Shown here piece after piece: positions 1 to 58,421 of a stretch of 58,421 nucleotides of DNA. Every line of letters starts with the position of its first letter. Within the stretch, counting starts at the first letter, position 1. Under the pieces are notes generated by a model, which was not told the DNA's origin, made no database searches, and saw nothing but the letters and a program-made list of their open reading frames with translations. The translations under genes were made by a program, and so were the position numbers. The DNA comes from Selenomonas ruminantium subsp. ruminantium ATCC 12561 (lineage in GTDB: Bacteria; Bacillota; Negativicutes; Selenomonadales; Selenomonadaceae). The stretch lies in assembly GCF_000424065.1 (NCBI RefSeq), contig NZ_AUJE01000028.1, positions 1 to 58,421 on the forward strand, given 5' to 3'.

Positions 1-110
1 GTTGCAATACCGCAAGCGGTAGTAAAGGCCTGTCAACAGTGAGGCTCAGAAGCCGCGTGGTTCCTGGCCTCTAAACCCTGTTTTTGAAAAGGTTCGCCAT
101 TTTTTGCCAA

Positions 111-160
111 AATCCTGCTGGCTGGAAAATTTTTTGTTTCGAAAATGCATGATTTTTACC
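111..160 (+). repeat. 50-bp direct repeat, copy 1
   Basis: The 50 bases match 1381-1430 with only two mismatches (positions 121 and 131 of the window). The two copies flank cas6 in the same orientation. The shared core includes TTTCGAAAATGCATGATTTT. It could be leader-derived, a regulatory element, or the scar of a duplication. Confidence 0.85.
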
Positions 161-206
161 CTCTAACCCTTAAAAAACAAGGCTTCAGCGTGTCCACGAA
201 AAAAAC

Positions 207-258
207 GGAAAACCTCAACGGTAGAATGCGGCCTGCGAGAGGGGCGCGGAGGTTTTCC
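207..258. repeat. Inverted repeat (hairpin-forming)
   Basis: GGAAAACCTC at 207-216 is perfectly complementary to GAGGTTTTCC at 249-258, with a 32-base GC-rich loop. It sits downstream of cas6 on the minus strand. It could act as a transcript end or a structured RNA, although no clear U-run follows. Confidence 0.5.
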
Positions 259-315
259 ACTTTTGCTTGTAATTAGGTATATTGAGGTAAATCTAATAGT
301 ATAGCTGATTGCCAT

Positions 316-1131
316 TTAGGAATTTCTTTTTATGCGAACCTGTCCTAATCCGTGTGCAGTCCAACGACCTACGCCGGAAAACTCTGCATAAGCAGCCAAC
401 AAGGCGATAAGTTGTTGGTCTGTTGAGGAGAGATGGGCAAGACTGTAAGTGAACTGACCAACAAAACCTGTAGCACTGCGATTGGAGGAAAGCGTTATTC
501 TGCAGCTTTTTCCCTGCCATTGCAGCGGCAGAATGCTTGCTGCTGTGTCGCGGACTTGTTTTGCGGAGATATTTCCGGGCATAGACATAGCCGTCCATTT
601 GTCAGCTAGTGAACCGAATACGAATTCCGGCAGGGGCCAGGGATAATCCTGAGTACCGGAGCGAAAGGTCGTGACGGAATGAAAGTCGATGTTTAAATCT
701 AATGGCAGCGTGCAGGAAAAAAAATCTGCCAGCATATCCGTGGGGTCAACCAGGCCAGTATAGGCGCAGATTTCCGGATTAATGAGGACACGCTCGATTT
801 GTAAATGTAGATTTCCTAAAGCAAAAATATGCCCAGGCTGCAGACTCAGAAAGGCTTGCAATACGTCATCTTGCAGGGCCGTCACGCGCCAGTGCAACAC
901 GGTGCCTTTGGTGATATACAAACGATTATTACGGCTAGGAATTTGCTGAGGAGATTCCAATTCAGCAAGGGTAAATGGTTTTATGGACATATGGTTATGG
1001 ATATGCGTGGACAAGGCAGGAGAGAAGTCCTCCAAAATCTTGAAGCATAAACCATGCAGTTGTTGTCCGTGATTTAGTAGCAGGCTGCTACTGTTTAGCG
1101 CTCTCAATTCAAAGACAATAGCACCAATCAT
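316..1131 (-). CDS. cas6: CRISPR pre-crRNA endoribonuclease Cas6
   Basis: Cas6 cuts precursor CRISPR RNA at repeats and hands the crRNA to the effector complex. The C terminus carries the family signature: YPWPLPEFVFGSLADKW, followed about 65 residues later by AYAEFSGVGRWTAHGLGQV, the glycine-rich RAMP loop. The chosen start gives about 271 aa beginning MIGAIVFELRAL; 15 further residues upstream are possible but do not look Cas6-like, and no strong ribosome site is visible for either start. The gene is divergent from the cas10 operon and flanked by the 50-bp direct repeats. A decayed second cas6 lies inside the operon near 10 kb. Confidence 0.9.
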   Translation of the reverse strand: MIGAIVFELRALNSSSLLLNHGQQLHGLCFKILEDFSPALSTHIHNHMSIKPFTLAELESPQQIPSRNNRLYITKGTVLHWRVTALQDDVLQAFLSLQPGHIFALGNLHLQIERVLINPEICAYTGLVDPTDMLADFFSCTLPLDLNIDFHSVTTFRSGTQDYPWPLPEFVFGSLADKWTAMSMPGNISAKQVRDTAASILPLQWQGKSCRITLSSNRSATGFVGQFTYSLAHLSSTDQQLIALLAAYAEFSGVGRWTAHGLGQVRIKRNS

Positions 1132-1561
1132 ATATACGAGTATTCTGCTGCTAGAAACATAGAACGCTCTATCCACAGTATACCTGTTTTATTTCGTAAT
1201 CCGGATGAATATTCTTAATTCACCGATGGAGTGTTTCTGTATGTTTAGCTTTTCTATGTTTGCAGAGGAAGCAGCAGTCTTACCACCTTTCTTTTTGAAC
1301 GCTGAACGCATGTTTACGACTAAGGCACCTCTGCTATCTCCAAAGCCGTCTTCTTATGTTTATTCGTTGCTATTTGGAGAAATCCTGCTGTCTGGAAAAT
1401 ATTTTGTTTCGAAAATGCATGATTTTTACCTTTTATTGTCAGGTTGTTGTGTTGTCGCTTGAAGGTACAGATTTGAGCGATTTTTTTAGAAAAGCAGGTT
1501 TTTTCAAGTGATTGTCGAAATATTGTTATAGTAGTTAGAAAATTAGATGAGGAGGATGTGT
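1132..1561. promoter_or_regulatory. Divergent cas6/cas10 intergenic region
   Basis: About 430 bases separate cas6 (minus) from cas10 (plus). The region holds the second copy of the 50-bp repeat and, close to cas10, a TATAGT -10-like box (1527-1532) without a clear -35. An 85-codon reading frame through 1205-1462 runs across the repeat and has no protein-like composition. It is taken as non-coding. Confidence 0.5.
1381..1430 (+). repeat. 50-bp direct repeat, copy 2
   Basis: Second copy of the repeat at 111-160, 48 of 50 bases identical and in the same orientation. It lies about 130 bases upstream of the cas10 start, where it could influence expression of the effector operon. Confidence 0.85.
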
Positions 1562-3238
1562 ATGCTAGTCAGCGCAATTTTGTTTGATACAAGATCAATA
1601 CAACGGTATATCTTTTCTGGAACCAAGCTTCGTACGAATATAGGTGCTTCTTATCTGGTGGATACGGTATATGATCAGGTTCTTTTTCCGGTTTTATACG
1701 ATAAATTTGGCAGTAGCAATGTCGACACAGAAAGTTGGCGTCAGGGAAAAATGCTAGGGGATTTGTCAGAAAACATACAATGTGCTGTTGGTTCTAATGG
1801 TGGTGGCAGTATTTTGTTGTTGATTAAAAATCCGATTGAGCAAGATGATTTGAAGGATATAGTGGCTGGATTTAGTCGTAAGCTGCTAGTGGAAAGACCT
1901 GGACTTCACATTGGAGCAGCGTTTGACCGTGAAATCAACTTGGATGATGGAACAAAATTTAAGGACGATTTGGATCGTCTGTACAAGAAGTTAAAAGAAA
2001 ATCAAATGACGGTTTTCCCAGAGGTTAGTATTCCTTATACAGGCCTTACATTAAGATGTCCTGTAAATAATGAAACAGCAAATTATTGGCAGGAAAAGGG
2101 AGATGAAAAACGATTTATTTCACAGGAAACCGCGATTAAAGATATTTGCTCAATAAAGTATACGGAAAAACTGAAAAAATTATATACAACGATTAGTCAG
2201 AAATACGATTTTCCTATGCAGTTAGAAAAATTAGGCCAGAGAAGAAGTGAGGACTATATTGCGATTGTTCATATTGATGGAAATAATATGGGGGTAAAAT
2301 TTCGGTCATGTGAAAATCAGCAAAGCCGCAGCAGATTATCGGAAGAAATTCGCCGTAAAACAGAAGGTTGCTTTGGCAGGTTACTAAATTCTATTGATGC
2401 GGAATATGATACTTATCGGCAGTATCTTGATGTTGGGGAAGAATATGCCGATGATGGCGGAAAACCATTTTTGCCGATTCGTCCGATTATTTTAGGTGGT
2501 GACGATGTTACTTTTGTGTGTCCGGCAAAACTGGCAATACGTTATACGAAGAGATTCATAGAGTATATGATGGCTGAGGATTCAGTAGATGATTTAACAT
2601 CGTCCTGGGCAAAAAAGGTAGATTGCTGTGCAGGGATTGCTATATTAAAGACAAGTTATCCGTTCTTTAGTGGCTATAAACTGGCTGAAAGCCTTTGCGA
2701 TGAAGCCAAGAAAAGAATGCGAGGAGCACTTCGCCAGAAAAATGAGGCTGTTTATGATGAATCTGGTTTAATGGATAAACCGGAGGTGGGAACAAGCTGG
2801 TTGGATTTTGCTATACTTCACGGCGAACAAGCACCTGCTTTAGCACAGATTCGTGAGCAAGAGTATCGTGGAGCCAGAGGGAATATGCATTTTGGGCCAT
2901 ATCAGGTTGGTCATGATATGGGCGCCATTCTTAAAGAGCGCCGCTATGATATAGAAAATCTCATAGATGCTGTTCATCAGTTACAGAGTGGTAAATATAT
3001 GGCAAAAAATAAGATTAAGCGGCTGCGCAGTGTGTTGGAGCATGGAAAACACGAAGCACAGGAATTTATGCAGCAGCTTGAACAACAAAAACCTGTACAA
3101 AAGCTTCCTGATATTGCGGAATGGGCTGTATTTACCGAGCCAGAGAATGCAATGTGGAGTAAGGAAAATCCTAGCAAAACACCTTATGTTGATGTCATAG
3201 AGATGATGGATTTTATTCCAGAGGAGGCAGACAGATGA
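1562..3238 (+). CDS. cas10: Type III CRISPR Cas10, HD-less, with GGDD palm
   Basis: Cas10 is the large subunit of type III effectors; on target RNA binding its palm makes cyclic oligoadenylates. The cyclase motif LGGDDVTF is intact at 2495-2506 (about residue 312), preceded by IVHIDGNNMGVKF, a typical palm strand. The N terminus enters a palm-like fold directly (SAILFDTRSIQRYIFSGTKL) and no HD nuclease domain is seen, so DNA cleavage is not expected. At about 558 aa it is short for Cas10. The start at 1562 is set by GGAGG at 1551-1555; an earlier in-frame ATG at 1547 lies upstream of that site. It overlaps the next gene by 4 bases. Two CARF-HEPN genes downstream fit cOA signalling. Confidence 0.88.
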   Translation: MLVSAILFDTRSIQRYIFSGTKLRTNIGASYLVDTVYDQVLFPVLYDKFGSSNVDTESWRQGKMLGDLSENIQCAVGSNGGGSILLLIKNPIEQDDLKDIVAGFSRKLLVERPGLHIGAAFDREINLDDGTKFKDDLDRLYKKLKENQMTVFPEVSIPYTGLTLRCPVNNETANYWQEKGDEKRFISQETAIKDICSIKYTEKLKKLYTTISQKYDFPMQLEKLGQRRSEDYIAIVHIDGNNMGVKFRSCENQQSRSRLSEEIRRKTEGCFGRLLNSIDAEYDTYRQYLDVGEEYADDGGKPFLPIRPIILGGDDVTFVCPAKLAIRYTKRFIEYMMAEDSVDDLTSSWAKKVDCCAGIAILKTSYPFFSGYKLAESLCDEAKKRMRGALRQKNEAVYDESGLMDKPEVGTSWLDFAILHGEQAPALAQIREQEYRGARGNMHFGPYQVGHDMGAILKERRYDIENLIDAVHQLQSGKYMAKNKIKRLRSVLEHGKHEAQEFMQQLEQQKPVQKLPDIAEWAVFTEPENAMWSKENPSKTPYVDVIEMMDFIPEEADR

Positions 3239-3945
3239 CTGCAATAAATGTGAAAATTAAAACGTTATCACCTATACATATAAACTCGGGGCAAGCTAAT
3301 GTTAATGTAGATGCGGAAGTTATTCATGACCGATTCGGCATGCCTTATATGCCGGCTAAACGGTTTAAAGGACTTTTGGCAGAATCAGCCATAGAACTGC
3401 AGGAGATGGGGGAAAGAGCAGGGCTGGCTGTTCTTCGGGATGTAAATCTCAATCAGCTGTTTCATCAAAGTGCTACAAATAAGCAGGTTTTAGTGGAAGA
3501 GAAAATTGGAGATTGCCAAGATATACAGATTGTAATGCATAATCTGTATATTGCCGAACCAAATGAATATCAATCTATGTGTGTAGCTTGGAAATCGATT
3601 CAGGCTCTTTACCCAGAGATAATCAATGCGCAGGATGTTTTACAGGAATATACCAGTATTCGTTATCAGACAAGATTAGAGAATGGTGTAGCGGTTAAAG
3701 GTTCTCTGCATAATATGCGGGTGGTAAATCCGGGCGTAGTATTTCAGGGACGGTTAGAACTTAAGGGGAAAAATGCAGAGGAGTATTTAGGATTTATCCT
3801 GCTGGCAATTAAGAATATACGGAATGTAGGTTTGAAGCGCAACCGTGGTTTTGGCAATGTTGTATGCCATGTAGAGCTGATAGATGAACGCAATGCAGAA
3901 GTAATCGTTAAGGACTTTTTGGAAAGGGGGAAAAAGTCAGCATGA
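3235..3945 (+). CDS. RAMP protein, Csm3/Cmr4 (Cas7)-like
   Basis: A 236-aa single-domain RAMP expected to form part of the crRNA-binding backbone. The opening NVKIKTLSPIHINSGQ is the usual first strand plus loop of Cas7-group proteins, followed by MPYMPAKRFKGLLAESA, the YIPGSSLKGxLR-type motif. Near the C terminus is the glycine-rich loop NVGLKRNRGFGNV. It overlaps cas10 (ATGA) and csx10, so the three genes are translationally coupled. Assignment to a named Cas7 subfamily is not certain. Confidence 0.8.
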   Translation: MTAINVKIKTLSPIHINSGQANVNVDAEVIHDRFGMPYMPAKRFKGLLAESAIELQEMGERAGLAVLRDVNLNQLFHQSATNKQVLVEEKIGDCQDIQIVMHNLYIAEPNEYQSMCVAWKSIQALYPEIINAQDVLQEYTSIRYQTRLENGVAVKGSLHNMRVVNPGVVFQGRLELKGKNAEEYLGFILLAIKNIRNVGLKRNRGFGNVVCHVELIDERNAEVIVKDFLERGKKSA

Positions 3946-5606
3946 AGAAGATAGATGTTAAGATAAAATTGCTTTCTCCCGCAGTCTTGTCTACGCTTGG
4001 CAGTGCGCATGTAATGACAGAAACGCATAAGTTTATTTCTGGCTCGATTTTACGAGGACTTTTTGCACAACGATATATTGAGATGCAGGAATTAGGCAGA
4101 AATGCTGATGAGCATGCTGGTTTTCGTCATATTTTCTTTTCAGGGGCGCGTTTTGTAGATGCAAATCCAATTTGCAAAGGGGAACGTGCAATAACGCTTC
4201 CGATGTCTCTGCAGAAGGAAAAAGAGGGGATTGGTGGGAATCGTGTACCGAAGATACAGGATTTGCTCAATTTGAATGGCAAGGCGGCAGCCAAGGGGTT
4301 TAAGTCTTTTAGAGGTATGGCGTCTGTTGTTGGAAATGAAATATATAAAGCAAATGTAAAGACGGTTATCAATTTTCATATGAGTCGGAGTGGAGCCAAA
4401 GAACGGCTTAAAGGCAGTAGTCAAGATGGCGGAGTATATAGCTATGAGGCTGTATGTGAAGGGCAGTCCTTTATCGGAACCATTATTGGTGAGCAGGAAG
4501 TTTTGCAGAAGCTGGTTGATGGTCTGAATTTAGATGGCAACGGCTTTATGGCATATATTGGTGTTTCCAAATATACGCAGTATGGTAAATGTAGTGTGGA
4601 GTTAAGTGAAATAGAAGATCTTAATGAAGCAGTGCCAAAAATCGAAAATAAAGTGTTGCTAAGATTGGATACGCCGTATATTCCGCGAGAGAAATATCGT
4701 GGAAATGCAGAAATGGAGCTGGCTGCTGTCATTGACTGTTTAAATCACGACACAGAAGATAAGCCATTTTCTTTGGGGCAGGTCTTTGCTGGGAATGTAG
4801 ACGTGGATAATTTTGTTGGGGCTTGGAATATGTGGCGCCGTCGTGATTGTGCATTAGCGTCCGGTTCTGTTTTTGAAGTGAAGAGAAAGGGCGTTTGGAC
4901 AGATAGAGATTTGAAAACATTAAATGCGCTGATGTTCAAAGGAATTGGAAAACGGCGCGAAGAAGGGTTCGGACAGTTAAGAATTTGGTCTGTTGATGCT
5001 TTGGCTATGGGGAGCAACATACAGGAAAAAGATACAGAGATTCAGGCGAATATGGTTATACCGGAGGCGGTGAAAAACCAGATAAAAAGTATAATTAACG
5101 GACGGATATTTAATCAGCTTCAGATTTATGCTTATGAAGATGCAGCAGAGGCTCGTATAGAGATGGGAACAGGCATGGCTCATTTTTTTGCCCGTCTTGA
5201 ACAAATGCTCGAAGAAGCAAGAAAAAATAAAACTTCGGTACAAAAAGCTATGTCAGCAGCAATAAAAGAAAATAAGGAACATCAAGATGATAAGATTCAT
5301 GCCAGGGATAAGGCGCATACTCCGTTCCAAGAACATCTGAGTAAAGTATTTATCCGTAAAAAGGCTTCTTTGGGAGAATATTTGGAGTGCAGGGCTGGGA
5401 TTATGCCTTATTTAGACAGAGACTTGCATCATCTGATTAAGGATGTAGGTGCAGGTTCCGAAGAGAAGGTAAAATCATTACTTAAACTTGCTGATGGCAG
5501 CATTGCTGAAGATAAACTGGCAGACAATGATTATTTTTATACGTATTGGCATTGGTTTTTCCGTTATGGTAGAAAACATGCAACTAAGAAACCGAGGAGG
5601 CAGTAA
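3942..5606 (+). CDS. csx10: CRISPR RAMP protein Csx10
   Basis: The 554-aa protein has the Csx10 hallmarks: an N-terminal RAMP strand VKIKLLSPAVLST, SGSILRGLFAQRY, and the internal motif YIGVSKYTQYGKCSVEL, equivalent to the LGRSRxxQYG motif of the family. A second RAMP half follows, with GIGKRREEGFGQLRIW. Csx10 is the Cas5-like subunit diagnostic of subtype III-D. The C-terminal 130 residues are charged, helical and less conserved. It overlaps the RAMP before it by 4 bases and is 3 bases from the next gene. Confidence 0.85.
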   Translation: MKKIDVKIKLLSPAVLSTLGSAHVMTETHKFISGSILRGLFAQRYIEMQELGRNADEHAGFRHIFFSGARFVDANPICKGERAITLPMSLQKEKEGIGGNRVPKIQDLLNLNGKAAAKGFKSFRGMASVVGNEIYKANVKTVINFHMSRSGAKERLKGSSQDGGVYSYEAVCEGQSFIGTIIGEQEVLQKLVDGLNLDGNGFMAYIGVSKYTQYGKCSVELSEIEDLNEAVPKIENKVLLRLDTPYIPREKYRGNAEMELAAVIDCLNHDTEDKPFSLGQVFAGNVDVDNFVGAWNMWRRRDCALASGSVFEVKRKGVWTDRDLKTLNALMFKGIGKRREEGFGQLRIWSVDALAMGSNIQEKDTEIQANMVIPEAVKNQIKSIINGRIFNQLQIYAYEDAAEARIEMGTGMAHFFARLEQMLEEARKNKTSVQKAMSAAIKENKEHQDDKIHARDKAHTPFQEHLSKVFIRKKASLGEYLECRAGIMPYLDRDLHHLIKDVGAGSEEKVKSLLKLADGSIAEDKLADNDYFYTYWHWFFRYGRKHATKKPRRQ

Positions 5607-5608
5607 TT

Positions 5609-7060
5609 ATGGGGGAAGAACATATTGTCGGCAAAATTGTAATAACTGGCAGTCTGAAGCTGGTTTCTCCTTTGCTTATCGGTTCAGGGCAAGATGATTA
5701 TCTATCCGATAATGATAAGGATATACATGTTATGAAAGTAATGGACGATAGGGGAAGGATGCAGTGTGTTATTCCGGGAACGTCTATTGCTGGTGTTCTG
5801 CGTGAATTAGTTGCTGAACAATGTCGATTGAGAAATAGCGGAATAAATAATCGACAGATATATAGGGAATTATATCAGTTATTTGGCGAACTGGATATTA
5901 TGCAGAGTTCTATTGATGTGAATGATGTTATTCTGGAGAACGCACAGATTGTCTATCGAGATGGTGTACGTATCGATGAGGATATGGGAGCCGCGATAGA
6001 TGGTGCAAAATATGATTATGAGGCAGTTGATCGCGGCGCAGACGGTAAATTAAGACTGGTCATAACCCTGCGCGGTATTCATACGGAAAATCCGGCGGAA
6101 TGGCAAACGGCAAATATCAGGCCGGAAATATTGAATGTAGTCTTTTATATCCGTGAATGTTTGGAAAAAGGTATTCGTTTAGGTGCGATGACCGCTAAAG
6201 GATTAGGTCAGATAAAAGTAGAGCATGTGCAGGCGGGATTGTATGATTTTGCTAACGCTAAAGATGTTACTAACTGGCTGTTGCAAGAGATTCCGGATAG
6301 CCAACGAGCGGGTAAATTTCTGCAGGAAAAGAGTTCATGGACTGATCGTAGCAACTATATGTCTGTAGATGCAGATTTTGCATTGAAGTCATCACTGATT
6401 ATCCGGGATTATGGAACGGAAGTTAAGACACAAGACGGCAGACGCGTAACGATATCGTTAAAAAACAAGAAGGAGTATATTATTCCTGGAACAAGTATAA
6501 AAGGTGTGCTGCGGCATCAAGCGGCATACATTTTGGATTCATTAGGACAAAGAAAAGATTTTCTAAGTGATCTTATGGGATCATCGGAATCAGGAAAGCG
6601 TAATGATACAACAGAAGGACGTGTCAAAAGCCGCTTCTTTGTAGATGAGGTTTACATTGCGGAAGGAAAAAAAGCTGCAGTGCAAGCTAAAGAGATAACC
6701 CGTAACCGCATTGACCGTTTTACAGGGGGAACGATTGAATCGGCCTTGTTTGCAGAACGCCCCCTATGGCAGCATGATGACCGTGTACCTACTGTACATT
6801 TACGTTTTTTTATAAAAGATGCAGATGATAAGGATGCGGGCCTTGCCTTGTTCTTATTAAAAGATTTATGGCAGGGAAAAATTGCTATTGGTGGTGAAGC
6901 CGGTGTTGGTCGTGGTACTCTAAAAGGATTGTCGGCTAAAATCACCTATCATGATAAAACATATGAGTTGGATATGAATGGCAGGCTGATCGCGGGTAAT
7001 CCGGATGCACTGGAACATTTGGCAAAAGCATTTGTAATTTATGCCAAAGAGGAGGTCTGA
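5609..7060 (+). CDS. Two-domain RAMP (Csm3-Csm3-like fusion)
   Basis: Two Cas7-type units are fused in 483 aa. The first runs from GKIVITGSLKLVSPLLIGSG with CVIPGTSIAGVLREL; the second from about residue 250 (FALKSSLIIRDYG) with YIIPGTSIKGVLRHQ and, at the end, IGGEAGVGRGTLKGL. RITRNRIDRFTGG-like sequence (residues ENxIDRxTGG type) is typical of Csm3. Acidic residues after the first strand (SDNDKD) could supply target-RNA cleavage. Fused Csm3-like subunits occur in subtype III-D and foreshadow single-protein Cas7-11 effectors. Start is set by GAGGAGG just upstream. Confidence 0.83.
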   Translation: MGEEHIVGKIVITGSLKLVSPLLIGSGQDDYLSDNDKDIHVMKVMDDRGRMQCVIPGTSIAGVLRELVAEQCRLRNSGINNRQIYRELYQLFGELDIMQSSIDVNDVILENAQIVYRDGVRIDEDMGAAIDGAKYDYEAVDRGADGKLRLVITLRGIHTENPAEWQTANIRPEILNVVFYIRECLEKGIRLGAMTAKGLGQIKVEHVQAGLYDFANAKDVTNWLLQEIPDSQRAGKFLQEKSSWTDRSNYMSVDADFALKSSLIIRDYGTEVKTQDGRRVTISLKNKKEYIIPGTSIKGVLRHQAAYILDSLGQRKDFLSDLMGSSESGKRNDTTEGRVKSRFFVDEVYIAEGKKAAVQAKEITRNRIDRFTGGTIESALFAERPLWQHDDRVPTVHLRFFIKDADDKDAGLALFLLKDLWQGKIAIGGEAGVGRGTLKGLSAKITYHDKTYELDMNGRLIAGNPDALEHLAKAFVIYAKEEV

Positions 7061-7063
7061 CGC

Positions 7064-7687
7064 ATGGAAAATAATAGACATGGAATGGATTTAGCAAAAG
7101 AGCAGCTAAAAGTAATGGAATGTCCGTTGTTATCAGCATTCACCCGTATTGAATCTCAAATGTTTAATGTAGACGAGCTGGGCAATATCATCAAGTCCTG
7201 GTTAAAAAAATATATGCATAATAAAGGCAGTATTGTTATTTGGACATACGCCGAGATTACTTGGGGAATATGGAATGGTGAGGAAATTTGTACGTCAGGT
7301 GACTGTGTAAATTTTAAAGATATTTTGGAACTGAGAGCTTTTAATGAACAGGAAGAATTACATTTGGTTAGGGAAGATAACGTATTAGAGGGACGTTACG
7401 TAGAAGATGGAATAGGCAGTAATACCTATTATGTAGATAGTTTTGCACGTCTTTTTGGAGAACGGGACATGCAAGCAGATATTCCCCAAGGTTTTGTACG
7501 ACTGTCTGATCCTAAACGTAAATTGGAAATGGATGTAGTATGTGATGAAGATTTAGTGGGTGTGCAGTATTTGGGGCTCGAAACACGTAACTATGTAGGT
7601 GCAGATGAAAAGACAGGTCTTTCTGGATATGTTGATTATCGATTTATTGCAGTAAGACCAGCACAGGGAGGACATAGGAATGGCTAA
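7064..7687 (+). CDS. csx19: CRISPR-associated protein Csx19-like
   Basis: A 207-aa protein in the Csx19 position of a III-D operon. Family-like features are IVIWTYAEITWGIWNGEE, then ILELRAFNEQEELHLVRED, and a C-terminal YVDYRFIAVRP, as in Csx19 proteins that pair an aromatic strand with an ELRxF...ELHLxR segment. Its biochemical role is unknown; it is thought to be an accessory subunit of III-D complexes. It lies 3 bases after the double RAMP and overlaps the next gene by 8 bases. The name rests on motif recall, not a search. Confidence 0.7.
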   Translation: MENNRHGMDLAKEQLKVMECPLLSAFTRIESQMFNVDELGNIIKSWLKKYMHNKGSIVIWTYAEITWGIWNGEEICTSGDCVNFKDILELRAFNEQEELHLVREDNVLEGRYVEDGIGSNTYYVDSFARLFGERDMQADIPQGFVRLSDPKRKLEMDVVCDEDLVGVQYLGLETRNYVGADEKTGLSGYVDYRFIAVRPAQGGHRNG

Positions 7688-9890
7688 ACCAAAAAAACGT
7701 GAAGATAAGAGAGAACAAAATATAATTGATGAAAATCCTTTTGCAGCTGCTTTTCGAAAAAGTGGATTGGCTAATGAAGAACAGTTGGAAAGTGCCAGGC
7801 ATGACAACGCTTCAAGGGAACAAGCACGTGCCCAACAAAACCAGAGAAAAAATATGACTTTGAGTCAACGGGGAAAAGCGGGAAAGTCGGGAAAGTTTAT
7901 ACCAACTCCCAGCGTGGCAGGCAAAATATATGGGCAGATAAAAAATATCTCTGCGGCCACGGTTCCTGCAGATATTGCTACAGCTCCCTATAATTTCATT
8001 CCTCTGCCGGAAAAAGCATTGTCGTCTGAACTAGGGGAAAAGATTGGCAATATATTGATAGAGGATAATCATTGGAAAGAGAAATTGTCTAAGGAGGAAC
8101 AGAGTGCATTGCGCGATTTGTTCCATGACTTTCGTTTTTCAGGAGATCGTTATAGTGGAGAAATTGAACTTAACATAAAAGCACTTACCTCGTTATTTAT
8201 TGGAGGCAATGAGAGTGGTGAAACGTTTGCTCCTGCTGGCTCACCAATGATTCCTGGAAGCAGTTTGCGTGGAATGGTTAAGAATCTATTCCAGATTATT
8301 ACATGTGGTGCATGGGAAAAAGGTGAAACTCTTACAGGGAATCATCCTTATTATAGATGTCTTATTGCATCTAATCGTGCACCACAAAATAAAATCCTGA
8401 ATGAATTATATAAGGATCGTATGACCAGTACGGAAGATGGTAAGGTCAAGAAAGTAGCTAAACCAGGATTTTTAGTCAAGATAGGGACAAAATATCGTAT
8501 TTACCCAATTATCGAGGACAAAGAGCATTCTATTGTTATTAAAGAGTATAAAGAAAAGTATAGGGCAGATATTTCTAAATCCCTCGTTCGTTGGGATGGT
8601 GAAAGAGCGTATGTGCAGGTAGGGCTGATTTCTGCCAAATCAAGAAACAATCTCAAGAGTAAGGATGAGATTGAACAATTCATGCGAGTGACACCTGCCG
8701 AAAAACGTAAGGATATTGGCAAACAGTATTATCGTTATATGAATGTTAATGAACTTAACAAGGCCAAATACTTTGAAGTGCCAGATGATGTAATCGAAGA
8801 ATATAAAAATGATAAAAACCGTGGCGGTGTAAATTTGCTCGATGGCAGCAGTAAAAAATATATTGAAGGTAATATGCCGCAGAGTATTGCTGGTTTTAGC
8901 GAATCTTACAAATATATTGTTCCCTGTTATTATCTCTTGGAAAATGGTGTGGTGACTAGTTTTGGGCATGGGCAGTCATTCCGAGTGGCTTATCGGAATT
9001 CTATTATGGATGCCATTTCAAGTGAATTGACCAAGCCTGTGGTCGATTTTGCTTCTGCTGTATTTGGACGGAGTCTTAGCGCAGCATCATGGGCTAGTCG
9101 AGTGGCCTTTGACGATGCAAAACTGATATCAACTCATCGAAATGACGAAAAAGCAAAAGCTAGGGCCTTAATGAATCCTAATCCCACATCTATCCAGCTT
9201 TATTTGAACCAAGACAGCAAGGAGTCTTTATTGCATTGGGAAAGCAGCAATGCAAGAATTCGTGGCTATAAAATGTACTGGCATAATCCAAAGACAACTT
9301 GGAAAGCATCGCCGCAGGAGATTGAACAGATAGATGGGAAAAGAGATGAACAAAAAGGTGGTATACTAAAAAATATACAACCTCTTGCCAAGGATAGTGA
9401 GTTTAAGGGTGCAATTCGCTTTAAGGAGTTGACAGCCTGTGAGTTGGGAGCGTTATTGAAGGTTTTCCATGTATGCCCTGAAGGGCAACCGGCTTATAAA
9501 ATTGGTATGGGAAAATCGATTGGCCTTGGTAGTATAGAGATAAAGACTAAGCTGCAATTAGAGAATGGCAGCCGTTATACACAACTGTTGGATAATGATT
9601 TTCTGCATAATTCATTGACGGAGGAATCAAATCCAGATAAGTTCATACGTGTTTATGAGGAATATGTATCCCAGCAGAGCATGAATGCTGTGTACAAAAA
9701 AACAATTAAGACGTTAGGTTTGATGCTAGACTATCGCAATACGGAACTTCCTTATTGGGCCGATGCCGTTGCTCCTATAGATGGTTCTACCAATAATCAA
9801 AATCAAGATAATGTGGATAAACGTTTTGAATTACGTTCGATATTGCCTGATGTTGAGAAAGTTATTGAACGCGCGGAGAAACCGATGTAA
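7680..9890 (+). CDS. Large RAMP protein, TIGR03986 type
   Basis: The 736-aa protein has a charged, disordered N-terminal tail (first ~90 residues), then ATAPYNFIPLPE, which I recognise from the TIGR03986 CRISPR RAMP family. A RAMP core follows, with GSPMIPGSSLRGMVKN near residue 190, FRVAYRNS near 440, and a late GMGKSIGLGSIEI glycine-rich loop. Such proteins accompany Cas10/Csx10/Csx19 in III-D loci and probably form part of the backbone. The start overlaps csx19 by 8 bases behind GGGAGG. Sequence after the stop is a cas6 relic, not a continuation of this gene. Confidence 0.82.
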   Translation: MAKPKKREDKREQNIIDENPFAAAFRKSGLANEEQLESARHDNASREQARAQQNQRKNMTLSQRGKAGKSGKFIPTPSVAGKIYGQIKNISAATVPADIATAPYNFIPLPEKALSSELGEKIGNILIEDNHWKEKLSKEEQSALRDLFHDFRFSGDRYSGEIELNIKALTSLFIGGNESGETFAPAGSPMIPGSSLRGMVKNLFQIITCGAWEKGETLTGNHPYYRCLIASNRAPQNKILNELYKDRMTSTEDGKVKKVAKPGFLVKIGTKYRIYPIIEDKEHSIVIKEYKEKYRADISKSLVRWDGERAYVQVGLISAKSRNNLKSKDEIEQFMRVTPAEKRKDIGKQYYRYMNVNELNKAKYFEVPDDVIEEYKNDKNRGGVNLLDGSSKKYIEGNMPQSIAGFSESYKYIVPCYYLLENGVVTSFGHGQSFRVAYRNSIMDAISSELTKPVVDFASAVFGRSLSAASWASRVAFDDAKLISTHRNDEKAKARALMNPNPTSIQLYLNQDSKESLLHWESSNARIRGYKMYWHNPKTTWKASPQEIEQIDGKRDEQKGGILKNIQPLAKDSEFKGAIRFKELTACELGALLKVFHVCPEGQPAYKIGMGKSIGLGSIEIKTKLQLENGSRYTQLLDNDFLHNSLTEESNPDKFIRVYEEYVSQQSMNAVYKKTIKTLGLMLDYRNTELPYWADAVAPIDGSTNNQNQDNVDKRFELRSILPDVEKVIERAEKPM

Positions 9891-10138
9891 AGTCTGCTGG
9901 AGGAGAAATTAGCTGCTGGGAGCCATAATGTACAGGTTAAAGGCAAATTTAGACGTGAGAACATGGATTCCCGTTACCTTTGCCGGAACTGGTATTTGGC
10001 TCCCTGGCAGGAAAATGGCGTCAGATATTCCTGATACTGGCATACTATGCAGATTTTGCTGGTGCAGGAAAAATTACTGGACGAGGATTTGGAAGGCTTG
10101 TTACCAGTTGGCAACAACTTGGAGGAAAAAATGGATAA
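9891..10138 (+). pseudogene. Decayed second cas6
   Basis: Frame +2 reads FPLPLPELVFGSLAGKW, then YYADFAGAGKITGRGFGRL. These are the two conserved C-terminal blocks of Cas6 (compare YPWPLPEFVFGSLADKW and AYAEFSGVGRWTAHGLGQV in the intact cas6 at 316-1131). About 60 residues that separate the blocks in the intact protein are missing. Upstream (NVQVKGKFRRE) the similarity moves to another frame, so there is also a frameshift, and no start is present. The two copies are clearly diverged, so this is an old paralogue or a gene from another source. Its tail supplies the GGAGG of the next gene. Confidence 0.8.
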
Positions 10139-10517
10139 TGCAATATTTATAAATCATACCAATCATCCATCTGCAAGATGGTCGGAACAACAAAAAAAGG
10201 CTGCGTTTGTCTATGGAGAGATTAAAGATATTCCTTTTCCGCTTATCCCTCCCGAGGAAAGTTCGGAAAATATCAGAGAATTAGCCATAAAAATGGCAAA
10301 GACGATAGCAGACATGAACCCTAAAGCAGTGTTGTGTCAAGGTGAATTTAATTATGTATTTTGTTTGGTCGATGCATTATTGTCGCAAGGAATAAAGGTA
10401 ATGGCAGCTTGCAGTGAAAGAATTGTACGCGAATGGACAGACGAAAATGGTGAACAGCATCGTGATGCGGTTTTTCAATTTCAGCAGTACAGAGATTATA
10501 TAAGGGCAAAAAAGTAG
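10131..10517 (+). CDS. Small CRISPR-associated protein, family unnamed
   Basis: A 128-aa protein starting at ATG 10131, six bases after GGAGG (10121-10125). Visible blocks are INHTNHPSARWSEQQKKAA, YGEIKDIPFPLIPPEE, VLCQGEFNYVF, ACSERIVREW and a final QFQQYRDYIR. The alternating strand/helix pattern, a CQGEF turn and the ACSER motif suggest a small Rossmann-like fold, as in Csx15/Csx20-type accessory proteins. Its place between a type III effector and two CARF RNases suggests cOA binding or turnover (ring-nuclease-like). This is conjecture; I do not recognise an experimentally studied member. Confidence 0.65.
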   Translation: MDNAIFINHTNHPSARWSEQQKKAAFVYGEIKDIPFPLIPPEESSENIRELAIKMAKTIADMNPKAVLCQGEFNYVFCLVDALLSQGIKVMAACSERIVREWTDENGEQHRDAVFQFQQYRDYIRAKK

Positions 10518-10529
10518 AGAAGATAAATT

Positions 10530-12260
10530 ATGGAAAGAAATATAATGATTGCTTTTGTCAGTCTTGTTAATGGATATTCACTACAGAATCCCATTCATTA
10601 TCCTGACATTATGGGAGAGCCATACACAGCCATTCAAACGAATGAATCTGCTGTGGTTTGGATAAAAAGATGGCTAAAAAATAAACCGTTAGATAAGTTA
10701 TTTTTGATTGTCAGTAAGACAGTAAAAGAGGATTATATTTCAGATGATACTGAATTTGGTCGTGTAACACATAAAGAATTTTTAGAGAAACGTCTTCTAC
10801 TAAACTTCCCTGATTTGGAAGGGAAGTTTCAGTATTTTGATTATTCAGAAGGAATGGAGATTGATAATAGCGATGTTGCGCAACAAGAGTTAGGACAAAA
10901 TCTCTTAGAAGTTGCAAATATTTTCCAAGGAATACAAGCCTATATGGATAGCAATAAGGAAGATATAATAAATGTTCATGCAGATATGACTGGTGGCATG
11001 AGACATGCTTCTATGATGATGTTATCTATTATGCAGTTACTTAAATATAATGGAGCAAAAATATGTGAAGTATTGTATTCGGATCAGAAAAAGAAGCAAG
11101 TATATCAAGCAAACTCTATTCAGAGAATGTTTACACTGATAAATGGTGCGGATGAATTTTCACGGTTTGGTAGTGTAAATGCAATCATGGAATATTTTGA
11201 ACCCAATAAGGAAAATTTAAGTGGTCCATTAACGGAACTATTAGAAGCTATGCAGCATTTTTCAGATTCCATTAAGATATGCAGCACAAATGCAATTTTA
11301 GATGAAGTTAAAAATTTAGGAAATAAAATAGAAATTTTTCAAAAAACAGGCGGAGAAACATTAGATGAAAAAATCTTTAGTCAAATGATTACGACGATAC
11401 AAAAAGATTATGATACTTTACTAAAACCGAATGTTAATCAAATCGATATTATAAAATGGTGTATAAAGAAAGAATTCTGGCAGCAGACTCTGACATTATG
11501 TACAGAATGGCTACCAGAATTACTAGTTGATAAAAAAATAGCGTTTACTGATAATAAGGTTGTTATCGATGCTTGCGAAAAAGAAGGCGAAGGAATGTCG
11601 CGAAGCTGGAAACAAGATTTTATCATGACGTATAAAGGTATCAGCCAAAAAGAGAAAATAGCTCCTATTCGTAACTGGCTGAAACTTACTGCTTATAATA
11701 TCCCCAATAAAACAGAGATAGAGCGGAATTTAAAAAAATTCCCGCGATTAATGAGCATACTGTTAGAGTATATCAATTGTCAAAAAGAATATTATAAATT
11801 ACAAAGAAATATAAGCGATTTAAACAATTTTTCTAATACGTATAAATCACTTTATAAAGCATTAAATAAAATATATAAAAAATATGCGCAAAATAATAAT
11901 TACAAAAAAACATTTGCATCTTTTATCACTGGAATGGATTATCAAAAAATACAAAAGGAAATAAGTGAATTATCACACAGTGATTTTTGGGATCTGCTTG
12001 AAATAGAAGAGCCTAAGCCAATTCTTAGAGGTTCAGATAAGTGGAATAATCGATGTATTGATTATATGAAAATGATGGAAGATAATATTTTGTGTTCAAA
12101 ATGTGCTTCGCCTATGGAAATGATGGAATTCTTGCATGACTATCACGAAATAAAGGAAATTAGAAATACCATCAATCATGCATCTAAAGAGGATAAATAT
12201 GATATAAAAAAGATATCGAATAAAATTTCCATGTATTTAGATAAGTTAAGTATGTGGTAA
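10530..12260 (+). CDS. CARF-HEPN ribonuclease (Csm6/Csx1 group), copy 1
   Basis: A 576-aa protein with an N-terminal CARF domain (FVSLVNGYS first strand; HADMTGGMRHAS motif near residues 150-161) and a C-terminal HEPN RNase motif RNTINH (545-550, R-x4-H). Family knowledge: cyclic oligoadenylate bound by CARF activates the HEPN site, which then degrades RNA non-specifically. The middle is a long helical segment. It lies directly after the small accessory gene and shares its CARF layout and mid-region (IKWCIKKEFWQQTLTLCTEW) with the next gene, showing tandem duplication. Confidence 0.85.
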   Translation: MERNIMIAFVSLVNGYSLQNPIHYPDIMGEPYTAIQTNESAVVWIKRWLKNKPLDKLFLIVSKTVKEDYISDDTEFGRVTHKEFLEKRLLLNFPDLEGKFQYFDYSEGMEIDNSDVAQQELGQNLLEVANIFQGIQAYMDSNKEDIINVHADMTGGMRHASMMMLSIMQLLKYNGAKICEVLYSDQKKKQVYQANSIQRMFTLINGADEFSRFGSVNAIMEYFEPNKENLSGPLTELLEAMQHFSDSIKICSTNAILDEVKNLGNKIEIFQKTGGETLDEKIFSQMITTIQKDYDTLLKPNVNQIDIIKWCIKKEFWQQTLTLCTEWLPELLVDKKIAFTDNKVVIDACEKEGEGMSRSWKQDFIMTYKGISQKEKIAPIRNWLKLTAYNIPNKTEIERNLKKFPRLMSILLEYINCQKEYYKLQRNISDLNNFSNTYKSLYKALNKIYKKYAQNNNYKKTFASFITGMDYQKIQKEISELSHSDFWDLLEIEEPKPILRGSDKWNNRCIDYMKMMEDNILCSKCASPMEMMEFLHDYHEIKEIRNTINHASKEDKYDIKKISNKISMYLDKLSMW

Positions 12261-12290
12261 TTAATAGATAACACGAAAGGATGGTTAAAA

Positions 12291-14156
12291 GTGAAGCAAC
12301 ACATAGTACTAACATTTTTAAGTATGATAAGAACAACAGCGGTTTCTAAAGAGGAGAAAGATACGCGAGTTGCTGATGAAACGTTATATGAAAATATAAA
12401 TGGTGAGGGAACACGCACCACAAATGAATCTGCTTTAAGGTATCTGTTACAGGAATATAATGGGGAGAAAATTGCTAGAATATTTGTTTTTGCTTCGAAT
12501 GCTGTAAGGGATAATAAATTTGCTTTTTTTTCAAAAGAATATAATAAAAAGCTAACACATTTAGACTACTTTCGTGAAAGAATGAGAAAGTTTATTCCCT
12601 ATATAGATGAGTGCATGCCAGAAAGTGCAATCTTCCCTTATGACGAAAATGGTACAATAAATGATGCATTACGTAGTGTAACAAAGATGTCTCAGTGGAT
12701 AGAGTCATTTAAGAAAAAGTATGAAAATGATGATGTGATGTTACATGTTGATTTGACGGGAGGAATGCGTTCCGTCAATATGATGATGTTGGATGTAGTT
12801 CGCCTTATGGAATACAACGGAGTTAATAAAGGATATTTACTTTATTCTAATTATAATAACTCTTCGAGAAAAGGTAAGGTAGAGAAATTAGATAGTATAT
12901 ATAACCTCTTTGGACTGATATCAGGAGCTGAAGAATTTATTCGTTTTGGCAGCACAAAGGCCTTTAAAGATTATTATGGTGATGGTCACCATAATGTTTC
13001 TCCACAACTGAAGCGCTTGCTTGAAGCTATGGATTGTTTTGCTGAGGAGATAAAACTGTGTCATTATGGACAACTCGAAGAAGCGATTATAAACCTGCAT
13101 GATGCTGTCCATGATTATGATGTGCAAAATAGTGATGATGTGGATGAACTGTTAATGGGTAGTTTAATTGACCGTATTCGCTATGAATATCATAATTTGA
13201 TAATAGATAGAAAACTTGATGATTTAAAGATTATTAGATGGTGTCTAAAAAATGGATATATGCAGCAAGCAATGACAATATATACGGAGCGTATTCCTGA
13301 ATACATAGGAGAGAATAATTTAATTTATTTAGATGAAGAAAAAAGAGATAAATTAAATATATTAGTAAAAAAAGACAAGATGAAGCGTAATTTATGGTTC
13401 TATTTATTAAATGAATGTGATAAAGTGTGTGAGAGTATAGGTGAAAAAATAATTGTTAATGATAAACCCAAAAATATTGTAATAGACGAATTTGACAAAC
13501 GTGAAGCAATTGTATCATCTGCTATCAATAAATTTTGTAAATCAGTTAAGCGTGATTTTATTACGCAGATAATAAAAAAGACCAGTGATTTTGATTTTGA
13601 CGCTTGGTTAGATAAGAATATGATGCAATTGCAAAAAATGAATATGAAGCTAACGGAGGAAGATGTTGATACATTGCGTAGTCAATGTGAAGCGTTGATA
13701 AAAATAAAGAACGATCCGAGTATCCTTTTGGATATTGACAATGCGGATATTTATTCATTGCACAAACTTATAAATAAGCAAAGAAAAGCATTGCTCGAAC
13801 TAAATAAGGGGTATATGCGATTTAAAATGATTAGTACATATATCAATAATGCTTCTGTTGATGAAATAAAAGAAGTATTCCCTATGCCAAAATCGGCGAT
13901 AGAATTAGAGGAAGAATATCCTTTGGCAATGAAGGAATATTATATGATTCAGAATAATATATTTTCTCCTACTATAGAAATAAATAAATTTTTAAGCATT
14001 ATGAATCGATATATACGCATAAAAGACGAGCGTAACCATAGCAACCATGCCAAAAAAAATATAAGTGATTTCACTAGTGCGGAAGAGTTAAAAAATTTCA
14101 TATTTCAAAGTTTAGATGAAATAGAAAATGTAATGACAGAAATTAACGATGTATAG
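12291..14156 (+). CDS. CARF-HEPN ribonuclease (Csm6/Csx1 group), copy 2
   Basis: A 621-aa paralogue of the preceding gene. The CARF motif HVDLTGGMRSVNMMM is at residues 153-167 and the HEPN motif RNHSNH at 581-586. A shared block IRWCLKNGYMQQAMTIYTER matches the mid-region of copy 1. The start is GTG behind AAAGGATGG. The gene converges on, and overlaps by 14 bases, the minus-strand WYL gene. Two diverged effectors could answer different cyclic oligoadenylate sizes or form heterodimers; the sequence alone cannot decide. Confidence 0.85.
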   Translation: MKQHIVLTFLSMIRTTAVSKEEKDTRVADETLYENINGEGTRTTNESALRYLLQEYNGEKIARIFVFASNAVRDNKFAFFSKEYNKKLTHLDYFRERMRKFIPYIDECMPESAIFPYDENGTINDALRSVTKMSQWIESFKKKYENDDVMLHVDLTGGMRSVNMMMLDVVRLMEYNGVNKGYLLYSNYNNSSRKGKVEKLDSIYNLFGLISGAEEFIRFGSTKAFKDYYGDGHHNVSPQLKRLLEAMDCFAEEIKLCHYGQLEEAIINLHDAVHDYDVQNSDDVDELLMGSLIDRIRYEYHNLIIDRKLDDLKIIRWCLKNGYMQQAMTIYTERIPEYIGENNLIYLDEEKRDKLNILVKKDKMKRNLWFYLLNECDKVCESIGEKIIVNDKPKNIVIDEFDKREAIVSSAINKFCKSVKRDFITQIIKKTSDFDFDAWLDKNMMQLQKMNMKLTEEDVDTLRSQCEALIKIKNDPSILLDIDNADIYSLHKLINKQRKALLELNKGYMRFKMISTYINNASVDEIKEVFPMPKSAIELEEEYPLAMKEYYMIQNNIFSPTIEINKFLSIMNRYIRIKDERNHSNHAKKNISDFTSAEELKNFIFQSLDEIENVMTEINDV

Positions 14157-15393
14157 AAATTGAATATTTACGTAATATTTCTTGTAAGTCATTTTTCATA
14201 CGCTCACGTAGACCGTCTTGGCCAGGAAGTATCTCGGCCCATGGCTGAATACTCCAAAGCCAAGGATAAAGTTTAAGTGGATCTGATACTGAAATAGAAC
14301 AAATAAACGCAGAATCTTCTTCAAAAACTATTTGAAAATTATAGGGAGCAAGGGCATATTCACGACAAGTGCGCTCTTGCTCATTTTTATATGTTATACG
14401 TAATCGTAATTCTTGCGTATGCTCTTTAGATGAAGATTTTTTATGAGGAATATTTTTTTTGACAATAACTTTTACGATTTTGTCGATGCGTAGAGAAACA
14501 CGTTCAGAAGATTTTTTATAATGTATTTTTTCTGCAATTAGGTACTGCCTATTGTAATCATAATCTGTATGAATAGCTATAGGAGCTACAGTTATATCAG
14601 GCCTTTTATCCCTTTTTATGCATAATATTTGTTTTTTGTTAATGGCAGTGATAATTGCTAAAATTATATCATCGTCAAGAATTCGAATATAAGAATTGTT
14701 TTTGAACTGGAAAAAGGAATCCTTGTAAGATTCCTGAGGATGGATTTCCAATAGATTTTGAGTAAGTAAATATCCTGGTGCAGATAACAATCCCACATTT
14801 TTATAAAAATTGATAGCCGTAATTAGATAGTAAGTATCTTCATGGGAAAGTTCGTTTAATACTTGCGGAATTAAGGTGTAGCATATTTTCTTTCCATTGT
14901 AGTTTTTTTTCAATAATCCAATTTCAGTTAATTCATTTACTCGCCGTCTAATCAATTGTTCTATGTCTGTATTTTCTATATCATCAGAAGCCGGTTCGAA
15001 ATACATGAGTTGGTCATGTAATTGATTCACGATTTCAGTTAGTGATAGAGGCTTAGTTGCTTTGGCAGTTATTTGCAACAACAATATACTGTGTAAACAG
15101 GAATCTGGTAATATGGTTTTTAAAAAAAATGAATTAACCAGATAATTTTGCTGACTAATGTATGGATTCACTCGGAAGGTTATATGTGTATGTCTTTTGC
15201 GTCTAGATTCCATTATATTTTGCTTTGGAATAAAAAAACGCATTTGACGTAGTTCGTCATCATAAGTGCGTTCTTTTATTCCAAAAAGTTGAAATAATTT
15301 TCTGTGATAGCATCCGTATGATATGATACGAAGAAAAAGCCGTAAATTGGAATGGCTTTGATTAAATTTATTAATGGTTTTTGTCAAATTCAT
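14143..15393 (-). CDS. WYL-domain regulator, downstream member
   Basis: A 416-aa protein: helical N-terminal region with a winged-helix-like stretch (residues about 90-160, RRRVNELTEIGLLKKN), then a WYL-type beta barrel (ILCIKRDKRPDITVAPIAIH, DYDYNRQYLIAEK) and a WCX-like C-terminal segment ending in DGLRERMKNDLQEILRKY. WYL proteins sense ligands, probably nucleic acid or nucleotides, and often control CRISPR and other defence loci. Its start overlaps the end of the upstream WYL gene by 23 bases, so the pair is co-transcribed. It converges with the second CARF-HEPN gene. Confidence 0.78.
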   Translation of the reverse strand: MNLTKTINKFNQSHSNLRLFLRIISYGCYHRKLFQLFGIKERTYDDELRQMRFFIPKQNIMESRRKRHTHITFRVNPYISQQNYLVNSFFLKTILPDSCLHSILLLQITAKATKPLSLTEIVNQLHDQLMYFEPASDDIENTDIEQLIRRRVNELTEIGLLKKNYNGKKICYTLIPQVLNELSHEDTYYLITAINFYKNVGLLSAPGYLLTQNLLEIHPQESYKDSFFQFKNNSYIRILDDDIILAIITAINKKQILCIKRDKRPDITVAPIAIHTDYDYNRQYLIAEKIHYKKSSERVSLRIDKIVKVIVKKNIPHKKSSSKEHTQELRLRITYKNEQERTCREYALAPYNFQIVFEEDSAFICSISVSDPLKLYPWLWSIQPWAEILPGQDGLRERMKNDLQEILRKYSISIHR

Positions 15394-16342
15394 CTAAATT
15401 CCCCTCTTGTGTTTGAAGATAAATGTTTTGCATTTTTAAGATGTTTGATATTATTTTTTGGCGAATATCTTCGGGAGATTGCACAACTACAGAAACGCCA
15501 AGACTTTGTATTTTTGATATAACATCATCTTCATCAAATTTGTAGTATTGTATAATGAATATATATTTTTCGTTACTGTCAATATGCGTTTCCTTATCAT
15601 AGGTACTAAAAAGAAATAAACATCGTTCTACTGAGTTGCGCGTAGGCGTTAACTCTAATGTAACTTGCTTCTTATTTTGCTCAAGATATGTAAGTATTTG
15701 TACTGATGTTTCAGAGGAGATTCTTTCTAAAGTTTTGAATAAATGAATATTCTTATTTAAATGGATTTTTAAAACTTTTTTGTGTTTTTCTTCCCAAGCA
15801 ATTAGACTGTATAGTCCTGTAGCGAGGTCGTATTCCAATCTATATGGAATAATATATTGGTGTTTATCGATGATTAGAGCTGTTTTAGATGAAAGCGCGT
15901 TAATGATTGTTCGAAGAATAGGTTTTATTTCTGAATCGCTGTGTGGCCTTCCATGCCAAACTGATTTGTTATATAAAGGAGTGACATTTTTTAAACGATT
16001 AATCAAATTATTACGCAGTTCTTCTGGTAATATAAAATCAAAGTTGTCATCTAGCAGCATACTTTTTAACCAAGCCAGTTCGGTATCAGTAACCAGCGAT
16101 GGTACGGGAGCAGTTATACAAATAGAAGCAGGTGAATTCGGAGATTCGAATTGAAAAACCTTATCAATTATTGCTAGTTCACGTTCATCTTCAGGAGCTT
16201 CATTATATTGAAATTCTGGGATTTCTTTTATACGTTGTTGTATTTCCTGCTTTGTGATTTTTTTTCCAGCATAGATTTCATTTATGATTTGACAAAGCAG
16301 ATGAAATAAAGGATTGCTAGTTCGGTTGAATAGTTCTTTCAT
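15371..16342 (-). CDS. WYL-domain regulator, upstream member
   Basis: A 323-aa protein from MKELFNRTSNPLFHLLCQI, chosen over an ATG five codons earlier that lacks better spacing. A short helical N-terminal region is followed by a WYL-like core (TALIIDKHQYIIPYRLEYDL, GLYSLIAWEEKHKKVLKI) and a WCX-type C terminus (VQSPEDIRQKIISNIL). It has no obvious DNA-binding wing of its own, so it may work with its partner gene, which it overlaps. Likely role: transcriptional control of the type III locus or sensing of its signals (inference). Confidence 0.75.
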   Translation of the reverse strand: MKELFNRTSNPLFHLLCQIINEIYAGKKITKQEIQQRIKEIPEFQYNEAPEDERELAIIDKVFQFESPNSPASICITAPVPSLVTDTELAWLKSMLLDDNFDFILPEELRNNLINRLKNVTPLYNKSVWHGRPHSDSEIKPILRTIINALSSKTALIIDKHQYIIPYRLEYDLATGLYSLIAWEEKHKKVLKIHLNKNIHLFKTLERISSETSVQILTYLEQNKKQVTLELTPTRNSVERCLFLFSTYDKETHIDSNEKYIFIIQYYKFDEDDVISKIQSLGVSVVVQSPEDIRQKIISNILKMQNIYLQTQEGNLDEFDKNH

Positions 16343-16521
16343 AGATGATATCTCCAAACAATTTTATAAATTTTTTTACGTTTTACCATACAATATATAT
16401 CATTCATTAATTTCGCTTAGCCTATTGAACTGTTGTAAAACGCAGCTCAAATGGAAGTGAAGGGGATTTTAGGTTAGCAGTTGCCAATACCATCTAAGAT
16501 ATGTAATTTCCATATAAAATC

Positions 16522-16863
16522 TTGTTTTCCTGCTTTTCTAATCAATTTAAATGGAAAAAAGGCGGCGTTCTCACGCCGCTGATTCTTTCTTCGTCGAATC
16601 GGAACCTGATGGGGCGCATTTCCCGCAATGGCATCCGCTCCATTATGAACAAGGCGCTGACTGCTTGCGATTTGAAGCACCCCGGCTACTCCTGTCATGT
16701 CTTTCGGCACAGCTGCGGCACAAATTTATACAAAGAAACCAAAGACTTGCGACTGGTGCAGGATACGCTTCGCCATCGAGACCCTAAAGTAACGGCCCGC
16801 TATGCTCATGTAGTAGATCGGCTGGACAAAAGATATACAGCCAAACTTGTACCACATGAATAA
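16522..16863 (+). pseudogene. Tyrosine recombinase/integrase, C-terminal remnant
   Basis: Residues from about FKWKKGGVLTPLILS through GRISRNGIRSIMNKAL and CHVFRHSCGTNLY, then LRHRDPKVTARYAHVVDR, show the catalytic H-x-x-R, H and Y of phage-type integrases. The N-terminal DNA-binding domains and the first catalytic arginine are absent. It marks the boundary between the CRISPR locus and the inositol island and may be the relic of the element that delivered one of them. Confidence 0.82.
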
Positions 16864-16876
16864 TCGGTGTTTGTTT

Positions 16877-16917
16877 ATGACAAAACCGCTGCCTTTTAAA
16901 GACAGCGGTTTTGTCAT
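16877..16917. terminator. Bidirectional hairpin terminator
   Basis: A 15-bp perfect stem (16877-16891 with 16903-16917; core GACAAAACCGCTG) with an 11-base loop and T/A tracts. It closes the integrase remnant on the plus strand and the transporter on the minus strand. Confidence 0.75.
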
Positions 16918-16942
16918 TTTGTGGTTTGAGCGTGAAACAATT

Positions 16943-18355
16943 TTAATGCTCCACTACAGCAGTGTGCATTTCTTTCCTCCCATCGTCACTGCGGAAGTCT
17001 TTTTCAATCTGCTCCAGGGAGCGACCTTTGGTTTCGGGAACAAATTTGAAGGTGAAAAGCAAACCTAAAACGCCTAAAGCGGCAAAGATGAAGAAGGTGG
17101 AGGACAGTCCAAAGGAGGAGAGCAGTACCGGGAATGACAGGCCTACGCCGAAGTTGGTGAGCCAGAGGCAGAGTACCGTAACGCCCATGCCCATGCCACG
17201 CAACTTGGCAGGGAAGAGTTCAGAGAGCAAGAGCCAGGTGACAGGTGACAGGAAGCCTTGCTGGAAGAAAAGGAACGTAACGGTAAGGGAAAGCACGATG
17301 TAGGGCAGGGCAGCTGTTCCGGCCAGCAGGCTGGAAAGCAGGCCAATGGCACAAAGACAGCACATGGTGCCAATCTGTCCCGTCATCATCAACGGCCTGC
17401 GGCCGTGACGCCCCAACATCCAGATGCCAAAGAAGGTGGCCGTGACGGAAATTACGCCGTTGGCTACGTTGCCGATAAGGGCAGCTTGCGTAGAGAAACC
17501 TGCCTCTGTGAGGATCTGGGTGCCATAGTACATAATCGAGTTTACGCCGGAGATTTGCTGGCAGATGGCAATCCCCATGGCAATGAAGACAATATGGCGA
17601 ATCCAGGGCGTGGCCAGGTCAGCGTAAGTGGCTTTTTCCAGATTCTTTTCCGTGGCCAGATTGTCCTGAATCTCATTGAATTCTGCTACGGCTTGCTTTT
17701 CGTCACGGATTTTCCGCAAGACTTCCATTGCATCGCCAATACGGCCCTGAAGTACCAGCCAGCGGGGACTTTCGGGCATGACGAGCATACCAAACCAAAG
17801 GACGATGGCCGGTAGGGAGGCTATGGCAAGCATATAGCGCCAGATGTGGGCCGTGGAGCCAAAGACCACGCCCATGATAGCATTTAGTACAAAAGCACAG
17901 AGCTGGCCGGTGACAATCATCAGTTCATTTTGCGTCACCATACGCCCTCTTCTATCCGAAGGGGACATTTCAGCCAGATAGGCAGGTACGGTGACGGAGG
18001 CACCACCTACTGCCAGGCCAAGTATGAAACGGCAGCCCACCAATATCTCTGCCGTGGGAGAAAGGGAGCAGCCGAGTGCTGCGCAGAAGAAGATAAGGGC
18101 AAGATACAAAAGCATCCGGCGGCGCCCATGGTTATCTGCGATGCGGCCGCCAACAAAAGAACCGATGGCAGCGCCAAACAGAAGGCCGCTGGCTACCAAA
18201 CCTTCCATGAAGGGGGTGAGGTTCAGCTGATCCGGGCGGGACATAAAGGCCAGAGCGCCGTTGACTACGCCGGTGTCATAGCCGAAAAGCAGTCCGCCGA
18301 AGGTCGAGATGATGGTTACTCTTTTCAAGTAAGTATTATGTGATTGTTCTGACAT
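16943..18355 (-). CDS. iolT: Sugar-porter MFS transporter, IolT-like (myo-inositol uptake)
   Basis: A 470-aa, 12-helix sugar-porter family protein. Signatures are FGGLLFGYDTGVVNGAL near the N terminus, GRRRMLL after helix 2, PESPRWL before the central loop, and PETKGRSLEQIE at the C terminus. It imports a polyol with protons; myo-inositol is inferred from the adjacent iol genes. The start at 18355 follows GAGGAGG, giving MSEQSHNTYLKR; a longer reading would lie upstream of that ribosome site. It is divergent from an AraC-type regulator that probably controls it. Confidence 0.85.
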   Translation of the reverse strand: MSEQSHNTYLKRVTIISTFGGLLFGYDTGVVNGALAFMSRPDQLNLTPFMEGLVASGLLFGAAIGSFVGGRIADNHGRRRMLLYLALIFFCAALGCSLSPTAEILVGCRFILGLAVGGASVTVPAYLAEMSPSDRRGRMVTQNELMIVTGQLCAFVLNAIMGVVFGSTAHIWRYMLAIASLPAIVLWFGMLVMPESPRWLVLQGRIGDAMEVLRKIRDEKQAVAEFNEIQDNLATEKNLEKATYADLATPWIRHIVFIAMGIAICQQISGVNSIMYYGTQILTEAGFSTQAALIGNVANGVISVTATFFGIWMLGRHGRRPLMMTGQIGTMCCLCAIGLLSSLLAGTAALPYIVLSLTVTFLFFQQGFLSPVTWLLLSELFPAKLRGMGMGVTVLCLWLTNFGVGLSFPVLLSSFGLSSTFFIFAALGVLGLLFTFKFVPETKGRSLEQIEKDFRSDDGRKEMHTAVVEH

Positions 18356-18853
18356 AGATATTTCCTCCTCGAAAGTATCTCTTAAACATAACAACCACGC
18401 CGAAAATATTTCCTATCCCCGTGCCTGCAGGCGCATAGACCAATCTTTCGGCACGGTATGATGGGGCGCCTCCTCTTGGAGGTCTTCCCCTGGCATTTGA
18501 GCCACTTTTTTGTAAGATTCTCGGGATAAATTTTGATTACATGATGATAATTTTTTAGAATTGTTCGAACAACTGTTGATTACAATTTAGCATTGATTTT
18601 AATTGTTGTCAAGAAGGCTGCAACTAATCAGAGCATAGATTATATTTCGTTTATATTGCTTTTTTGCAGGATAGCGCAAGTGAAACGGTATGGAAGAAAT
18701 TGGGTGCGGGAACACAGTGCAGGATAGCGCAATTGTCAATCATAAAATTTTTTTTACTTTTATTTTTTCCTGTTTTCCGAAAAAGATTTCAGAAATGAGG
18801 ACATATGTCGTGTTATAATGACCTTAATCAGATTATTGGGAGGCGAAGATTTT
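18356..18853. promoter_or_regulatory. Divergent iolT/araC control region
   Basis: This 498-base gap contains a perfect 12-bp palindrome TTGTTCGAACAA (18561-18572), a 15-bp direct repeat TGCAGGATAGCGCAA (18665-18679 and 18718-18732, 53 bp apart), and GACATATGTC (18800-18809) just before a TATAAT box (18813-18818). The spaced direct repeats suit an AraC-family activator. On the minus strand the iolT leader can fold (GTGCC...GGCAC near 18419-18455). No gene is seen. Confidence 0.6.
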
Positions 18854-19714
18854 ATGTCTGTCATCTTTTACAATAGGAATGATACAACCCGTCCGCTGGA
18901 AGGGCTGGAGAAAATACAGCTTCTCTACGCTTGCCGGGCTTCCATGGAGCAAGGGGGCATGCCGTCAGCCTTTCATGTCCATGAGCATCATTTGGAGCTG
19001 CAGTATATTGAGGAAGGGGAAGCGGTGATCCGCATTGACGACCGCATTTATCAGGTGCAGGCGGGGGATGTGGTGGTTTATAACGCCGGCAGCCGTCATG
19101 ATGAAAGTGCTGAAGGGGGCATGTGTTTTTATAACTGTGCCATCAAGGGCGTTGCTTTGCCGGGGAAGGCAGAGGGAGCTTTGTTGATGCCGGAGGAATC
19201 GCCTATTCTGCACACAGGGGAACTGCGGCCTTTGATCCAGGAACTGTTCAAGGAAATTCACCGGCATATTGTGGCAGGACGCAGCCGCAGTGGCAGCATC
19301 TGTCACTATCTTTTAGGCTCACTTCTGACCGTGCTTATTTATGAAGTCCCCCATGAGGAAGAAGCCTGCCGGGAGCGAATAGATGAGTATTTCCGCCAAA
19401 GCAAGCTTTATATGGAAGAACATTTTGCCGAGGAGCTATCCATTGAGGAGCTTAGCTCTTTGGCCCGCATGAGTCCTTCGGGCTTTGCCCATCAGTTTAA
19501 GAAAAAGGTAGGCATTTCTCCCTTGCAATATTTGATTCGCTGCCGCATTGGCAGAGCACAGAATCTGCTTATCAGTACCGGCAAATCCATCACAGATATC
19601 AGTATTGAGGTTGGCTATGACAACCTGAGCCATTTCAATAATCAGTTCAAACGATTTGTAGGCCTTTCTCCGCAACAGTACAGAAAGGAACGGGTGGGCA
19701 GTCCCATCTATTGA
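18854..19714 (+). CDS. AraC-family regulator with cupin N-domain
   Basis: A 286-aa protein. The N-terminal cupin-like sensor (FHVHEHHLELQYIEEGEAVI, DVVVYNAGSRHDE) is followed by a double HTH from about residue 190 (LSIEELSSLARMSPSGFAHQ; ISIEVGYDNLSHFNNQFKR) ending in GLSPQQYRKER. The start is ATG 18854 behind GGGAGG; an in-frame ATG 12 codons earlier lacks one. It probably activates the divergent iolT and the iol genes downstream in response to inositol or a product. Confidence 0.85.
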   Translation: MSVIFYNRNDTTRPLEGLEKIQLLYACRASMEQGGMPSAFHVHEHHLELQYIEEGEAVIRIDDRIYQVQAGDVVVYNAGSRHDESAEGGMCFYNCAIKGVALPGKAEGALLMPEESPILHTGELRPLIQELFKEIHRHIVAGRSRSGSICHYLLGSLLTVLIYEVPHEEEACRERIDEYFRQSKLYMEEHFAEELSIEELSSLARMSPSGFAHQFKKKVGISPLQYLIRCRIGRAQNLLISTGKSITDISIEVGYDNLSHFNNQFKRFVGLSPQQYRKERVGSPIY

Positions 19715-19721
19715 ATCCATG

Positions 19722-19751
19722 AAACCTTCCCTGCAAAGGGAAGGTTTTTTT
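19722..19751 (+). terminator. Rho-independent terminator after araC
   Basis: Stem AAACCTTCCC (19722-19731) pairs with GGGAAGGTTT (19738-19747), followed by a T-run. Confidence 0.85.
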
Positions 19752-19923
19752 ATGCGCATTTCGTGTTGTTTAGCAAAAATGAACAATTTTGCTATTGTTT
19801 TGGTTATATTTTTGTATTATTTGAGCAGATTTCCTCAAGAACAGGAGCGTTTTGTGCGCTATACTTTAACCATACCAAGCAAACAACAAACCGCTGCGGC
19901 GGAAAAAGAAAGGAAGCATCATT

Positions 19924-20760
19924 ATGAAACTTTCCATCAATCAGGCAACAGCTCTGGAGTGTAAAGGGTTCAGCCTGGAACGGGATTTGGAGCTTTGTGA
20001 AAAGTACGGCTACGATTATATCGAGCCACGCACCATGGATGGTATGGTGCAGTATTTGGAGAAGCACACCATTGAAGAATTGGCGGAGTATTTCAAGAGC
20101 CACAAGGTAAAGCCGCTGGCTTTTAATACCCTTTGCTTCTTTAATAACCGCAGCAGCGATGAGTTTCAGGGCGTGTTGAAGGAACTCAAGGAAATGTGTG
20201 AATGGGGCAAGGCCATTGGCTGCAAAACCGTAATTACTGTACCAACCGTGGACAAAAAGCTCCATAAAGACGAGATTCAGCAATCGGCTGTGGCGTGTCT
20301 GAAAGAGATGGGCAAGATTGCCAAGAGTTACGGTATGAGGATTTCCGTGGAATTTTTGGGAGCGCCTACAGCTTCCATCAATACCTTTGCTGATGCCTGG
20401 AAGATTATTGAAGAAGTGAATATGGACAATGTGGGCATTACCATAGACTGCTTCCATTTCCATGGTATGGGGTCCCAGCTGTCTGATTTGGCCAAGGCTG
20501 ACGGCAAGAAGATTTTCGTGGTACACCTCAATGATACGGAGGATTATCCTATTGGTCTGCTGACCGATGCAGACAGGCTTTGGCCCGGAGATGGCTGCAT
20601 TGATTTGCAGGGAATCTTCAAGACGTTGAAGGAGATTGGCTGGCAGGAAGATGTCGTTTCACTGGAGCTTTTCCGTCCTGAGTATTGGGATATGGACGCT
20701 GATGCTGTTTACCGCATGGGCAAGGAAAAATCAGAAGCACTTTTGCAGAAAGTTCTTTAA
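19924..20760 (+). CDS. iolI: Inosose isomerase IolI
   Basis: A 278-aa TIM-barrel protein of the xylose-isomerase-like family, the same length as Bacillus subtilis IolI and with its motifs: LELCEKYGYDYIEPRTMD, ISVEFLGAP, FHFHGMGS and DTEDYPIGLLTD. It interconverts 2-keto-myo-inositol and 1-keto-D-chiro-inositol, letting chiro-inositol enter the pathway. AGGAAG precedes the ATG. It is followed 22 bases later by iolG. Confidence 0.88.
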   Translation: MKLSINQATALECKGFSLERDLELCEKYGYDYIEPRTMDGMVQYLEKHTIEELAEYFKSHKVKPLAFNTLCFFNNRSSDEFQGVLKELKEMCEWGKAIGCKTVITVPTVDKKLHKDEIQQSAVACLKEMGKIAKSYGMRISVEFLGAPTASINTFADAWKIIEEVNMDNVGITIDCFHFHGMGSQLSDLAKADGKKIFVVHLNDTEDYPIGLLTDADRLWPGDGCIDLQGIFKTLKEIGWQEDVVSLELFRPEYWDMDADAVYRMGKEKSEALLQKVL

Positions 20761-20782
20761 TGGATATAGGGAGGAATAAATC

Positions 20783-21796
20783 ATGTTAAATGTAGGTGTC
20801 ATTGGTTGTGGCGGCATGGGCCGGGATCATATCAAGAGACTCTCTGAGCGCACACAGGGAGCCAAGGTAGTGGCAGTGGCAGATATGGTGGATGAGCTGG
20901 TGCAGAAGGGTGCTGCCCTGGCAGGCGAGGGCTGTAAAATCTATAAAGATGCCAAGACGCTTATCCATGACCCGGATGTGCAGGCTGTATTTATCGTCAC
21001 GCCGGGTTTTGCCCACAAGGAGGCCCTGCTGGAGGCCATTGCTGCGAAAAAGCGGATTTTCTGCGAGAAGCCCCTTTGCACTACGGCAGCGGATTGCCTG
21101 GAGGTCATCGAGGCTGAAGTGAAATCCGGCCTGCATCTCATTCAGCTGGGGTTCATGCGCCGTTATGACAAAGGCTACCGCGAAGTGAAGGCAGCTATCG
21201 AGTCGCATAACTACGGTGAACCGCTTATGGTACACTGCACCCATCGCAATCCTGAGGTGGGGACTAACTATGATACGCCCATGGCTGTCCATGATACGGC
21301 TATCCATGAGATTGATGTCGTTCACTGGCTGGTCGGCGATGATTTTGTTTCCGCGCAGGTGCTCTTCCCACGCAAAACCAAGTATTCCCATGACAAACTC
21401 TATGACCCGCAGATCATGCTGCTGCGCACCAAGAGCGGCATCTGCGTAGATGATGAGGTTTTCGTGAACTGCAAGTTCGGCTACGATATCAACTGTGAAG
21501 TGGTCTGCGAGGACGGTTCCATCAAGATGCCCCAGCCCCTTTATCCCACGTATCGCAAGAATGCGCAGGTTTCCACCACCATTGACACAGACTGCTTCGT
21601 GCGTTTCCATGATGCTTACGATGAGGAAGTCCAGGCCTGGGTCAACGAAGCCAAAGATGGCGTGATTGGCGGGCCCAACGCTTGGGACGGCTATCTGGCT
21701 GCCATCACCGCAGATGCACTGGTGAAAGCACAGGAGACCCGCGGCATTGAAGAAATCAAGCCTGCCATGGAGAAGCCTGCTTTCTACAATGCTTAA
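20783..21796 (+). CDS. iolG: myo-Inositol 2-dehydrogenase IolG
   Basis: A 337-aa Gfo/Idh/MocA oxidoreductase. The Rossmann motif GVIGCGGMGRDH is at residues 5-16, EKP at 95-97, and the inositol-dehydrogenase block DTAIHEIDVVHWL near residue 172 carries the catalytic D/H pair. It oxidises myo-inositol to 2-keto-myo-inositol with NAD, the first catabolic step. Strong GGGAGG precedes the start. A terminator follows, so it shares a transcript with iolI. A second, more distant iolG-like gene lies at 35.7-36.7 kb. Confidence 0.88.
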   Translation: MLNVGVIGCGGMGRDHIKRLSERTQGAKVVAVADMVDELVQKGAALAGEGCKIYKDAKTLIHDPDVQAVFIVTPGFAHKEALLEAIAAKKRIFCEKPLCTTAADCLEVIEAEVKSGLHLIQLGFMRRYDKGYREVKAAIESHNYGEPLMVHCTHRNPEVGTNYDTPMAVHDTAIHEIDVVHWLVGDDFVSAQVLFPRKTKYSHDKLYDPQIMLLRTKSGICVDDEVFVNCKFGYDINCEVVCEDGSIKMPQPLYPTYRKNAQVSTTIDTDCFVRFHDAYDEEVQAWVNEAKDGVIGGPNAWDGYLAAITADALVKAQETRGIEEIKPAMEKPAFYNA

Positions 21797-21828
21797 TATG
21801 TTTTCCTATCCCCTTTATCATAGACTAT

Positions 21829-21855
21829 GGGGCTGCTGCGGCAGCCCCTTTTTTA
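21829..21855 (+). terminator. Rho-independent terminator after iolG
   Basis: GGGGCTGC (21829-21836) pairs with GCAGCCCC (21841-21848), followed by six T. Confidence 0.9.
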
Positions 21856-22066
21856 TGCCAGAATAGAATATTTGCACCATCAAGACCTGGATTTATGCAG
21901 AATACATCTAATTATATCTTATTCTTTCTTGTTTAATCGCTTTTTTGAGCAGAAATCATCAAGGCAGGATCGAGTTATATGTTTATAATGGAAGCAAGTG
22001 GAGCAGAGAATAAAGATACCCAGAAAGTATCCAAATAATGCTCAAATAACATTGGGAGGGTTCATT

Positions 22067-22987
22067 ATGAAAATTGCATTTGATGTGGATGTGCTGGCCA
22101 AGCAGATGAGCATCACCGATATGGTGCACAAGGTGGCAGACTGGGGCTATAAGTATATTGAGCAGTCTCCCCATCCCAGAATCAACCCCTTCTATAAGCA
22201 TCCGCTTTTCTCTAAGGAATGCGAGGAGGAGTACAGAAAAGCGCTGAAGGAGACCGGTGTGGAAATCTCTTCCTTCATCTGTGTCTATCGCTGGTCAGGT
22301 CCTACCGAGGAACAGCGGAAGATGGCTGTGGAGAATTGGAAGAAACTCATTGAGATTGCGGTGAACATGAATGTCCCGGTCATCAACACGGAACTTTCCG
22401 GCGATCCCAATCAACCGGAGATTTGCAACGGTATGTGGTTCCGTTCGATGGAGGAGCTGCTGCCCATCATCGAACGTGAGGGACTGCGGGTAGAGATCCA
22501 GTCTCATCCTTATGATTTCTGTGAGCTGAACAATGAAACTTGTGATATGGTGAAATCTTTCCGCTCCAAAAATCTGGGCTATGTATATTCTTCTCCCCAT
22601 GGTTTCTTCTATGACCAAGGCAAGGGGGATGTTCGCTCCATGCTGCGCTATGCCGGGGATGAGCTTACGCATGTACTCTTTGCCGATACCTTTAACCAGA
22701 CGCTGGACTGCCGCTATATTGCTAATCCGCCGACTCTCAACCAGCGAGGCAGAGCAGATATCACCATTCATCAGCATCTGGCTATGGGCGAAGGCGATGT
22801 GGACTTTGAGGGCATCTTTGAAACCCTGCGCGAGATGGACTTTGCGGGCAAGCAGTCCGGCGCCAATGCGCCCAAGGTGGGTGGCGAAAGCATTGCCTGC
22901 GTTTCCATGTTCGGTTTCCCGGAGAAAATGGACAAACAGGCGCCCGAGGCCCGCGAACGCATTGAGCGTGAACTTTTAACCAAGTAA
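22067..22987 (+). CDS. iolH: IolH, sugar-phosphate isomerase/epimerase family
   Basis: A 306-aa TIM-barrel protein with strong resemblance to Bacillus IolH: MKIAFDVDVLAKQ, ADWGYKYIEQSPHPRINP, VINTELSGDPNQPEIC, VEIQSHPYDFCELNNET and FGFPEKM. IolH accompanies inositol operons but its reaction is not settled. The start at 22067 is set by GGGAGG, trimming 23 upstream codons. A TATAAT box at 21984-21989 lies upstream, so it may have its own promoter. An orphan PTS IIA gene follows after 16 bases. Confidence 0.88.
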   Translation: MKIAFDVDVLAKQMSITDMVHKVADWGYKYIEQSPHPRINPFYKHPLFSKECEEEYRKALKETGVEISSFICVYRWSGPTEEQRKMAVENWKKLIEIAVNMNVPVINTELSGDPNQPEICNGMWFRSMEELLPIIEREGLRVEIQSHPYDFCELNNETCDMVKSFRSKNLGYVYSSPHGFFYDQGKGDVRSMLRYAGDELTHVLFADTFNQTLDCRYIANPPTLNQRGRADITIHQHLAMGEGDVDFEGIFETLREMDFAGKQSGANAPKVGGESIACVSMFGFPEKMDKQAPEARERIERELLTK

Positions 22988-23003
22988 GACAGGAGGAAAA
23001 GAA

Positions 23004-23321
23004 ATGAAACTTGAGGACGCAGCATTTAAGATTATTTCTGCCGCAGGTGATGGCAAGGCACAAGTGACAGAGGCTTTGAAGGAAGCCCGCAGCGGCAATT
23101 TCGGCAAGGCAGAGGAATGCCTGAAAAAAGCGGATGCCAAAATCATGGAAGCTCACGCTATGCAGACGGAAGAATTCCTGAAGAAAGAAGCTGCAGGCGA
23201 AATCAAAGAGCAGCTGAATGTCATTGTTTCCCATGCACAGGACTATGTCATGACGGCTCTTGTCATGAAGGAAATGGCAGAGGAAATGGTGCATATTTAC
23301 GAACAGCTGCGGGCTAAATAA
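23004..23321 (+). CDS. Orphan PTS lactose/cellobiose-type IIA protein
   Basis: A 105-aa all-helical protein of the LacF/CelC family: AFKIISAAGDGKAQV, EAHAMQTEEFLKKEAAGE, and VSHAQDYVMTAL, where the family has its phosphorylatable histidine (HAQDHLM-type). No IIB or IIC partner is nearby; it follows iolH by 16 bases. It may serve a transporter elsewhere or act as a phosphorylation-state reporter for inositol catabolism. The family call is firm; the role is not. Confidence 0.85.
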   Translation: MKLEDAAFKIISAAGDGKAQVTEALKEARSGNFGKAEECLKKADAKIMEAHAMQTEEFLKKEAAGEIKEQLNVIVSHAQDYVMTALVMKEMAEEMVHIYEQLRAK

Positions 23322-23328
23322 ATCATTG

Positions 23329-23378
23329 AAAAAAGGCCATTTGTCAAAGCGGGAGCGCTTTTGCAAATGGCCTTTTTT
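23329..23378. terminator. Long terminator hairpin after the IIA gene
   Basis: AAAAAAGGCCATTTG (23329-23343) pairs perfectly with CAAATGGCCTTTTTT (23364-23378); the 20-base loop contains AAGCG/CGCTT, a second small stem. Confidence 0.85.
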
Positions 23379-23410
23379 AAGCTGTGGACGTATGGGAAGG
23401 AGTTTGGGCG

Positions 23411-24298
23411 GTGAGCAGAGAGCAGGCAAGATTTACCTATGGGCTTTTGACCGTGACCGTAATCATTTGGGGGATACAGCCGATGTGCATCAAGTGGCTG
23501 GTGGAGGCGTGGACGCCTGTGACCATCACGGCTATGCGCTACTATCTTATCGGGACGGCCCTGATATGCATAGCTGGGAGTCAGGGGGAGCGAATACTGC
23601 CTCCCAAAAGTTGTTTAGTTCCGCTGTTGTGCATGGCAGTAACGGGGATTGGATTTAACAATGTCATGCAGTTTACGGGATTAAAATACTCCACCGTTAC
23701 CAATTGTACCCTGATAGCCGCTGCTTCTCCGGCCATTACGGCCTTTATGGCTGCGCTCTTTATCCGGGAACGACTGGGAATATTGGCCTGGCTGGGGATT
23801 GCGTTGTCCTTTGCCGGTGCTTTGGCTGTGGTCAGTGGCGGAGATCTGGCCATCGTTTCAGCCCTGGCCTTTAACTACGGGGATATGCTTTTCTTGGGGG
23901 CACAAGTGGCCTGGACTACCTATTCACTCATTGCCCTCAGCGTTATGGGCAGGATTTCTGCTGCCCTTGCCACTGGCTGGGCAGGTTTTTTGGGGGCGGT
24001 GATTGTTAGTCTTTACGGTGCAATGACTGGCGAACTGGCTCCGGTGAGTCTTTCCCCTGCTCTTTGGATAGCCTTTGCCTATACCGTAGTATGCGGCGGT
24101 ATTATGGCGATGCTCTTTTGGAATATCGGTGTAAAAAATGCCGGTCCCAGCACTACGGCAATCTTTCAGAATATTACACCTCTGGTGGGCATGCTGGGAG
24201 GCAGCCTGCTGTTTGAAGAACAGTTGGGCCTGCCGGAAATCCTGGGGGCAATGGCTATTTTCCTGGGCGTCTATATTACAGCAGGAAGAAAACGATAA
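23411..24298 (+). CDS. EamA/DMT-family transporter
   Basis: A protein of about 295 aa with ten predicted membrane helices in two EamA repeats (TVTVIIWGIQPMCIKWLVEAW near the start; MLFWNIGVKNAGPSTTAIFQ in repeat 2; ending ILGAMAIFLGVYITAGRK). Substrate unknown. I prefer GTG 23411, nine bases after AAGGAG, over the in-frame ATG at 23384. It lies between the iol gene group and the regulator, so it might export an inositol-derived metabolite, but it may be unrelated. Confidence 0.78.
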   Translation: MSREQARFTYGLLTVTVIIWGIQPMCIKWLVEAWTPVTITAMRYYLIGTALICIAGSQGERILPPKSCLVPLLCMAVTGIGFNNVMQFTGLKYSTVTNCTLIAAASPAITAFMAALFIRERLGILAWLGIALSFAGALAVVSGGDLAIVSALAFNYGDMLFLGAQVAWTTYSLIALSVMGRISAALATGWAGFLGAVIVSLYGAMTGELAPVSLSPALWIAFAYTVVCGGIMAMLFWNIGVKNAGPSTTAIFQNITPLVGMLGGSLLFEEQLGLPEILGAMAIFLGVYITAGRKR

Positions 24299-24310
24299 GA
24301 AACATAAAAC

Positions 24311-24345
24311 GGGGATATCCCGGGCTGCCTGCCCGGAATATCCCC
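24311..24345. terminator. Bidirectional terminator between EamA gene and iolR
   Basis: GGGGATATCCCGGGC (24311-24325) pairs with GCCCGGAATATCCCC (24331-24345) with one mismatch, between convergent genes. Confidence 0.75.
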
Positions 24346-24354
24346 TTGGTCTTT

Positions 24355-25116
24355 CTACGGCAGAATCAGCCGCACATTATGTTTTTCAAAGTAATCCACA
24401 TACTCCTTGTCAGGCTCTTTTTCTGTAATCAGCGCATTGAGGTCAGAGAGCTGGCAATAGGTCATAAGGGACGCTTTGTTGAATTTTGTGCTGTCTACCA
24501 AGAGATAGCTTTCTGCATTCTTCTGGGCCAGACTGCGCTTGATTTCGCACTCCAGAGGAGAGGCGTTCGTGGCGCCATGAGCAATGGAAATGCCAGTGCT
24601 GGCTAAAAATACTTTGGAAAGGTTGTAGTTCTGCAGGGCAGCAAGGACGCTGGGACCTACAAAGGCGTTGGAGGGCATGTAAAGGGTGCCTCCGGTGGAG
24701 ATGATGTTAAGGCCGGGAAAACTGCCTGCAGCGTTGATGACGTGGACGCTGGCGGTGACGATGGTGAGATATCTCTTCTTAATCAGATAAGGAATCATAT
24801 GCATGGTGGTGGTCCCGGAGTCGATATAAATGACATCTCCGTCCTGCACCTGCTCCGCAGCCAGCTGAGCCACCAGTTTTTTGGCATCCACATTGCGGCC
24901 TTCACGGTAAGCAAAAGGTTCTGGGGCACCGCTTTCGTCCTCATTCAGTACAATGCCGCCATAGACCTTGCGGATGATACCGTTCTTTTCCAGTTCTGCT
25001 ACATCCCGGCGAATGGTGTTCTTGGATACACCGAAGGTGTCACAGAGATCGTTCAGGGAAATACTGCGGTTTTTCTTCAATAAATCATGAATTTGTTCAA
25101 TACGGTCGATTTTCAT
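24355..25116 (-). CDS. iolR: DeoR-family repressor, probable IolR
   Basis: A 253-aa DeoR protein. The HTH (ISLNDLCDTFGVSKNTIRRD) is near residues 19-38, followed by KVYGGIVL and a DeoR effector domain with DGDVIYIDSGTTT and VFLASTGIS. In Bacillus, IolR of this family represses iol genes until 2-deoxy-5-keto-gluconate-6-phosphate accumulates. The start is ATG 25116 behind GAGGTG; a GTG three codons earlier lies within that ribosome site. It is divergent from the adh-iolJCBDE operon. Confidence 0.85.
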   Translation of the reverse strand: MKIDRIEQIHDLLKKNRSISLNDLCDTFGVSKNTIRRDVAELEKNGIIRKVYGGIVLNEDESGAPEPFAYREGRNVDAKKLVAQLAAEQVQDGDVIYIDSGTTTMHMIPYLIKKRYLTIVTASVHVINAAGSFPGLNIISTGGTLYMPSNAFVGPSVLAALQNYNLSKVFLASTGISIAHGATNASPLECEIKRSLAQKNAESYLLVDSTKFNKASLMTYCQLSDLNALITEKEPDKEYVDYFEKHNVRLILP

Positions 25117-25414
25117 GTTCTTCACCTCATGTGATTCAATTATTTTGGGTAAAGTTGTTTATTAAATTGTGATATTTTGGGTATGTTGTATGGGTATATT
25201 ATAAGACAAAAATGAGAAAAAGGCAAGATTACAAGCAAAAACTCTTATTTTATGCAGTTTACATTATATTTTAGACCATAAAGTGATAAAAAATAATATT
25301 TTTTTGCAGGAATGATATTGACAAGCGGGTAATAAAGATGTAAATTATAACCATAAAGTTACCAACAAATAATCAAACATATACACATGAGTTGATAAAG
25401 GAGAGTGCATTGAC
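25117..25414. promoter_or_regulatory. Divergent iolR / iol-operon control region with repeats
   Basis: Two 11-bp direct repeats TATTTTGGGTA (25141-25151 and 25173-25183, 32 bp apart) lie next to iolR. Two ACCATAAAGT repeats (25275-25284 and 25350-25359) bracket a candidate promoter for the operon: TTGACA 25318-25323, 17-bp spacer, TAAATT 25341-25346. The region is very A/T-rich. The repeats are likely regulator sites. Related TTTGGGTA-type sequences precede the second iolG-like gene. Confidence 0.65.
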
Positions 25415-26566
25415 ATGGGTTACACATTTATGGTTCCGGCCAAGATTATCTCAGGCGAGAATGTCATCTCTGATTTGGGCAGCCACATTGAGGGCAAGGG
25501 AACCAAAGCGCTTATTGTGACAGATGAATTTATGGTAAAGTTTGGCAATGTGGCCAAGGTGGAAGCCGCTTTGAAGGCTGCAGATATTCCTTATGTAGTT
25601 TACGCGGGAGCCAACACGGAACCTACAGACAAAATCGTAGAAGGCGGCCTGGAAGTTTACCGCAGTGAAAAGTGCGATTTTCTCATTGCCCTTGGCGGCG
25701 GCAGCCCCATCGATACAGCCAAGGCCATCTCCTTCATGAGCGTGGCTGAAGGCAAAATCAGCGACTACATGCATGTGAACATCGACATGCCGGTTCCTTA
25801 TCTGGTAGCCATTCCGACCACCGCCGGCACAGGCAGTGAAGTCACCAAAAATACCATCATATCAGATACCACCAATAATGTGAAGATGCTTCTAGGCGGT
25901 CCTTCCATCATCCCGGCGCTGGCTGTAGTTGACCCCACCTTCACCATGACCGCACCTCCTTCCGTCACCGCTAACACGGGTCTCGATGCTCTGTGCCATG
26001 CTATTGAAGCTTATACCTCCCGCAAAGCACAGCCGCTGACCGATACCTTTGCCTTGTCTGCCATCAAGAAGATTCATAAATACCTGCCCATCTGCTATAA
26101 GGATGGCAAGAATGTAGAAGCCCGCCTGGCCATGAGCCTGGCTGCAACGGAGGCTGGCATCGCGTTCAACAACGCTTCCGTTACCATCGTCCATGGCATG
26201 AGCCGTCCGATTGGTGCCCTCTTCCACATTCCCCATGGCCTATCCAATGCCATGCTGCTGCCGGCCTGCCTGGAGTTTGCCATTGAGGAAAACACGGCCC
26301 GTTTTGCTGAGATTGGCCGCCTGATGGGCGCAGCCGATGAAAAGACGGATGACCATGAAGCGGCTGTGGCCATGGCTAAAGAGGTAGCGCGCTTCTGCAA
26401 GGCTTTGGATGTACCCACCTTAGAAGAAAAGGGCGTAAAAAAGGAAGAATTCTTTGCCCAGCTGGATAAGATGGCCAGCGATGCCTTGGAAAGCGGCAGC
26501 CCCCAGAACACCATGCGGGTACCCACCAAAGAAGACCTCATTGGCATTTACAAAAAACTTTTCTAA
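25415..26566 (+). CDS. Iron-containing alcohol dehydrogenase
   Basis: A 383-aa group III (Fe-ADH) protein. The nucleotide motif GGGSPIDTAKAI is near residue 94; TTAGTGSEVT and the metal-binding blocks GLDALCHAIEAY and FHIPHG are intact. It is first in the iolJ-C-B-D-E operon, 20 bases before iolJ. Inositol breakdown here yields malonate semialdehyde and no iolA dehydrogenase is in the window, so this enzyme may reduce it to 3-hydroxypropionate as an NADH sink. That role is inference; the fold and cofactor type are secure. Confidence 0.88.
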   Translation: MGYTFMVPAKIISGENVISDLGSHIEGKGTKALIVTDEFMVKFGNVAKVEAALKAADIPYVVYAGANTEPTDKIVEGGLEVYRSEKCDFLIALGGGSPIDTAKAISFMSVAEGKISDYMHVNIDMPVPYLVAIPTTAGTGSEVTKNTIISDTTNNVKMLLGGPSIIPALAVVDPTFTMTAPPSVTANTGLDALCHAIEAYTSRKAQPLTDTFALSAIKKIHKYLPICYKDGKNVEARLAMSLAATEAGIAFNNASVTIVHGMSRPIGALFHIPHGLSNAMLLPACLEFAIEENTARFAEIGRLMGAADEKTDDHEAAVAMAKEVARFCKALDVPTLEEKGVKKEEFFAQLDKMASDALESGSPQNTMRVPTKEDLIGIYKKLF

Positions 26567-26586
26567 AATAAAGGGAGGCAGTCATT

Positions 26587-27441
26587 ATGTCCCTTGTAAA
26601 CATGAAGGAACTGCTGGCCAAGTCCGATGCCACGTTTGCTGTGGGCGCGTTCAATGTGTCGGATATGGAAATGGCCATGGGGGCCATCAAGGCCGCCGAA
26701 GAAATGGAAGCGCCTTTGATTTTGCAGATTGCAGAAGGACGCCTGCGCTATTCGCCGCTGGAGCTTTTGGGGCCCATTATGATCGCTGCTGCCCGGCAGT
26801 GCAAGATGCCCACGGCTGTGCATCTTGACCACGGACGCACCTTGGAAACCGTGCGGCTGGCCCTGACCCTGGGGTTTACCTCGGTCATGTTTGACGGCTC
26901 GCATTTCCCGTTGGAGGAAAATATAGCGAAGACGAAAGAAGTCGTAGCTCTGGCCGAAAAGTTCGGTGCCTCCGTGGAAGGAGAAATCGGCAGCATTGGT
27001 GGTGCTGAAGGGGATATGGCTTCTGCAGACATCCAGGTGACCTCGGTTTCCGAGGCGAAACGATTTGCCGCGGAAACGAAAGTAGATGCCCTGGCTGTGG
27101 CCATTGGCACTGCTCATGGGAATTATAAGGAAACACCGCATTTGCGGATTGATCGATTGCAGGAAATCCATGAGGCGCTGGATACACCTTTGGTGCTGCA
27201 TGGCGGCACCGGATTGACGGCAACGGATTTCCATAACTGCCTGGTCAACGGCATAACCAAGATAAATATTGCCACTGCGTCCTATGACCGCTCGGCAGCT
27301 AAGATAAAAGAGGTTCATCAGGCTAAGCCAGAAGCCAATTATTTTGACTTCAGCGAAGCCATTTCCGTGGGGACTTATGAAAATGTTAAGAAACACATGG
27401 AGATTTTCGGACTTAAGGGAAAAGCTGGTCTCTATAATTAA
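26587..27441 (+). CDS. iolJ: Class II aldolase IolJ (DKGP aldolase)
   Basis: A 284-aa class II fructose-bisphosphate-aldolase-family protein. Zinc-site motifs are HLDHGRT, GxAEGD (GGAEGDMAS), AIGTAHGNY and LHGGTGL; NIATASYDRSAA ends the barrel. In iol operons it splits 2-deoxy-5-keto-D-gluconate 6-phosphate into DHAP and malonate semialdehyde. GGGAGG precedes the start. Context, more than sequence, distinguishes IolJ from FbaA. Confidence 0.85.
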   Translation: MSLVNMKELLAKSDATFAVGAFNVSDMEMAMGAIKAAEEMEAPLILQIAEGRLRYSPLELLGPIMIAAARQCKMPTAVHLDHGRTLETVRLALTLGFTSVMFDGSHFPLEENIAKTKEVVALAEKFGASVEGEIGSIGGAEGDMASADIQVTSVSEAKRFAAETKVDALAVAIGTAHGNYKETPHLRIDRLQEIHEALDTPLVLHGGTGLTATDFHNCLVNGITKINIATASYDRSAAKIKEVHQAKPEANYFDFSEAISVGTYENVKKHMEIFGLKGKAGLYN

Positions 27442-27536
27442 GACGATGGCTTGTGTATTCGTAGGTGTTTGTGGTTTTCTGTGCGCTGTGACCTACGAAG
27501 TGTTTTTGAAGATGATTCCTGATAGGAGGCTGTAAA

Positions 27537-28571
27537 ATGGCTTTGATAGATTTTGACCCGCATAAAGAGCGTGATATTGTCCTGATTGGACGAGTGACCT
27601 TGGATTTCAATCCCAACGAAATCAACCGCACGTTGGACCAGGTAGAAACGTTCTCCATGTATCTGGGCGGTTCTCCGGGCAATATTGCCGTAGGTGTGAA
27701 CCGTCTGGGCAAGAAAGTGGGCTTTATCGGCTGTGTTTCCGATGACCAGTTCGGTGATTTCGTGCTGAACTACTTTGAGAGCCGGGGCATTGATACCTCG
27801 CAGATGGTGCGGGCTAAGAATGGGGAACGCATAGGTCTTACCTTCACGGAAATCAAGAGCCCTACGGAAAGCAGCATTCTCATGTATCGTGACCGGGTAG
27901 CCGATTTAGAAATTGCGCCTGAGGACATCAACGAAGAATACATCGCAGGTTCCAAAATCCTTCTGATTTCCGGCGTAGCACTCTCCAAGAGCCCCTCCCG
28001 GGAGGCCTGTCTGCTGGCGCTGCAATATGCCAAGAAGCATGGCACCAAGGTCATCTTTGATGCCGATTATCGTCCTTACAGCTGGCGCTCGGACAAGGAT
28101 ATCTGCGTATATTACTCTCTGGTGGCCCGTTTCGCCGATGTGATTATCGGTTCCCGCGATGAAATTGACCTGATTGAGGGCCTTCCGGTGCTGGCTAACG
28201 ATGTGCCCGACCATGAGATTGCGGACAAGTACATTGCCAATGGGGCAAAAATCGTCATCATCAAGCATGGCAAGAAGGGATCTATTGGTTACACTGCGGA
28301 CAAGCACGCCTACAAGGTGGAATCCTATCATATCAAGCTGCTGAAATCCTTCGGCGGTGGAGATGCTTATGCCAGTGCCTTTATCTACGGCCTGCTGGAG
28401 GGACATTCCGTGGCCGATTCCCTGCAGCATGCTACGGCACATGCCGCCATGGTAGTCGCCAGCCATAGCTGCTCCAACGCCATGCAGACGGCAGAGCAGA
28501 TTGAAGCCTTTATGCAGGAGCATAAGGACGAAAAAGTGATCACAGAGATGGACTGGGAGGCCAGATTATGA
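27537..28571 (+). CDS. iolC: 5-Dehydro-2-deoxygluconokinase IolC
   Basis: A 344-aa PfkB-family sugar kinase: IGRVTLDFNPNEINRTLDQ at the start, the YLGGSPGNIAVGVNRLG block, DADYRPYSWR in the middle and the catalytic GGGDAYASAFIYGL near residue 278. It phosphorylates 2-deoxy-5-keto-gluconate. A 95-base gap separates it from iolJ; GATAGGAGG precedes the ATG. It ends in an ATGA overlap with iolB. Confidence 0.9.
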   Translation: MALIDFDPHKERDIVLIGRVTLDFNPNEINRTLDQVETFSMYLGGSPGNIAVGVNRLGKKVGFIGCVSDDQFGDFVLNYFESRGIDTSQMVRAKNGERIGLTFTEIKSPTESSILMYRDRVADLEIAPEDINEEYIAGSKILLISGVALSKSPSREACLLALQYAKKHGTKVIFDADYRPYSWRSDKDICVYYSLVARFADVIIGSRDEIDLIEGLPVLANDVPDHEIADKYIANGAKIVIIKHGKKGSIGYTADKHAYKVESYHIKLLKSFGGGDAYASAFIYGLLEGHSVADSLQHATAHAAMVVASHSCSNAMQTAEQIEAFMQEHKDEKVITEMDWEARL

Positions 28572-29359
28572 GATTCGGAAGATTAGGTGAGCTGAAGCAT
28601 GGCTACAATGCCATGACTACCCGGGAAAGCGATATGCTCATGGATATCGGCTATCAGCTTTTTGATGAAAATGAAGTCGTGGAGTTCGAAGATCGTCTTC
28701 AGGAAACCGCATTCGTGATTCTCACAGGCAAGGTGGAAATTGCCTGGGAAGGCAAGAAGGAAATCATGGAGCGTCACTCCCTCTTTGAAGAAAATCCCTA
28801 CTGCCTGCTGGTGCCAAAGGCTGTCAAAGTCACCATCAAGGCTCTGCAACAGAATACGGAAGTATTGGTGCAGCAGACCATCAACGAAAAGACCTTCCAG
28901 CCCGTGTTCTTCCGTCCCGAAGATGTACAGGCAGATGTGTTCGGTGCCGGGCTTTGGAAGGGCACCGCAGAACGCACGGTGCGCACCATCTTTGATTATG
29001 ACAATGCGCCCTTCTCCAACATGGTAAACGGCGAAGTCATCAATAGTCCGGGCCGGTGGTCGGGCTACATTCCCCACAACCATCCCCAGCCGGAGGTCTA
29101 CACGTACAAATTTGACAAGCCTCAAGGTTTCGGTGCCTGCTTTATCGGTGACAATGCGTTCAAAATCAGCCACAACAGCTGGTCGGAACTGTCCGGTGGA
29201 TATATGCATCCGCAGGTTACGGCACCTGGCTATGCTATGTGGTACAGCTGGATGATCCGCCATCTGGACAATGATCCCTGGATAAAGACCAGAAATGACC
29301 TGCCGGAGCATACCTGGCTGCTTGATCCTCAGGCAGAAATCTGGGAACCAAAACGTTAA
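28568..29359 (+). CDS. iolB: 5-Deoxy-glucuronate isomerase IolB
   Basis: A 263-aa cupin-type isomerase of the KduI/IolB family. The metal ligands are visible in IPHNHPQPEVYTYKFDKPQG and in the later YMHPQVTAPGYAMWY, and the C-terminal WLLDPQAEIWEP is present. It converts 5-deoxy-glucuronate to 2-deoxy-5-keto-gluconate. Overlaps iolC by 4 bases and precedes iolD by 25. Confidence 0.92.
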   Translation: MRFGRLGELKHGYNAMTTRESDMLMDIGYQLFDENEVVEFEDRLQETAFVILTGKVEIAWEGKKEIMERHSLFEENPYCLLVPKAVKVTIKALQQNTEVLVQQTINEKTFQPVFFRPEDVQADVFGAGLWKGTAERTVRTIFDYDNAPFSNMVNGEVINSPGRWSGYIPHNHPQPEVYTYKFDKPQGFGACFIGDNAFKISHNSWSELSGGYMHPQVTAPGYAMWYSWMIRHLDNDPWIKTRNDLPEHTWLLDPQAEIWEPKR

Positions 29360-29384
29360 ACATTCCTTTTAGGAGGCTTTTGAT

Positions 29385-31337
29385 ATGGCTAAGACGATCA
29401 GACTCACTGTAGCACAGGCTTTGGTGAAGTTTCTCAATAATCAGTACATCGAATTTGACGGAAAAGAAACCCCTATGTTTGCCGGTATTTTTGGCATTTT
29501 TGGTCACGGCAATGTGGTGGGGCTGGGGCAGGCTTTGGAACAGGACCCCGGGCATCTTATCATGCACATGGGCCGCAATGAACAGGGCATGGCTCATGCT
29601 GCTATGGGCTATGCCAAGCAGAAGCGCCGCAAACAGATTTACGCCTGCACCTCTTCGGTAGGTCCCGGCGCTGCCAATATGGTAACAGCCGCTGCCACCG
29701 CCACGGCCAACTGCATTCCCGTGTTGTTCCTGCCCGGCGATACCTATGCTGACCGCCAGCCGGACCCGGTGCTGCAACAGATGGAACAGCCCCACAGCCT
29801 TACGGTGACGACCAATGACGCTTTTCGGGCTGTATGCAAATACTGGGATCGTGTGACCCGTCCGGAAATTCTCATGACGGCCTGCATCAATGCCATGCGG
29901 GTGTTGGCAGACCCTGCAGATACCGGTGCAGTCTGCATTGCCCTGCCGCAGGATGTCGAAGGGGAAGCCTGGGATTACCCGGAATACTTCTTCCAGAAAA
30001 GGGTGCATCACATCGACCGTGTAAAGCCATCCGAGCGAGCTATCCGCGAGGCAGTGGAACTCATACGCCGCAAGAAGAAACCCATTATGATCTTTGGCGG
30101 CGGCGTGAAGTATTCTGAAGCAGAGGATACCTTCCGTAAATTTGCTGAGAAGTACGGCATTGCCTTTGGTGAAACCCAGGCAGGCAAGGGTACCATCACC
30201 TGGGAGCACCCGCTGAACCTTGGTGGACTGGGCGAGACTGGTGGACTGGGCGCGAATACCATCGCCGCGGATGCCGATCTCGTTATCGGCATCGGCACCC
30301 GCTATACGGACTTCACCACTTCTTCCAAGTGGATTTACCAGAATCCGGATGTGGAGTACCTGAATATCAATGTGAGCAAGTTCCATGCCTACAAAATGGA
30401 CGGCCTACAGGTGGTAGGTGACGCCGGTACAGCTCTTGAGATGCTGGATGAGGCACTGGGCAAGACCGGCTACCATGTATCGGCCGAATATGCGGCAGAG
30501 GTAAAGGCGGCCAAGGCAGCTTATGATAAGGAAGTAGATCGTCTTTATCATATTGAATATACTGGTGAAGATTTCGTCCCCGAAGTCAATGATGACTTTG
30601 ACTTCCCAAAAGTGGCCAAGGAATTCATCGAGCTTACGGGTTGCAGCCTGCCCCAGACCACGGTGCTGGGCACGGTGAATGAATGTATTGACAAAGATGC
30701 CATTATCGTTGGCGCTTCCGGCAGTCTGCCTGGTGACCTTCAGCGGGCATGGCGGGCTAAGTCTGTAGGCAGCTATCATGTAGAGTACGGCTTTTCCTGC
30801 ATGGGGTATGAAGTAAATGCTGCTCTGGGGGTAAAGATGGCCGAACCTGACCGCGAAGTCTATGCACTGGTCGGTGACTACGCTTACATGATGCTTCATT
30901 CCGAACTGCCGGCTTCTATTGCCGAACACAAGAAGATAAATGTCATTCTCTTTGATAACATGTGCGGCGGCTGCATCAATAATTTGGAAGTTGGCCATGG
31001 TCAGGGCAGCTACGGCACGGAAATCCGCTTCCGCAACGAAAAGACCGGCCAGCTCGATGGCGGTCTGGTGCCTGTTGATTTTGCCATGAATGCCCGTTCT
31101 TATGGCTGTGTGGCCTATACGGTGCATACCATTGAGGAACTGAAGGCTGCCATCGAAGATGCCAAGAAGCAGACGGTTTCCACCCTTATTGATGTAAAAG
31201 TCCTGCCCAAGACCATGGTACATGGCTACGGTGACTGGTGGCGTGTAGGCGTAGCTCAGGTGTCTGAGAATAAGAAAGTCAATGAGATTTATGAAAAGGT
31301 AATGAAGCCCCATTATGAAGCGGCTCGTAAATATTGA
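29385..31337 (+). CDS. iolD: 3D-trihydroxycyclohexane-1,2-dione hydrolase IolD
   Basis: A 650-aa thiamine-diphosphate enzyme. [19 protein letters not shown] opens the protein; [30 protein letters not shown] (with the ThDP-activating Glu) and [11 protein letters not shown] follow; the C-terminal [12 protein letters not shown]...DNMCGGCIN is the ThDP/Mg motif. It hydrolyses the diketo intermediate to 5-deoxy-glucuronate. AGGAGG precedes the start. Length and motifs match IolD throughout. Confidence 0.93.
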
Positions 31338-31394
31338 TAAAAAGCTTTCCTCATTGAGAAAGGCATAGATATAAAACATCTGGAGGTAATCATT

Positions 31395-32282
31395 ATGGCA
31401 AAGATTCAGCTTGGCATCGCACCTATCGCATGGACGAACGATGATATGCCCGATTTGGGCAAGGAAAATACCTTTGAACAGTGTGTCAGTGAAATGGCAC
31501 TGGCCGGCTTCACCGGCTGTGAAGTGGGAGGCAAGTACCCGAAAGACACGGCTGTACTCAAAAAAGCGCTTGACCTGCGCGGTATGCGGATTGCCAGCGC
31601 CTGGTTCAGTTCCTTTCTGCTCACCCAGCCATACGAACAGGTGGAAAAGGATTTCATCGCGCACTGCTCTTTCCTGAAAGAAATGGGCGCCAAATTCTGC
31701 AATGTAGCCGAGCAGGGCAACAGCGTTCAGGGCAAACTCGATGTACCGGTCTTTGCTGGCAAGCCGGAAAATACAGCTGAACAGTGGAAACTTCTCTGCG
31801 AAGGGCTGGATAAATTGGGCAAAGTAGCTGCAGATATGGGCATGACCATGACCTATCATCACCACATGGGCACCGGTGTCCAGACTGAGGCTGAAATTGA
31901 CCGTCTCATGGAAAACACCAATCCCGACTATGTATGGCTCCTCTACGATACCGGCCATCTGGTCTGCTCCGGCGAAGATTACATGGGCATCTTGAAGAAG
32001 TACCTGCCCCGCATTCGTCATATCCACCTGAAAGATGTGCGCATGCCTATTCGTCAGCGTGTCATTGACGAGAAGATGAGCTTTTTGGACGGCGTCCGTG
32101 CCGGTATGTTCACCGTGCCCGGAGATGGCGATATCGACTTTGAGCCCATCTTTGACTATGTGAACAAGAGTGATTTTGATGGCTGGTATATTGTAGAAGC
32201 TGAGCAGGACCCGGCAAAGGCTAACCCGCTTGAATATGCAATCAAAGCCCGCAAATATATCAAGGAAAAAGCGCATCTCTAA
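31395..32282 (+). CDS. iolE: Inosose dehydratase IolE
   Basis: A 295-aa TIM-barrel protein: GIAPIAWTNDDMPDLG opening, GCEVGGKYPKD, TYHHHMGTGVQTEAEID, LLYDTGHLVCSGEDY and HLKDVR, all typical of IolE. It dehydrates 2-keto-myo-inositol to the diketo intermediate used by IolD. A ribosome site GGAGG lies 8-9 bases before the ATG. It is the last gene of the operon; a terminator follows. Confidence 0.92.
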   Translation: MAKIQLGIAPIAWTNDDMPDLGKENTFEQCVSEMALAGFTGCEVGGKYPKDTAVLKKALDLRGMRIASAWFSSFLLTQPYEQVEKDFIAHCSFLKEMGAKFCNVAEQGNSVQGKLDVPVFAGKPENTAEQWKLLCEGLDKLGKVAADMGMTMTYHHHMGTGVQTEAEIDRLMENTNPDYVWLLYDTGHLVCSGEDYMGILKKYLPRIRHIHLKDVRMPIRQRVIDEKMSFLDGVRAGMFTVPGDGDIDFEPIFDYVNKSDFDGWYIVEAEQDPAKANPLEYAIKARKYIKEKAHL

Positions 32283-32642
32283 GTCTACCCTTATTACCCC
32301 CTTCTAAAAAAATAAAGAAAAGCAGCCCTTCCGGAATTTGTTTTTCCGGGAGGGCTGCTTTGTGATGCGGCCCGTCAGCCCCATAATATCCAGCTTCCTG
32401 CGCAATAAAGTCTTCACAGCAAGATTTTATAGTACGACTAAATAATACTATTGTTTTTTATATATCCTGTCTGTTTTATAGCGATTTAGGACTGTTTTTT
32501 CCAAGAAAAAGAGGATTAAACAAACAATTTTTTATAGATATAATAGTGCAAAAATAGATATAATATAATCAACAGATGTACAAAAGGCGCCAAAACATCA
32601 CAAGAAATTAGTCTATGGTTAAGTTGAACAGGGGGACTGGCA
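32283..32642. promoter_or_regulatory. Gap between iolE and the GPH transporter
   Basis: After the operon terminator the region is A/T-rich. It holds a 12-bp direct repeat ATAGATATAATA (32534-32545 and 32554-32565, exactly 20 bp apart), each copy containing a TATAAT-like box. One or both probably form the promoter of the transporter/kinase pair. No gene is seen. Confidence 0.5.
32319..32361. terminator. Terminator of the iol operon
   Basis: AAAGCAGCCCTTCCGG (32319-32334) pairs with CCGGGAGGGCTGCTTT (32345-32360) with one wobble or mismatch. Confidence 0.85.
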
Positions 32643-34022
32643 ATGAATAGCAATGAAAATGCCGGACAGCTTTCTTGGAAGACCAGAATTGCTTACGGCT
32701 TAGGCGACACAGCCCAGAACGTGGTCTGGGGTGCCATGGGTATCCTGACTTTCTTTTATACGGACTACGCAGGCATAGATCCTGCCATTGTAGGTCTGGT
32801 TATGCTGCTTTCGCGCTGCTTTGATGGCTTTTCCGATGTAATCATGGGTTTTCTGGTGGAAAAGACCCATTCCAAATGGGGCAAATCCCGCCCCTGGATT
32901 CTCTGGATGAGTATCCCTTTCGCTGTGTCAATCATCCTTATCTACACCGTGCCGCAAACCACTTCGGCCCTGCAATTTGCCTACATCTTCGTGACCTATA
33001 ATTTCTGCACTACTTTCTGTTATACGGCTCTGAATCTCCCCTATGGCAGCTTATCTGCCATGATGACCCGTCTCTCCAAGGAACGTGACATGCTTTCCAT
33101 CACCCGCATGTGTCTGTCTCCCTGGGGGCGTATCCTCTCCGTATCGGCAACCCTGCCTCTGGTGAAAATATTCGGTGACAGTCAGATGGCTTGGGTAGAG
33201 GTCATGAGTCTTTGGGCGCTGGTTGGTTTGGGACTTTTGATCTTCTGCTTCCGCAACTGTGAGGAGACCGTTGTGATTGAAGCGCGTGAAAAGAATGACG
33301 ACAAAGTACCGGTAAAACGTGCTTTAAAAGGCCTGGCCGTGAACAAATATTTCTGGGCCGGCATGACCATCTGGATGATGCAGAATGTCATCTTCACCGT
33401 CACGGGTACCATTCTTCCCTATTACTGCAAGTATATCTTCAATAACGATTCTCTCTACAGCGGCCTTTATCTTTTGGAAACGCTCGTCACCATTGGCGTA
33501 ATGGCAATCTTCAGTCCGAAACTGCTCCAGCGCTTTGGCAAGAGAAATATGAGCCTGGGCGGTGTGATCATCTGTCTGATTGGTCACCTGATTTTCCTGC
33601 TGAATCCTGAAGATTTCAACATGCTGGTATTCAGCTGCATCATTCGCGGCATCGGCTTTGCGCCCATTCAGTCGGTTATCTTTGGCTTCCTGGGTGACGC
33701 AGTGGAATATGGTCAGTGGAAGAGTCATCTCCGGCAGGAAGGGTTGGTGTTCTCCGGCGGTTCTGTGGGCACCAAGGTCGGTACAGGTCTTACCAGTGCC
33801 ATTTTAACAGGGCTTCTGTCCTATGCAGGTTATGTGGCCACTGCAACCGGCTCCGTTACGCAGACGCCTGCGGTTATCAGCATGATTATGAGCATCTACA
33901 TGTATGCTCCGCTTATCGTTTGGGGTGTGCTTATCGGCGTGCTGGTGAACTACAAGCTGGACAAGGAATATCCCGCTATCATGCAGGAGCTGGTACATCG
34001 TGAAGCTCTGGGCGAAATGTAA
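32643..34022 (+). CDS. GPH-family cation:glycoside symporter
   Basis: A 459-aa, 12-helix protein of the MelB/XynB-like GPH group: IAYGLGDTAQNVVWGAMG, then SKWGKSRPWILW after helix 2 and DAVEYGQWKS in the second half, where the family has its conserved D-x-x-E/W. It would import a sugar, glycoside or polyol with Na+ or H+. Its place between the iol genes suggests inositol or an inositol glycoside. Followed closely by a cytidylate-kinase-like gene. Confidence 0.86.
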   Translation: MNSNENAGQLSWKTRIAYGLGDTAQNVVWGAMGILTFFYTDYAGIDPAIVGLVMLLSRCFDGFSDVIMGFLVEKTHSKWGKSRPWILWMSIPFAVSIILIYTVPQTTSALQFAYIFVTYNFCTTFCYTALNLPYGSLSAMMTRLSKERDMLSITRMCLSPWGRILSVSATLPLVKIFGDSQMAWVEVMSLWALVGLGLLIFCFRNCEETVVIEAREKNDDKVPVKRALKGLAVNKYFWAGMTIWMMQNVIFTVTGTILPYYCKYIFNNDSLYSGLYLLETLVTIGVMAIFSPKLLQRFGKRNMSLGGVIICLIGHLIFLLNPEDFNMLVFSCIIRGIGFAPIQSVIFGFLGDAVEYGQWKSHLRQEGLVFSGGSVGTKVGTGLTSAILTGLLSYAGYVATATGSVTQTPAVISMIMSIYMYAPLIVWGVLIGVLVNYKLDKEYPAIMQELVHREALGEM

Positions 34023-34037
34023 GAAGAGGTGTTCGTT

Positions 34038-34634
34038 TTGAAAGAAAATACGTTGATTACCATTACCCGTCAATATGGCAGCGGCGGCCGGGCAGTTTCT
34101 GAGATCCTTGCCAAACGCATGAACGTGAGGCGCTATGATCGCAAAATCGTGAACATGGCAGCGGAGAAAATGGGGCAGGGCGCAGATATCGAGAGCATCG
34201 TGAAGTCTTCCTATGCTTCACCTGAGACCAGCAAACCCTATTTCCAGCAGGGGGGCTTTGGCAGAGTAGCGGACTACAACCGCCGTTATATCGAACAGGC
34301 AAAAGCCATCCTGGCCATTGCCAAACGGGGAGAGGGCGCGGTATTTTTGGGACGCTGTGCTGACTTCGTGCTGAAGGACTGCCCCAACCACTATTCCTTC
34401 TTCATCTACGCGGATGACGATTTCCGTGAACAGCGGGCTAAAGAAGAATATGACGAAAAGACCGTGAAGGAACTCAACGCCGTGGACGAACAACGCCGCA
34501 GCTACTATGCTTACTATACGGGCAGAAAGTGGGGCGACCCGCAGAATTACGATATGATGATCAATACCAGCAAGATAACGCTGGAGGAAGCGGCGGACCT
34601 TATTTGCCAGTATGTAGAAATGAGACAGAAGTAA
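34038..34634 (+). CDS. Cytidylate kinase-like family protein
   Basis: A 198-aa P-loop protein of the AAK33/cytidylate-kinase-like family: ITITRQYGSGGRAVSEILA (P-loop variant), RRYDRKIV, AVFLGRCADFVL, and YYTGRKWGDPQNYDMMINTS near the end. Such proteins are sometimes encoded beside transporters, and their substrates are unknown. The start is taken as TTG 34038, seven bases after AGAGGTG; GTG 34029 is the alternative. It lies only 15 bases after the transporter, so co-transcription is near certain. Confidence 0.8.
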   Translation: MKENTLITITRQYGSGGRAVSEILAKRMNVRRYDRKIVNMAAEKMGQGADIESIVKSSYASPETSKPYFQQGGFGRVADYNRRYIEQAKAILAIAKRGEGAVFLGRCADFVLKDCPNHYSFFIYADDDFREQRAKEEYDEKTVKELNAVDEQRRSYYAYYTGRKWGDPQNYDMMINTSKITLEEAADLICQYVEMRQK

Positions 34635-34646
34635 ACCATAAAAAAG

Positions 34647-34700
34647 AACAAGAAACGAAGTCCCTTGAGCCTTACAGGCTGAGGGACTTCGTTTCTTGTT
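34647..34700. terminator. Bidirectional terminator
   Basis: A 19-bp perfect stem: AACAAGAAACGAAGTCCCT (34647-34665) with its complement at 34682-34700, and a small AGCC/GGCT stem in the loop. It separates convergent genes. Confidence 0.85.
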
Positions 34701-34707
34701 GTTGCAG

Positions 34708-35553
34708 CTACCTGGTCCATTTTTTCCGATACTCCCCCGGAGAAATGCCCACAGCATTACGGAATACATTTTGGAAGTAGTTGGAGTTGTTGTAGCCGAT
34801 CTGCGCGGCAATGGCCGTAATGGTCATATCCGTGTTGATCAGAAGGTTCTGGGCTTCGCCAATGCGCCGGAGCGTGGCGTATTTCATCGGAGAAAAGCCG
34901 CTTTCCTCCTTGAAGACATGCGAAAGATAGTAAGCGTTGGCATGCATGGCCTGGGCGATATCGGAAAGACGCAGCTCCTCACGGTAGTGACCGTCTATGT
35001 AATGGCGCATCCGGGCAGCCAGGCTGTCCTGCCGCTGTTCTTCTTTAACGCCTTTGCTAAGGAGACACCGTGCCAGCTTGGTGAATAGGGCACGGGCCAG
35101 AAGATTGGCCGTATCTGCGCCTTCTTCCGTCTGTATTTCACATTCAATCATGCGGCAGAGCTGCAAATATGTTTCGTAATCTGCCCCGGTACTGATAACG
35201 GGACAGATACCGGCAGGAACAAGCTGGCCTGCTTTCTGACCGGGCAGATGCAGATTGCTCAAGCCCAGACAATAGGTGTGCAGTTCCTCACCATTGCCAC
35301 CGAATTCATCGTGTACAGTGTGGCTGTTATAGATGACAAAATCCCCGGTTTTGGCCGTGTAACGGTGGCCACCGATCATAAAAATACCTGCTCCCTGGTA
35401 AACCAAAACGGCTTCTGTCAGATGAGCATGCTCGTGCATGCTTCGGGGCATCTTGGCCGATTCCGCATCTACATTGCAGATGTAGTCGAGTCGCGGCTCC
35501 AGCCCTCTGGGGAAAAAAGAGACGGCAGATCCTTTTATGAAATATTGTAACAT
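34708..35553 (-). CDS. AraC-family regulator with cupin N-domain (second)
   Basis: A 281-aa protein. The cupin sensor (HEHAHLTEAVLVYQGAGIF, DFVIYNSHTVHDE) is followed by a double HTH (LRLSDIAQAMHANAYYLSHV; AAQIGYNNSNYFQNVFRNAV) ending ISPGEYRKKW. GGGAGG precedes the ATG. It is similar in layout to the first AraC regulator at 18.9 kb. It may control the neighbouring transporter/kinase pair or the second iolG-like gene. Confidence 0.84.
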   Translation of the reverse strand: MLQYFIKGSAVSFFPRGLEPRLDYICNVDAESAKMPRSMHEHAHLTEAVLVYQGAGIFMIGGHRYTAKTGDFVIYNSHTVHDEFGGNGEELHTYCLGLSNLHLPGQKAGQLVPAGICPVISTGADYETYLQLCRMIECEIQTEEGADTANLLARALFTKLARCLLSKGVKEEQRQDSLAARMRHYIDGHYREELRLSDIAQAMHANAYYLSHVFKEESGFSPMKYATLRRIGEAQNLLINTDMTITAIAAQIGYNNSNYFQNVFRNAVGISPGEYRKKWTR

Positions 35554-35697
35554 GATGATTCCTCCCGGGGTATTGATATCTAAAGTATAGCAGAAAAATG
35601 CAGAAGGGAAATTATGATTTCATTAGAAATTTTCACCAGCTCTTGAACCTGAAAAAGGAGTGCAGATACGCTGCACTCCAAACCGGGGGATAATTTA

Positions 35698-36723
35698 TTA
35701 GATTCCGTAGATTTTGCGGATTTCTTCAATCTTGACCGGACGATGTTCTTCTACGGACTTCTTGGCAGCCAGGCCAATCAGCACAGGTTCAAGGCCGTCC
35801 CTTGCATTGACAGGAGTTTCCGTGTCATTGACAATAGCTTCGATAAACTCATCCACTTCCTTGGCATAAGCCATCATGTAACGTTCCAGGAAGAAGAACA
35901 TGGGCTTTTCCGCTACCACACCGTCCTTGCTGCTGAAGACAGCGTTGGAATCCGAGTCGTTGCTGATGGCTACACAGCCCTTGCTGCCAAAGACCTCAGC
36001 GCGCTGATCGTAGCCATAGCAAGCAGCACGGCAATTATCGATAACCGCCGTAGCACCGTTATCCAACTTCAACGTAATGACCGCCGTATCGATATCGCCA
36101 GCCTTGCCAATCTCAGGGTCAACGGTTACAGAACCTTCGGCGTAGACTTCTTCGACTTCCGCGCCGGAGAGGTAACGCACCATATCGAAATCATGGATGG
36201 TCATATCCAGGAAAATGCCACCGGAAATTTTCACATAGTCAATGGAAGGAGGTTCCGGGTCACGCGAGGTAATCTTGATAATCTGCTGTTTGCCCACCTT
36301 ACCGGAAGCCACAGCCTCGCGGACAGCGCGGAAATTGTGGTCGAAGCGGCGATTAAAACCAACCTGATATTTTTTTCCGCTTTCCTTTACTACAGCCAGA
36401 ACCTCTTTGATCTTCTCAACATCATGGTCTATGGGTTTCTCACAGAAAACATGCTTGCCGGCTTTCAGGGCCTCTATGGAAAGCGGGGAATGCTGGTCGG
36501 TGGAAGCACAAATCAATACGGCATCAATCTCAGGGTCATTTAGAATGTCGTGATAATCCTTTGTGGTGTTGGGAATCCCCAAAGATTTTGCCCAGGCTTC
36601 CGTCTTTTCATTCATAAAAGGATCGGCCACGGTTTTCACTTCTGCATGTTTTACAAACTTGGAGATACTCTCCCCATGTACATGGCCAATACGGCCTGCT
36701 CCAATGATACCTACTTTAATCAT
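35698..36723 (-). CDS. iolG: Second inositol 2-dehydrogenase-like Gfo/Idh oxidoreductase
   Basis: A 341-aa Gfo/Idh/MocA protein: GIIGAGRIGHVHGESI at the N terminus, EKPIDHD near residue 95, and GGIFLDMTIHDFDMVRYL, the block typical of myo-inositol/scyllo-inosose dehydrogenases. The motif form MTIHDFDM is closer to canonical IolG than DTAIHEIDVVH of the first copy, so this may be the main myo-inositol dehydrogenase and the other a variant. The start at 36723 follows AAAGGTGG; an ATG 11 codons earlier lacks a ribosome site. Confidence 0.85.
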   Translation of the reverse strand: MIKVGIIGAGRIGHVHGESISKFVKHAEVKTVADPFMNEKTEAWAKSLGIPNTTKDYHDILNDPEIDAVLICASTDQHSPLSIEALKAGKHVFCEKPIDHDVEKIKEVLAVVKESGKKYQVGFNRRFDHNFRAVREAVASGKVGKQQIIKITSRDPEPPSIDYVKISGGIFLDMTIHDFDMVRYLSGAEVEEVYAEGSVTVDPEIGKAGDIDTAVITLKLDNGATAVIDNCRAACYGYDQRAEVFGSKGCVAISNDSDSNAVFSSKDGVVAEKPMFFFLERYMMAYAKEVDEFIEAIVNDTETPVNARDGLEPVLIGLAAKKSVEEHRPVKIEEIRKIYGI

Positions 36724-36899
36724 GCTAATTCCACCTTTCGATAAAATACTGCACAAAATGAATTTATTATTTGTACCTATTGATTATCTTCGTTTATTAT
36801 TATATCAATCTTTGGGTAGGTGTTACTGCATAATATTGTTTAATTTAGGTAAATTTCGCCTTGTATACGCAATAAATAAGTATATTTTGAGTAAGTTGC
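36724..36899. promoter_or_regulatory. Upstream region of second iolG with iolR-like motifs
   Basis: Three related sequences occur: TTTGGGTA (36811-36818), TTTAGGTA (36844-36851) and ATTTTGAGTA (36884-36893). The first two are 33 bp apart, close to the 32 bp between the TATTTTGGGTA repeats at iolR. They may be sites of one regulator. Confidence 0.45.
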
Positions 36900-37330
36900 T
36901 ATAAAATCTTGCTGTCTCCTGTAAGGATAGTTTTCCAGAGAACCTTTGGCAATAAGCGGCCATCCATGACGCAGACAGATGGGCTGCTGCTAAAAGGAAA
37001 AGATGGAATCCTGCTCGTGCCGTTCGGACGCTGCATTGATTTGACGATAGTTGTCAGGCGGCAGTATCCATGGTGTGACCGCAAAAAAGCCCGCATATTT
37101 TTCTGTTGACCACTGCATGGGCGTGCGGCCGTTATCCCGGGAACGAGCTGCAAGAATTTCCAAGGCTTCCTGAGAGCCGATTTCTTCCCCTTGGTAGATG
37201 TAAGGCGTTCCAGCCTTCCCCTGCCTGCATGCCTTCCTGCCATTGGGCAAAAAGTCGCTTGAGCTCTGCGATATCCGGCTCCATCAGCTGCCATTTGTCC
37301 CCAGGGCTACCTTCAGATGATGGAAGCTGA
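36900..37330 (-). pseudogene. Decayed GH13 alpha-glucosidase / trehalose-6-P hydrolase
   Basis: On the minus strand, GTPYIYQGEEIGSQEALEIL, RSRDNGRTPMQWS and KYAGFF...TPWI...NYRQINA are the C-terminal barrel motifs of TreC/oligo-1,6-glucosidase proteins. Upstream, DKWQLMEPDIAELKRLFAQW is in another frame and downstream the sequence shifts again and stops. No start and no complete domain remain. The plus-strand side is cut by the inverted-repeat copy at 37325. Confidence 0.8.
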
Positions 37331-37542
37331 ACAGCGTAGCAGGCGGCAACGCCGTAGGTCCTGTTAAAGAGACTGGCCCACTGGGAACTGGTCCAATCGC
37401 CTATCCTTATGAACAGAAGACTGGCCCATTGGGAACTGGCCCGATTGCCTATCCTTACGAACAGAAAACCGGCCCGTTAATGCCTCCGCCGAATTCTTGT
37501 GACCCGCCATTCAAGACTGGACCGATTGGTATCCGTGTATAA
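37322..37542 (+). pseudogene. 5'-truncated double-glycine TGP-repeat peptide gene (copy A)
   Basis: The frame ending at TAA 37540-37542 reads LNSVAGGNAVGPVKE, followed by two tandem 16-residue units (TGPLGTGPIAYPYEQK twice, 48 bp each), then TGPLMPPPNSCDPPFKTGP. It is nearly the same as the intact gene at 55728-55934, which has only one unit. The start and the first leader residues are missing because the copy is joined to the GH13 relic. A terminator follows directly. Confidence 0.75.
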
Positions 37543-37718
37543 AAACTAACGAATCCCCCGCTCTATAAGCGGGGGATTCTTGTTTTGGCAAACTATAATA
37601 AGCCACCACTTTTTACCGAATTGGTATGAAGTCAAAAAACTAATACAGCCACTTTTATCCGCAAAACAAGTCCTTATTCGGGATGGGGATTTCATCCATA
37701 CTCCACGAAAAATTTTCC
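37325..37718 (+). repeat. Long inverted repeat, arm A
   Basis: This stretch matches the reverse complement of 55540-55897 from AGCTGAACAGCGTAGC through the peptide gene, its terminator and about 140 bases beyond (CCACTTTT...TTATCCGCAAAACAAGTC). Arm A is longer mainly because of one extra 48-bp coding unit. Identity is high in the peptide gene and lower at the far end. Confidence 0.85.
37551..37586. terminator. Terminator after peptide-gene copy A
   Basis: GAATCCCCCGCT (37551-37562) pairs with AGCGGGGGATTC (37568-37579), followed by TTGTTTT. Confidence 0.85.
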
Positions 37719-37803
37719 TCAAAAACATGCAGGATTGCTGCTAAAAAAGAAGAAATGTATATCTGTATGTTGTACAATTTTATTTTTATGAGGAGGAATC
37801 TGC

Positions 37804-38361
37804 ATGAGCGTAGAATTTACCGGCAAGAAAGCCTGCATTGCCCCGGAGGGGGTATTTATCATCGGCACTTATGATGAGAATGGCGTTCCGAATGCCATGA
37901 ATGCTGCCTGGGGGGCACAGTCTGATTTTGATGAAATCACCCTTTTTTTGGCGAAACACAAAACCACGGAGAACATCAAGCATACCAAGGCGTTCACTGT
38001 GGCTTTTGCTACCAAAGATACGGTAGAAATCGCGGATTACTTCGGTGTGGAGACAGGCAGCAAAGTCAATAAGATTGAAAAAGCTGGCTGCCATGTCCAC
38101 AAAAGTGCCCATGTCAATGCCCCCATCATCGAAGAATTCCCTGTTACCCTGGAATGTGAATGTGTAAGTTACAGTGACGAAACCGGCATTCTGGTAGGCA
38201 AAATCATTGCCCAGCAAGCGGATGAAAAGATTCTGACGGATGGCGTAGTGGACTACGACAAACTGCAGCCCATTATTTTCGATATTGCCACAAAAACCTA
38301 TCGACTGGTGGGGCCGGTAGTTGGCAAGGCGTTTCATGACGGCCTAAAATTAAAGGACTGA
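37804..38361 (+). CDS. Flavin reductase-like / flavoredoxin family protein
   Basis: A 185-aa FMN-binding split-barrel protein: IIGTYDENGVPNAMNAAWGAQ (the flavin-binding strand) and KHTKAFTVAFATKDTVEIADYFG match flavoredoxin-type reductases. It probably transfers electrons through FMN in the cytoplasm. Start set by GAGGAGG. No partner gene is evident. Confidence 0.85.
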   Translation: MSVEFTGKKACIAPEGVFIIGTYDENGVPNAMNAAWGAQSDFDEITLFLAKHKTTENIKHTKAFTVAFATKDTVEIADYFGVETGSKVNKIEKAGCHVHKSAHVNAPIIEEFPVTLECECVSYSDETGILVGKIIAQQADEKILTDGVVDYDKLQPIIFDIATKTYRLVGPVVGKAFHDGLKLKD

Positions 38362-38446
38362 AAAAAGCAGGAAAATCAGCTTTTTAGTGGAAATTACATA
38401 TCTAGATGGTATCAAAATTTATATTCGAATTTTAGGAGGAATCATC

Positions 38447-38662
38447 ATGGCAAGAACAGCAAATTATGAACAGAAAATTGCAAGCATCACGGCAAAAATT
38501 GAAAAGAAAGCGGAAGAAATCAAGGCTCTAAAAGCACAGTTAACTGACCTTGAAGCAAAGAAGACCAGAACAGATTTTAAGGCCCTCAATGAGTATCTTG
38601 TAAATAAGGGCGTTGCTCCGGAAGAGGCTCTTGGCAAACTCAAGGAAATTTACGGCGAATAA
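38447..38662 (+). CDS. Small coiled-coil protein (paralogue 1)
   Basis: A 71-aa protein starting MARTANYEQKIASITAKIEK with an unbroken heptad-like helix, then a C-terminal helix EYLVNKGVAPEEALGKLKE. It is a clear paralogue of the 67-aa protein at 45320-45523. AGGAGG precedes ATG 38447, so 20 upstream codons are not used. Function unknown; the short coiled coil plus helical tail suggests a DNA- or protein-binding dimer, somewhat like DUF4315 proteins. Confidence 0.8.
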   Translation: MARTANYEQKIASITAKIEKKAEEIKALKAQLTDLEAKKTRTDFKALNEYLVNKGVAPEEALGKLKEIYGE

Positions 38663-38719
38663 GATATACCATACAATTGCTAAAGAATATCCATATTTAA
38701 TTCGACGAAACAGGAGCTA

Positions 38720-39562
38720 ATGAACATGAAAATCCTAAAACACCTTGCCCTGGTTGGGGCTTTTACCTTTAGTCTGCTAAACGTCTGTGGACAGCAGACC
38801 TTTGCCAAAAGCGAAAACATCACCATTGATGGCGACCATGGTAAACTGGTTGGCGTTTTACAGACACCAGACCAGCAAAAGAACTACCCGTTGGTCATCA
38901 TCATGCATGGATTTACGGCTAATATGGAAAATGCACCGCTGACTACTTTGGCAAATGCCTTGGAAAAGGATGGTATTGCTTCCCTGCGCTTTGATTTTAA
39001 TGGCCACGGCAAGAGCGAGGGGCGTTTTCAGGATATGACTGTTCCCAACGAAATCGAAGATGCCAAAAAGGTCTATGACTATGCGGTAAAGCTCCCCGGT
39101 GTAACCTCTGTATCGCTTGCCGGGCACTCACAGGGTGGCGTTGTTGCCAGTATGACAGCAGGTATTCTGGGCACACAGAAAATTAAGAGCCTTGCTCTGA
39201 TGGCTCCTGCTGCTGTTCTGCGTGAAGATGCCATCCGCGGCATTCTCTTTGGCAAACAATACGATGTAAGCAATCTTCCGGAAGCCGTGGATATTTTCAA
39301 CGGCCTGAAGCTCGGTGCCAACTATGTAAGAACTGCTCAAACGCTCCCCATATATGAAACAGCCTCCCAGTATCAGGGCCCTGCTCTCATGGTGCATGGA
39401 ACACAGGATACCATTGTTCCCTACACGTACAGTCTCCGCTATCAGCGGATTTACTTCAATGGCGAGCTAAAACTTATCCCTGGGGAAGACCACGGATTTA
39501 GCAAAGATACTGCCGGTGCCGTAAAACTCGTAGCGGACTTTTTCCACAAGCAGCTCAAATAA
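38720..39562 (+). CDS. Secreted alpha/beta hydrolase (esterase)
   Basis: A 280-aa protein with a signal peptide (KILKHLALVGAFTFSLLNV, cleavage near TFAKS). The alpha/beta-hydrolase core shows IIMHGFTANMENAPL (oxyanion), GHSQGG (nucleophile serine), HGTQDTIVP (Asp) and GEDHGF (His). It resembles feruloyl/cinnamoyl esterases. An in-frame ATG two codons in is an equally good start. Confidence 0.86.
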   Translation: MNMKILKHLALVGAFTFSLLNVCGQQTFAKSENITIDGDHGKLVGVLQTPDQQKNYPLVIIMHGFTANMENAPLTTLANALEKDGIASLRFDFNGHGKSEGRFQDMTVPNEIEDAKKVYDYAVKLPGVTSVSLAGHSQGGVVASMTAGILGTQKIKSLALMAPAAVLREDAIRGILFGKQYDVSNLPEAVDIFNGLKLGANYVRTAQTLPIYETASQYQGPALMVHGTQDTIVPYTYSLRYQRIYFNGELKLIPGEDHGFSKDTAGAVKLVADFFHKQLK

Positions 39563-39602
39563 CCCTATAGGGAACAGCTTTTCTTATATGTTGTACGCAT
39601 AG

Positions 39603-39636
39603 AAAAACGCAGGTATAGCGGCCTGCGTTTTTTAAT
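39603..39636 (+). terminator. Rho-independent terminator after the esterase
   Basis: AAAAACGCAGG (39603-39613) pairs with CCTGCGTTTTT (39622-39632), ending in a T-run. Confidence 0.85.
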
Positions 39637-39683
39637 GCGTATTTTTTTCTGCCCTTTTTATACTGCTGCTCATCATCCAAATT

Positions 39684-40517
39684 TTATATCAAATCCAGCC
39701 GCTGGAAAGCATGAGCCAGACCATCCGCAGCCACGGCATCCGTTACGAAATCAGCAATAGCCTTGATTTCCTCGCCGCCGTTACCCATAGCCACCCCCAT
39801 ATGACAATATTCGAACATAGGAATGTCAATTTTTGCATCGCCAAAGGCAATGGTATCCTCAATTTTGCCGCCAATATGCTGCAACAAAACATCAATAGCA
39901 TGAGCTTTAGTAATGCCTTTGACACCTAAATCGCCGAACAGAGCCGTTTCCCCGACACCGCCCCATGTGCCTGCCTGCAAATCTGGAAAAGCTTCTTTAG
40001 CCGCCAAAAAATCTTCATAGCTTTCGAGGATAAAGCTGACCTTGTTCAGGTCATCCCGGTAAAGTTCCCCATCAAAAATCATTTCCGGGAAGGCTTGCCG
40101 GACGGTCATCTTGGCAGCGTTGTCCTGGCCCTTGCGGGCAGAGTATTCCTGCATGACCGGCTCACCTCTTGTCTCAAAATTTTCACTGGCAAAGAGGCCA
40201 TTGTTGCTTTCGAGGTAAAATTCCAACTTGCGTTCATGGAGCCAATCCACGATACGGTGGCTCTGCTCTGCGGTAAGCAGCTGGTGCATGACCACCTGTC
40301 CATTGTCTTCCACATAACTGCCATTACCGCCAATCATGCCATCAAGGCCAATGTCCCAAATCTCCTGATAGACCTCTGCCCTGCTGCGGCCGGTGCTGAT
40401 ATATACCTTGTGGCCATTAGCCCTGGCCTTGCGAATGGCCTCTACCGCCGAGGCCGGCAAAACATTGTCATAATCCACCAGAGTGCCATCTACATCTATA
40501 AATATAATCTTGCTCAT
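39684..40517 (-). CDS. Cof-type HAD-IIB phosphatase
   Basis: A 277-aa HAD protein: IIFIDVDGTLVDYDN (nucleophile Asp), VYISTGRSRAEV, the variable IIB cap, then GITKAHAIDVLL and IAFGDAKIDIPMFEYCHMGVAMGN (metal Asp). It dephosphorylates a sugar phosphate or flavin nucleotide; the specific substrate is unknown. The start is ATG 40517 behind GGAGTGG. Confidence 0.87.
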   Translation of the reverse strand: MSKIIFIDVDGTLVDYDNVLPASAVEAIRKARANGHKVYISTGRSRAEVYQEIWDIGLDGMIGGNGSYVEDNGQVVMHQLLTAEQSHRIVDWLHERKLEFYLESNNGLFASENFETRGEPVMQEYSARKGQDNAAKMTVRQAFPEMIFDGELYRDDLNKVSFILESYEDFLAAKEAFPDLQAGTWGGVGETALFGDLGVKGITKAHAIDVLLQHIGGKIEDTIAFGDAKIDIPMFEYCHMGVAMGNGGEEIKAIADFVTDAVAADGLAHAFQRLDLI

Positions 40518-40577
40518 ACATTCCACTCCATTTCTACAATCATTTATTATTCCGTGCTCTTTATATCCAGCTTATCT

Positions 40578-41753
40578 TTATAAAACTTTTTTATAGACAT
40601 AAGCTGCGATAACAGCCTGTGCAGCCACCAGTGCCGCCAAAAAAGCAAAGGCCATATAAAGGCTGGTCTGATGAGCCAAAAAACCGATGGCCGCAGGTCC
40701 CATAAGGATTCCCAGATACCCCAGAGTGCTTACAGCCGGCACTGCCATACTGATAGGCATATCCTTCTGCTTGCCCAGCAAGGAAAAGAACACGGGCACG
40801 ATATTGGCACTGCCAATGCCTATGGCAAAGAAACCTGCGTATAATAGCAGCTGGCTGGGAGCAAAAATAACCAGCAGGAACCCCAGGAATGCCAACAGGC
40901 TTCCTCCCAGCACCACAGGCTTCTGCCCCAGTTTCTGCACCGCAGCATCCCCCATGAGCCGCATGATAAGCATGGCCGCAGAGAATACCGTAAAACCCGT
41001 ACCTGCCAGAGACATATCCAATCCCTTGACCGTGGTAAGGAATACACCACTCCAGTCCATGACTGCACCTTCCACCAGAAAGGCAATGCAGGCCACCACC
41101 CCCACAAAGGTCACAATCCCCTTGGGGACAGCCACCATGGTCCCGCCGCTCTCACCACCAAAGGGCAACAGATGACGGGCAAAAAAGCCCAGGGTAAGCA
41201 GCATACTCCCTGCGGCAATACAGGTAGAAGCAAAAGGTGTCAGCCCCAGGGTCCCCACCCAGATACCAAACAGCCCTGCTCCGGCAAAACCACCCACACT
41301 CCATAAGGCATGCATCCCGGACATCAGGCGGCGTTTAGCCGCTTTTTCCACCAGTACCGCCTGAATATTGACCACGACGTCGATGCATCCCATCATCGCC
41401 CCAAAGATAAGCAGGGAAACCGCTGCAGCTGCCATGCTGTCTACCTGACATAAAACCAGCAAAAGCAAGGCAAAGGCGGTGGCGGCCACTGTAAGTGTCT
41501 TCCGGCAGCCGAAACGCACAGCGGCTGCCCCGGACAAAGGCATGGTCAAAAGTGACCCGATACCAATTCACAAAAGCAGCATGCCCAGCACATCTTCGCC
41601 AATGGCCAATCTTTCCCGCAAAAGCGGGACCAACGGAGCCCAGGAAGCTGCCCCGAAACCGCCAATAAAAAACAAGGCTCTGGTGGAATGCTGCCGCATT
41701 TTTCCCGCGGCATACCGCTCCTTGGCCTTTAATCTGTCCTTATCCTGATTCAT
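40578..41753 (-). pseudogene. MFS transporter interrupted by in-frame TGA
   Basis: The reading frame runs from MNQDKDRLKAKERYAAG through FIGGFGAASWAPLVPLLRER to LGMLLL, then TGA at 41568-41570, and continues in the same frame as IGIGSLLTMPLSGAAAVRFG with about ten further helices to LVAAQAVIAAYVYKKVL. MFS relatives usually have a glycine here (LLLGIGIGS), so one GGA to TGA change explains the break. Otherwise the gene is full length (about 391 codons) and looks recently inactivated, or the base is a sequencing error. Substrate unknown. Confidence 0.85.
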
Positions 41754-42060
41754 AAATTCGCTCCTGTCCTACGTTAGATTTCAAGATTTTCCTCCACAAT
41801 GTTTCAATTTTTTGCGAACGAATTTCTTCATGTCTACTATTATATCCTTTTTATAAGATTATTTCATCCAATTTACATACCGGTTCAAAATCAATACCAG
41901 CTTTAAGCGTTAAGGGAATATACAAAACAGTTTTTGGTAAACCATATTATTTTCATATGTTGACATAAAGCGAATTGAAGAGTATCTTCTTAGTGTAGAC
42001 TTTTCAAAAGGAAGCGATGTTTATGCAGAAAAATATCATCTCAGGGGAGGGTATCGTAAA
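41754..42060. promoter_or_regulatory. Upstream region of the biotin operon with promoter
   Basis: TTGACA (41960-41965), 17-bp spacer and TATCTT (41983-41988) form a good promoter for bioA. TTGGTAAACCATA just upstream (41933-41945) loosely recalls a BirA half-site but the expected partner is not found. A 15-codon frame from ATG 42019/42025 runs into the bioA start. No other gene is seen. Confidence 0.6.
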
Positions 42061-43263
42061 ATGATATGGTATCCTTACCAGCAAATGAAAACAATGAAAG
42101 CCCCTTATGAAATCGTAAAGGCTGAGGGGCCATATCTGTACACCAAAGACGCAAAACTACTGGATTCCATATCTTCCTGGTGGAGCGTTATCTATGGCTA
42201 TCATCAGCCGCAAATCACCGATGCCATCTGCCAGCAGGCGGCAAAGTTTTCGCACATCATGCTCGGTGGCCTTACCCACAAGCCTGCCGAGAAACTGGCG
42301 GAAAAACTTGCGGACTGGCTGCCCGGCGACCTGGATTATTGCTTTTTCTCCGACTCCGGCAGTGTCGCCGTGGAAGTCGCTTTGAAAATGGCCCTGCAAT
42401 ATTATGTAAACGCCGGTGAAAACGACCGCCGTACGGTACTGGCACTTGACCACGCCTATCATGGAGATACCTTCAAAACCATGTCTGTAGGCGACGATGA
42501 AGATTACCATTTCATCTTGCAGGTATACGGAAAAAATCCCTATGTCGTGCATATTCCCACAACGATTTCCGCTTTGGAAGATGCCTTTGCCCGTTATGGC
42601 AGTGAGCTGAATGCGTTCATTGTTGAACCCTTGCTTCAGGGAGCAGGCGGCATGCGTATGTATGACATTGCTTTCCTGCAGCGGGCCAGAGAACTTTGTC
42701 ATCAATATGACGTTCTGCTCATCTTTGATGAGGTCGCTACAGGTTTTGGGCGGACCGGGCATCGCTTTGTCGCCGATGTGGTATTGCCGGATATTTTGGT
42801 ATTGGGCAAAGGGCTGACCGGCGGACATATTGGTCATGCCGTTACCGTAGCCAATAAAAAAGTCTTTACTGCTTTTTATGATGATGCACCGGAAAAAGCC
42901 TTGATGCATGGTCCCACTTTTATGGGCAATGCACTGGCATGTGCAGCAGCGAGTGCCTCAATCGAACTGTACGACCAGTTGGAGGTAACCGCCAGAGCAA
43001 GACATATGGAAGAAATCGCCAAAAGAGAACTAAGCGGCTTTACCGACCCGCGTATCCGTGAGATTCGCATAATGGGTGGTTGTGCCTGCATCGAAGTCGC
43101 TGAGGCGAAGACACTGGCAGGCTATCAACAATTTGCCTATGAACGCGGCGTCTTTGCCAGACCGTTCCTGACCTATCTATACGCCATGCCGCCTTACATA
43201 CTCAATGATGATGAATTGGTTCATATCTTTGCCGTTATGAAAGAATGGTTTCGACAGCAATAA
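42061..43263 (+). CDS. bioA: Adenosylmethionine-8-amino-7-oxononanoate aminotransferase BioA
   Basis: A 400-aa class III aminotransferase: WYPYQQMKTMKAP, SISSWWSVIYGYHQPQI, the SDSGSVAVEVALKMA block, DHAYHGDT, FDEVATGFGRTG and the PLP lysine in LGKGLTGG (K250). It makes diaminopelargonate from KAPA using S-adenosylmethionine. GGGGAGG precedes the start. First gene of bioA-bioY-bioD. Confidence 0.93.
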   Translation: MIWYPYQQMKTMKAPYEIVKAEGPYLYTKDAKLLDSISSWWSVIYGYHQPQITDAICQQAAKFSHIMLGGLTHKPAEKLAEKLADWLPGDLDYCFFSDSGSVAVEVALKMALQYYVNAGENDRRTVLALDHAYHGDTFKTMSVGDDEDYHFILQVYGKNPYVVHIPTTISALEDAFARYGSELNAFIVEPLLQGAGGMRMYDIAFLQRARELCHQYDVLLIFDEVATGFGRTGHRFVADVVLPDILVLGKGLTGGHIGHAVTVANKKVFTAFYDDAPEKALMHGPTFMGNALACAAASASIELYDQLEVTARARHMEEIAKRELSGFTDPRIREIRIMGGCACIEVAEAKTLAGYQQFAYERGVFARPFLTYLYAMPPYILNDDELVHIFAVMKEWFRQQ

Positions 43264-43304
43264 TTTTTTTAGCAAATTACTTTTAGCAAATTATGGAGGA
43301 TTTT

Positions 43305-43892
43305 ATGAAACATCTTAATACACGCGAGCTCGTTCTCTGCGGCTTGTTCATCGCCCTGATTACCGCAGGAACCTTTATCCGCATACCGGTTGGTACGGAT
43401 GTATATACCCTGCAATTCCTGTTCACCCTGCTGGCTGGTTTGGTTCTCGGTGCCCGTCTGGGGGCCATTGCAGTAGGGACTTATGTACTGCTGGGGGTGT
43501 TGGGGGTGCCGGTGTTTGCCTCCGGCGGCGGCCCGGCTTATCTGTTGCAGCCCACGTTTGGCTATCTTTTGGCCTTTATCCTGCAAGCCTGGCTCTGCGG
43601 CTATTATGTCCGCCGCAGCACAGCTGTTTCGTATGGCCATATGCTGGGGGCTAACCTTTTGGGCATGGTGCTTGTTTATGTAATTGGCATCAGCTGGTTC
43701 TATCTGATTTCCAATTATGTGATTGCCGCACCGATTCCGCTTTGGACAGCCATCTTCTACTGCGGTGTTTTGCAGATAATCCCAGACTTTCTTCTTTGTC
43801 TGGCCGCCGCAGCTATTGGCATGCGTTGTTACAAAAGCGGTGTTTGGGTAGAGGAAAAACACGCCGCTGTGCAAAAGGAAGTGTGTGCATGA
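43305..43892 (+). CDS. bioY: Biotin transporter substrate-binding protein BioY
   Basis: A 195-aa membrane protein of the ECF S-component family: IRIPVGTDVYTLQFLFTLLA, then LGARLGAIAVGTYVLLG, VFASGGGPAYLLQPTFGYL (biotin-binding signature) and about six helices. Start ATG 43305 follows GGAGG. The stop overlaps the bioD start (ATGA). It presumably uses ECF energising subunits encoded elsewhere. Confidence 0.92.
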   Translation: MKHLNTRELVLCGLFIALITAGTFIRIPVGTDVYTLQFLFTLLAGLVLGARLGAIAVGTYVLLGVLGVPVFASGGGPAYLLQPTFGYLLAFILQAWLCGYYVRRSTAVSYGHMLGANLLGMVLVYVIGISWFYLISNYVIAAPIPLWTAIFYCGVLQIIPDFLLCLAAAAIGMRCYKSGVWVEEKHAAVQKEVCA

Positions 43893-44575
43893 GCAAGAAT
43901 CTGTTTGTCACAGGAACCAATACAGAGGTGGGCAAAACGTATGTCGCCGGCCTTATCGTAAAAACACTGCATGAAGCAGGTCTGGATGTTGCGTATTACA
44001 AAGCCGCCATGAGCGGCAATACACGGCGTGCAGATGGCACCCTGATTCCCGGTGATGCTCTCTTTGTCCGGGAAATTTCCGGCATTTCCCAAAGCCTGGA
44101 AAGCATGTGCCCTTATGTTTACGAGCATGCCGTATCTCCGCATCTGGCCTCCCGCATAGAAGGCAGCCCTGTACGCATGGACGTAATCAAACAAAGTTTT
44201 CAGGCGGTCTGCCGGGAACATGATTATGTCGTTATTGAAGGCAGCGGCGGCATAACCTGCCCGTTAAGCGTCGATGAAGAACATATCCAGTTAGAAGATA
44301 TTGTACATCAGTTTAACCTGCCCAGTATTTTGGTAGCAGATGCCGGATTAGGCACCATCAATGGTGTAGTGCTCACTTACGAATATATGAAACAAAACAA
44401 AATGCCCCTAAAGGGCATTCTATTCAATAACTTTCACACAGGCAATCTTATGGAAGAAGATAACCGGCTTATGTGTGAACAGCTGACCGGACTATCGGTA
44501 CTTTCCTGCATTGGACAAGGGGATAGATTCTTGCCCGGCCTGACGGCAGAAAAACTATCTGCCCTCTTTGCCTAG
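43889..44575 (+). CDS. bioD: Dethiobiotin synthetase BioD
   Basis: A 228-aa P-loop enzyme: FVTGTNTEVGKTYV at residues 6-19, AYYKAAMSG, HAVSPHLASR, and VIEGSGGITCPL, the BioD carboxylation site. It closes the ureido ring of biotin with CO2 and ATP. Start is ATG 43889, overlapping bioY; a longer in-frame reading inside bioY is not used. Its 3' end overlaps a convergent secreted-protein gene by 21 bases. Confidence 0.92.
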   Translation: MSKNLFVTGTNTEVGKTYVAGLIVKTLHEAGLDVAYYKAAMSGNTRRADGTLIPGDALFVREISGISQSLESMCPYVYEHAVSPHLASRIEGSPVRMDVIKQSFQAVCREHDYVVIEGSGGITCPLSVDEEHIQLEDIVHQFNLPSILVADAGLGTINGVVLTYEYMKQNKMPLKGILFNNFHTGNLMEEDNRLMCEQLTGLSVLSCIGQGDRFLPGLTAEKLSALFA

Positions 44576-45154
44576 CAGAATTTTTTCTGCCTGCAGTTTC
44601 TCCATGAAGAATTCCAAAAATACCTCCGTACCACACCAGCCATCCGGCAGAGTAGCCGCTCCACCCTCAGCATAAACGGATAGGCGTTCACCACTATCGT
44701 AATGAACATGGAAAATAAGCAATGTTCCCAACGCACTATTTCGCAGACTGCTGCCGTTGATAGCGGCCAGATTTTTCTTTTTTATGATTGCCTGTAGTTC
44801 ATCCAATGCCTCAACAGGCAGGTCCTGCTTGAATATCAACGGCTTAGATGTATCCAGACTATCATAAATAAGATAGAATCGAGCCTTATCGCCCTTGCGT
44901 TCAGCTTTGAGCAGATACTCGCCAGCCGGAAAACTCGTTGCCGTTCCTGCCCTGTCGATATCCATATCTTCCTTAGATTGCAGCGAGAATTCGGTGATGG
45001 TATTGGATTGGATAACCTTCGGTGCTTGGGGATTGGAAAAATCATCCAAACCACCATCAATGGGAATTTCCGCAGCATCGCTAAAGGAGCAAAAAGAAAA
45101 CAAACCTGAAAATGCCAAAGCTAAACAAAAAATCCGTTTCAATAATCTGTTCAT
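44555..45154 (-). CDS. Secreted protein of unknown function
   Basis: A 199-aa protein with a signal peptide (LLKRIFCLALAFSGLFSFC, cleavage near SDAAEIP). The mature part is mixed beta with TEFSLQSKEDMDIDRAG, FPAGEYLLKAERKGDKARFY and LPDGWCGTEVF. No family recognised. It converges on bioD. Confidence 0.7.
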   Translation of the reverse strand: MNRLLKRIFCLALAFSGLFSFCSFSDAAEIPIDGGLDDFSNPQAPKVIQSNTITEFSLQSKEDMDIDRAGTATSFPAGEYLLKAERKGDKARFYLIYDSLDTSKPLIFKQDLPVEALDELQAIIKKKNLAAINGSSLRNSALGTLLIFHVHYDSGERLSVYAEGGAATLPDGWCGTEVFLEFFMEKLQAEKILLGKEGR

Positions 45155-45319
45155 AGTTCTCTACCTCCAGTTGCTTATTCTTGCCATTTTTATCTGCCAC
45201 AGATATTCCGGCTAAACGTTTTCCTGCTAATCCTTCGATATGATGCAATAGAATAACTTGCAAAAATAATTAAGGTTATGTATAATAAGCAGGTGTTATT
45301 TTTAGGAGGTTTTTTATAA

Positions 45320-45523
45320 ATGGCAAGAAAAGCAAATTATGACGAAAAAATTAGTGCTTTAGCGGAAAAAATCGCTAAAAAACAGGATGAAATAAAAGCC
45401 CTGAAAGCAAAACTCAATGAGTTGAAGGATAAAAAGGCAAAAGACGATTATCAGGAATTGACCAACTATATGCTGGCCAACAATCTGACTGCTGAAGAAG
45501 TTCTCGCCTGCATCAAAGAATAA
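45320..45523 (+). CDS. Small coiled-coil protein (paralogue 2)
   Basis: A 67-aa protein, MARKANYDEKISALAEKIAK onward, a single charged coiled-coil helix then YMLANNLTAEEVLACIK. The N terminus (MARxANYxxKI), the IKALKA block and the tail match the protein at 38447-38662. AGGAGG precedes the ATG and a terminator follows, so it is a monocistronic gene. Function unknown. Confidence 0.82.
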   Translation: MARKANYDEKISALAEKIAKKQDEIKALKAKLNELKDKKAKDDYQELTNYMLANNLTAEEVLACIKE

Positions 45524-45530
45524 TTTTAGA

Positions 45531-45558
45531 AAAGCTGCCGATTCGGCGGCTTTTTTTA
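45531..45558 (+). terminator. Rho-independent terminator
   Basis: AAAGCTGCCG (45531-45540) pairs with CGGCGGCTTT (45544-45553), followed by T's. Confidence 0.85.
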
Positions 45559-46038
45559 TTCACTCCTGTATCCTAAATATGCAAGGACATTTTGCAATGG
45601 CTGCTTATCACGGAGGTCCAACCAATCGTCAGGACGGCTGTTGTCATCGATAAGAATCAACAGATAGTCCAATATCATCCGGCGTGCTGCCCACAAGCCC
45701 ACTTCATTGGCTGTGAACTTCTGCCCCGTCAGACGCACTGCCCCATCCACATAACTGTTGGCAATGATCAAATCTCCCAGCACCGGCACCACAGCGTCCA
45801 GTGCTGACTGAATATGCAGCAAAAAATCGCCTCGTTTAGTTCCCCATAAGGGGCTATGTTCAACTATTTTATAAGCCATCTGCAAGGCATGAGTCTGGGC
45901 AATATATTCCATCGCCGTCAACTCTTCTTTATCCAGGGCTTCCAACATAGCCGTATATCGCATGCAGGGTTCTGCTTTTACCTTGGCTGCATTCGCCAGC
46001 CTTGCCTCTCGTATCTTGGCAAAATCAATAATGTCCAT
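45556..46038 (-). CDS. Hypothetical helical protein, 160 aa
   Basis: Helical protein MDIIDFAKIREARLANAAKV onward, with YTAMLEALDKEELTAMEYIA and GLWAARRMILDYLLILIDD. No family recognised. GGAG lies in TAGGAGTATAG just before the ATG. The same leader and first codons recur in a truncated copy at 55472-55570, so the family was duplicated in this genome. Confidence 0.7.
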   Translation of the reverse strand: MDIIDFAKIREARLANAAKVKAEPCMRYTAMLEALDKEELTAMEYIAQTHALQMAYKIVEHSPLWGTKRGDFLLHIQSALDAVVPVLGDLIIANSYVDGAVRLTGQKFTANEVGLWAARRMILDYLLILIDDNSRPDDWLDLRDKQPLQNVLAYLGYRSE

Positions 46039-46222
46039 CTATACTCCTATTTCCAAACCGATTCATCCCTAAGGCGCTAACCAAAAACAAATGTCCGCTG
46101 AAGAATCCATAGCATCTGACTTATTGACATATGGCATAATAGCGGCAATTAATTGTGTTTTATACTCAAACTTCGCAGTTGTAAAACTGCCCATTAATTA
46201 TTAAATCAGATTTTCTAAAATA

Positions 46223-46291
46223 GCATAAGCCGTCCCCGTTTTGTATAATGAAAGTGACCAAACTATCACAACATAAACGGAGGGCTTATGC
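46223..46291. repeat. Inverted repeat at left end of IS remnant
   Basis: GCATAAGCCGTCCCCGTTTT (46223-46242) is largely complementary to AAACGGAGGGCTTATGC (46275-46291), flanking a TATAAT box just before the transposase fragment. Likely the terminal repeat and promoter of the lost element. Confidence 0.55.
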
Positions 46292-46292
46292 C

Positions 46293-46457
46293 ATGAATAT
46301 TGTAGCACATAATCACCAGTCTCGTGAACTCCTTTCCTCGAAAATTTCTCGCTTTCTTGAAGAATTCCATGTAGGACGGATTCTTAAAGCCTGCAATGCA
46401 TACAAGGTACGCGGCTTTTCGGTCAAAGACGTATTTCAGGTAGCTTTTCATATTGTC
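46293..46457 (+). pseudogene. Transposase N-terminal fragment (IS4-superfamily-like)
   Basis: The segment MNIVAHNHQSRELLSSKISR through GRILKACNAYKVRGFSVKDV resembles the N terminus of IS4/IS1380-type transposases. Similarity ends at about 46457, where IS256 sequence on the opposite strand begins. No catalytic domain remains. Confidence 0.6.
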
Positions 46458-46675
46458 ATGTCTTACGGAAAAGTGGATGGCATCAATAAAAATAATAGGG
46501 TAGATACTGGAAAGCGGTCGGCTCTGCCATTCCTCAATCTAAGGCAGGATTTTATCGGTAACATCGGATATGAACCCCTCTGAAGCCTCGAAGCCGTAAA
46601 TGTCTTCCAAGGTTTCAGAAATCTGTCTGGTAGTCATGCCTTTGGCATACATAGAGATAATTTTCTCGTCATGCG
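46455..46675 (-). pseudogene. IS256 (mutator) transposase internal fragment
   Basis: On the minus strand, THDEKIISMYAKGMTTRQIS, DIYGFEASEGFISDVTDKI, then an internal TAG, then EEWQSRPLSSIYPIIFIDAI are diagnostic of IS256 transposases (FIDAI includes the first catalytic Asp). Both ends are missing. Confidence 0.82.
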
Positions 46676-46920
46676 TAGGTCTGCGTAGATGCCCATAGGA
46701 ACGTACGGATAGCTGTAGCGCCCTTCTGTGACAAGCTTGGCGATGACTTTGGGGTCTTTTCGGTCGTTCTTGGTCTGATTATTGTCGTCAAGTTCTTTGG
46801 TCTGTTTCACATGGTATGGATTGACCATGCTGATACCAATATTGTTTTCCTCAAGGAACTGAGCCAGTGCGAACCAGTAATGGCCCGTGGGCTCAAGCCC
46901 CACAAAGATCTTTTATTCAT
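46676..46920 (-). pseudogene. IS110 transposase fragment
   Basis: On the minus strand, VGLEPTGHYWFALAQFLEEN, VNPYHVKQTKELDDNNQTK and NDRKDPKVIAKLVTEGRYSY are IS110-family RuvC-like domain motifs. The first ~75 residues and the whole C-terminal domain are absent; at about 46676 it is joined to the IS256 fragment. Confidence 0.85.
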
Positions 46921-46923
46921 ATT

Positions 46924-46995
46924 GGAAACTCTCCTAACTAGATTTTTTAGGGCGCTTTGACGACCCGGTATGTAATTCTAGTTTAGGGGAGTTTT
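46924..46995. repeat. Imperfect inverted repeat next to the IS110 fragment
   Basis: GGAAACTCTCCTAACTAGAT (46924-46943) pairs with TCTAGTTTAGGGGAGTTTTC (about 46976-46995) with a few mismatches. It may be a remnant IS end or an old terminator. Confidence 0.5.
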
Positions 46996-47063
46996 CTTTA
47001 TTTCTCAAACTTGGATTTTGTTCTTAACGGGAATGCTCCTTAGGGGGAACCTATGCCGGCATT

Positions 47064-47324
47064 ATGACTGTACGCCGGGGAAATGGTTCATATACGAAAA
47101 TGATTGAAGTACCTGCAGGCCCCGGCTACTTCGGGGCGCAGACTGCCCCGGAGCCGGAGAAGATATTCCAAGCTCGTGAGGATGGGACAGCCCTTTTGAG
47201 CAATTACATGGAGCTGGCTGATTTAGGCTGCTATGACAACGCTGTACCCAACTACTTCGAGTTCTCCACACCGGGTGCTTCGAATCTTCCTGCCTGCCTG
47301 ATACTTATGCCGGCCGGTGAATGA
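47064..47324 (+). CDS. Uncharacterised 86-codon frame, probably a gene fragment
   Basis: The frame holds GSYTKMIEVPAGPGYFGAQT and LADLGCYDNAVPNYFEFSTP, which look protein-like, and the reading extends upstream without a start (GGTYAGIM). No ribosome site is seen and the neighbours are IS debris. I do not recognise the family. Probably the tail of a lost gene. Confidence 0.35.
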   Translation: MTVRRGNGSYTKMIEVPAGPGYFGAQTAPEPEKIFQAREDGTALLSNYMELADLGCYDNAVPNYFEFSTPGASNLPACLILMPAGE

Positions 47325-47350
47325 GTACGGGCCTGTTGCATGTAATTGGG

Positions 47351-47415
47351 ATAGAAAAAACCGCTGAATTGACGGGGCTCCACAATGCCCGGTTAATTCA
47401 GCGGTTTTTCTATTT
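47351..47415. terminator. Terminator hairpin
   Basis: ATAGAAAAAACCGCTGAATT (47351-47370) pairs with AATTCAGCGGTTTTTCTAT (47395-47413), with a second short stem in the loop and a T-run at the end. Confidence 0.75.
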
Positions 47416-47460
47416 TCTGGTGACCCTTTTGGAGGTCACCAAAGCAGGTATTCCCTTTTA

Positions 47461-48837
47461 TCAGCGGACAAATACATTGCGGCAAATCGCATCGCCAAGG
47501 GTTTCTTCCCAGATGTAGTTGTTGCTGAATTTACCGGCGCTGCGTGCATCTTCGTCTTCTTCAACAGCTTCGCCGTTCATGATGTAGACATAGCCATCTT
47601 TGGTGTTCGGACGAATGGCCAGCATGGAGAGCAGACCGAAAGCTTCACCGGTGTGTCCTACCAGGTCGATTTCCGTATCTTTGCAGAAGCGGGCTGTGCT
47701 CTTGCCGTCCATCTGGTAAATGCCCAAACCATAGGAGAGAATCGTGCCGCCATAGGTGTTGCCGTTCTTGGCTTTGTCGTCATAAATCCATTCGCGGCCC
47801 AGCATGGTCTTAACCGAAGCCGGGGAGAGAATTTGTTTGCCTTTGTAAGTGCCATCGTTAAGCAGCATGGAAAGCGCATGAGAAAGTTCCTCACAGGAAA
47901 TTCGCAGACCGCCTGCCGGGGAAAATACCGTAGCATTGGTGCCGGGAACATAATCCTTCAGGCTGTAGGTGTCCTGGAAGTTTTCGGCATAAGGGTTCTG
48001 CAGGGCAACGGTATCTTTGGCCGGCTGTCCCTGTGGATAGCCATCATGCGTAGCGCGCCATGGACCTTTTTCATTCCAGATGCCAGATGCGTCTTTTTTC
48101 TGATAAACTGCACCGAGTTTCGTAAATTCCTTCTTGCTGAAATTACTGGGCAGATAATCCGCTTTTATATCCAGCTGTTTTAAGATATGGTTCTTTTGAT
48201 ACTGGTCAAAGCGTTCGCCTGTAACTTTTTCGATGATGGTTCCTAAAAGGCCGTAATTCAGATTGCTGTAGGCAAAGTATTTGCCCGGTTCCTGGCCGGC
48301 AGGTGCAAAGTGCGCGCCATCTTCGTAGAACTTGCCGTCTTTGCGGAAGAATTCTTGCAGCCCCATCTGTGGTGGAATGCTGTAAATCTTGCCATCACGC
48401 AAAGAGGATTGGTGAGAAGCCAGCATTCTCACGGTAATGGGCGTATTCGGATAATTGGGGTTTCTGAGCGTGAAGCCCAAATATTGGCTCACATCGTCAT
48501 CCAGGTTAAGTTTTCCCTGTTCGGCTAACTGCATAATCGTGAACACGGTAAACATCTTGGAGACGGAAGCTACGCGAAAACGACTTTCGCGGGTAAAGGG
48601 GTGATTTTTTTGTGGATTTTGGCTGTCGATAATCGATGAACCTTGAAAGCTGCTGTAAACTTCCTTGCCATCCTTAAAGGCGATTACTCCCAGCCCTGGA
48701 ACTTTCGTGCCGGTATCCCCAACCATTTGGGCAAGCTCGTTGTCCAAATCGGCCTTGCTTTCCTTACTCATAGCCAGACAGCTGTTCATGAGCAGGCAAA
48801 AAATCGCCAGTACAATCGCGGTGATTCTTTTCTTCAT
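47461..48837 (-). CDS. Serine hydrolase, class C beta-lactamase/DD-peptidase fold
   Basis: A 458-aa exported protein: signal peptide (RITAIVLAIFCLLMNSCLA), then SVSK (S-x-x-K nucleophile) near residue 93, YSNLNYG (Y-x-N) near residue 195 and GHTGEAFG (H-T-G in place of K-T-G). It probably acts on peptidoglycan peptides or small esters in the envelope. The start is ATG 48837; a TTG three codons earlier is too close to AAAGGAG. Confidence 0.86.
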   Translation of the reverse strand: MKKRITAIVLAIFCLLMNSCLAMSKESKADLDNELAQMVGDTGTKVPGLGVIAFKDGKEVYSSFQGSSIIDSQNPQKNHPFTRESRFRVASVSKMFTVFTIMQLAEQGKLNLDDDVSQYLGFTLRNPNYPNTPITVRMLASHQSSLRDGKIYSIPPQMGLQEFFRKDGKFYEDGAHFAPAGQEPGKYFAYSNLNYGLLGTIIEKVTGERFDQYQKNHILKQLDIKADYLPSNFSKKEFTKLGAVYQKKDASGIWNEKGPWRATHDGYPQGQPAKDTVALQNPYAENFQDTYSLKDYVPGTNATVFSPAGGLRISCEELSHALSMLLNDGTYKGKQILSPASVKTMLGREWIYDDKAKNGNTYGGTILSYGLGIYQMDGKSTARFCKDTEIDLVGHTGEAFGLLSMLAIRPNTKDGYVYIMNGEAVEEDEDARSAGKFSNNYIWEETLGDAICRNVFVR

Positions 48838-48923
48838 CCCATTCAACTCCTTTTGCGATTTTCATGCAAATGGCCTTGTACCTTGACAATACCATAAAGG
48901 CGTTATTCGTTCTGAACAGCGCC

Positions 48924-48980
48924 TTTTCCTGCTATTCCCTGCAAATGACCGTGCTTATTTCGCAGGGAATAGCAGGAAAA
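48924..48980. repeat. Perfect 19-bp inverted repeat
   Basis: TTTTCCTGCTATTCCCTGC (48924-48942) and its exact complement (48962-48980) with a 19-base spacer. It lies between divergent genes and has no U-run, so it could be a regulator site or a small RNA/mobile hairpin element. Confidence 0.75.
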
Positions 48981-49044
48981 TATTAACGGATTAGCGAATT
49001 TTTTGATAATCAATTATATGGATTTTTTTTAGGGAGGTTTTGAA

Positions 49045-49485
49045 ATGAAGAATAAAATTTTGACCGTGCTGGCAGGAATGATGACCATGACCGCAGCTGT
49101 CTGTTATGCTACGGTGCCAGTTGATAACATTGCCATTGCTGATGTTGCGCCTGGTTCCAGCGTTGAAGCTGCCAAGCAGAAGTTGGGCACACATAATCAA
49201 AGAGGTGACAAGTTATTCTTTACCAATGGCATTGTCATCGAAGTGGCTGAATACACTCCAGGCATTGTAGAAGAAATTGAAACGAAATCTGGTGGTGCTA
49301 CTCCTGCTGGCATAAGTGTGGGCATGAAGGAATCAGTCATCACCCAGACCTATGGCAATCCCGATAAGTTGGAAAGGGATTCTGATGACACGGAATACAC
49401 CTATTATAGTGCTGACTATACCAAGAAAATAGAATTCAAGGTCATCAGAGGCAAGATTGTCAAAATTAAATGCGAACTGCGTTGA
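49045..49485 (+). CDS. Exported small protein of unknown function
   Basis: A 146-aa protein with a signal peptide (ILTVLAGMMTMTAAVCYAT). Two similar segments (VAPGSSVEAAKQKLG and ISVGMKESVITQTYGNPD) suggest duplicated SmpA/BamE-like beta-alpha units. GGGAGG precedes the ATG. Likely periplasmic or surface located; function unknown. Confidence 0.75.
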   Translation: MKNKILTVLAGMMTMTAAVCYATVPVDNIAIADVAPGSSVEAAKQKLGTHNQRGDKLFFTNGIVIEVAEYTPGIVEEIETKSGGATPAGISVGMKESVITQTYGNPDKLERDSDDTEYTYYSADYTKKIEFKVIRGKIVKIKCELR

Positions 49486-49613
49486 AAAAAGGGAAAATCC
49501 TAAAATTGGTTGATTTGACGTTTCGACGTGTTTGATAATGTTGTGGGGAGGAAATAACATATATTATCATCAATATTCCGCGAGGGGATAATGCCGGTGG
49601 CTCATTTTGGGCC

Positions 49614-49856
49614 TTGTTGCGTGGCTTTATTGGAGGCCTTCTTTCGGTACCGGTCAGGCTCGTGAAAACTTTGGGGAATTTACTGAATCAGAAAACGGGA
49701 ACGCTGGTCAAGAAAAAACAGACGCTTCCCAATGCCGCTTTGGTTACACCTATTCTGCCGCTGGCGGTTATTGCGCTGATTAACTTCACTGTGGGGCTGG
49801 GCAATCCCACCGAGGGAAAGGTTGACCCGGTGGCGGCGGCAGCGGCGGTGTCGTAG
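49614..49856 (+). pseudogene. Hydrophobic reading frame, probable gene fragment
   Basis: The frame reads LRGFIGGLLSVPVRLVKTLG, then PNAALVTPILPLAVIALINF and ends in a stop at 49854-49856. It is open upstream without a start (NIPRGDNAGGSFWA), and after the stop another frame shows MNVQWKIVKNAPIISTIGVA. This looks like a broken gene of unrecognised family. A small membrane or leaderless bacteriocin-like peptide cannot be excluded. Confidence 0.35.
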
Positions 49857-49975
49857 TACCCTATCTGGGTAAAAAAATGAATGTCCAGTGGAAGATAGTG
49901 AAAAATGCCCCCATCATTTCCACTATCGGCGTGGCTATGGCCATGGTGCGCGAAGCCTTATCTCCTTGATTTTCG

Positions 49976-50004
49976 TTGACCTTTTGGAAACGGTGTAATA
50001 TAAT
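49976..50004 (+). promoter_or_regulatory. Sigma-A-type promoter of the rrf2 gene
   Basis: TTGACC (49976-49981), 17-bp spacer, TATAAT (49999-50004). ACATATGT at 50031-50038, just downstream, shares the core of the palindromes at 51.5 and 52.4 kb. Confidence 0.75.
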
Positions 50005-50073
50005 ATGTTACAATTATTATACATATGTCGATGTAATGTTAATAGATACAACGAATATTCAGGAGGATTTTTC

Positions 50074-50505
50074 ATGCAGTTCTCGTTTCGTCTGCCGGTA
50101 GCAACGCACATCCTGCTTTGTATCGAGCGGTTCAAGGATGAGTACAAGACCACATCCACCTTTTTGGCCAGCAGTGTCAATGTGAATCCGGTCATTATCC
50201 GAAAAACACTCGGTCAGCTCAAAGCAGCCGGTTTGGTGGAAGTGGCAGCAGGTGTCGGTGGAGCAAAACTCACCAAAAGCCCGGAAGACATCACTTTGTG
50301 GGATGTCTTCCGGGCTGTGGAAGAGGATGAAGATTTATTCCATTTTCAGGAGAACCCCAATCCTAAATGCCCGGTGGGCAGAAATATCCATGGGGTACTT
50401 GGTGACAGACTGGAAGAGGTAAGGCAGCACATGCTGGCCGATTTCAAGAAAGTCACCCTTGCTGATTTACTGGAGTCAATCGCGACGAAAGAAGCGGCTG
50501 AGTGA
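50074..50505 (+). CDS. Rrf2-family transcriptional regulator
   Basis: A 143-aa winged-helix protein: FLASSVNVNPVIIRKTLGQL (HTH), GLVEVAAGVGGAKLTKSPED (wing), then PNPKCPVGRNIH, which holds a single Cys where Rrf2 Fe-S regulators have three. So it may sense by one thiol rather than an Fe-S cluster. ATG 50074 follows AGGAGG; the longer frame upstream runs through the promoter and is not used. Confidence 0.85.
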   Translation: MQFSFRLPVATHILLCIERFKDEYKTTSTFLASSVNVNPVIIRKTLGQLKAAGLVEVAAGVGGAKLTKSPEDITLWDVFRAVEEDEDLFHFQENPNPKCPVGRNIHGVLGDRLEEVRQHMLADFKKVTLADLLESIATKEAAE

Positions 50506-50509
50506 GAAA

Positions 50510-51385
50510 ATGCATGATATCTGGAATCCATGGCATGGCTGCAGGAAAATCAGTCCCGGCTGTGCCAATTGTTATATGTATACGCTGGATAAGCAAAGGG
50601 GAAAAGATGGTGCGAACATTTACCGGACAGAGAATTTTAACTATCCCCTGCAGAAAGACCGCTATGGCGGTTATAAGGTAAAAAGTGGCGAACTTATCCG
50701 AGTGTGCATGACTTCGGATTTTTTTCTGGAAGAGGCTGACAAATGGCGGGATGAGGCATGGGAAATCATGCGGCAGAGGTCGGATGTCATTTTCTACCTG
50801 CTCACCAAGCGGCCGGAACGGGTGGCTGCCTGTCTGCCTCAGGATTTTGGCAGCGGCTGGGAGAATATCTGGTTCAATGTTACCTGCGAGAATCAGAAAA
50901 TGGCAAACAGACGACTGCCGCTGCTTAGGGATTTGCCGTTCAAGCACAAAGGCGTTATGTGTGCTCCACTGATTGGTGCCGTAAGCCTGAAGCCCTATCT
51001 GGAGGAGGGAATCATAGAGCAGGTTATCTGCGGTGGTGAGAACTACGAAGGGGCACGGCCCTGCAACTTTGATTGGGTCCTGGCTTTGCACAGAGAGTGT
51101 CAGGAAAATAATGTGTCTTTTTCCTTTATCGAAATCGGTTCGCATTTTATTAAGAATGGCAGGCATTATCGTTTGAGCAGCAAGCAGAAACAGGCGGAAC
51201 AGGCCTTTAGGGCAAGTTTGAATTTTAAGGGCAAGCCGATGCATTTTGACCTGCGATATGCCATTGGGATTCTTGTAAGGTCAGCTGATTGCTATAGAGC
51301 TGTATATGACGGACCACATTGCCATGCCTGTGGCAGTCGCTTGATATGCAATGGATGCAGCCACTGCGGTAAGTGCGGAAGCTAA
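50510..51385 (+). CDS. DUF5131 (phage Gp37/Gp68-like) protein
   Basis: A 291-aa protein: IWNPWHGCRKISPGCANCYM at the N terminus, MTSDFFLEEADKWRDEAWEI, FYLLTKRPER and VICGGENYEGARPCNFDWVL, as in DUF5131/Gp37 proteins, which are related to radical SAM-like barrels. The usual C-x6-C-x2-C element is seen. An added C-terminal zinc-ribbon-like tail (CHACGSRLICNGCSHCGKC) is present. It lies 4 bases after rrf2, probably in one transcript. Function unknown. Confidence 0.83.
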   Translation: MHDIWNPWHGCRKISPGCANCYMYTLDKQRGKDGANIYRTENFNYPLQKDRYGGYKVKSGELIRVCMTSDFFLEEADKWRDEAWEIMRQRSDVIFYLLTKRPERVAACLPQDFGSGWENIWFNVTCENQKMANRRLPLLRDLPFKHKGVMCAPLIGAVSLKPYLEEGIIEQVICGGENYEGARPCNFDWVLALHRECQENNVSFSFIEIGSHFIKNGRHYRLSSKQKQAEQAFRASLNFKGKPMHFDLRYAIGILVRSADCYRAVYDGPHCHACGSRLICNGCSHCGKCGS

Positions 51386-51497
51386 TATAAGAAAGAGCCA
51401 GCTATACGAATCGACTTCTGCGTGAACGTATTTGTTGGTCAAAAAATTTCTTGTCATAGTGGAAATACAAATTCATCTGCCTGGTTTGTCATGGTTA

Positions 51498-51525
51498 TTG
51501 ACATATGTCTAAAAAGAACTATAAT
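51498..51525 (+). promoter_or_regulatory. mrp promoter with palindromic operator
   Basis: TTGACA (51498-51503), 16-bp spacer, TATAAT (51520-51525). The -35 is embedded in the palindrome GACATATGTC. The same arrangement precedes the DUF134 gene. Confidence 0.78.
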
Positions 51526-51566
51526 AGGAACTATAAATCTGTTTTATAGTTTAGGAGGCTGGAACA

Positions 51567-52400
51567 ATGGCAGAAGAATGTAATCACGATTGTAGTTCCT
51601 GCGGAACCACCTGCGGTGATGACACCCGCAAACAAGATTTACACGAAAAGCCCCATGAACTCAGTAACATCCGTCATGTAGTCGCTGTAGTCAGCGGCAA
51701 GGGTGGTGTAGGCAAGTCTTTAGTAACAGGGCTCATGTCCGTAGCCATGGCTCGTAAAGGCTGCCATGTAGGTATTATGGATGCCGACATCACCGGGCCT
51801 TCTATTCCCAAGATGTTTGGGGTAGACGAAGAAATCCGGGGCAATCAGAATGGTGCTTATCCCGTATCCACGGCTGGCGGCATCGATATTGTCAGCATGA
51901 ATCTGCTACTGGATAACAATACCGACCCGGTTGTTTGGCGTGGACCCATCATCAGCGGCGTGGTCAAGCAGTTCTGGCATGACTTCATCTGGAACGACAT
52001 TGACTATATGTTCATCGATATGCCGCCGGGAACCGGTGATGTTCCTTTGACGGTGATGCAGTCCATCCAATTGGACGGCATCATCATCGTGACCAGCCCC
52101 CAGGAACTGGTTTCCATGATTGTGGAAAAGGCGGTGAAAATGGCCGCTGCCATGCATGTTCCCATCCTTGGTATCGTGGAGAACATGAGTTACTTTGAAT
52201 GCCCCGATTGCGGCGGCAAGCACGAAATCTTCGGCCACAGCCATTTGGAAGAGATTGCCCAGCAGTACGGCCTTGACATCCTTGGCCGCATCCCCATGCA
52301 GCCCAAACTTGCCGCTGACTGTGATGCCGGGCAGATTGAAGCCACGGAAAATATCTATTTGCAAGATGCTGCCGAAAAGCTGCTGAAAATTGATGATTAA
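51567..52400 (+). CDS. Mrp/NBP35-type Fe-S carrier ATPase
   Basis: A 277-aa ParA/MinD-like ATPase. A Cys-rich N terminus (CNHDCSSCGTTCGDD) as in NBP35 is followed by the deviant Walker A GKGGVGKS (44-51), DADITGPSIPKMFG, DMPPGTGDVPLTVMQ and the CPDCGG motif. It loads Fe-S clusters onto apo-proteins. Its promoter carries the same palindrome as the next gene. Confidence 0.9.
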   Translation: MAEECNHDCSSCGTTCGDDTRKQDLHEKPHELSNIRHVVAVVSGKGGVGKSLVTGLMSVAMARKGCHVGIMDADITGPSIPKMFGVDEEIRGNQNGAYPVSTAGGIDIVSMNLLLDNNTDPVVWRGPIISGVVKQFWHDFIWNDIDYMFIDMPPGTGDVPLTVMQSIQLDGIIIVTSPQELVSMIVEKAVKMAAAMHVPILGIVENMSYFECPDCGGKHEIFGHSHLEEIAQQYGLDILGRIPMQPKLAADCDAGQIEATENIYLQDAAEKLLKIDD

Positions 52401-52401
52401 A

Positions 52402-52429
52402 TTGACATATGTCAAAAATATGATAAAAT
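52402..52429 (+). promoter_or_regulatory. DUF134-gene promoter with palindromic operator
   Basis: TTGACA (52402-52407), 16-bp spacer, TAAAAT (52424-52429), with TGACATATGTCA (52403-52414) overlapping the -35. A further GCATATGTCAAAAATGG follows at 52439-52455. The motif suggests autoregulation. Confidence 0.75.
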
Positions 52430-52464
52430 ATGATTAAGGCATATGTCAAAAATGGAGGTTGATG

Positions 52465-53196
52465 ATGAGCAGGCCAACGAAAAAACGCCGGGTAAGTGCT
52501 CTTCCTCCCTGTACGCGTTTCATACCGCAGGAGGGGGAAGATGCTCCAGAGGTCAATATTTCTCTGGAGGAATATGAGTGCATCCGTCTCTTGGATTATG
52601 TAGGCATGACCCAGGAAGAATGTGCTCAGCAGATGGGGGTGGCCCGCACTACCGTGCAGGCTTTGTATCTGTCGGCTCGCAAACGTATGGCTGGTTGTCT
52701 GGTAGAAGGCCGGCCTCTGGTCATCAGCGGCGGGAATTTTGAACTCTGTCCTGCTTGTCATCACAGCCCTCATCCCGTTCGCTTATCGATGCAGAAAGGA
52801 AGTAACAGCCCGATGAAACTTGCAGTTACCTATGACAACGGCCAGATTTTCCAGCATTTCGGCCATACGGAAACCTTCAAAGTTTATACTATTGAAGATA
52901 ACACGATTAAGGAATCCCATATTCTCTCCAGCAACGGTGTTGGTCACGGTGCTCTGGCCACCCTCCTGCAGGAGGAAGACATCAATACCCTGATTTGCGG
53001 TGGCATTGGCGGTGGTGCTCAGAATGCCCTGGCTCAGGCAGGTATTACCCTGTACGGCGGTGTTCAGGGTGATGCAGATGCAGCAGTAAATGATTTTCTG
53101 GCAGGAAAATTGGCTTACGACCCTGCTGTTCACTGCGACCATCATGGTCACGGCCATGGCGAAGGTCATGGCTGCGGCGGTCATGGTTGTCACTAA
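52465..53196 (+). CDS. DUF134-NifX (dinitrogenase FeMo-cofactor-like) fusion
   Basis: A 243-aa two-domain protein. Residues 1-95 are a DUF134 sigma-like DNA-binding domain (VNISLEEYECIRLLDYVGMT, VARTTVQALYLSARKRM). From about residue 115 a NifX/NifB-type domain follows (MKLAVTYDNGQIFQHFGHTE, ICGGIGGGAQNALAQAG), ending in a His/Gly-rich metal-binding tail (CDHHGHGHGEGHGCGGHGCH). It may regulate Fe-S or metal genes and bind a metal cofactor itself. The start at 52465 is six bases after GGAGG. Confidence 0.87.
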   Translation: MSRPTKKRRVSALPPCTRFIPQEGEDAPEVNISLEEYECIRLLDYVGMTQEECAQQMGVARTTVQALYLSARKRMAGCLVEGRPLVISGGNFELCPACHHSPHPVRLSMQKGSNSPMKLAVTYDNGQIFQHFGHTETFKVYTIEDNTIKESHILSSNGVGHGALATLLQEEDINTLICGGIGGGAQNALAQAGITLYGGVQGDADAAVNDFLAGKLAYDPAVHCDHHGHGHGEGHGCGGHGCH

Positions 53197-53273
53197 TTAT
53201 TTTCTATAAAAGACTTAAGGTGCTCGGCAAATTGCCTGGCACCTTTTTGCAAGTACTGATTTAGGAGGGCTTC

Positions 53274-53882
53274 ATGATGAAAGCTGATTGTGCAAATTGC
53301 AAGACTCATGCCTGCTATACCAAGGGCGTAAACTGCACTGGCATAGACCGGGAAACGATTCTGGAGTCTTATAATGAGGAAGAACGCCGGATTATGAAAG
53401 CTGCCGCTTATGTGGAGGGAACCTTTTACAGCAATATCACCCGCCTGCAGGAAACGGCGGAATTTGCCAAGGCCATGGGCTACAAGAAGCTGGGCATGGC
53501 CTTTTGCATTGGCCTCAACGCCGAAGCACGTTATATTGCCCGCTACTATGAGCAACAGGGCTTTGAATTCTACAGTGTCTGTTGCAAGAATTGCAGCTTC
53601 AATAAAAAAGAGCTTGACCTGAAACAGGTCAAGCCAGAGCTTACGCACGAGGCCATGTGCAATCCAAAATTCCAAGCCAGGATTCTGGCAGAAAAAGGCA
53701 CGGAACTTTTCATCTCCTGTGGCCTCTGTGTAGGCCACGATACCATCTTCAACGCCAGTTGTCCCGGTCCCGTTACCACTCTGGTGGTCAAGGACAGACT
53801 GCTGGCACATAATCCCTTGGGAGCCATCTATTCCCGTTACTGGAAAAAGAAGCTTGGAATTATGGATGAAGGGGAAGTGTAA
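53274..53882 (+). CDS. DUF1847 cysteine-rich protein
   Basis: A 202-aa protein with many cysteines: ADCANCKTHACYTKGVNCTG, CCKNCSFNKKELDL, HEAMCNPKFQARIL, ISCGLCVGHDTIF. This pattern matches DUF1847, presumed metal-binding and often next to Fe-S or molybdenum genes. An ATG one codon in is equally possible; AGGAGG precedes both. It lies 77 bases after the DUF134 fusion and probably shares its transcript. Confidence 0.85.
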   Translation: MMKADCANCKTHACYTKGVNCTGIDRETILESYNEEERRIMKAAAYVEGTFYSNITRLQETAEFAKAMGYKKLGMAFCIGLNAEARYIARYYEQQGFEFYSVCCKNCSFNKKELDLKQVKPELTHEAMCNPKFQARILAEKGTELFISCGLCVGHDTIFNASCPGPVTTLVVKDRLLAHNPLGAIYSRYWKKKLGIMDEGEV

Positions 53883-53900
53883 CGCCACGCTCAGTGGGGC

Positions 53901-54308
53901 TTATTGGAGTATGCCTGTCTGGATAAGGATTCCAAGAATGTCCGGATTGCCTATATCGGAGATAAATTTTCCCTCCTTTAATTCGTAGAAATTCATGCAG
54001 CGCACCTTAAAGGTTTTTCCTGTAGCAGGATGCCCCATAAATTCTCCATCATGGGTCCCGGTACAATTCCAGCAAACAGCAATCTTGTTTGGCTCGATTA
54101 CACAGTCAGCGAGATGCCACTGGATGTCGGAAAAGGCTGAACGCATCATCTGGACGATGAAAAGATAACCTTTTGGACCTTTGAGTGGTTCCGGCTGTGT
54201 TGGTGCATAAAAGATAGCATCTTCAGCAATAAGTTCTGCTGCTAAAGATTCATCGGCGGTGTTAATCATCGTTTCAAATTTAGCGATAAGTTTGTGTTCA
54301 TTAGACAT
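53901..54308 (-). CDS. SnoaL/NTF2-like protein
   Basis: A 135-aa alpha+beta protein with FETMINTADESLAAELIAED, AIFYAPTQPEPLKGPKGY and HDGEFMGHPATGKTFKVRC, typical of SnoaL-like polyketide-cyclase-fold proteins. Small-molecule binding or isomerisation is possible. The start ATG 54308 follows AAGGAAG. It is divergent from lysR, with a palindrome between them. Confidence 0.82.
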   Translation of the reverse strand: MSNEHKLIAKFETMINTADESLAAELIAEDAIFYAPTQPEPLKGPKGYLFIVQMMRSAFSDIQWHLADCVIEPNKIAVCWNCTGTHDGEFMGHPATGKTFKVRCMNFYELKEGKFISDIGNPDILGILIQTGILQ

Positions 54309-54375
54309 TGAAAGCACTTCCTTTTTGTGATTTCTGCTTACAGGCATATCTTAACAGGTATAAATCACCTTGTGA

Positions 54376-54392
54376 AATGCGATTATCGCATT
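54376..54392. promoter_or_regulatory. 17-bp palindromic LysR operator
   Basis: AATGCGATTATCGCATT is a perfect palindrome with the T-N11-A form of LysR-family sites, located between the divergent SnoaL-like and lysR genes. Confidence 0.75.
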
Positions 54393-54469
54393 ATTTATGC
54401 ACAAATCGTATCAATATATGTTATCATAATCTTATCGGTAACATAATGAATTCGTGATGAGGTGATAGG

Positions 54470-55399
54470 ATGAATACCCAGCAGCTTGAATGTTTTACTA
54501 CCCTGGCCAAGACGTTGAACTACGCCAAAACCGCTGAACAGCTTTCCATGTCTCAGCCTGCCGTATCCCGGCAGATTCAAAGTCTGGAAACAGAACTGGG
54601 TGCCCAGCTTTTTAACCGTACCACCCGTTCCGTATCCTTGACGCAGGTGGGATTTCAGTTTCTGCCCGATGCCCAGCAGATGCTCGGACTCTACTACCAT
54701 TCTATGGAATGGATTTCCACATTCCATAAGCACAAACGCACGGTGCTCCGCATTGGCTACGCCGACTCCCATGCCAACTGGTTTATCAGCAAGATTCTCG
54801 CCGAGGTGCTGGCAGATAATGAAAACATCGTGCCAGAACTTACCCTCGACCAGACCGATGCCAATCTGCACCGGCTCGCCACCAGCCAGCTGGACTTAGT
54901 GGTGGGCATCAAGGATGCCAAATTTACGGCCGAGGATATTGCCTTCCAAAAACTCCATGATGATGTCTTTATCTGTGTCATGCGGAAAAATCATCCTTTG
55001 GCCCTGGCATGCAAAAAGAGACGCCGTAAAAGCGTCTCCTCTGAAGATATTTGGCCTCATCGTCAGGTAATTGCCATTCCGCCCTATCTCCTAAAGCATG
55101 TATTTTCCCGGGGACATCACATTGTCCCCGTCAATGATGAGCTGGACAACATTCTCTGTGCTACCACCAGTGAAGCCTACAATCTGGCCCTGGCGGGGGC
55201 AGGCTTTGCCCTTATCCCCCAGCACCTGACCCTGCCTCACAAGGAACTTGCCTTTCTTCCCTGGTCAGAATCTCCCCATGCTCCCATGGGCATCTACTAC
55301 CGCCAGCAGTCCAACATCGATAAAAATTCTGCCATCTACAAATTCATCTGCCTGGCCAAAGCGTGTGCTGCCACAGCTTTGCCATGCAGCAAGCAATAG
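54470..55399 (+). CDS. LysR-family transcriptional regulator
   Basis: A 309-aa LysR protein: N-terminal HTH (LECFTTLAKTLNYAKTAEQL, SMSQPAVSRQIQSLETELGA), RTTRSVSLTQVG, then a periplasmic-binding-like effector domain (VLRIGYADSHANWF, LDLVVGIKDAKF). It probably controls the divergent SnoaL-like gene through the palindrome at 54376-54392. The inducer is unknown. Confidence 0.88.
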   Translation: MNTQQLECFTTLAKTLNYAKTAEQLSMSQPAVSRQIQSLETELGAQLFNRTTRSVSLTQVGFQFLPDAQQMLGLYYHSMEWISTFHKHKRTVLRIGYADSHANWFISKILAEVLADNENIVPELTLDQTDANLHRLATSQLDLVVGIKDAKFTAEDIAFQKLHDDVFICVMRKNHPLALACKKRRRKSVSSEDIWPHRQVIAIPPYLLKHVFSRGHHIVPVNDELDNILCATTSEAYNLALAGAGFALIPQHLTLPHKELAFLPWSESPHAPMGIYYRQQSNIDKNSAIYKFICLAKACAATALPCSKQ

Positions 55400-55471
55400 G
55401 CAGATCGTATTTTGGCATAGGCTGCGCAGTTCCATGGTATAATAAAAGGAACTTAGGAAGTAGGAGTATAG

Positions 55472-55570
55472 ATGGATATTATTGATTTTGCCAAGGTGCG
55501 GGAGGCAAGGCTGGCGAAAGCAGAACCCTGCACGTTTTTGGAAAGTTTTTTTATAGAGTATGGCTGAAAT
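55472..55570 (+). pseudogene. Truncated copy of the 160-aa hypothetical gene
   Basis: The leader TAGGAGTATAG and codons MDIIDFAKVREARLAKAEPC match the start of the gene at 45556-46038. After about 20 codons the sequence runs into the inverted-repeat arm B and stops (FLESFFIEYG). A TATAAT lies upstream at about 55438. A 32-aa product is possible but is taken as a remnant. Confidence 0.65.
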
Positions 55571-55897
55571 TCCTGTGCTGAATAATGACTTGTTTTGCGG
55601 ATAAAAGTAGCTGTATCAGGTTTTTGACTTCACCCCAATTAGATGAAAAGTGGTGGCTTATTGCAGATAACTAATTTACCAAAACAAGAATCCCCCGCTT
55701 CTTAAAAAAGGGGGGATTCGTTGTTTTTTATACGCGCCCCCCCAACGGACCAGTCTTGAAGGGTGGGTCACAAGAATTCGGCGGAGGCATTAACGGGCCG
55801 GTTTTCTGTTCGTAAGGATAGGCAATCGGGCCAGTTCCCAATGGGCCAGTCTCTTTAACAGGACCTACGGCGTTGCCGCCTGCTACGCTGTTCAGCT
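55540..55897 (-). repeat. Long inverted repeat, arm B
   Basis: Reverse-complement match of 37325-37718. It contains the peptide-gene core, its terminator and about 140 bases downstream, in which a CFADKSxCIxFLTS...KWWLI reading is kept in both arms. Confidence 0.85.
55688..55719. terminator. Terminator after the double-glycine peptide gene
   Basis: GAATCCCCC (55688-55696) pairs with GGGGGATTC (55711-55719); T-rich on both sides, acting downstream of the minus-strand peptide gene. Confidence 0.75.
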
Positions 55898-55934
55898 CCT
55901 CGAATTTCATTTCTTTCTTATCCAGCACCATCAT
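55728..55934 (-). CDS. Candidate double-glycine-leader peptide with TGP-repeat core
   Basis: A 68-aa product. The leader ends in KFEELNSVAGG at residues 10-20, the form cleaved by peptidase-containing ABC exporters (bacteriocin and RiPP leaders). The core of 48 residues is Gly/Pro-rich and repetitive: VGP, ETGPL, GTGPI, KTGPL, KTGPL, with PPPNSCDPPF and one Cys. AGGAG precedes the ATG and a terminator follows, so it is an intact monocistron. A truncated copy with an extra 16-residue unit is at 37.3-37.5 kb. No exporter or modifying enzyme is in the window. A structural or surface peptide is the alternative. Confidence 0.6.
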   Translation of the reverse strand: MMVLDKKEMKFEELNSVAGGNAVGPVKETGPLGTGPIAYPYEQKTGPLMPPPNSCDPPFKTGPLGGRV

Positions 55935-56095
55935 TTTAATCGCTCCTCTCTCTTGTTGTTTGTTGTTGTTTGCCTTTCTGACTATACATACGATTATGGT
56001 ATTTTTTTATTACGCTGCACAGTAAATTTTTTTGTAATTTTCTTAGTTGGGATACCCCGCAGCTTTTGCTTTGTCGTACCACATATGTGCCGTAT

Positions 56096-57859
56096 TCATA
56101 TCCTTTGCCACGCCAAGCCGTTTTCATACATACGTCCTAGGGCAGCCATAGCCGGGGCGGCAATAATGTCGCCACGTTGCGCGGCTTGGCGGTACAATTC
56201 TACGGCTTTGTCGTAGTCCTGAGCAACACCTTTGCCCAGTTCGTATAATCTGCCCCAATAATATGTGCCCGTTATATCTCCACGGGAGAATGCCTTTTCG
56301 TACCATTTTGCAGCTTCTTTGGCATCGGGCTTCACGCCATAACCATTTTCATTGCAGATACCGATGTAGCGGGGAGCTTTCAGATGTCCCTTGGCATCGG
56401 CAGCGTAAAAGTTTTGCAAGGCTTTGGCGTAATCGCCTGCCTTATAGGCGGCCACCCCAGCATCCAGCATAGCTTTGGCGAGTATACTTTGCTGACTATG
56501 GGTTGTTTTACCCTTTCGCTGCTCAAACAGCCAGTCCCGTATAGCCTCGATGTCGTAGGCAAAAGACCAGGTATACATGTGGTTGCCGCCTGCAAAGACC
56601 GTGTAATTGATGGGAGCACCATTACCAGCCAGCTCTCTGGCTTGGGCATTTATTTCTGCCATAGGGGCATGGCTATTCCAAAACGCTTTGTTTCGTGCCA
56701 CTTTGCTTCCCAGGGATTCCCAAAGAGATGTGGCTGCATTCATGCCGGGAAATGCCTTGGTATCGCCTTCGCATACCGTTATCCAGAGATTCTTATCCTT
56801 GATGGCTGCCATTTCTTCCACATTCCACTGGCAGGCCACAAGCCATTGAGCAGCGAACAAATCCGGATATTTGTCGCTGATGGCAATATTGGTCATGCCG
56901 CCTTGGGACTGGCCGGTGCCGTAGATGCGGTCTTTATCCACGCTATAGCGGTCAATCACATCAAACAATAAGTCAGATACCAGCGTCAGCCCCGGTGTCC
57001 AGACATTTTCGTCTGTGGTCAGCATCCCCAGCTGTTCTACCAAATCAGCGGTGTATTGGGGAGCCAGCACGATGCATTCGTGTTTTGCCTGTTCTGAAGC
57101 ACTTGCCCAGACGGTAGCTCCGTTGCCCTGAAATAAAGGCGTGGTAACTGCATTGATATTGGCACTAGCATCAGCCACAAAGAACAGCAAGGGATATTTC
57201 TTATGGGCATCATAATCGGCGGGCAAGTACAGGTTGTAAGGGATGGTTGCTCCAACTGAGCTATCTGTAAAACTATACTGCTTAAATTTTGCAATATCCG
57301 GTTCCTGAGTAGCCGTGCTGGCTATAAATTCACTACTGGGATATTCTGTGCCGTCGAAAGCTCTTATGGAGTTGACCTGCTTCACTTCAAGTGTCAGGTC
57401 AGGCAATTTTCTGTTGGAACGGCGTGGAGCATCATTGCCGTTTTTGCCGTTATTATCCTGCCCAGTTTTTTTCACTCCCTGCCCTGGCTGTCCTAGAGGC
57501 TGGTCGCTGGCACTGTTTTGGTGAGCGAACTCTAAAATAATATAGCGGCCCAATCGGCTGGTGTTGGAAGTCTGTGGCTGATTGTTTACATAAACCTTAG
57601 CAATTTCTTTGCCCGTTGCCGAAAAATCAGCAACATTGACAGCATCTGGGTTGATATCTCGTGGATATTCCAAAATTGCTGCTGCTATTTTTTCCCCATC
57701 GCCATACACACTGGTGATGGCCGTGACCCTTTGCAGTCCTTGTTTGTCTGCCTGCTGGATAATCGCTTTTGTGGCTGCCTGAGCATCCAAAGGTGCATAA
57801 GCCATAAAACACCCTGCTCCGGCCAAGGCCATTGTTAATGCCTTTTGCCATTTTTTCAT
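56096..57859 (-). CDS. Exported alpha/beta hydrolase with Sel1 repeats, 3' frameshift
   Basis: A 587-aa protein with a signal peptide (ALTMALAGAGCFMAYAPLDA), an N-terminal beta domain, then a PHB-depolymerase/feruloyl-esterase-like core (YLPADYDAHKKYPLLFFVAD, GTGQSQGGMTNIA nucleophile Ser, GGNHMYTWSF His). From about residue 475 Sel1/TPR-like repeats follow (AAKWYEKAFSRGDITGTYYW, AVELYRQAAQRGDI). The last repeat breaks at GLAWQRI-stop: adding one G near 56112 restores GVAKDMNTAHMWYDKAKA and a stop at 56043. So about 20 residues are lost or the base call is wrong. Confidence 0.85.
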   Translation of the reverse strand: MKKWQKALTMALAGAGCFMAYAPLDAQAATKAIIQQADKQGLQRVTAITSVYGDGEKIAAAILEYPRDINPDAVNVADFSATGKEIAKVYVNNQPQTSNTSRLGRYIILEFAHQNSASDQPLGQPGQGVKKTGQDNNGKNGNDAPRRSNRKLPDLTLEVKQVNSIRAFDGTEYPSSEFIASTATQEPDIAKFKQYSFTDSSVGATIPYNLYLPADYDAHKKYPLLFFVADASANINAVTTPLFQGNGATVWASASEQAKHECIVLAPQYTADLVEQLGMLTTDENVWTPGLTLVSDLLFDVIDRYSVDKDRIYGTGQSQGGMTNIAISDKYPDLFAAQWLVACQWNVEEMAAIKDKNLWITVCEGDTKAFPGMNAATSLWESLGSKVARNKAFWNSHAPMAEINAQARELAGNGAPINYTVFAGGNHMYTWSFAYDIEAIRDWLFEQRKGKTTHSQQSILAKAMLDAGVAAYKAGDYAKALQNFYAADAKGHLKAPRYIGICNENGYGVKPDAKEAAKWYEKAFSRGDITGTYYWGRLYELGKGVAQDYDKAVELYRQAAQRGDIIAAPAMAALGRMYENGLAWQRI

Positions 57860-57879
57860 AATGAATCACCTCGACATGA

Positions 57880-58005
57880 TTTACAGCAACAAAAAAATCG
57901 ACGCTCCCTAAAAAGGGCAGAAAGCCACTGAGGCTCTCCACGTCGATTTTCTGCCGCCGAAGCGGCACGGCTCCTACACAGCCGTTTATGCTATTGAGCA
58001 TACTA
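57880..58005 (-). promoter_or_regulatory. Structured 5' leader upstream of the esterase gene
   Basis: On the minus strand, CGGCTGTGTAGGAGCCG and GCCGCTTCGGCGGC stems are followed by AAAATCGACG ... CGTCGATTTTTTT (about 57892-57953), a terminator-like hairpin with a U-run, all before the ribosome site GAGGTG. It looks like an attenuator or riboswitch; I cannot assign a class. Confidence 0.5.
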
Positions 58006-58099
58006 TATCATATTTGTGGCATTAAGACAATGGTTCTTAGCCTTATAGATGAACAAACAGCCCGACCTTATCCAAAGTGTTGGAAAAGCCTATTAGCAA

Positions 58100-58234
58100 T
58101 ATCCTTTGACACTCCCCATGCCTAAAGGCAGGGGATTCTTGGTTCGCTGAACACTGCGGCCTAGCCGTAACCAGTTCGACTTACACGTTCTCCCCAAGCG
58201 TAAATTCCCGTGTGCCCCACGGTACTAATTTATA
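58100..58234 (-). ncRNA. IS200/IS605 right end and candidate omega RNA
   Basis: CCCCATGCCTAAAGGCAGGGG (58114-58134, reads as a hairpin on the minus strand) is typical of IS200/IS605 right-end hairpins. It is about 100 bases after the tnpB stop. In TnpB systems the guide RNA comes from this 3' segment. A transcript has not been shown. Confidence 0.5.
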
Positions 58235-58421
58235 TTAAGCAACCTGTTTTTGTTCAAGTGCCTTTCGCAGTATATTTATTGCTGCATTGGCATCTCGGTC
58301 ATGATGTGAACCACATGCAGGGCAAGTCCAATCCCTGATACCAAGATTCTTAGTTTCCTTGTTCTGGTATCCGCATTTTGAACAGGTCTGGCTTGACGGG
58401 TAGAATGTATCTACCTTCAAG
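58235..58421 (-). CDS. tnpB: TnpB (IS200/IS605) C-terminal part, cut by window end
   Basis: The last 61 codons: [19 protein letters not shown] and [20 protein letters not shown], the TnpB zinc ribbon (two C-x2-C pairs) and the RuvC-III motif [11 protein letters not shown] with its catalytic Asp. The rest lies beyond the window. TnpB is an RNA-guided nuclease that protects transposon copies. Confidence 0.85.

Follow-up and report, generated by a model that had tools for sequence, protein, structure and literature searches.

The window, i.e. the whole stretch of 58,421 nucleotides analysed here, is contig C25 of the 3.39 Mb source genome (G000). It contains a short gene on the minus strand whose product joins a double-glycine leader to a proline- and glycine-rich core with TGP repeats, and a second, damaged copy on the plus strand. 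The features are:

55728-55934, minus strand: gene for a TGP-repeat double-glycine precursor peptide of 68 aa, recognised by its open reading frame (ORF), purifying selection and homologues.
55875-55934, minus strand: leader, residues 1-20 (MMVLDKKEMKFEELNSVAGG), with predicted C39 cleavage after GG.
55731-55874, minus strand: core NAVGPVKETGPLGTGPIAYPYEQKTGPLMPPPNSCDPPFKTGPLGGRV, 48 residues containing 11 Pro, 8 Gly, four TGP and one Cys.
55943-55946, minus strand: ribosome-binding site GGAG, 8 bases 5' of the ATG.
55979-56013, minus strand: ECF-type promoter-like motif, an exact match comprising GTAAT (56009-56013), N16 and CGTA (55989-55992), then TGTATAGTCA; a putative promoter.
55681-55726, minus strand: terminator-like hairpin 3' of the stop codon, more stable than shuffled sequence and absent from a consensus scan.
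37324-37542, plus strand: second TGP copy, longer by one 48-bp unit; a remnant with a truncated leader, no start codon and no exact upstream motif.

The ORF, its coordinates, the leader, the core and the ribosome-binding site are all present as described in the initial annotation. The terminator that it proposed stands in part: the hairpin folds better than shuffled sequence (z -3.4, with 1 of 200 shuffles equally stable), but it is not listed by a simple consensus terminator scan of the region downstream of the gene. A scan for sigma-70 promoters returned none that was properly placed for the TGP gene. The hairpin resembles another at 58128-58420, the arms being 79% complementary; in that region, a hairpin arm with GGGGATTCTTG accompanies what appears by eye to be the C-terminal part of a TnpB-like protein, at the end of the contig. 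At the other side of the window, positions 1547-14156 hold successive genes that look, by eye, type III CRISPR-like (Cas10/RAMP-type), together with associated proteins.

Purifying selection on the TGP gene is evident from its homologues. The 68 codons shared with an 84-aa homologue in G011 (MAG RUG12654) differ by 13 synonymous and 2 non-synonymous changes (dN/dS 0.04), and comparison with the homologue in G002 (TAM6421) gives approximately 26 synonymous and 29 non-synonymous changes (dN/dS 0.21). When the latter pair is divided into its parts, dN/dS is 0.82 for the leader alone and 0.13 for the core, indicating that constraint in that pair lies on the core and not on the leader. Both genomes fall in the same genus group as the source genome and are filed as Selenomonas ruminantium, TAM6421 now being placed under Pseudoselenomonas. 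A chance ORF is ruled out by the synonymous excess against G011 together with the presence of homologues with leader and core in other genomes. Conservation also covers the region upstream of the gene.

The second copy had been taken as a sign that the core evolves by repeat change. The extra unit exists, the two 48-bp units being identical at 40 of 48 bases, and change in repeat number is upheld by the intact G011 homologue, which carries a doubled unit; the copy in the window is itself, however, a nonfunctional truncated remnant, since an in-frame TGA (37318-37320) lies just 5' of it and there is no ATG, GTG or TTG ahead of the VAGG, the start and most of the leader having gone. Directly 5' of this copy, frame remnants of GH13 (glycoside-hydrolase-like) appearance can be seen by eye at 36899-37320. 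Next to the intact gene, a gene-start fragment at 55472-55560 (MDIIDFAKVREARLAKAEPC) has a longer paralogue at 45556-46038 on the minus strand, and related sequence is visible by eye 3' of both TGP copies in the window, suggesting an old duplication of the gene plus its downstream region.

Protein and profile searches, plus three genes found via the promoter-like motif, yielded 11 intact TGP members (the window gene included) in 8 of 189 Selenomonadaceae genomes, i.e. in G000, G002, G006 and G011 of genus g1 and in G029, G030 (three), G037 (two) and G038 of genus g3. No clear intact TGP gene was found outside these two genera in the 189 genomes, which is also the number covered at the level of the order. 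Left out of the 11 are a divergent possible relative in G017 (C8:76470), with an IAGG leader and a motif that looks degenerate by eye, and a G104 gene (L035) with a GG leader but another core. The leader ends in [VI]xGG in every member; ahead of the GG, position -4 is V or I and position -7 is L or M. The proposal of a double-glycine family with TGP cores is upheld, and none of the 11 members lacks the VAGG-type site.

The earlier statement that the peptide matches no known class agrees with the curated models, no cut-off of which is reached by any member. There is no match to the NHLP/Nif11 leader models (TIGR03798) at E <= 0.1 among the 11 members, while 6 of the 11 match the class IIb cerein/lactobin model (TIGR03949) weakly, at 12.9-17.3 bits against a cut-off of 21.5, over the leader and first core residues. 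Assignment to a known curated family was rejected, as all matches are sub-threshold, and the TGP peptides are a new double-glycine family with unusual cores. The TAM6421 copy, annotated as a hypothetical protein (WP_014431113.1), is on plasmid pSRC1, the sole record with a relative in the plasmid search. Carriage by viruses is unsupported, no relative being found among the viral contigs searched.

The cores are composed of reshuffled short units (TGPL, (A/N)YPY, CDPP and NAVGPVNETGPL) that differ in number among relatives, in keeping with a tandem-unit precursor whose exported core is cut into several short signals, e.g. [x]TGPL. Disordered peptides that undergo no processing would also be expected to vary in their repeats, and such a precursor, which is compatible with the explanation favoured below, is considered improbable.

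The TGP gene is preceded by TGTAAT-N16-CGTATGTATAGTCA. In an alignment of 14 upstream regions, 13 of which have enough sequence, GTAAT-N16-CGTANGTATAGACA occurs in nine of the 13, comprising all seven TGP genes and two other VAGG genes; it is absent in G104 and in three VAGG genes in the vicinity of the G000 export cluster on C8. A scan of G000 allowing up to two mismatches found six sites, four of them exact, and none for a backward-pattern control. Each of the four exact sites precedes a GG-leader gene, the cores being different and one gene encoding just 27 aa; behind the one-mismatch site comes a small ORF lacking GG, and behind the two-mismatch site there is no GG gene. Of the exact sites, one is on contig C20, where it follows an NHLM/C39 export operon and separates an ECF sigma factor gene from three VAGG peptides. 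Among intact TGP genes, the exact motif is present in all 10 for which the upstream sequence is long enough, although this count is not independent because seven of them helped to define the motif and three were found through it. What the member genes share, GTAAT-N16-CGTA, is a two-part promoter-like motif with fixed spacing, as expected for an ECF regulon. Its layout is the same as that of the motifs reported for BldN (CGTAAC-N16-CGTTGA) and SigW (TGAAAC-N16,17-CGTA) in PMC2375139.

With up to one mismatch allowed, the 189 genomes contain 85 sites in 28 genomes, and two for the backward pattern; the most in any genome is 10 (G030). All 85 sites, including two that run into a contig edge with fewer than 50 bases left, were examined with a rule fixed before counting: an ORF starting no more than 170 bases from the site whose first 110 residues contain a GG leader. 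This rule is passed at 49 of 61 exact sites and 13 of 24 one-mismatch sites, and failed at 12 and 11 respectively. After removal of the nine motif-defining sites, 40 of 52 exact sites pass (44 of 52 when the search extends over the entire ORF), or 33 of 44 by distinct site sequence. Random positions in the same loci pass in 1950 of 16400 cases (11.9%), a conservative control since these loci are rich in GG-leader genes. The 12 failing exact sites consist of four with a VAGG-type leader further in, one at a contig end (G013:C110) and seven followed by other ORFs, of which three look secreted by eye. Beyond the letters searched, the consensus includes an extra T before GTAAT in 34 of 39 distinct sites.

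Some of the genes behind the motif are of other kinds. At G164:C8:1132402, G166:C9:111897 (one mismatch) and G167:C50:9005 it precedes a small secreted-looking protein, approximately 93 aa in G164 and G167 and LysM-like by eye, which is a possible non-peptide member of the regulon. At G027:C71:14286, G030:C5:45766, G032:C44:12807 and G037:C194:310 it precedes precursors of approximately 200 aa, perhaps large bacteriocins, in which a long leader that ends in VAGG is followed by a hydrophobic core rich in Gly and Ala.

The C39-type exporter on which a double-glycine reading depends is present, three such exporters being found in G000. In the C20 operon the NHLM ABC2, C39-ABC1 and HlyD genes score above the curated cut-offs (TIGR03794, TIGR03796 and TIGR03797), and a peptide beside the exporter has a sub-threshold Nif11-type leader. 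The C20 sigma factor reaches the cut-off of the general ECF model (TIGR02937); its closest curated model is BldN-type (TIGR02952), for which 132.1 bits fall below the cut-off of 206.45. Orthologues of this sigma factor, at a cut-off of E <= 1e-80 chosen after the table had been seen, occur in 19 genomes, the exact motif in 21 and both in 17; a partial G185 sigma factor (69% identity, E 6e-68) falls outside. The remaining two orthologue genomes (G012 and G026) have one-mismatch sites before GG genes, and four genomes have the exact motif and no orthologue. Genomes with the orthologue hold 55 of the 61 exact sites. Within-genus Fisher tests of the association gave p values of 0.011 (g1), 0.005 (g3) and 0.17 (g22); part of the association may be phylogenetic.

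ABC2 is the neighbour of the sigma gene in 15 of the 19 orthologue loci; the other four are G164 and G168, which are differently arranged, and G011 and G037, where contig ends cut the locus and adjacency is not seen. In all five sigma clusters scanned, GTAAT-N16-CGTA precedes a short, conserved gene that is read divergently; L157 (G030) has two further occurrences, neither of them at a GG gene. The divergent short gene has an AAAG leader-like stretch (L045, 11804-12016, with counterparts in L157, L158, L160 and L161) and lies opposite the exporter operon in four clusters and opposite the sigma gene in G164 (L160). The two other NHLM/C39 clusters of G000, on C24 and C8, both include an ECF gene (38-39% identity), and the 16 kb scanned of each contain no match to GTAAT-N16-CGTA. 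The three VAGG peptides near the C8 cluster that lack the motif lie at 4447-7574 of L007.

The same upstream motif could instead be the site of a classical activator, i.e. a two-component regulator or other DNA-binding protein, with export unchanged. Conservation does run past CGTA to TATAGACA, a possible -10 element or operator, and G006, G014 and G027 carry exact motifs and NHLM exporters with ECF proteins just 38-39% identical to the C20 factor, so that either the motif can be read by these distant proteins or it belongs to orphan genes. The layout of GTAAT-N16-CGTA, its fixed spacing, the adjacency to an ECF gene and the co-occurrence across genomes nevertheless fit an ECF sigma factor, which makes control by an activator unlikely.

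In TAM6421, the gene and exact motif are present but the genome gave no C39 match, no NHLM exporter above cut-off and no sigma match, and the TGP gene there can hardly work as proposed. A C39 match is absent in 8 of the 22 genomes of the genus, some of which are incomplete. TAM6421 would suit a relic in decay, whose orphan genes spread and degenerate and have lost export in most strains, as would the leaderless TGP remnants in G000 (two, the second on C24), G004, G008, G010, G011 and G017. Strong purifying selection between the intact G000 and G011 copies, both in genomes with a C39 exporter and the sigma orthologue, argues the other way, as does the exact motif of all 10 testable intact genes (with the dependence noted above), and general decay is judged very unlikely.

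The reading favoured here, based on sequence comparison, is that the TGP gene belongs to a dispersed, ECF-controlled regulon of C39-exported peptides, which is regarded as likely for the gene; the system as a whole is probably such a regulon. The ECF sigma factor encoded after the NHLM-type export operon on C20 would start transcription of the TGP gene at 55979-56013, and would likewise transcribe other unlinked double-glycine peptide genes and the genes on either side of the exporter operon. The leader would then be recognised by the C39 domain of the C20 exporter and cleaved behind the GG, leaving the 48-residue Pro/Gly-rich core to be exported, most likely unmodified. The main ORFs of the 16-kb C20 stretch include no recognised modifying enzyme, and neither do the features listed around the TAM6421 TGP gene. 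Outside the cell, the core may act as an interbacterial peptide, either bacteriocin-like or a signal.

A broader statement, held at slightly better than even confidence, is that NHLM/C39 clusters of the Selenomonadaceae carry their own ECF sigma factors, at least one of which commands unlinked double-glycine genes genome-wide through one promoter code, with the TGP peptides as a new class of member and possibly multi-unit signal precursors. If the motif is the promoter of this sigma factor, it offers a simple search key for exported-peptide genes that have no recognisable core and lie far from exporters. Furthermore, a whole set of exported peptides, with up to 10 motif sites as in G030, would be switched on and off together.

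The proposed regulon resembles known NHLM/NHLP systems in the curated matches of its exporter operon; unlike them, the TGP members have no NHLP/Nif11 match at the threshold used, the TGP gene is far from the cluster and the operon has an ECF sigma gene beside it. The layout of the GG leader is shared with class II double-glycine bacteriocins and pheromones, including the class IIb cerein/lactobin group, whereas the TGP core consists of Pro/Gly-rich TGP repeats and the six TIGR03949 matches are all below cut-off. In the streptococcal Com and Blp regulons, scattered double-glycine peptide genes have a common promoter element and an exporter. Those regulons are under two-component control, in place of which an ECF sigma factor is proposed here, while the dispersed genes and common element are alike.

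The open-access literature searched, outside which most subscription papers lie, contained no paper linking ECF sigma factors to NHLM export and no description of double-glycine peptides of Selenomonas; in the main text of the Hungate1000 bacteriocin survey (PMC13289728), as far as it was available, no word begins with Selenomonas. Sublancin of B. subtilis is a double-glycine bacteriocin under the ECF factors sigma M and X; the cluster of this one glycosylated peptide is regulated by general ECF factors together with a two-component system and further regulators (PMC4336743). Here, by comparison, a single sigma gene is located beside the exporter, and the genes with the motif are scattered; given that ECF control is known for sublancin, the new part would be the dedicated sigma gene beside the exporter and the scattered regulon. 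A parallel to a dedicated factor is microbisporicin, an actinomycete lantibiotic for which a pathway-specific ECF sigma factor with an anti-sigma factor (MibX/MibW) drives the bacteriocin gene set of one gene cluster (PMC4973701). The Selenomonas system would be alike in its proposed dedicated ECF sigma factor and differs in that its genes are scattered.
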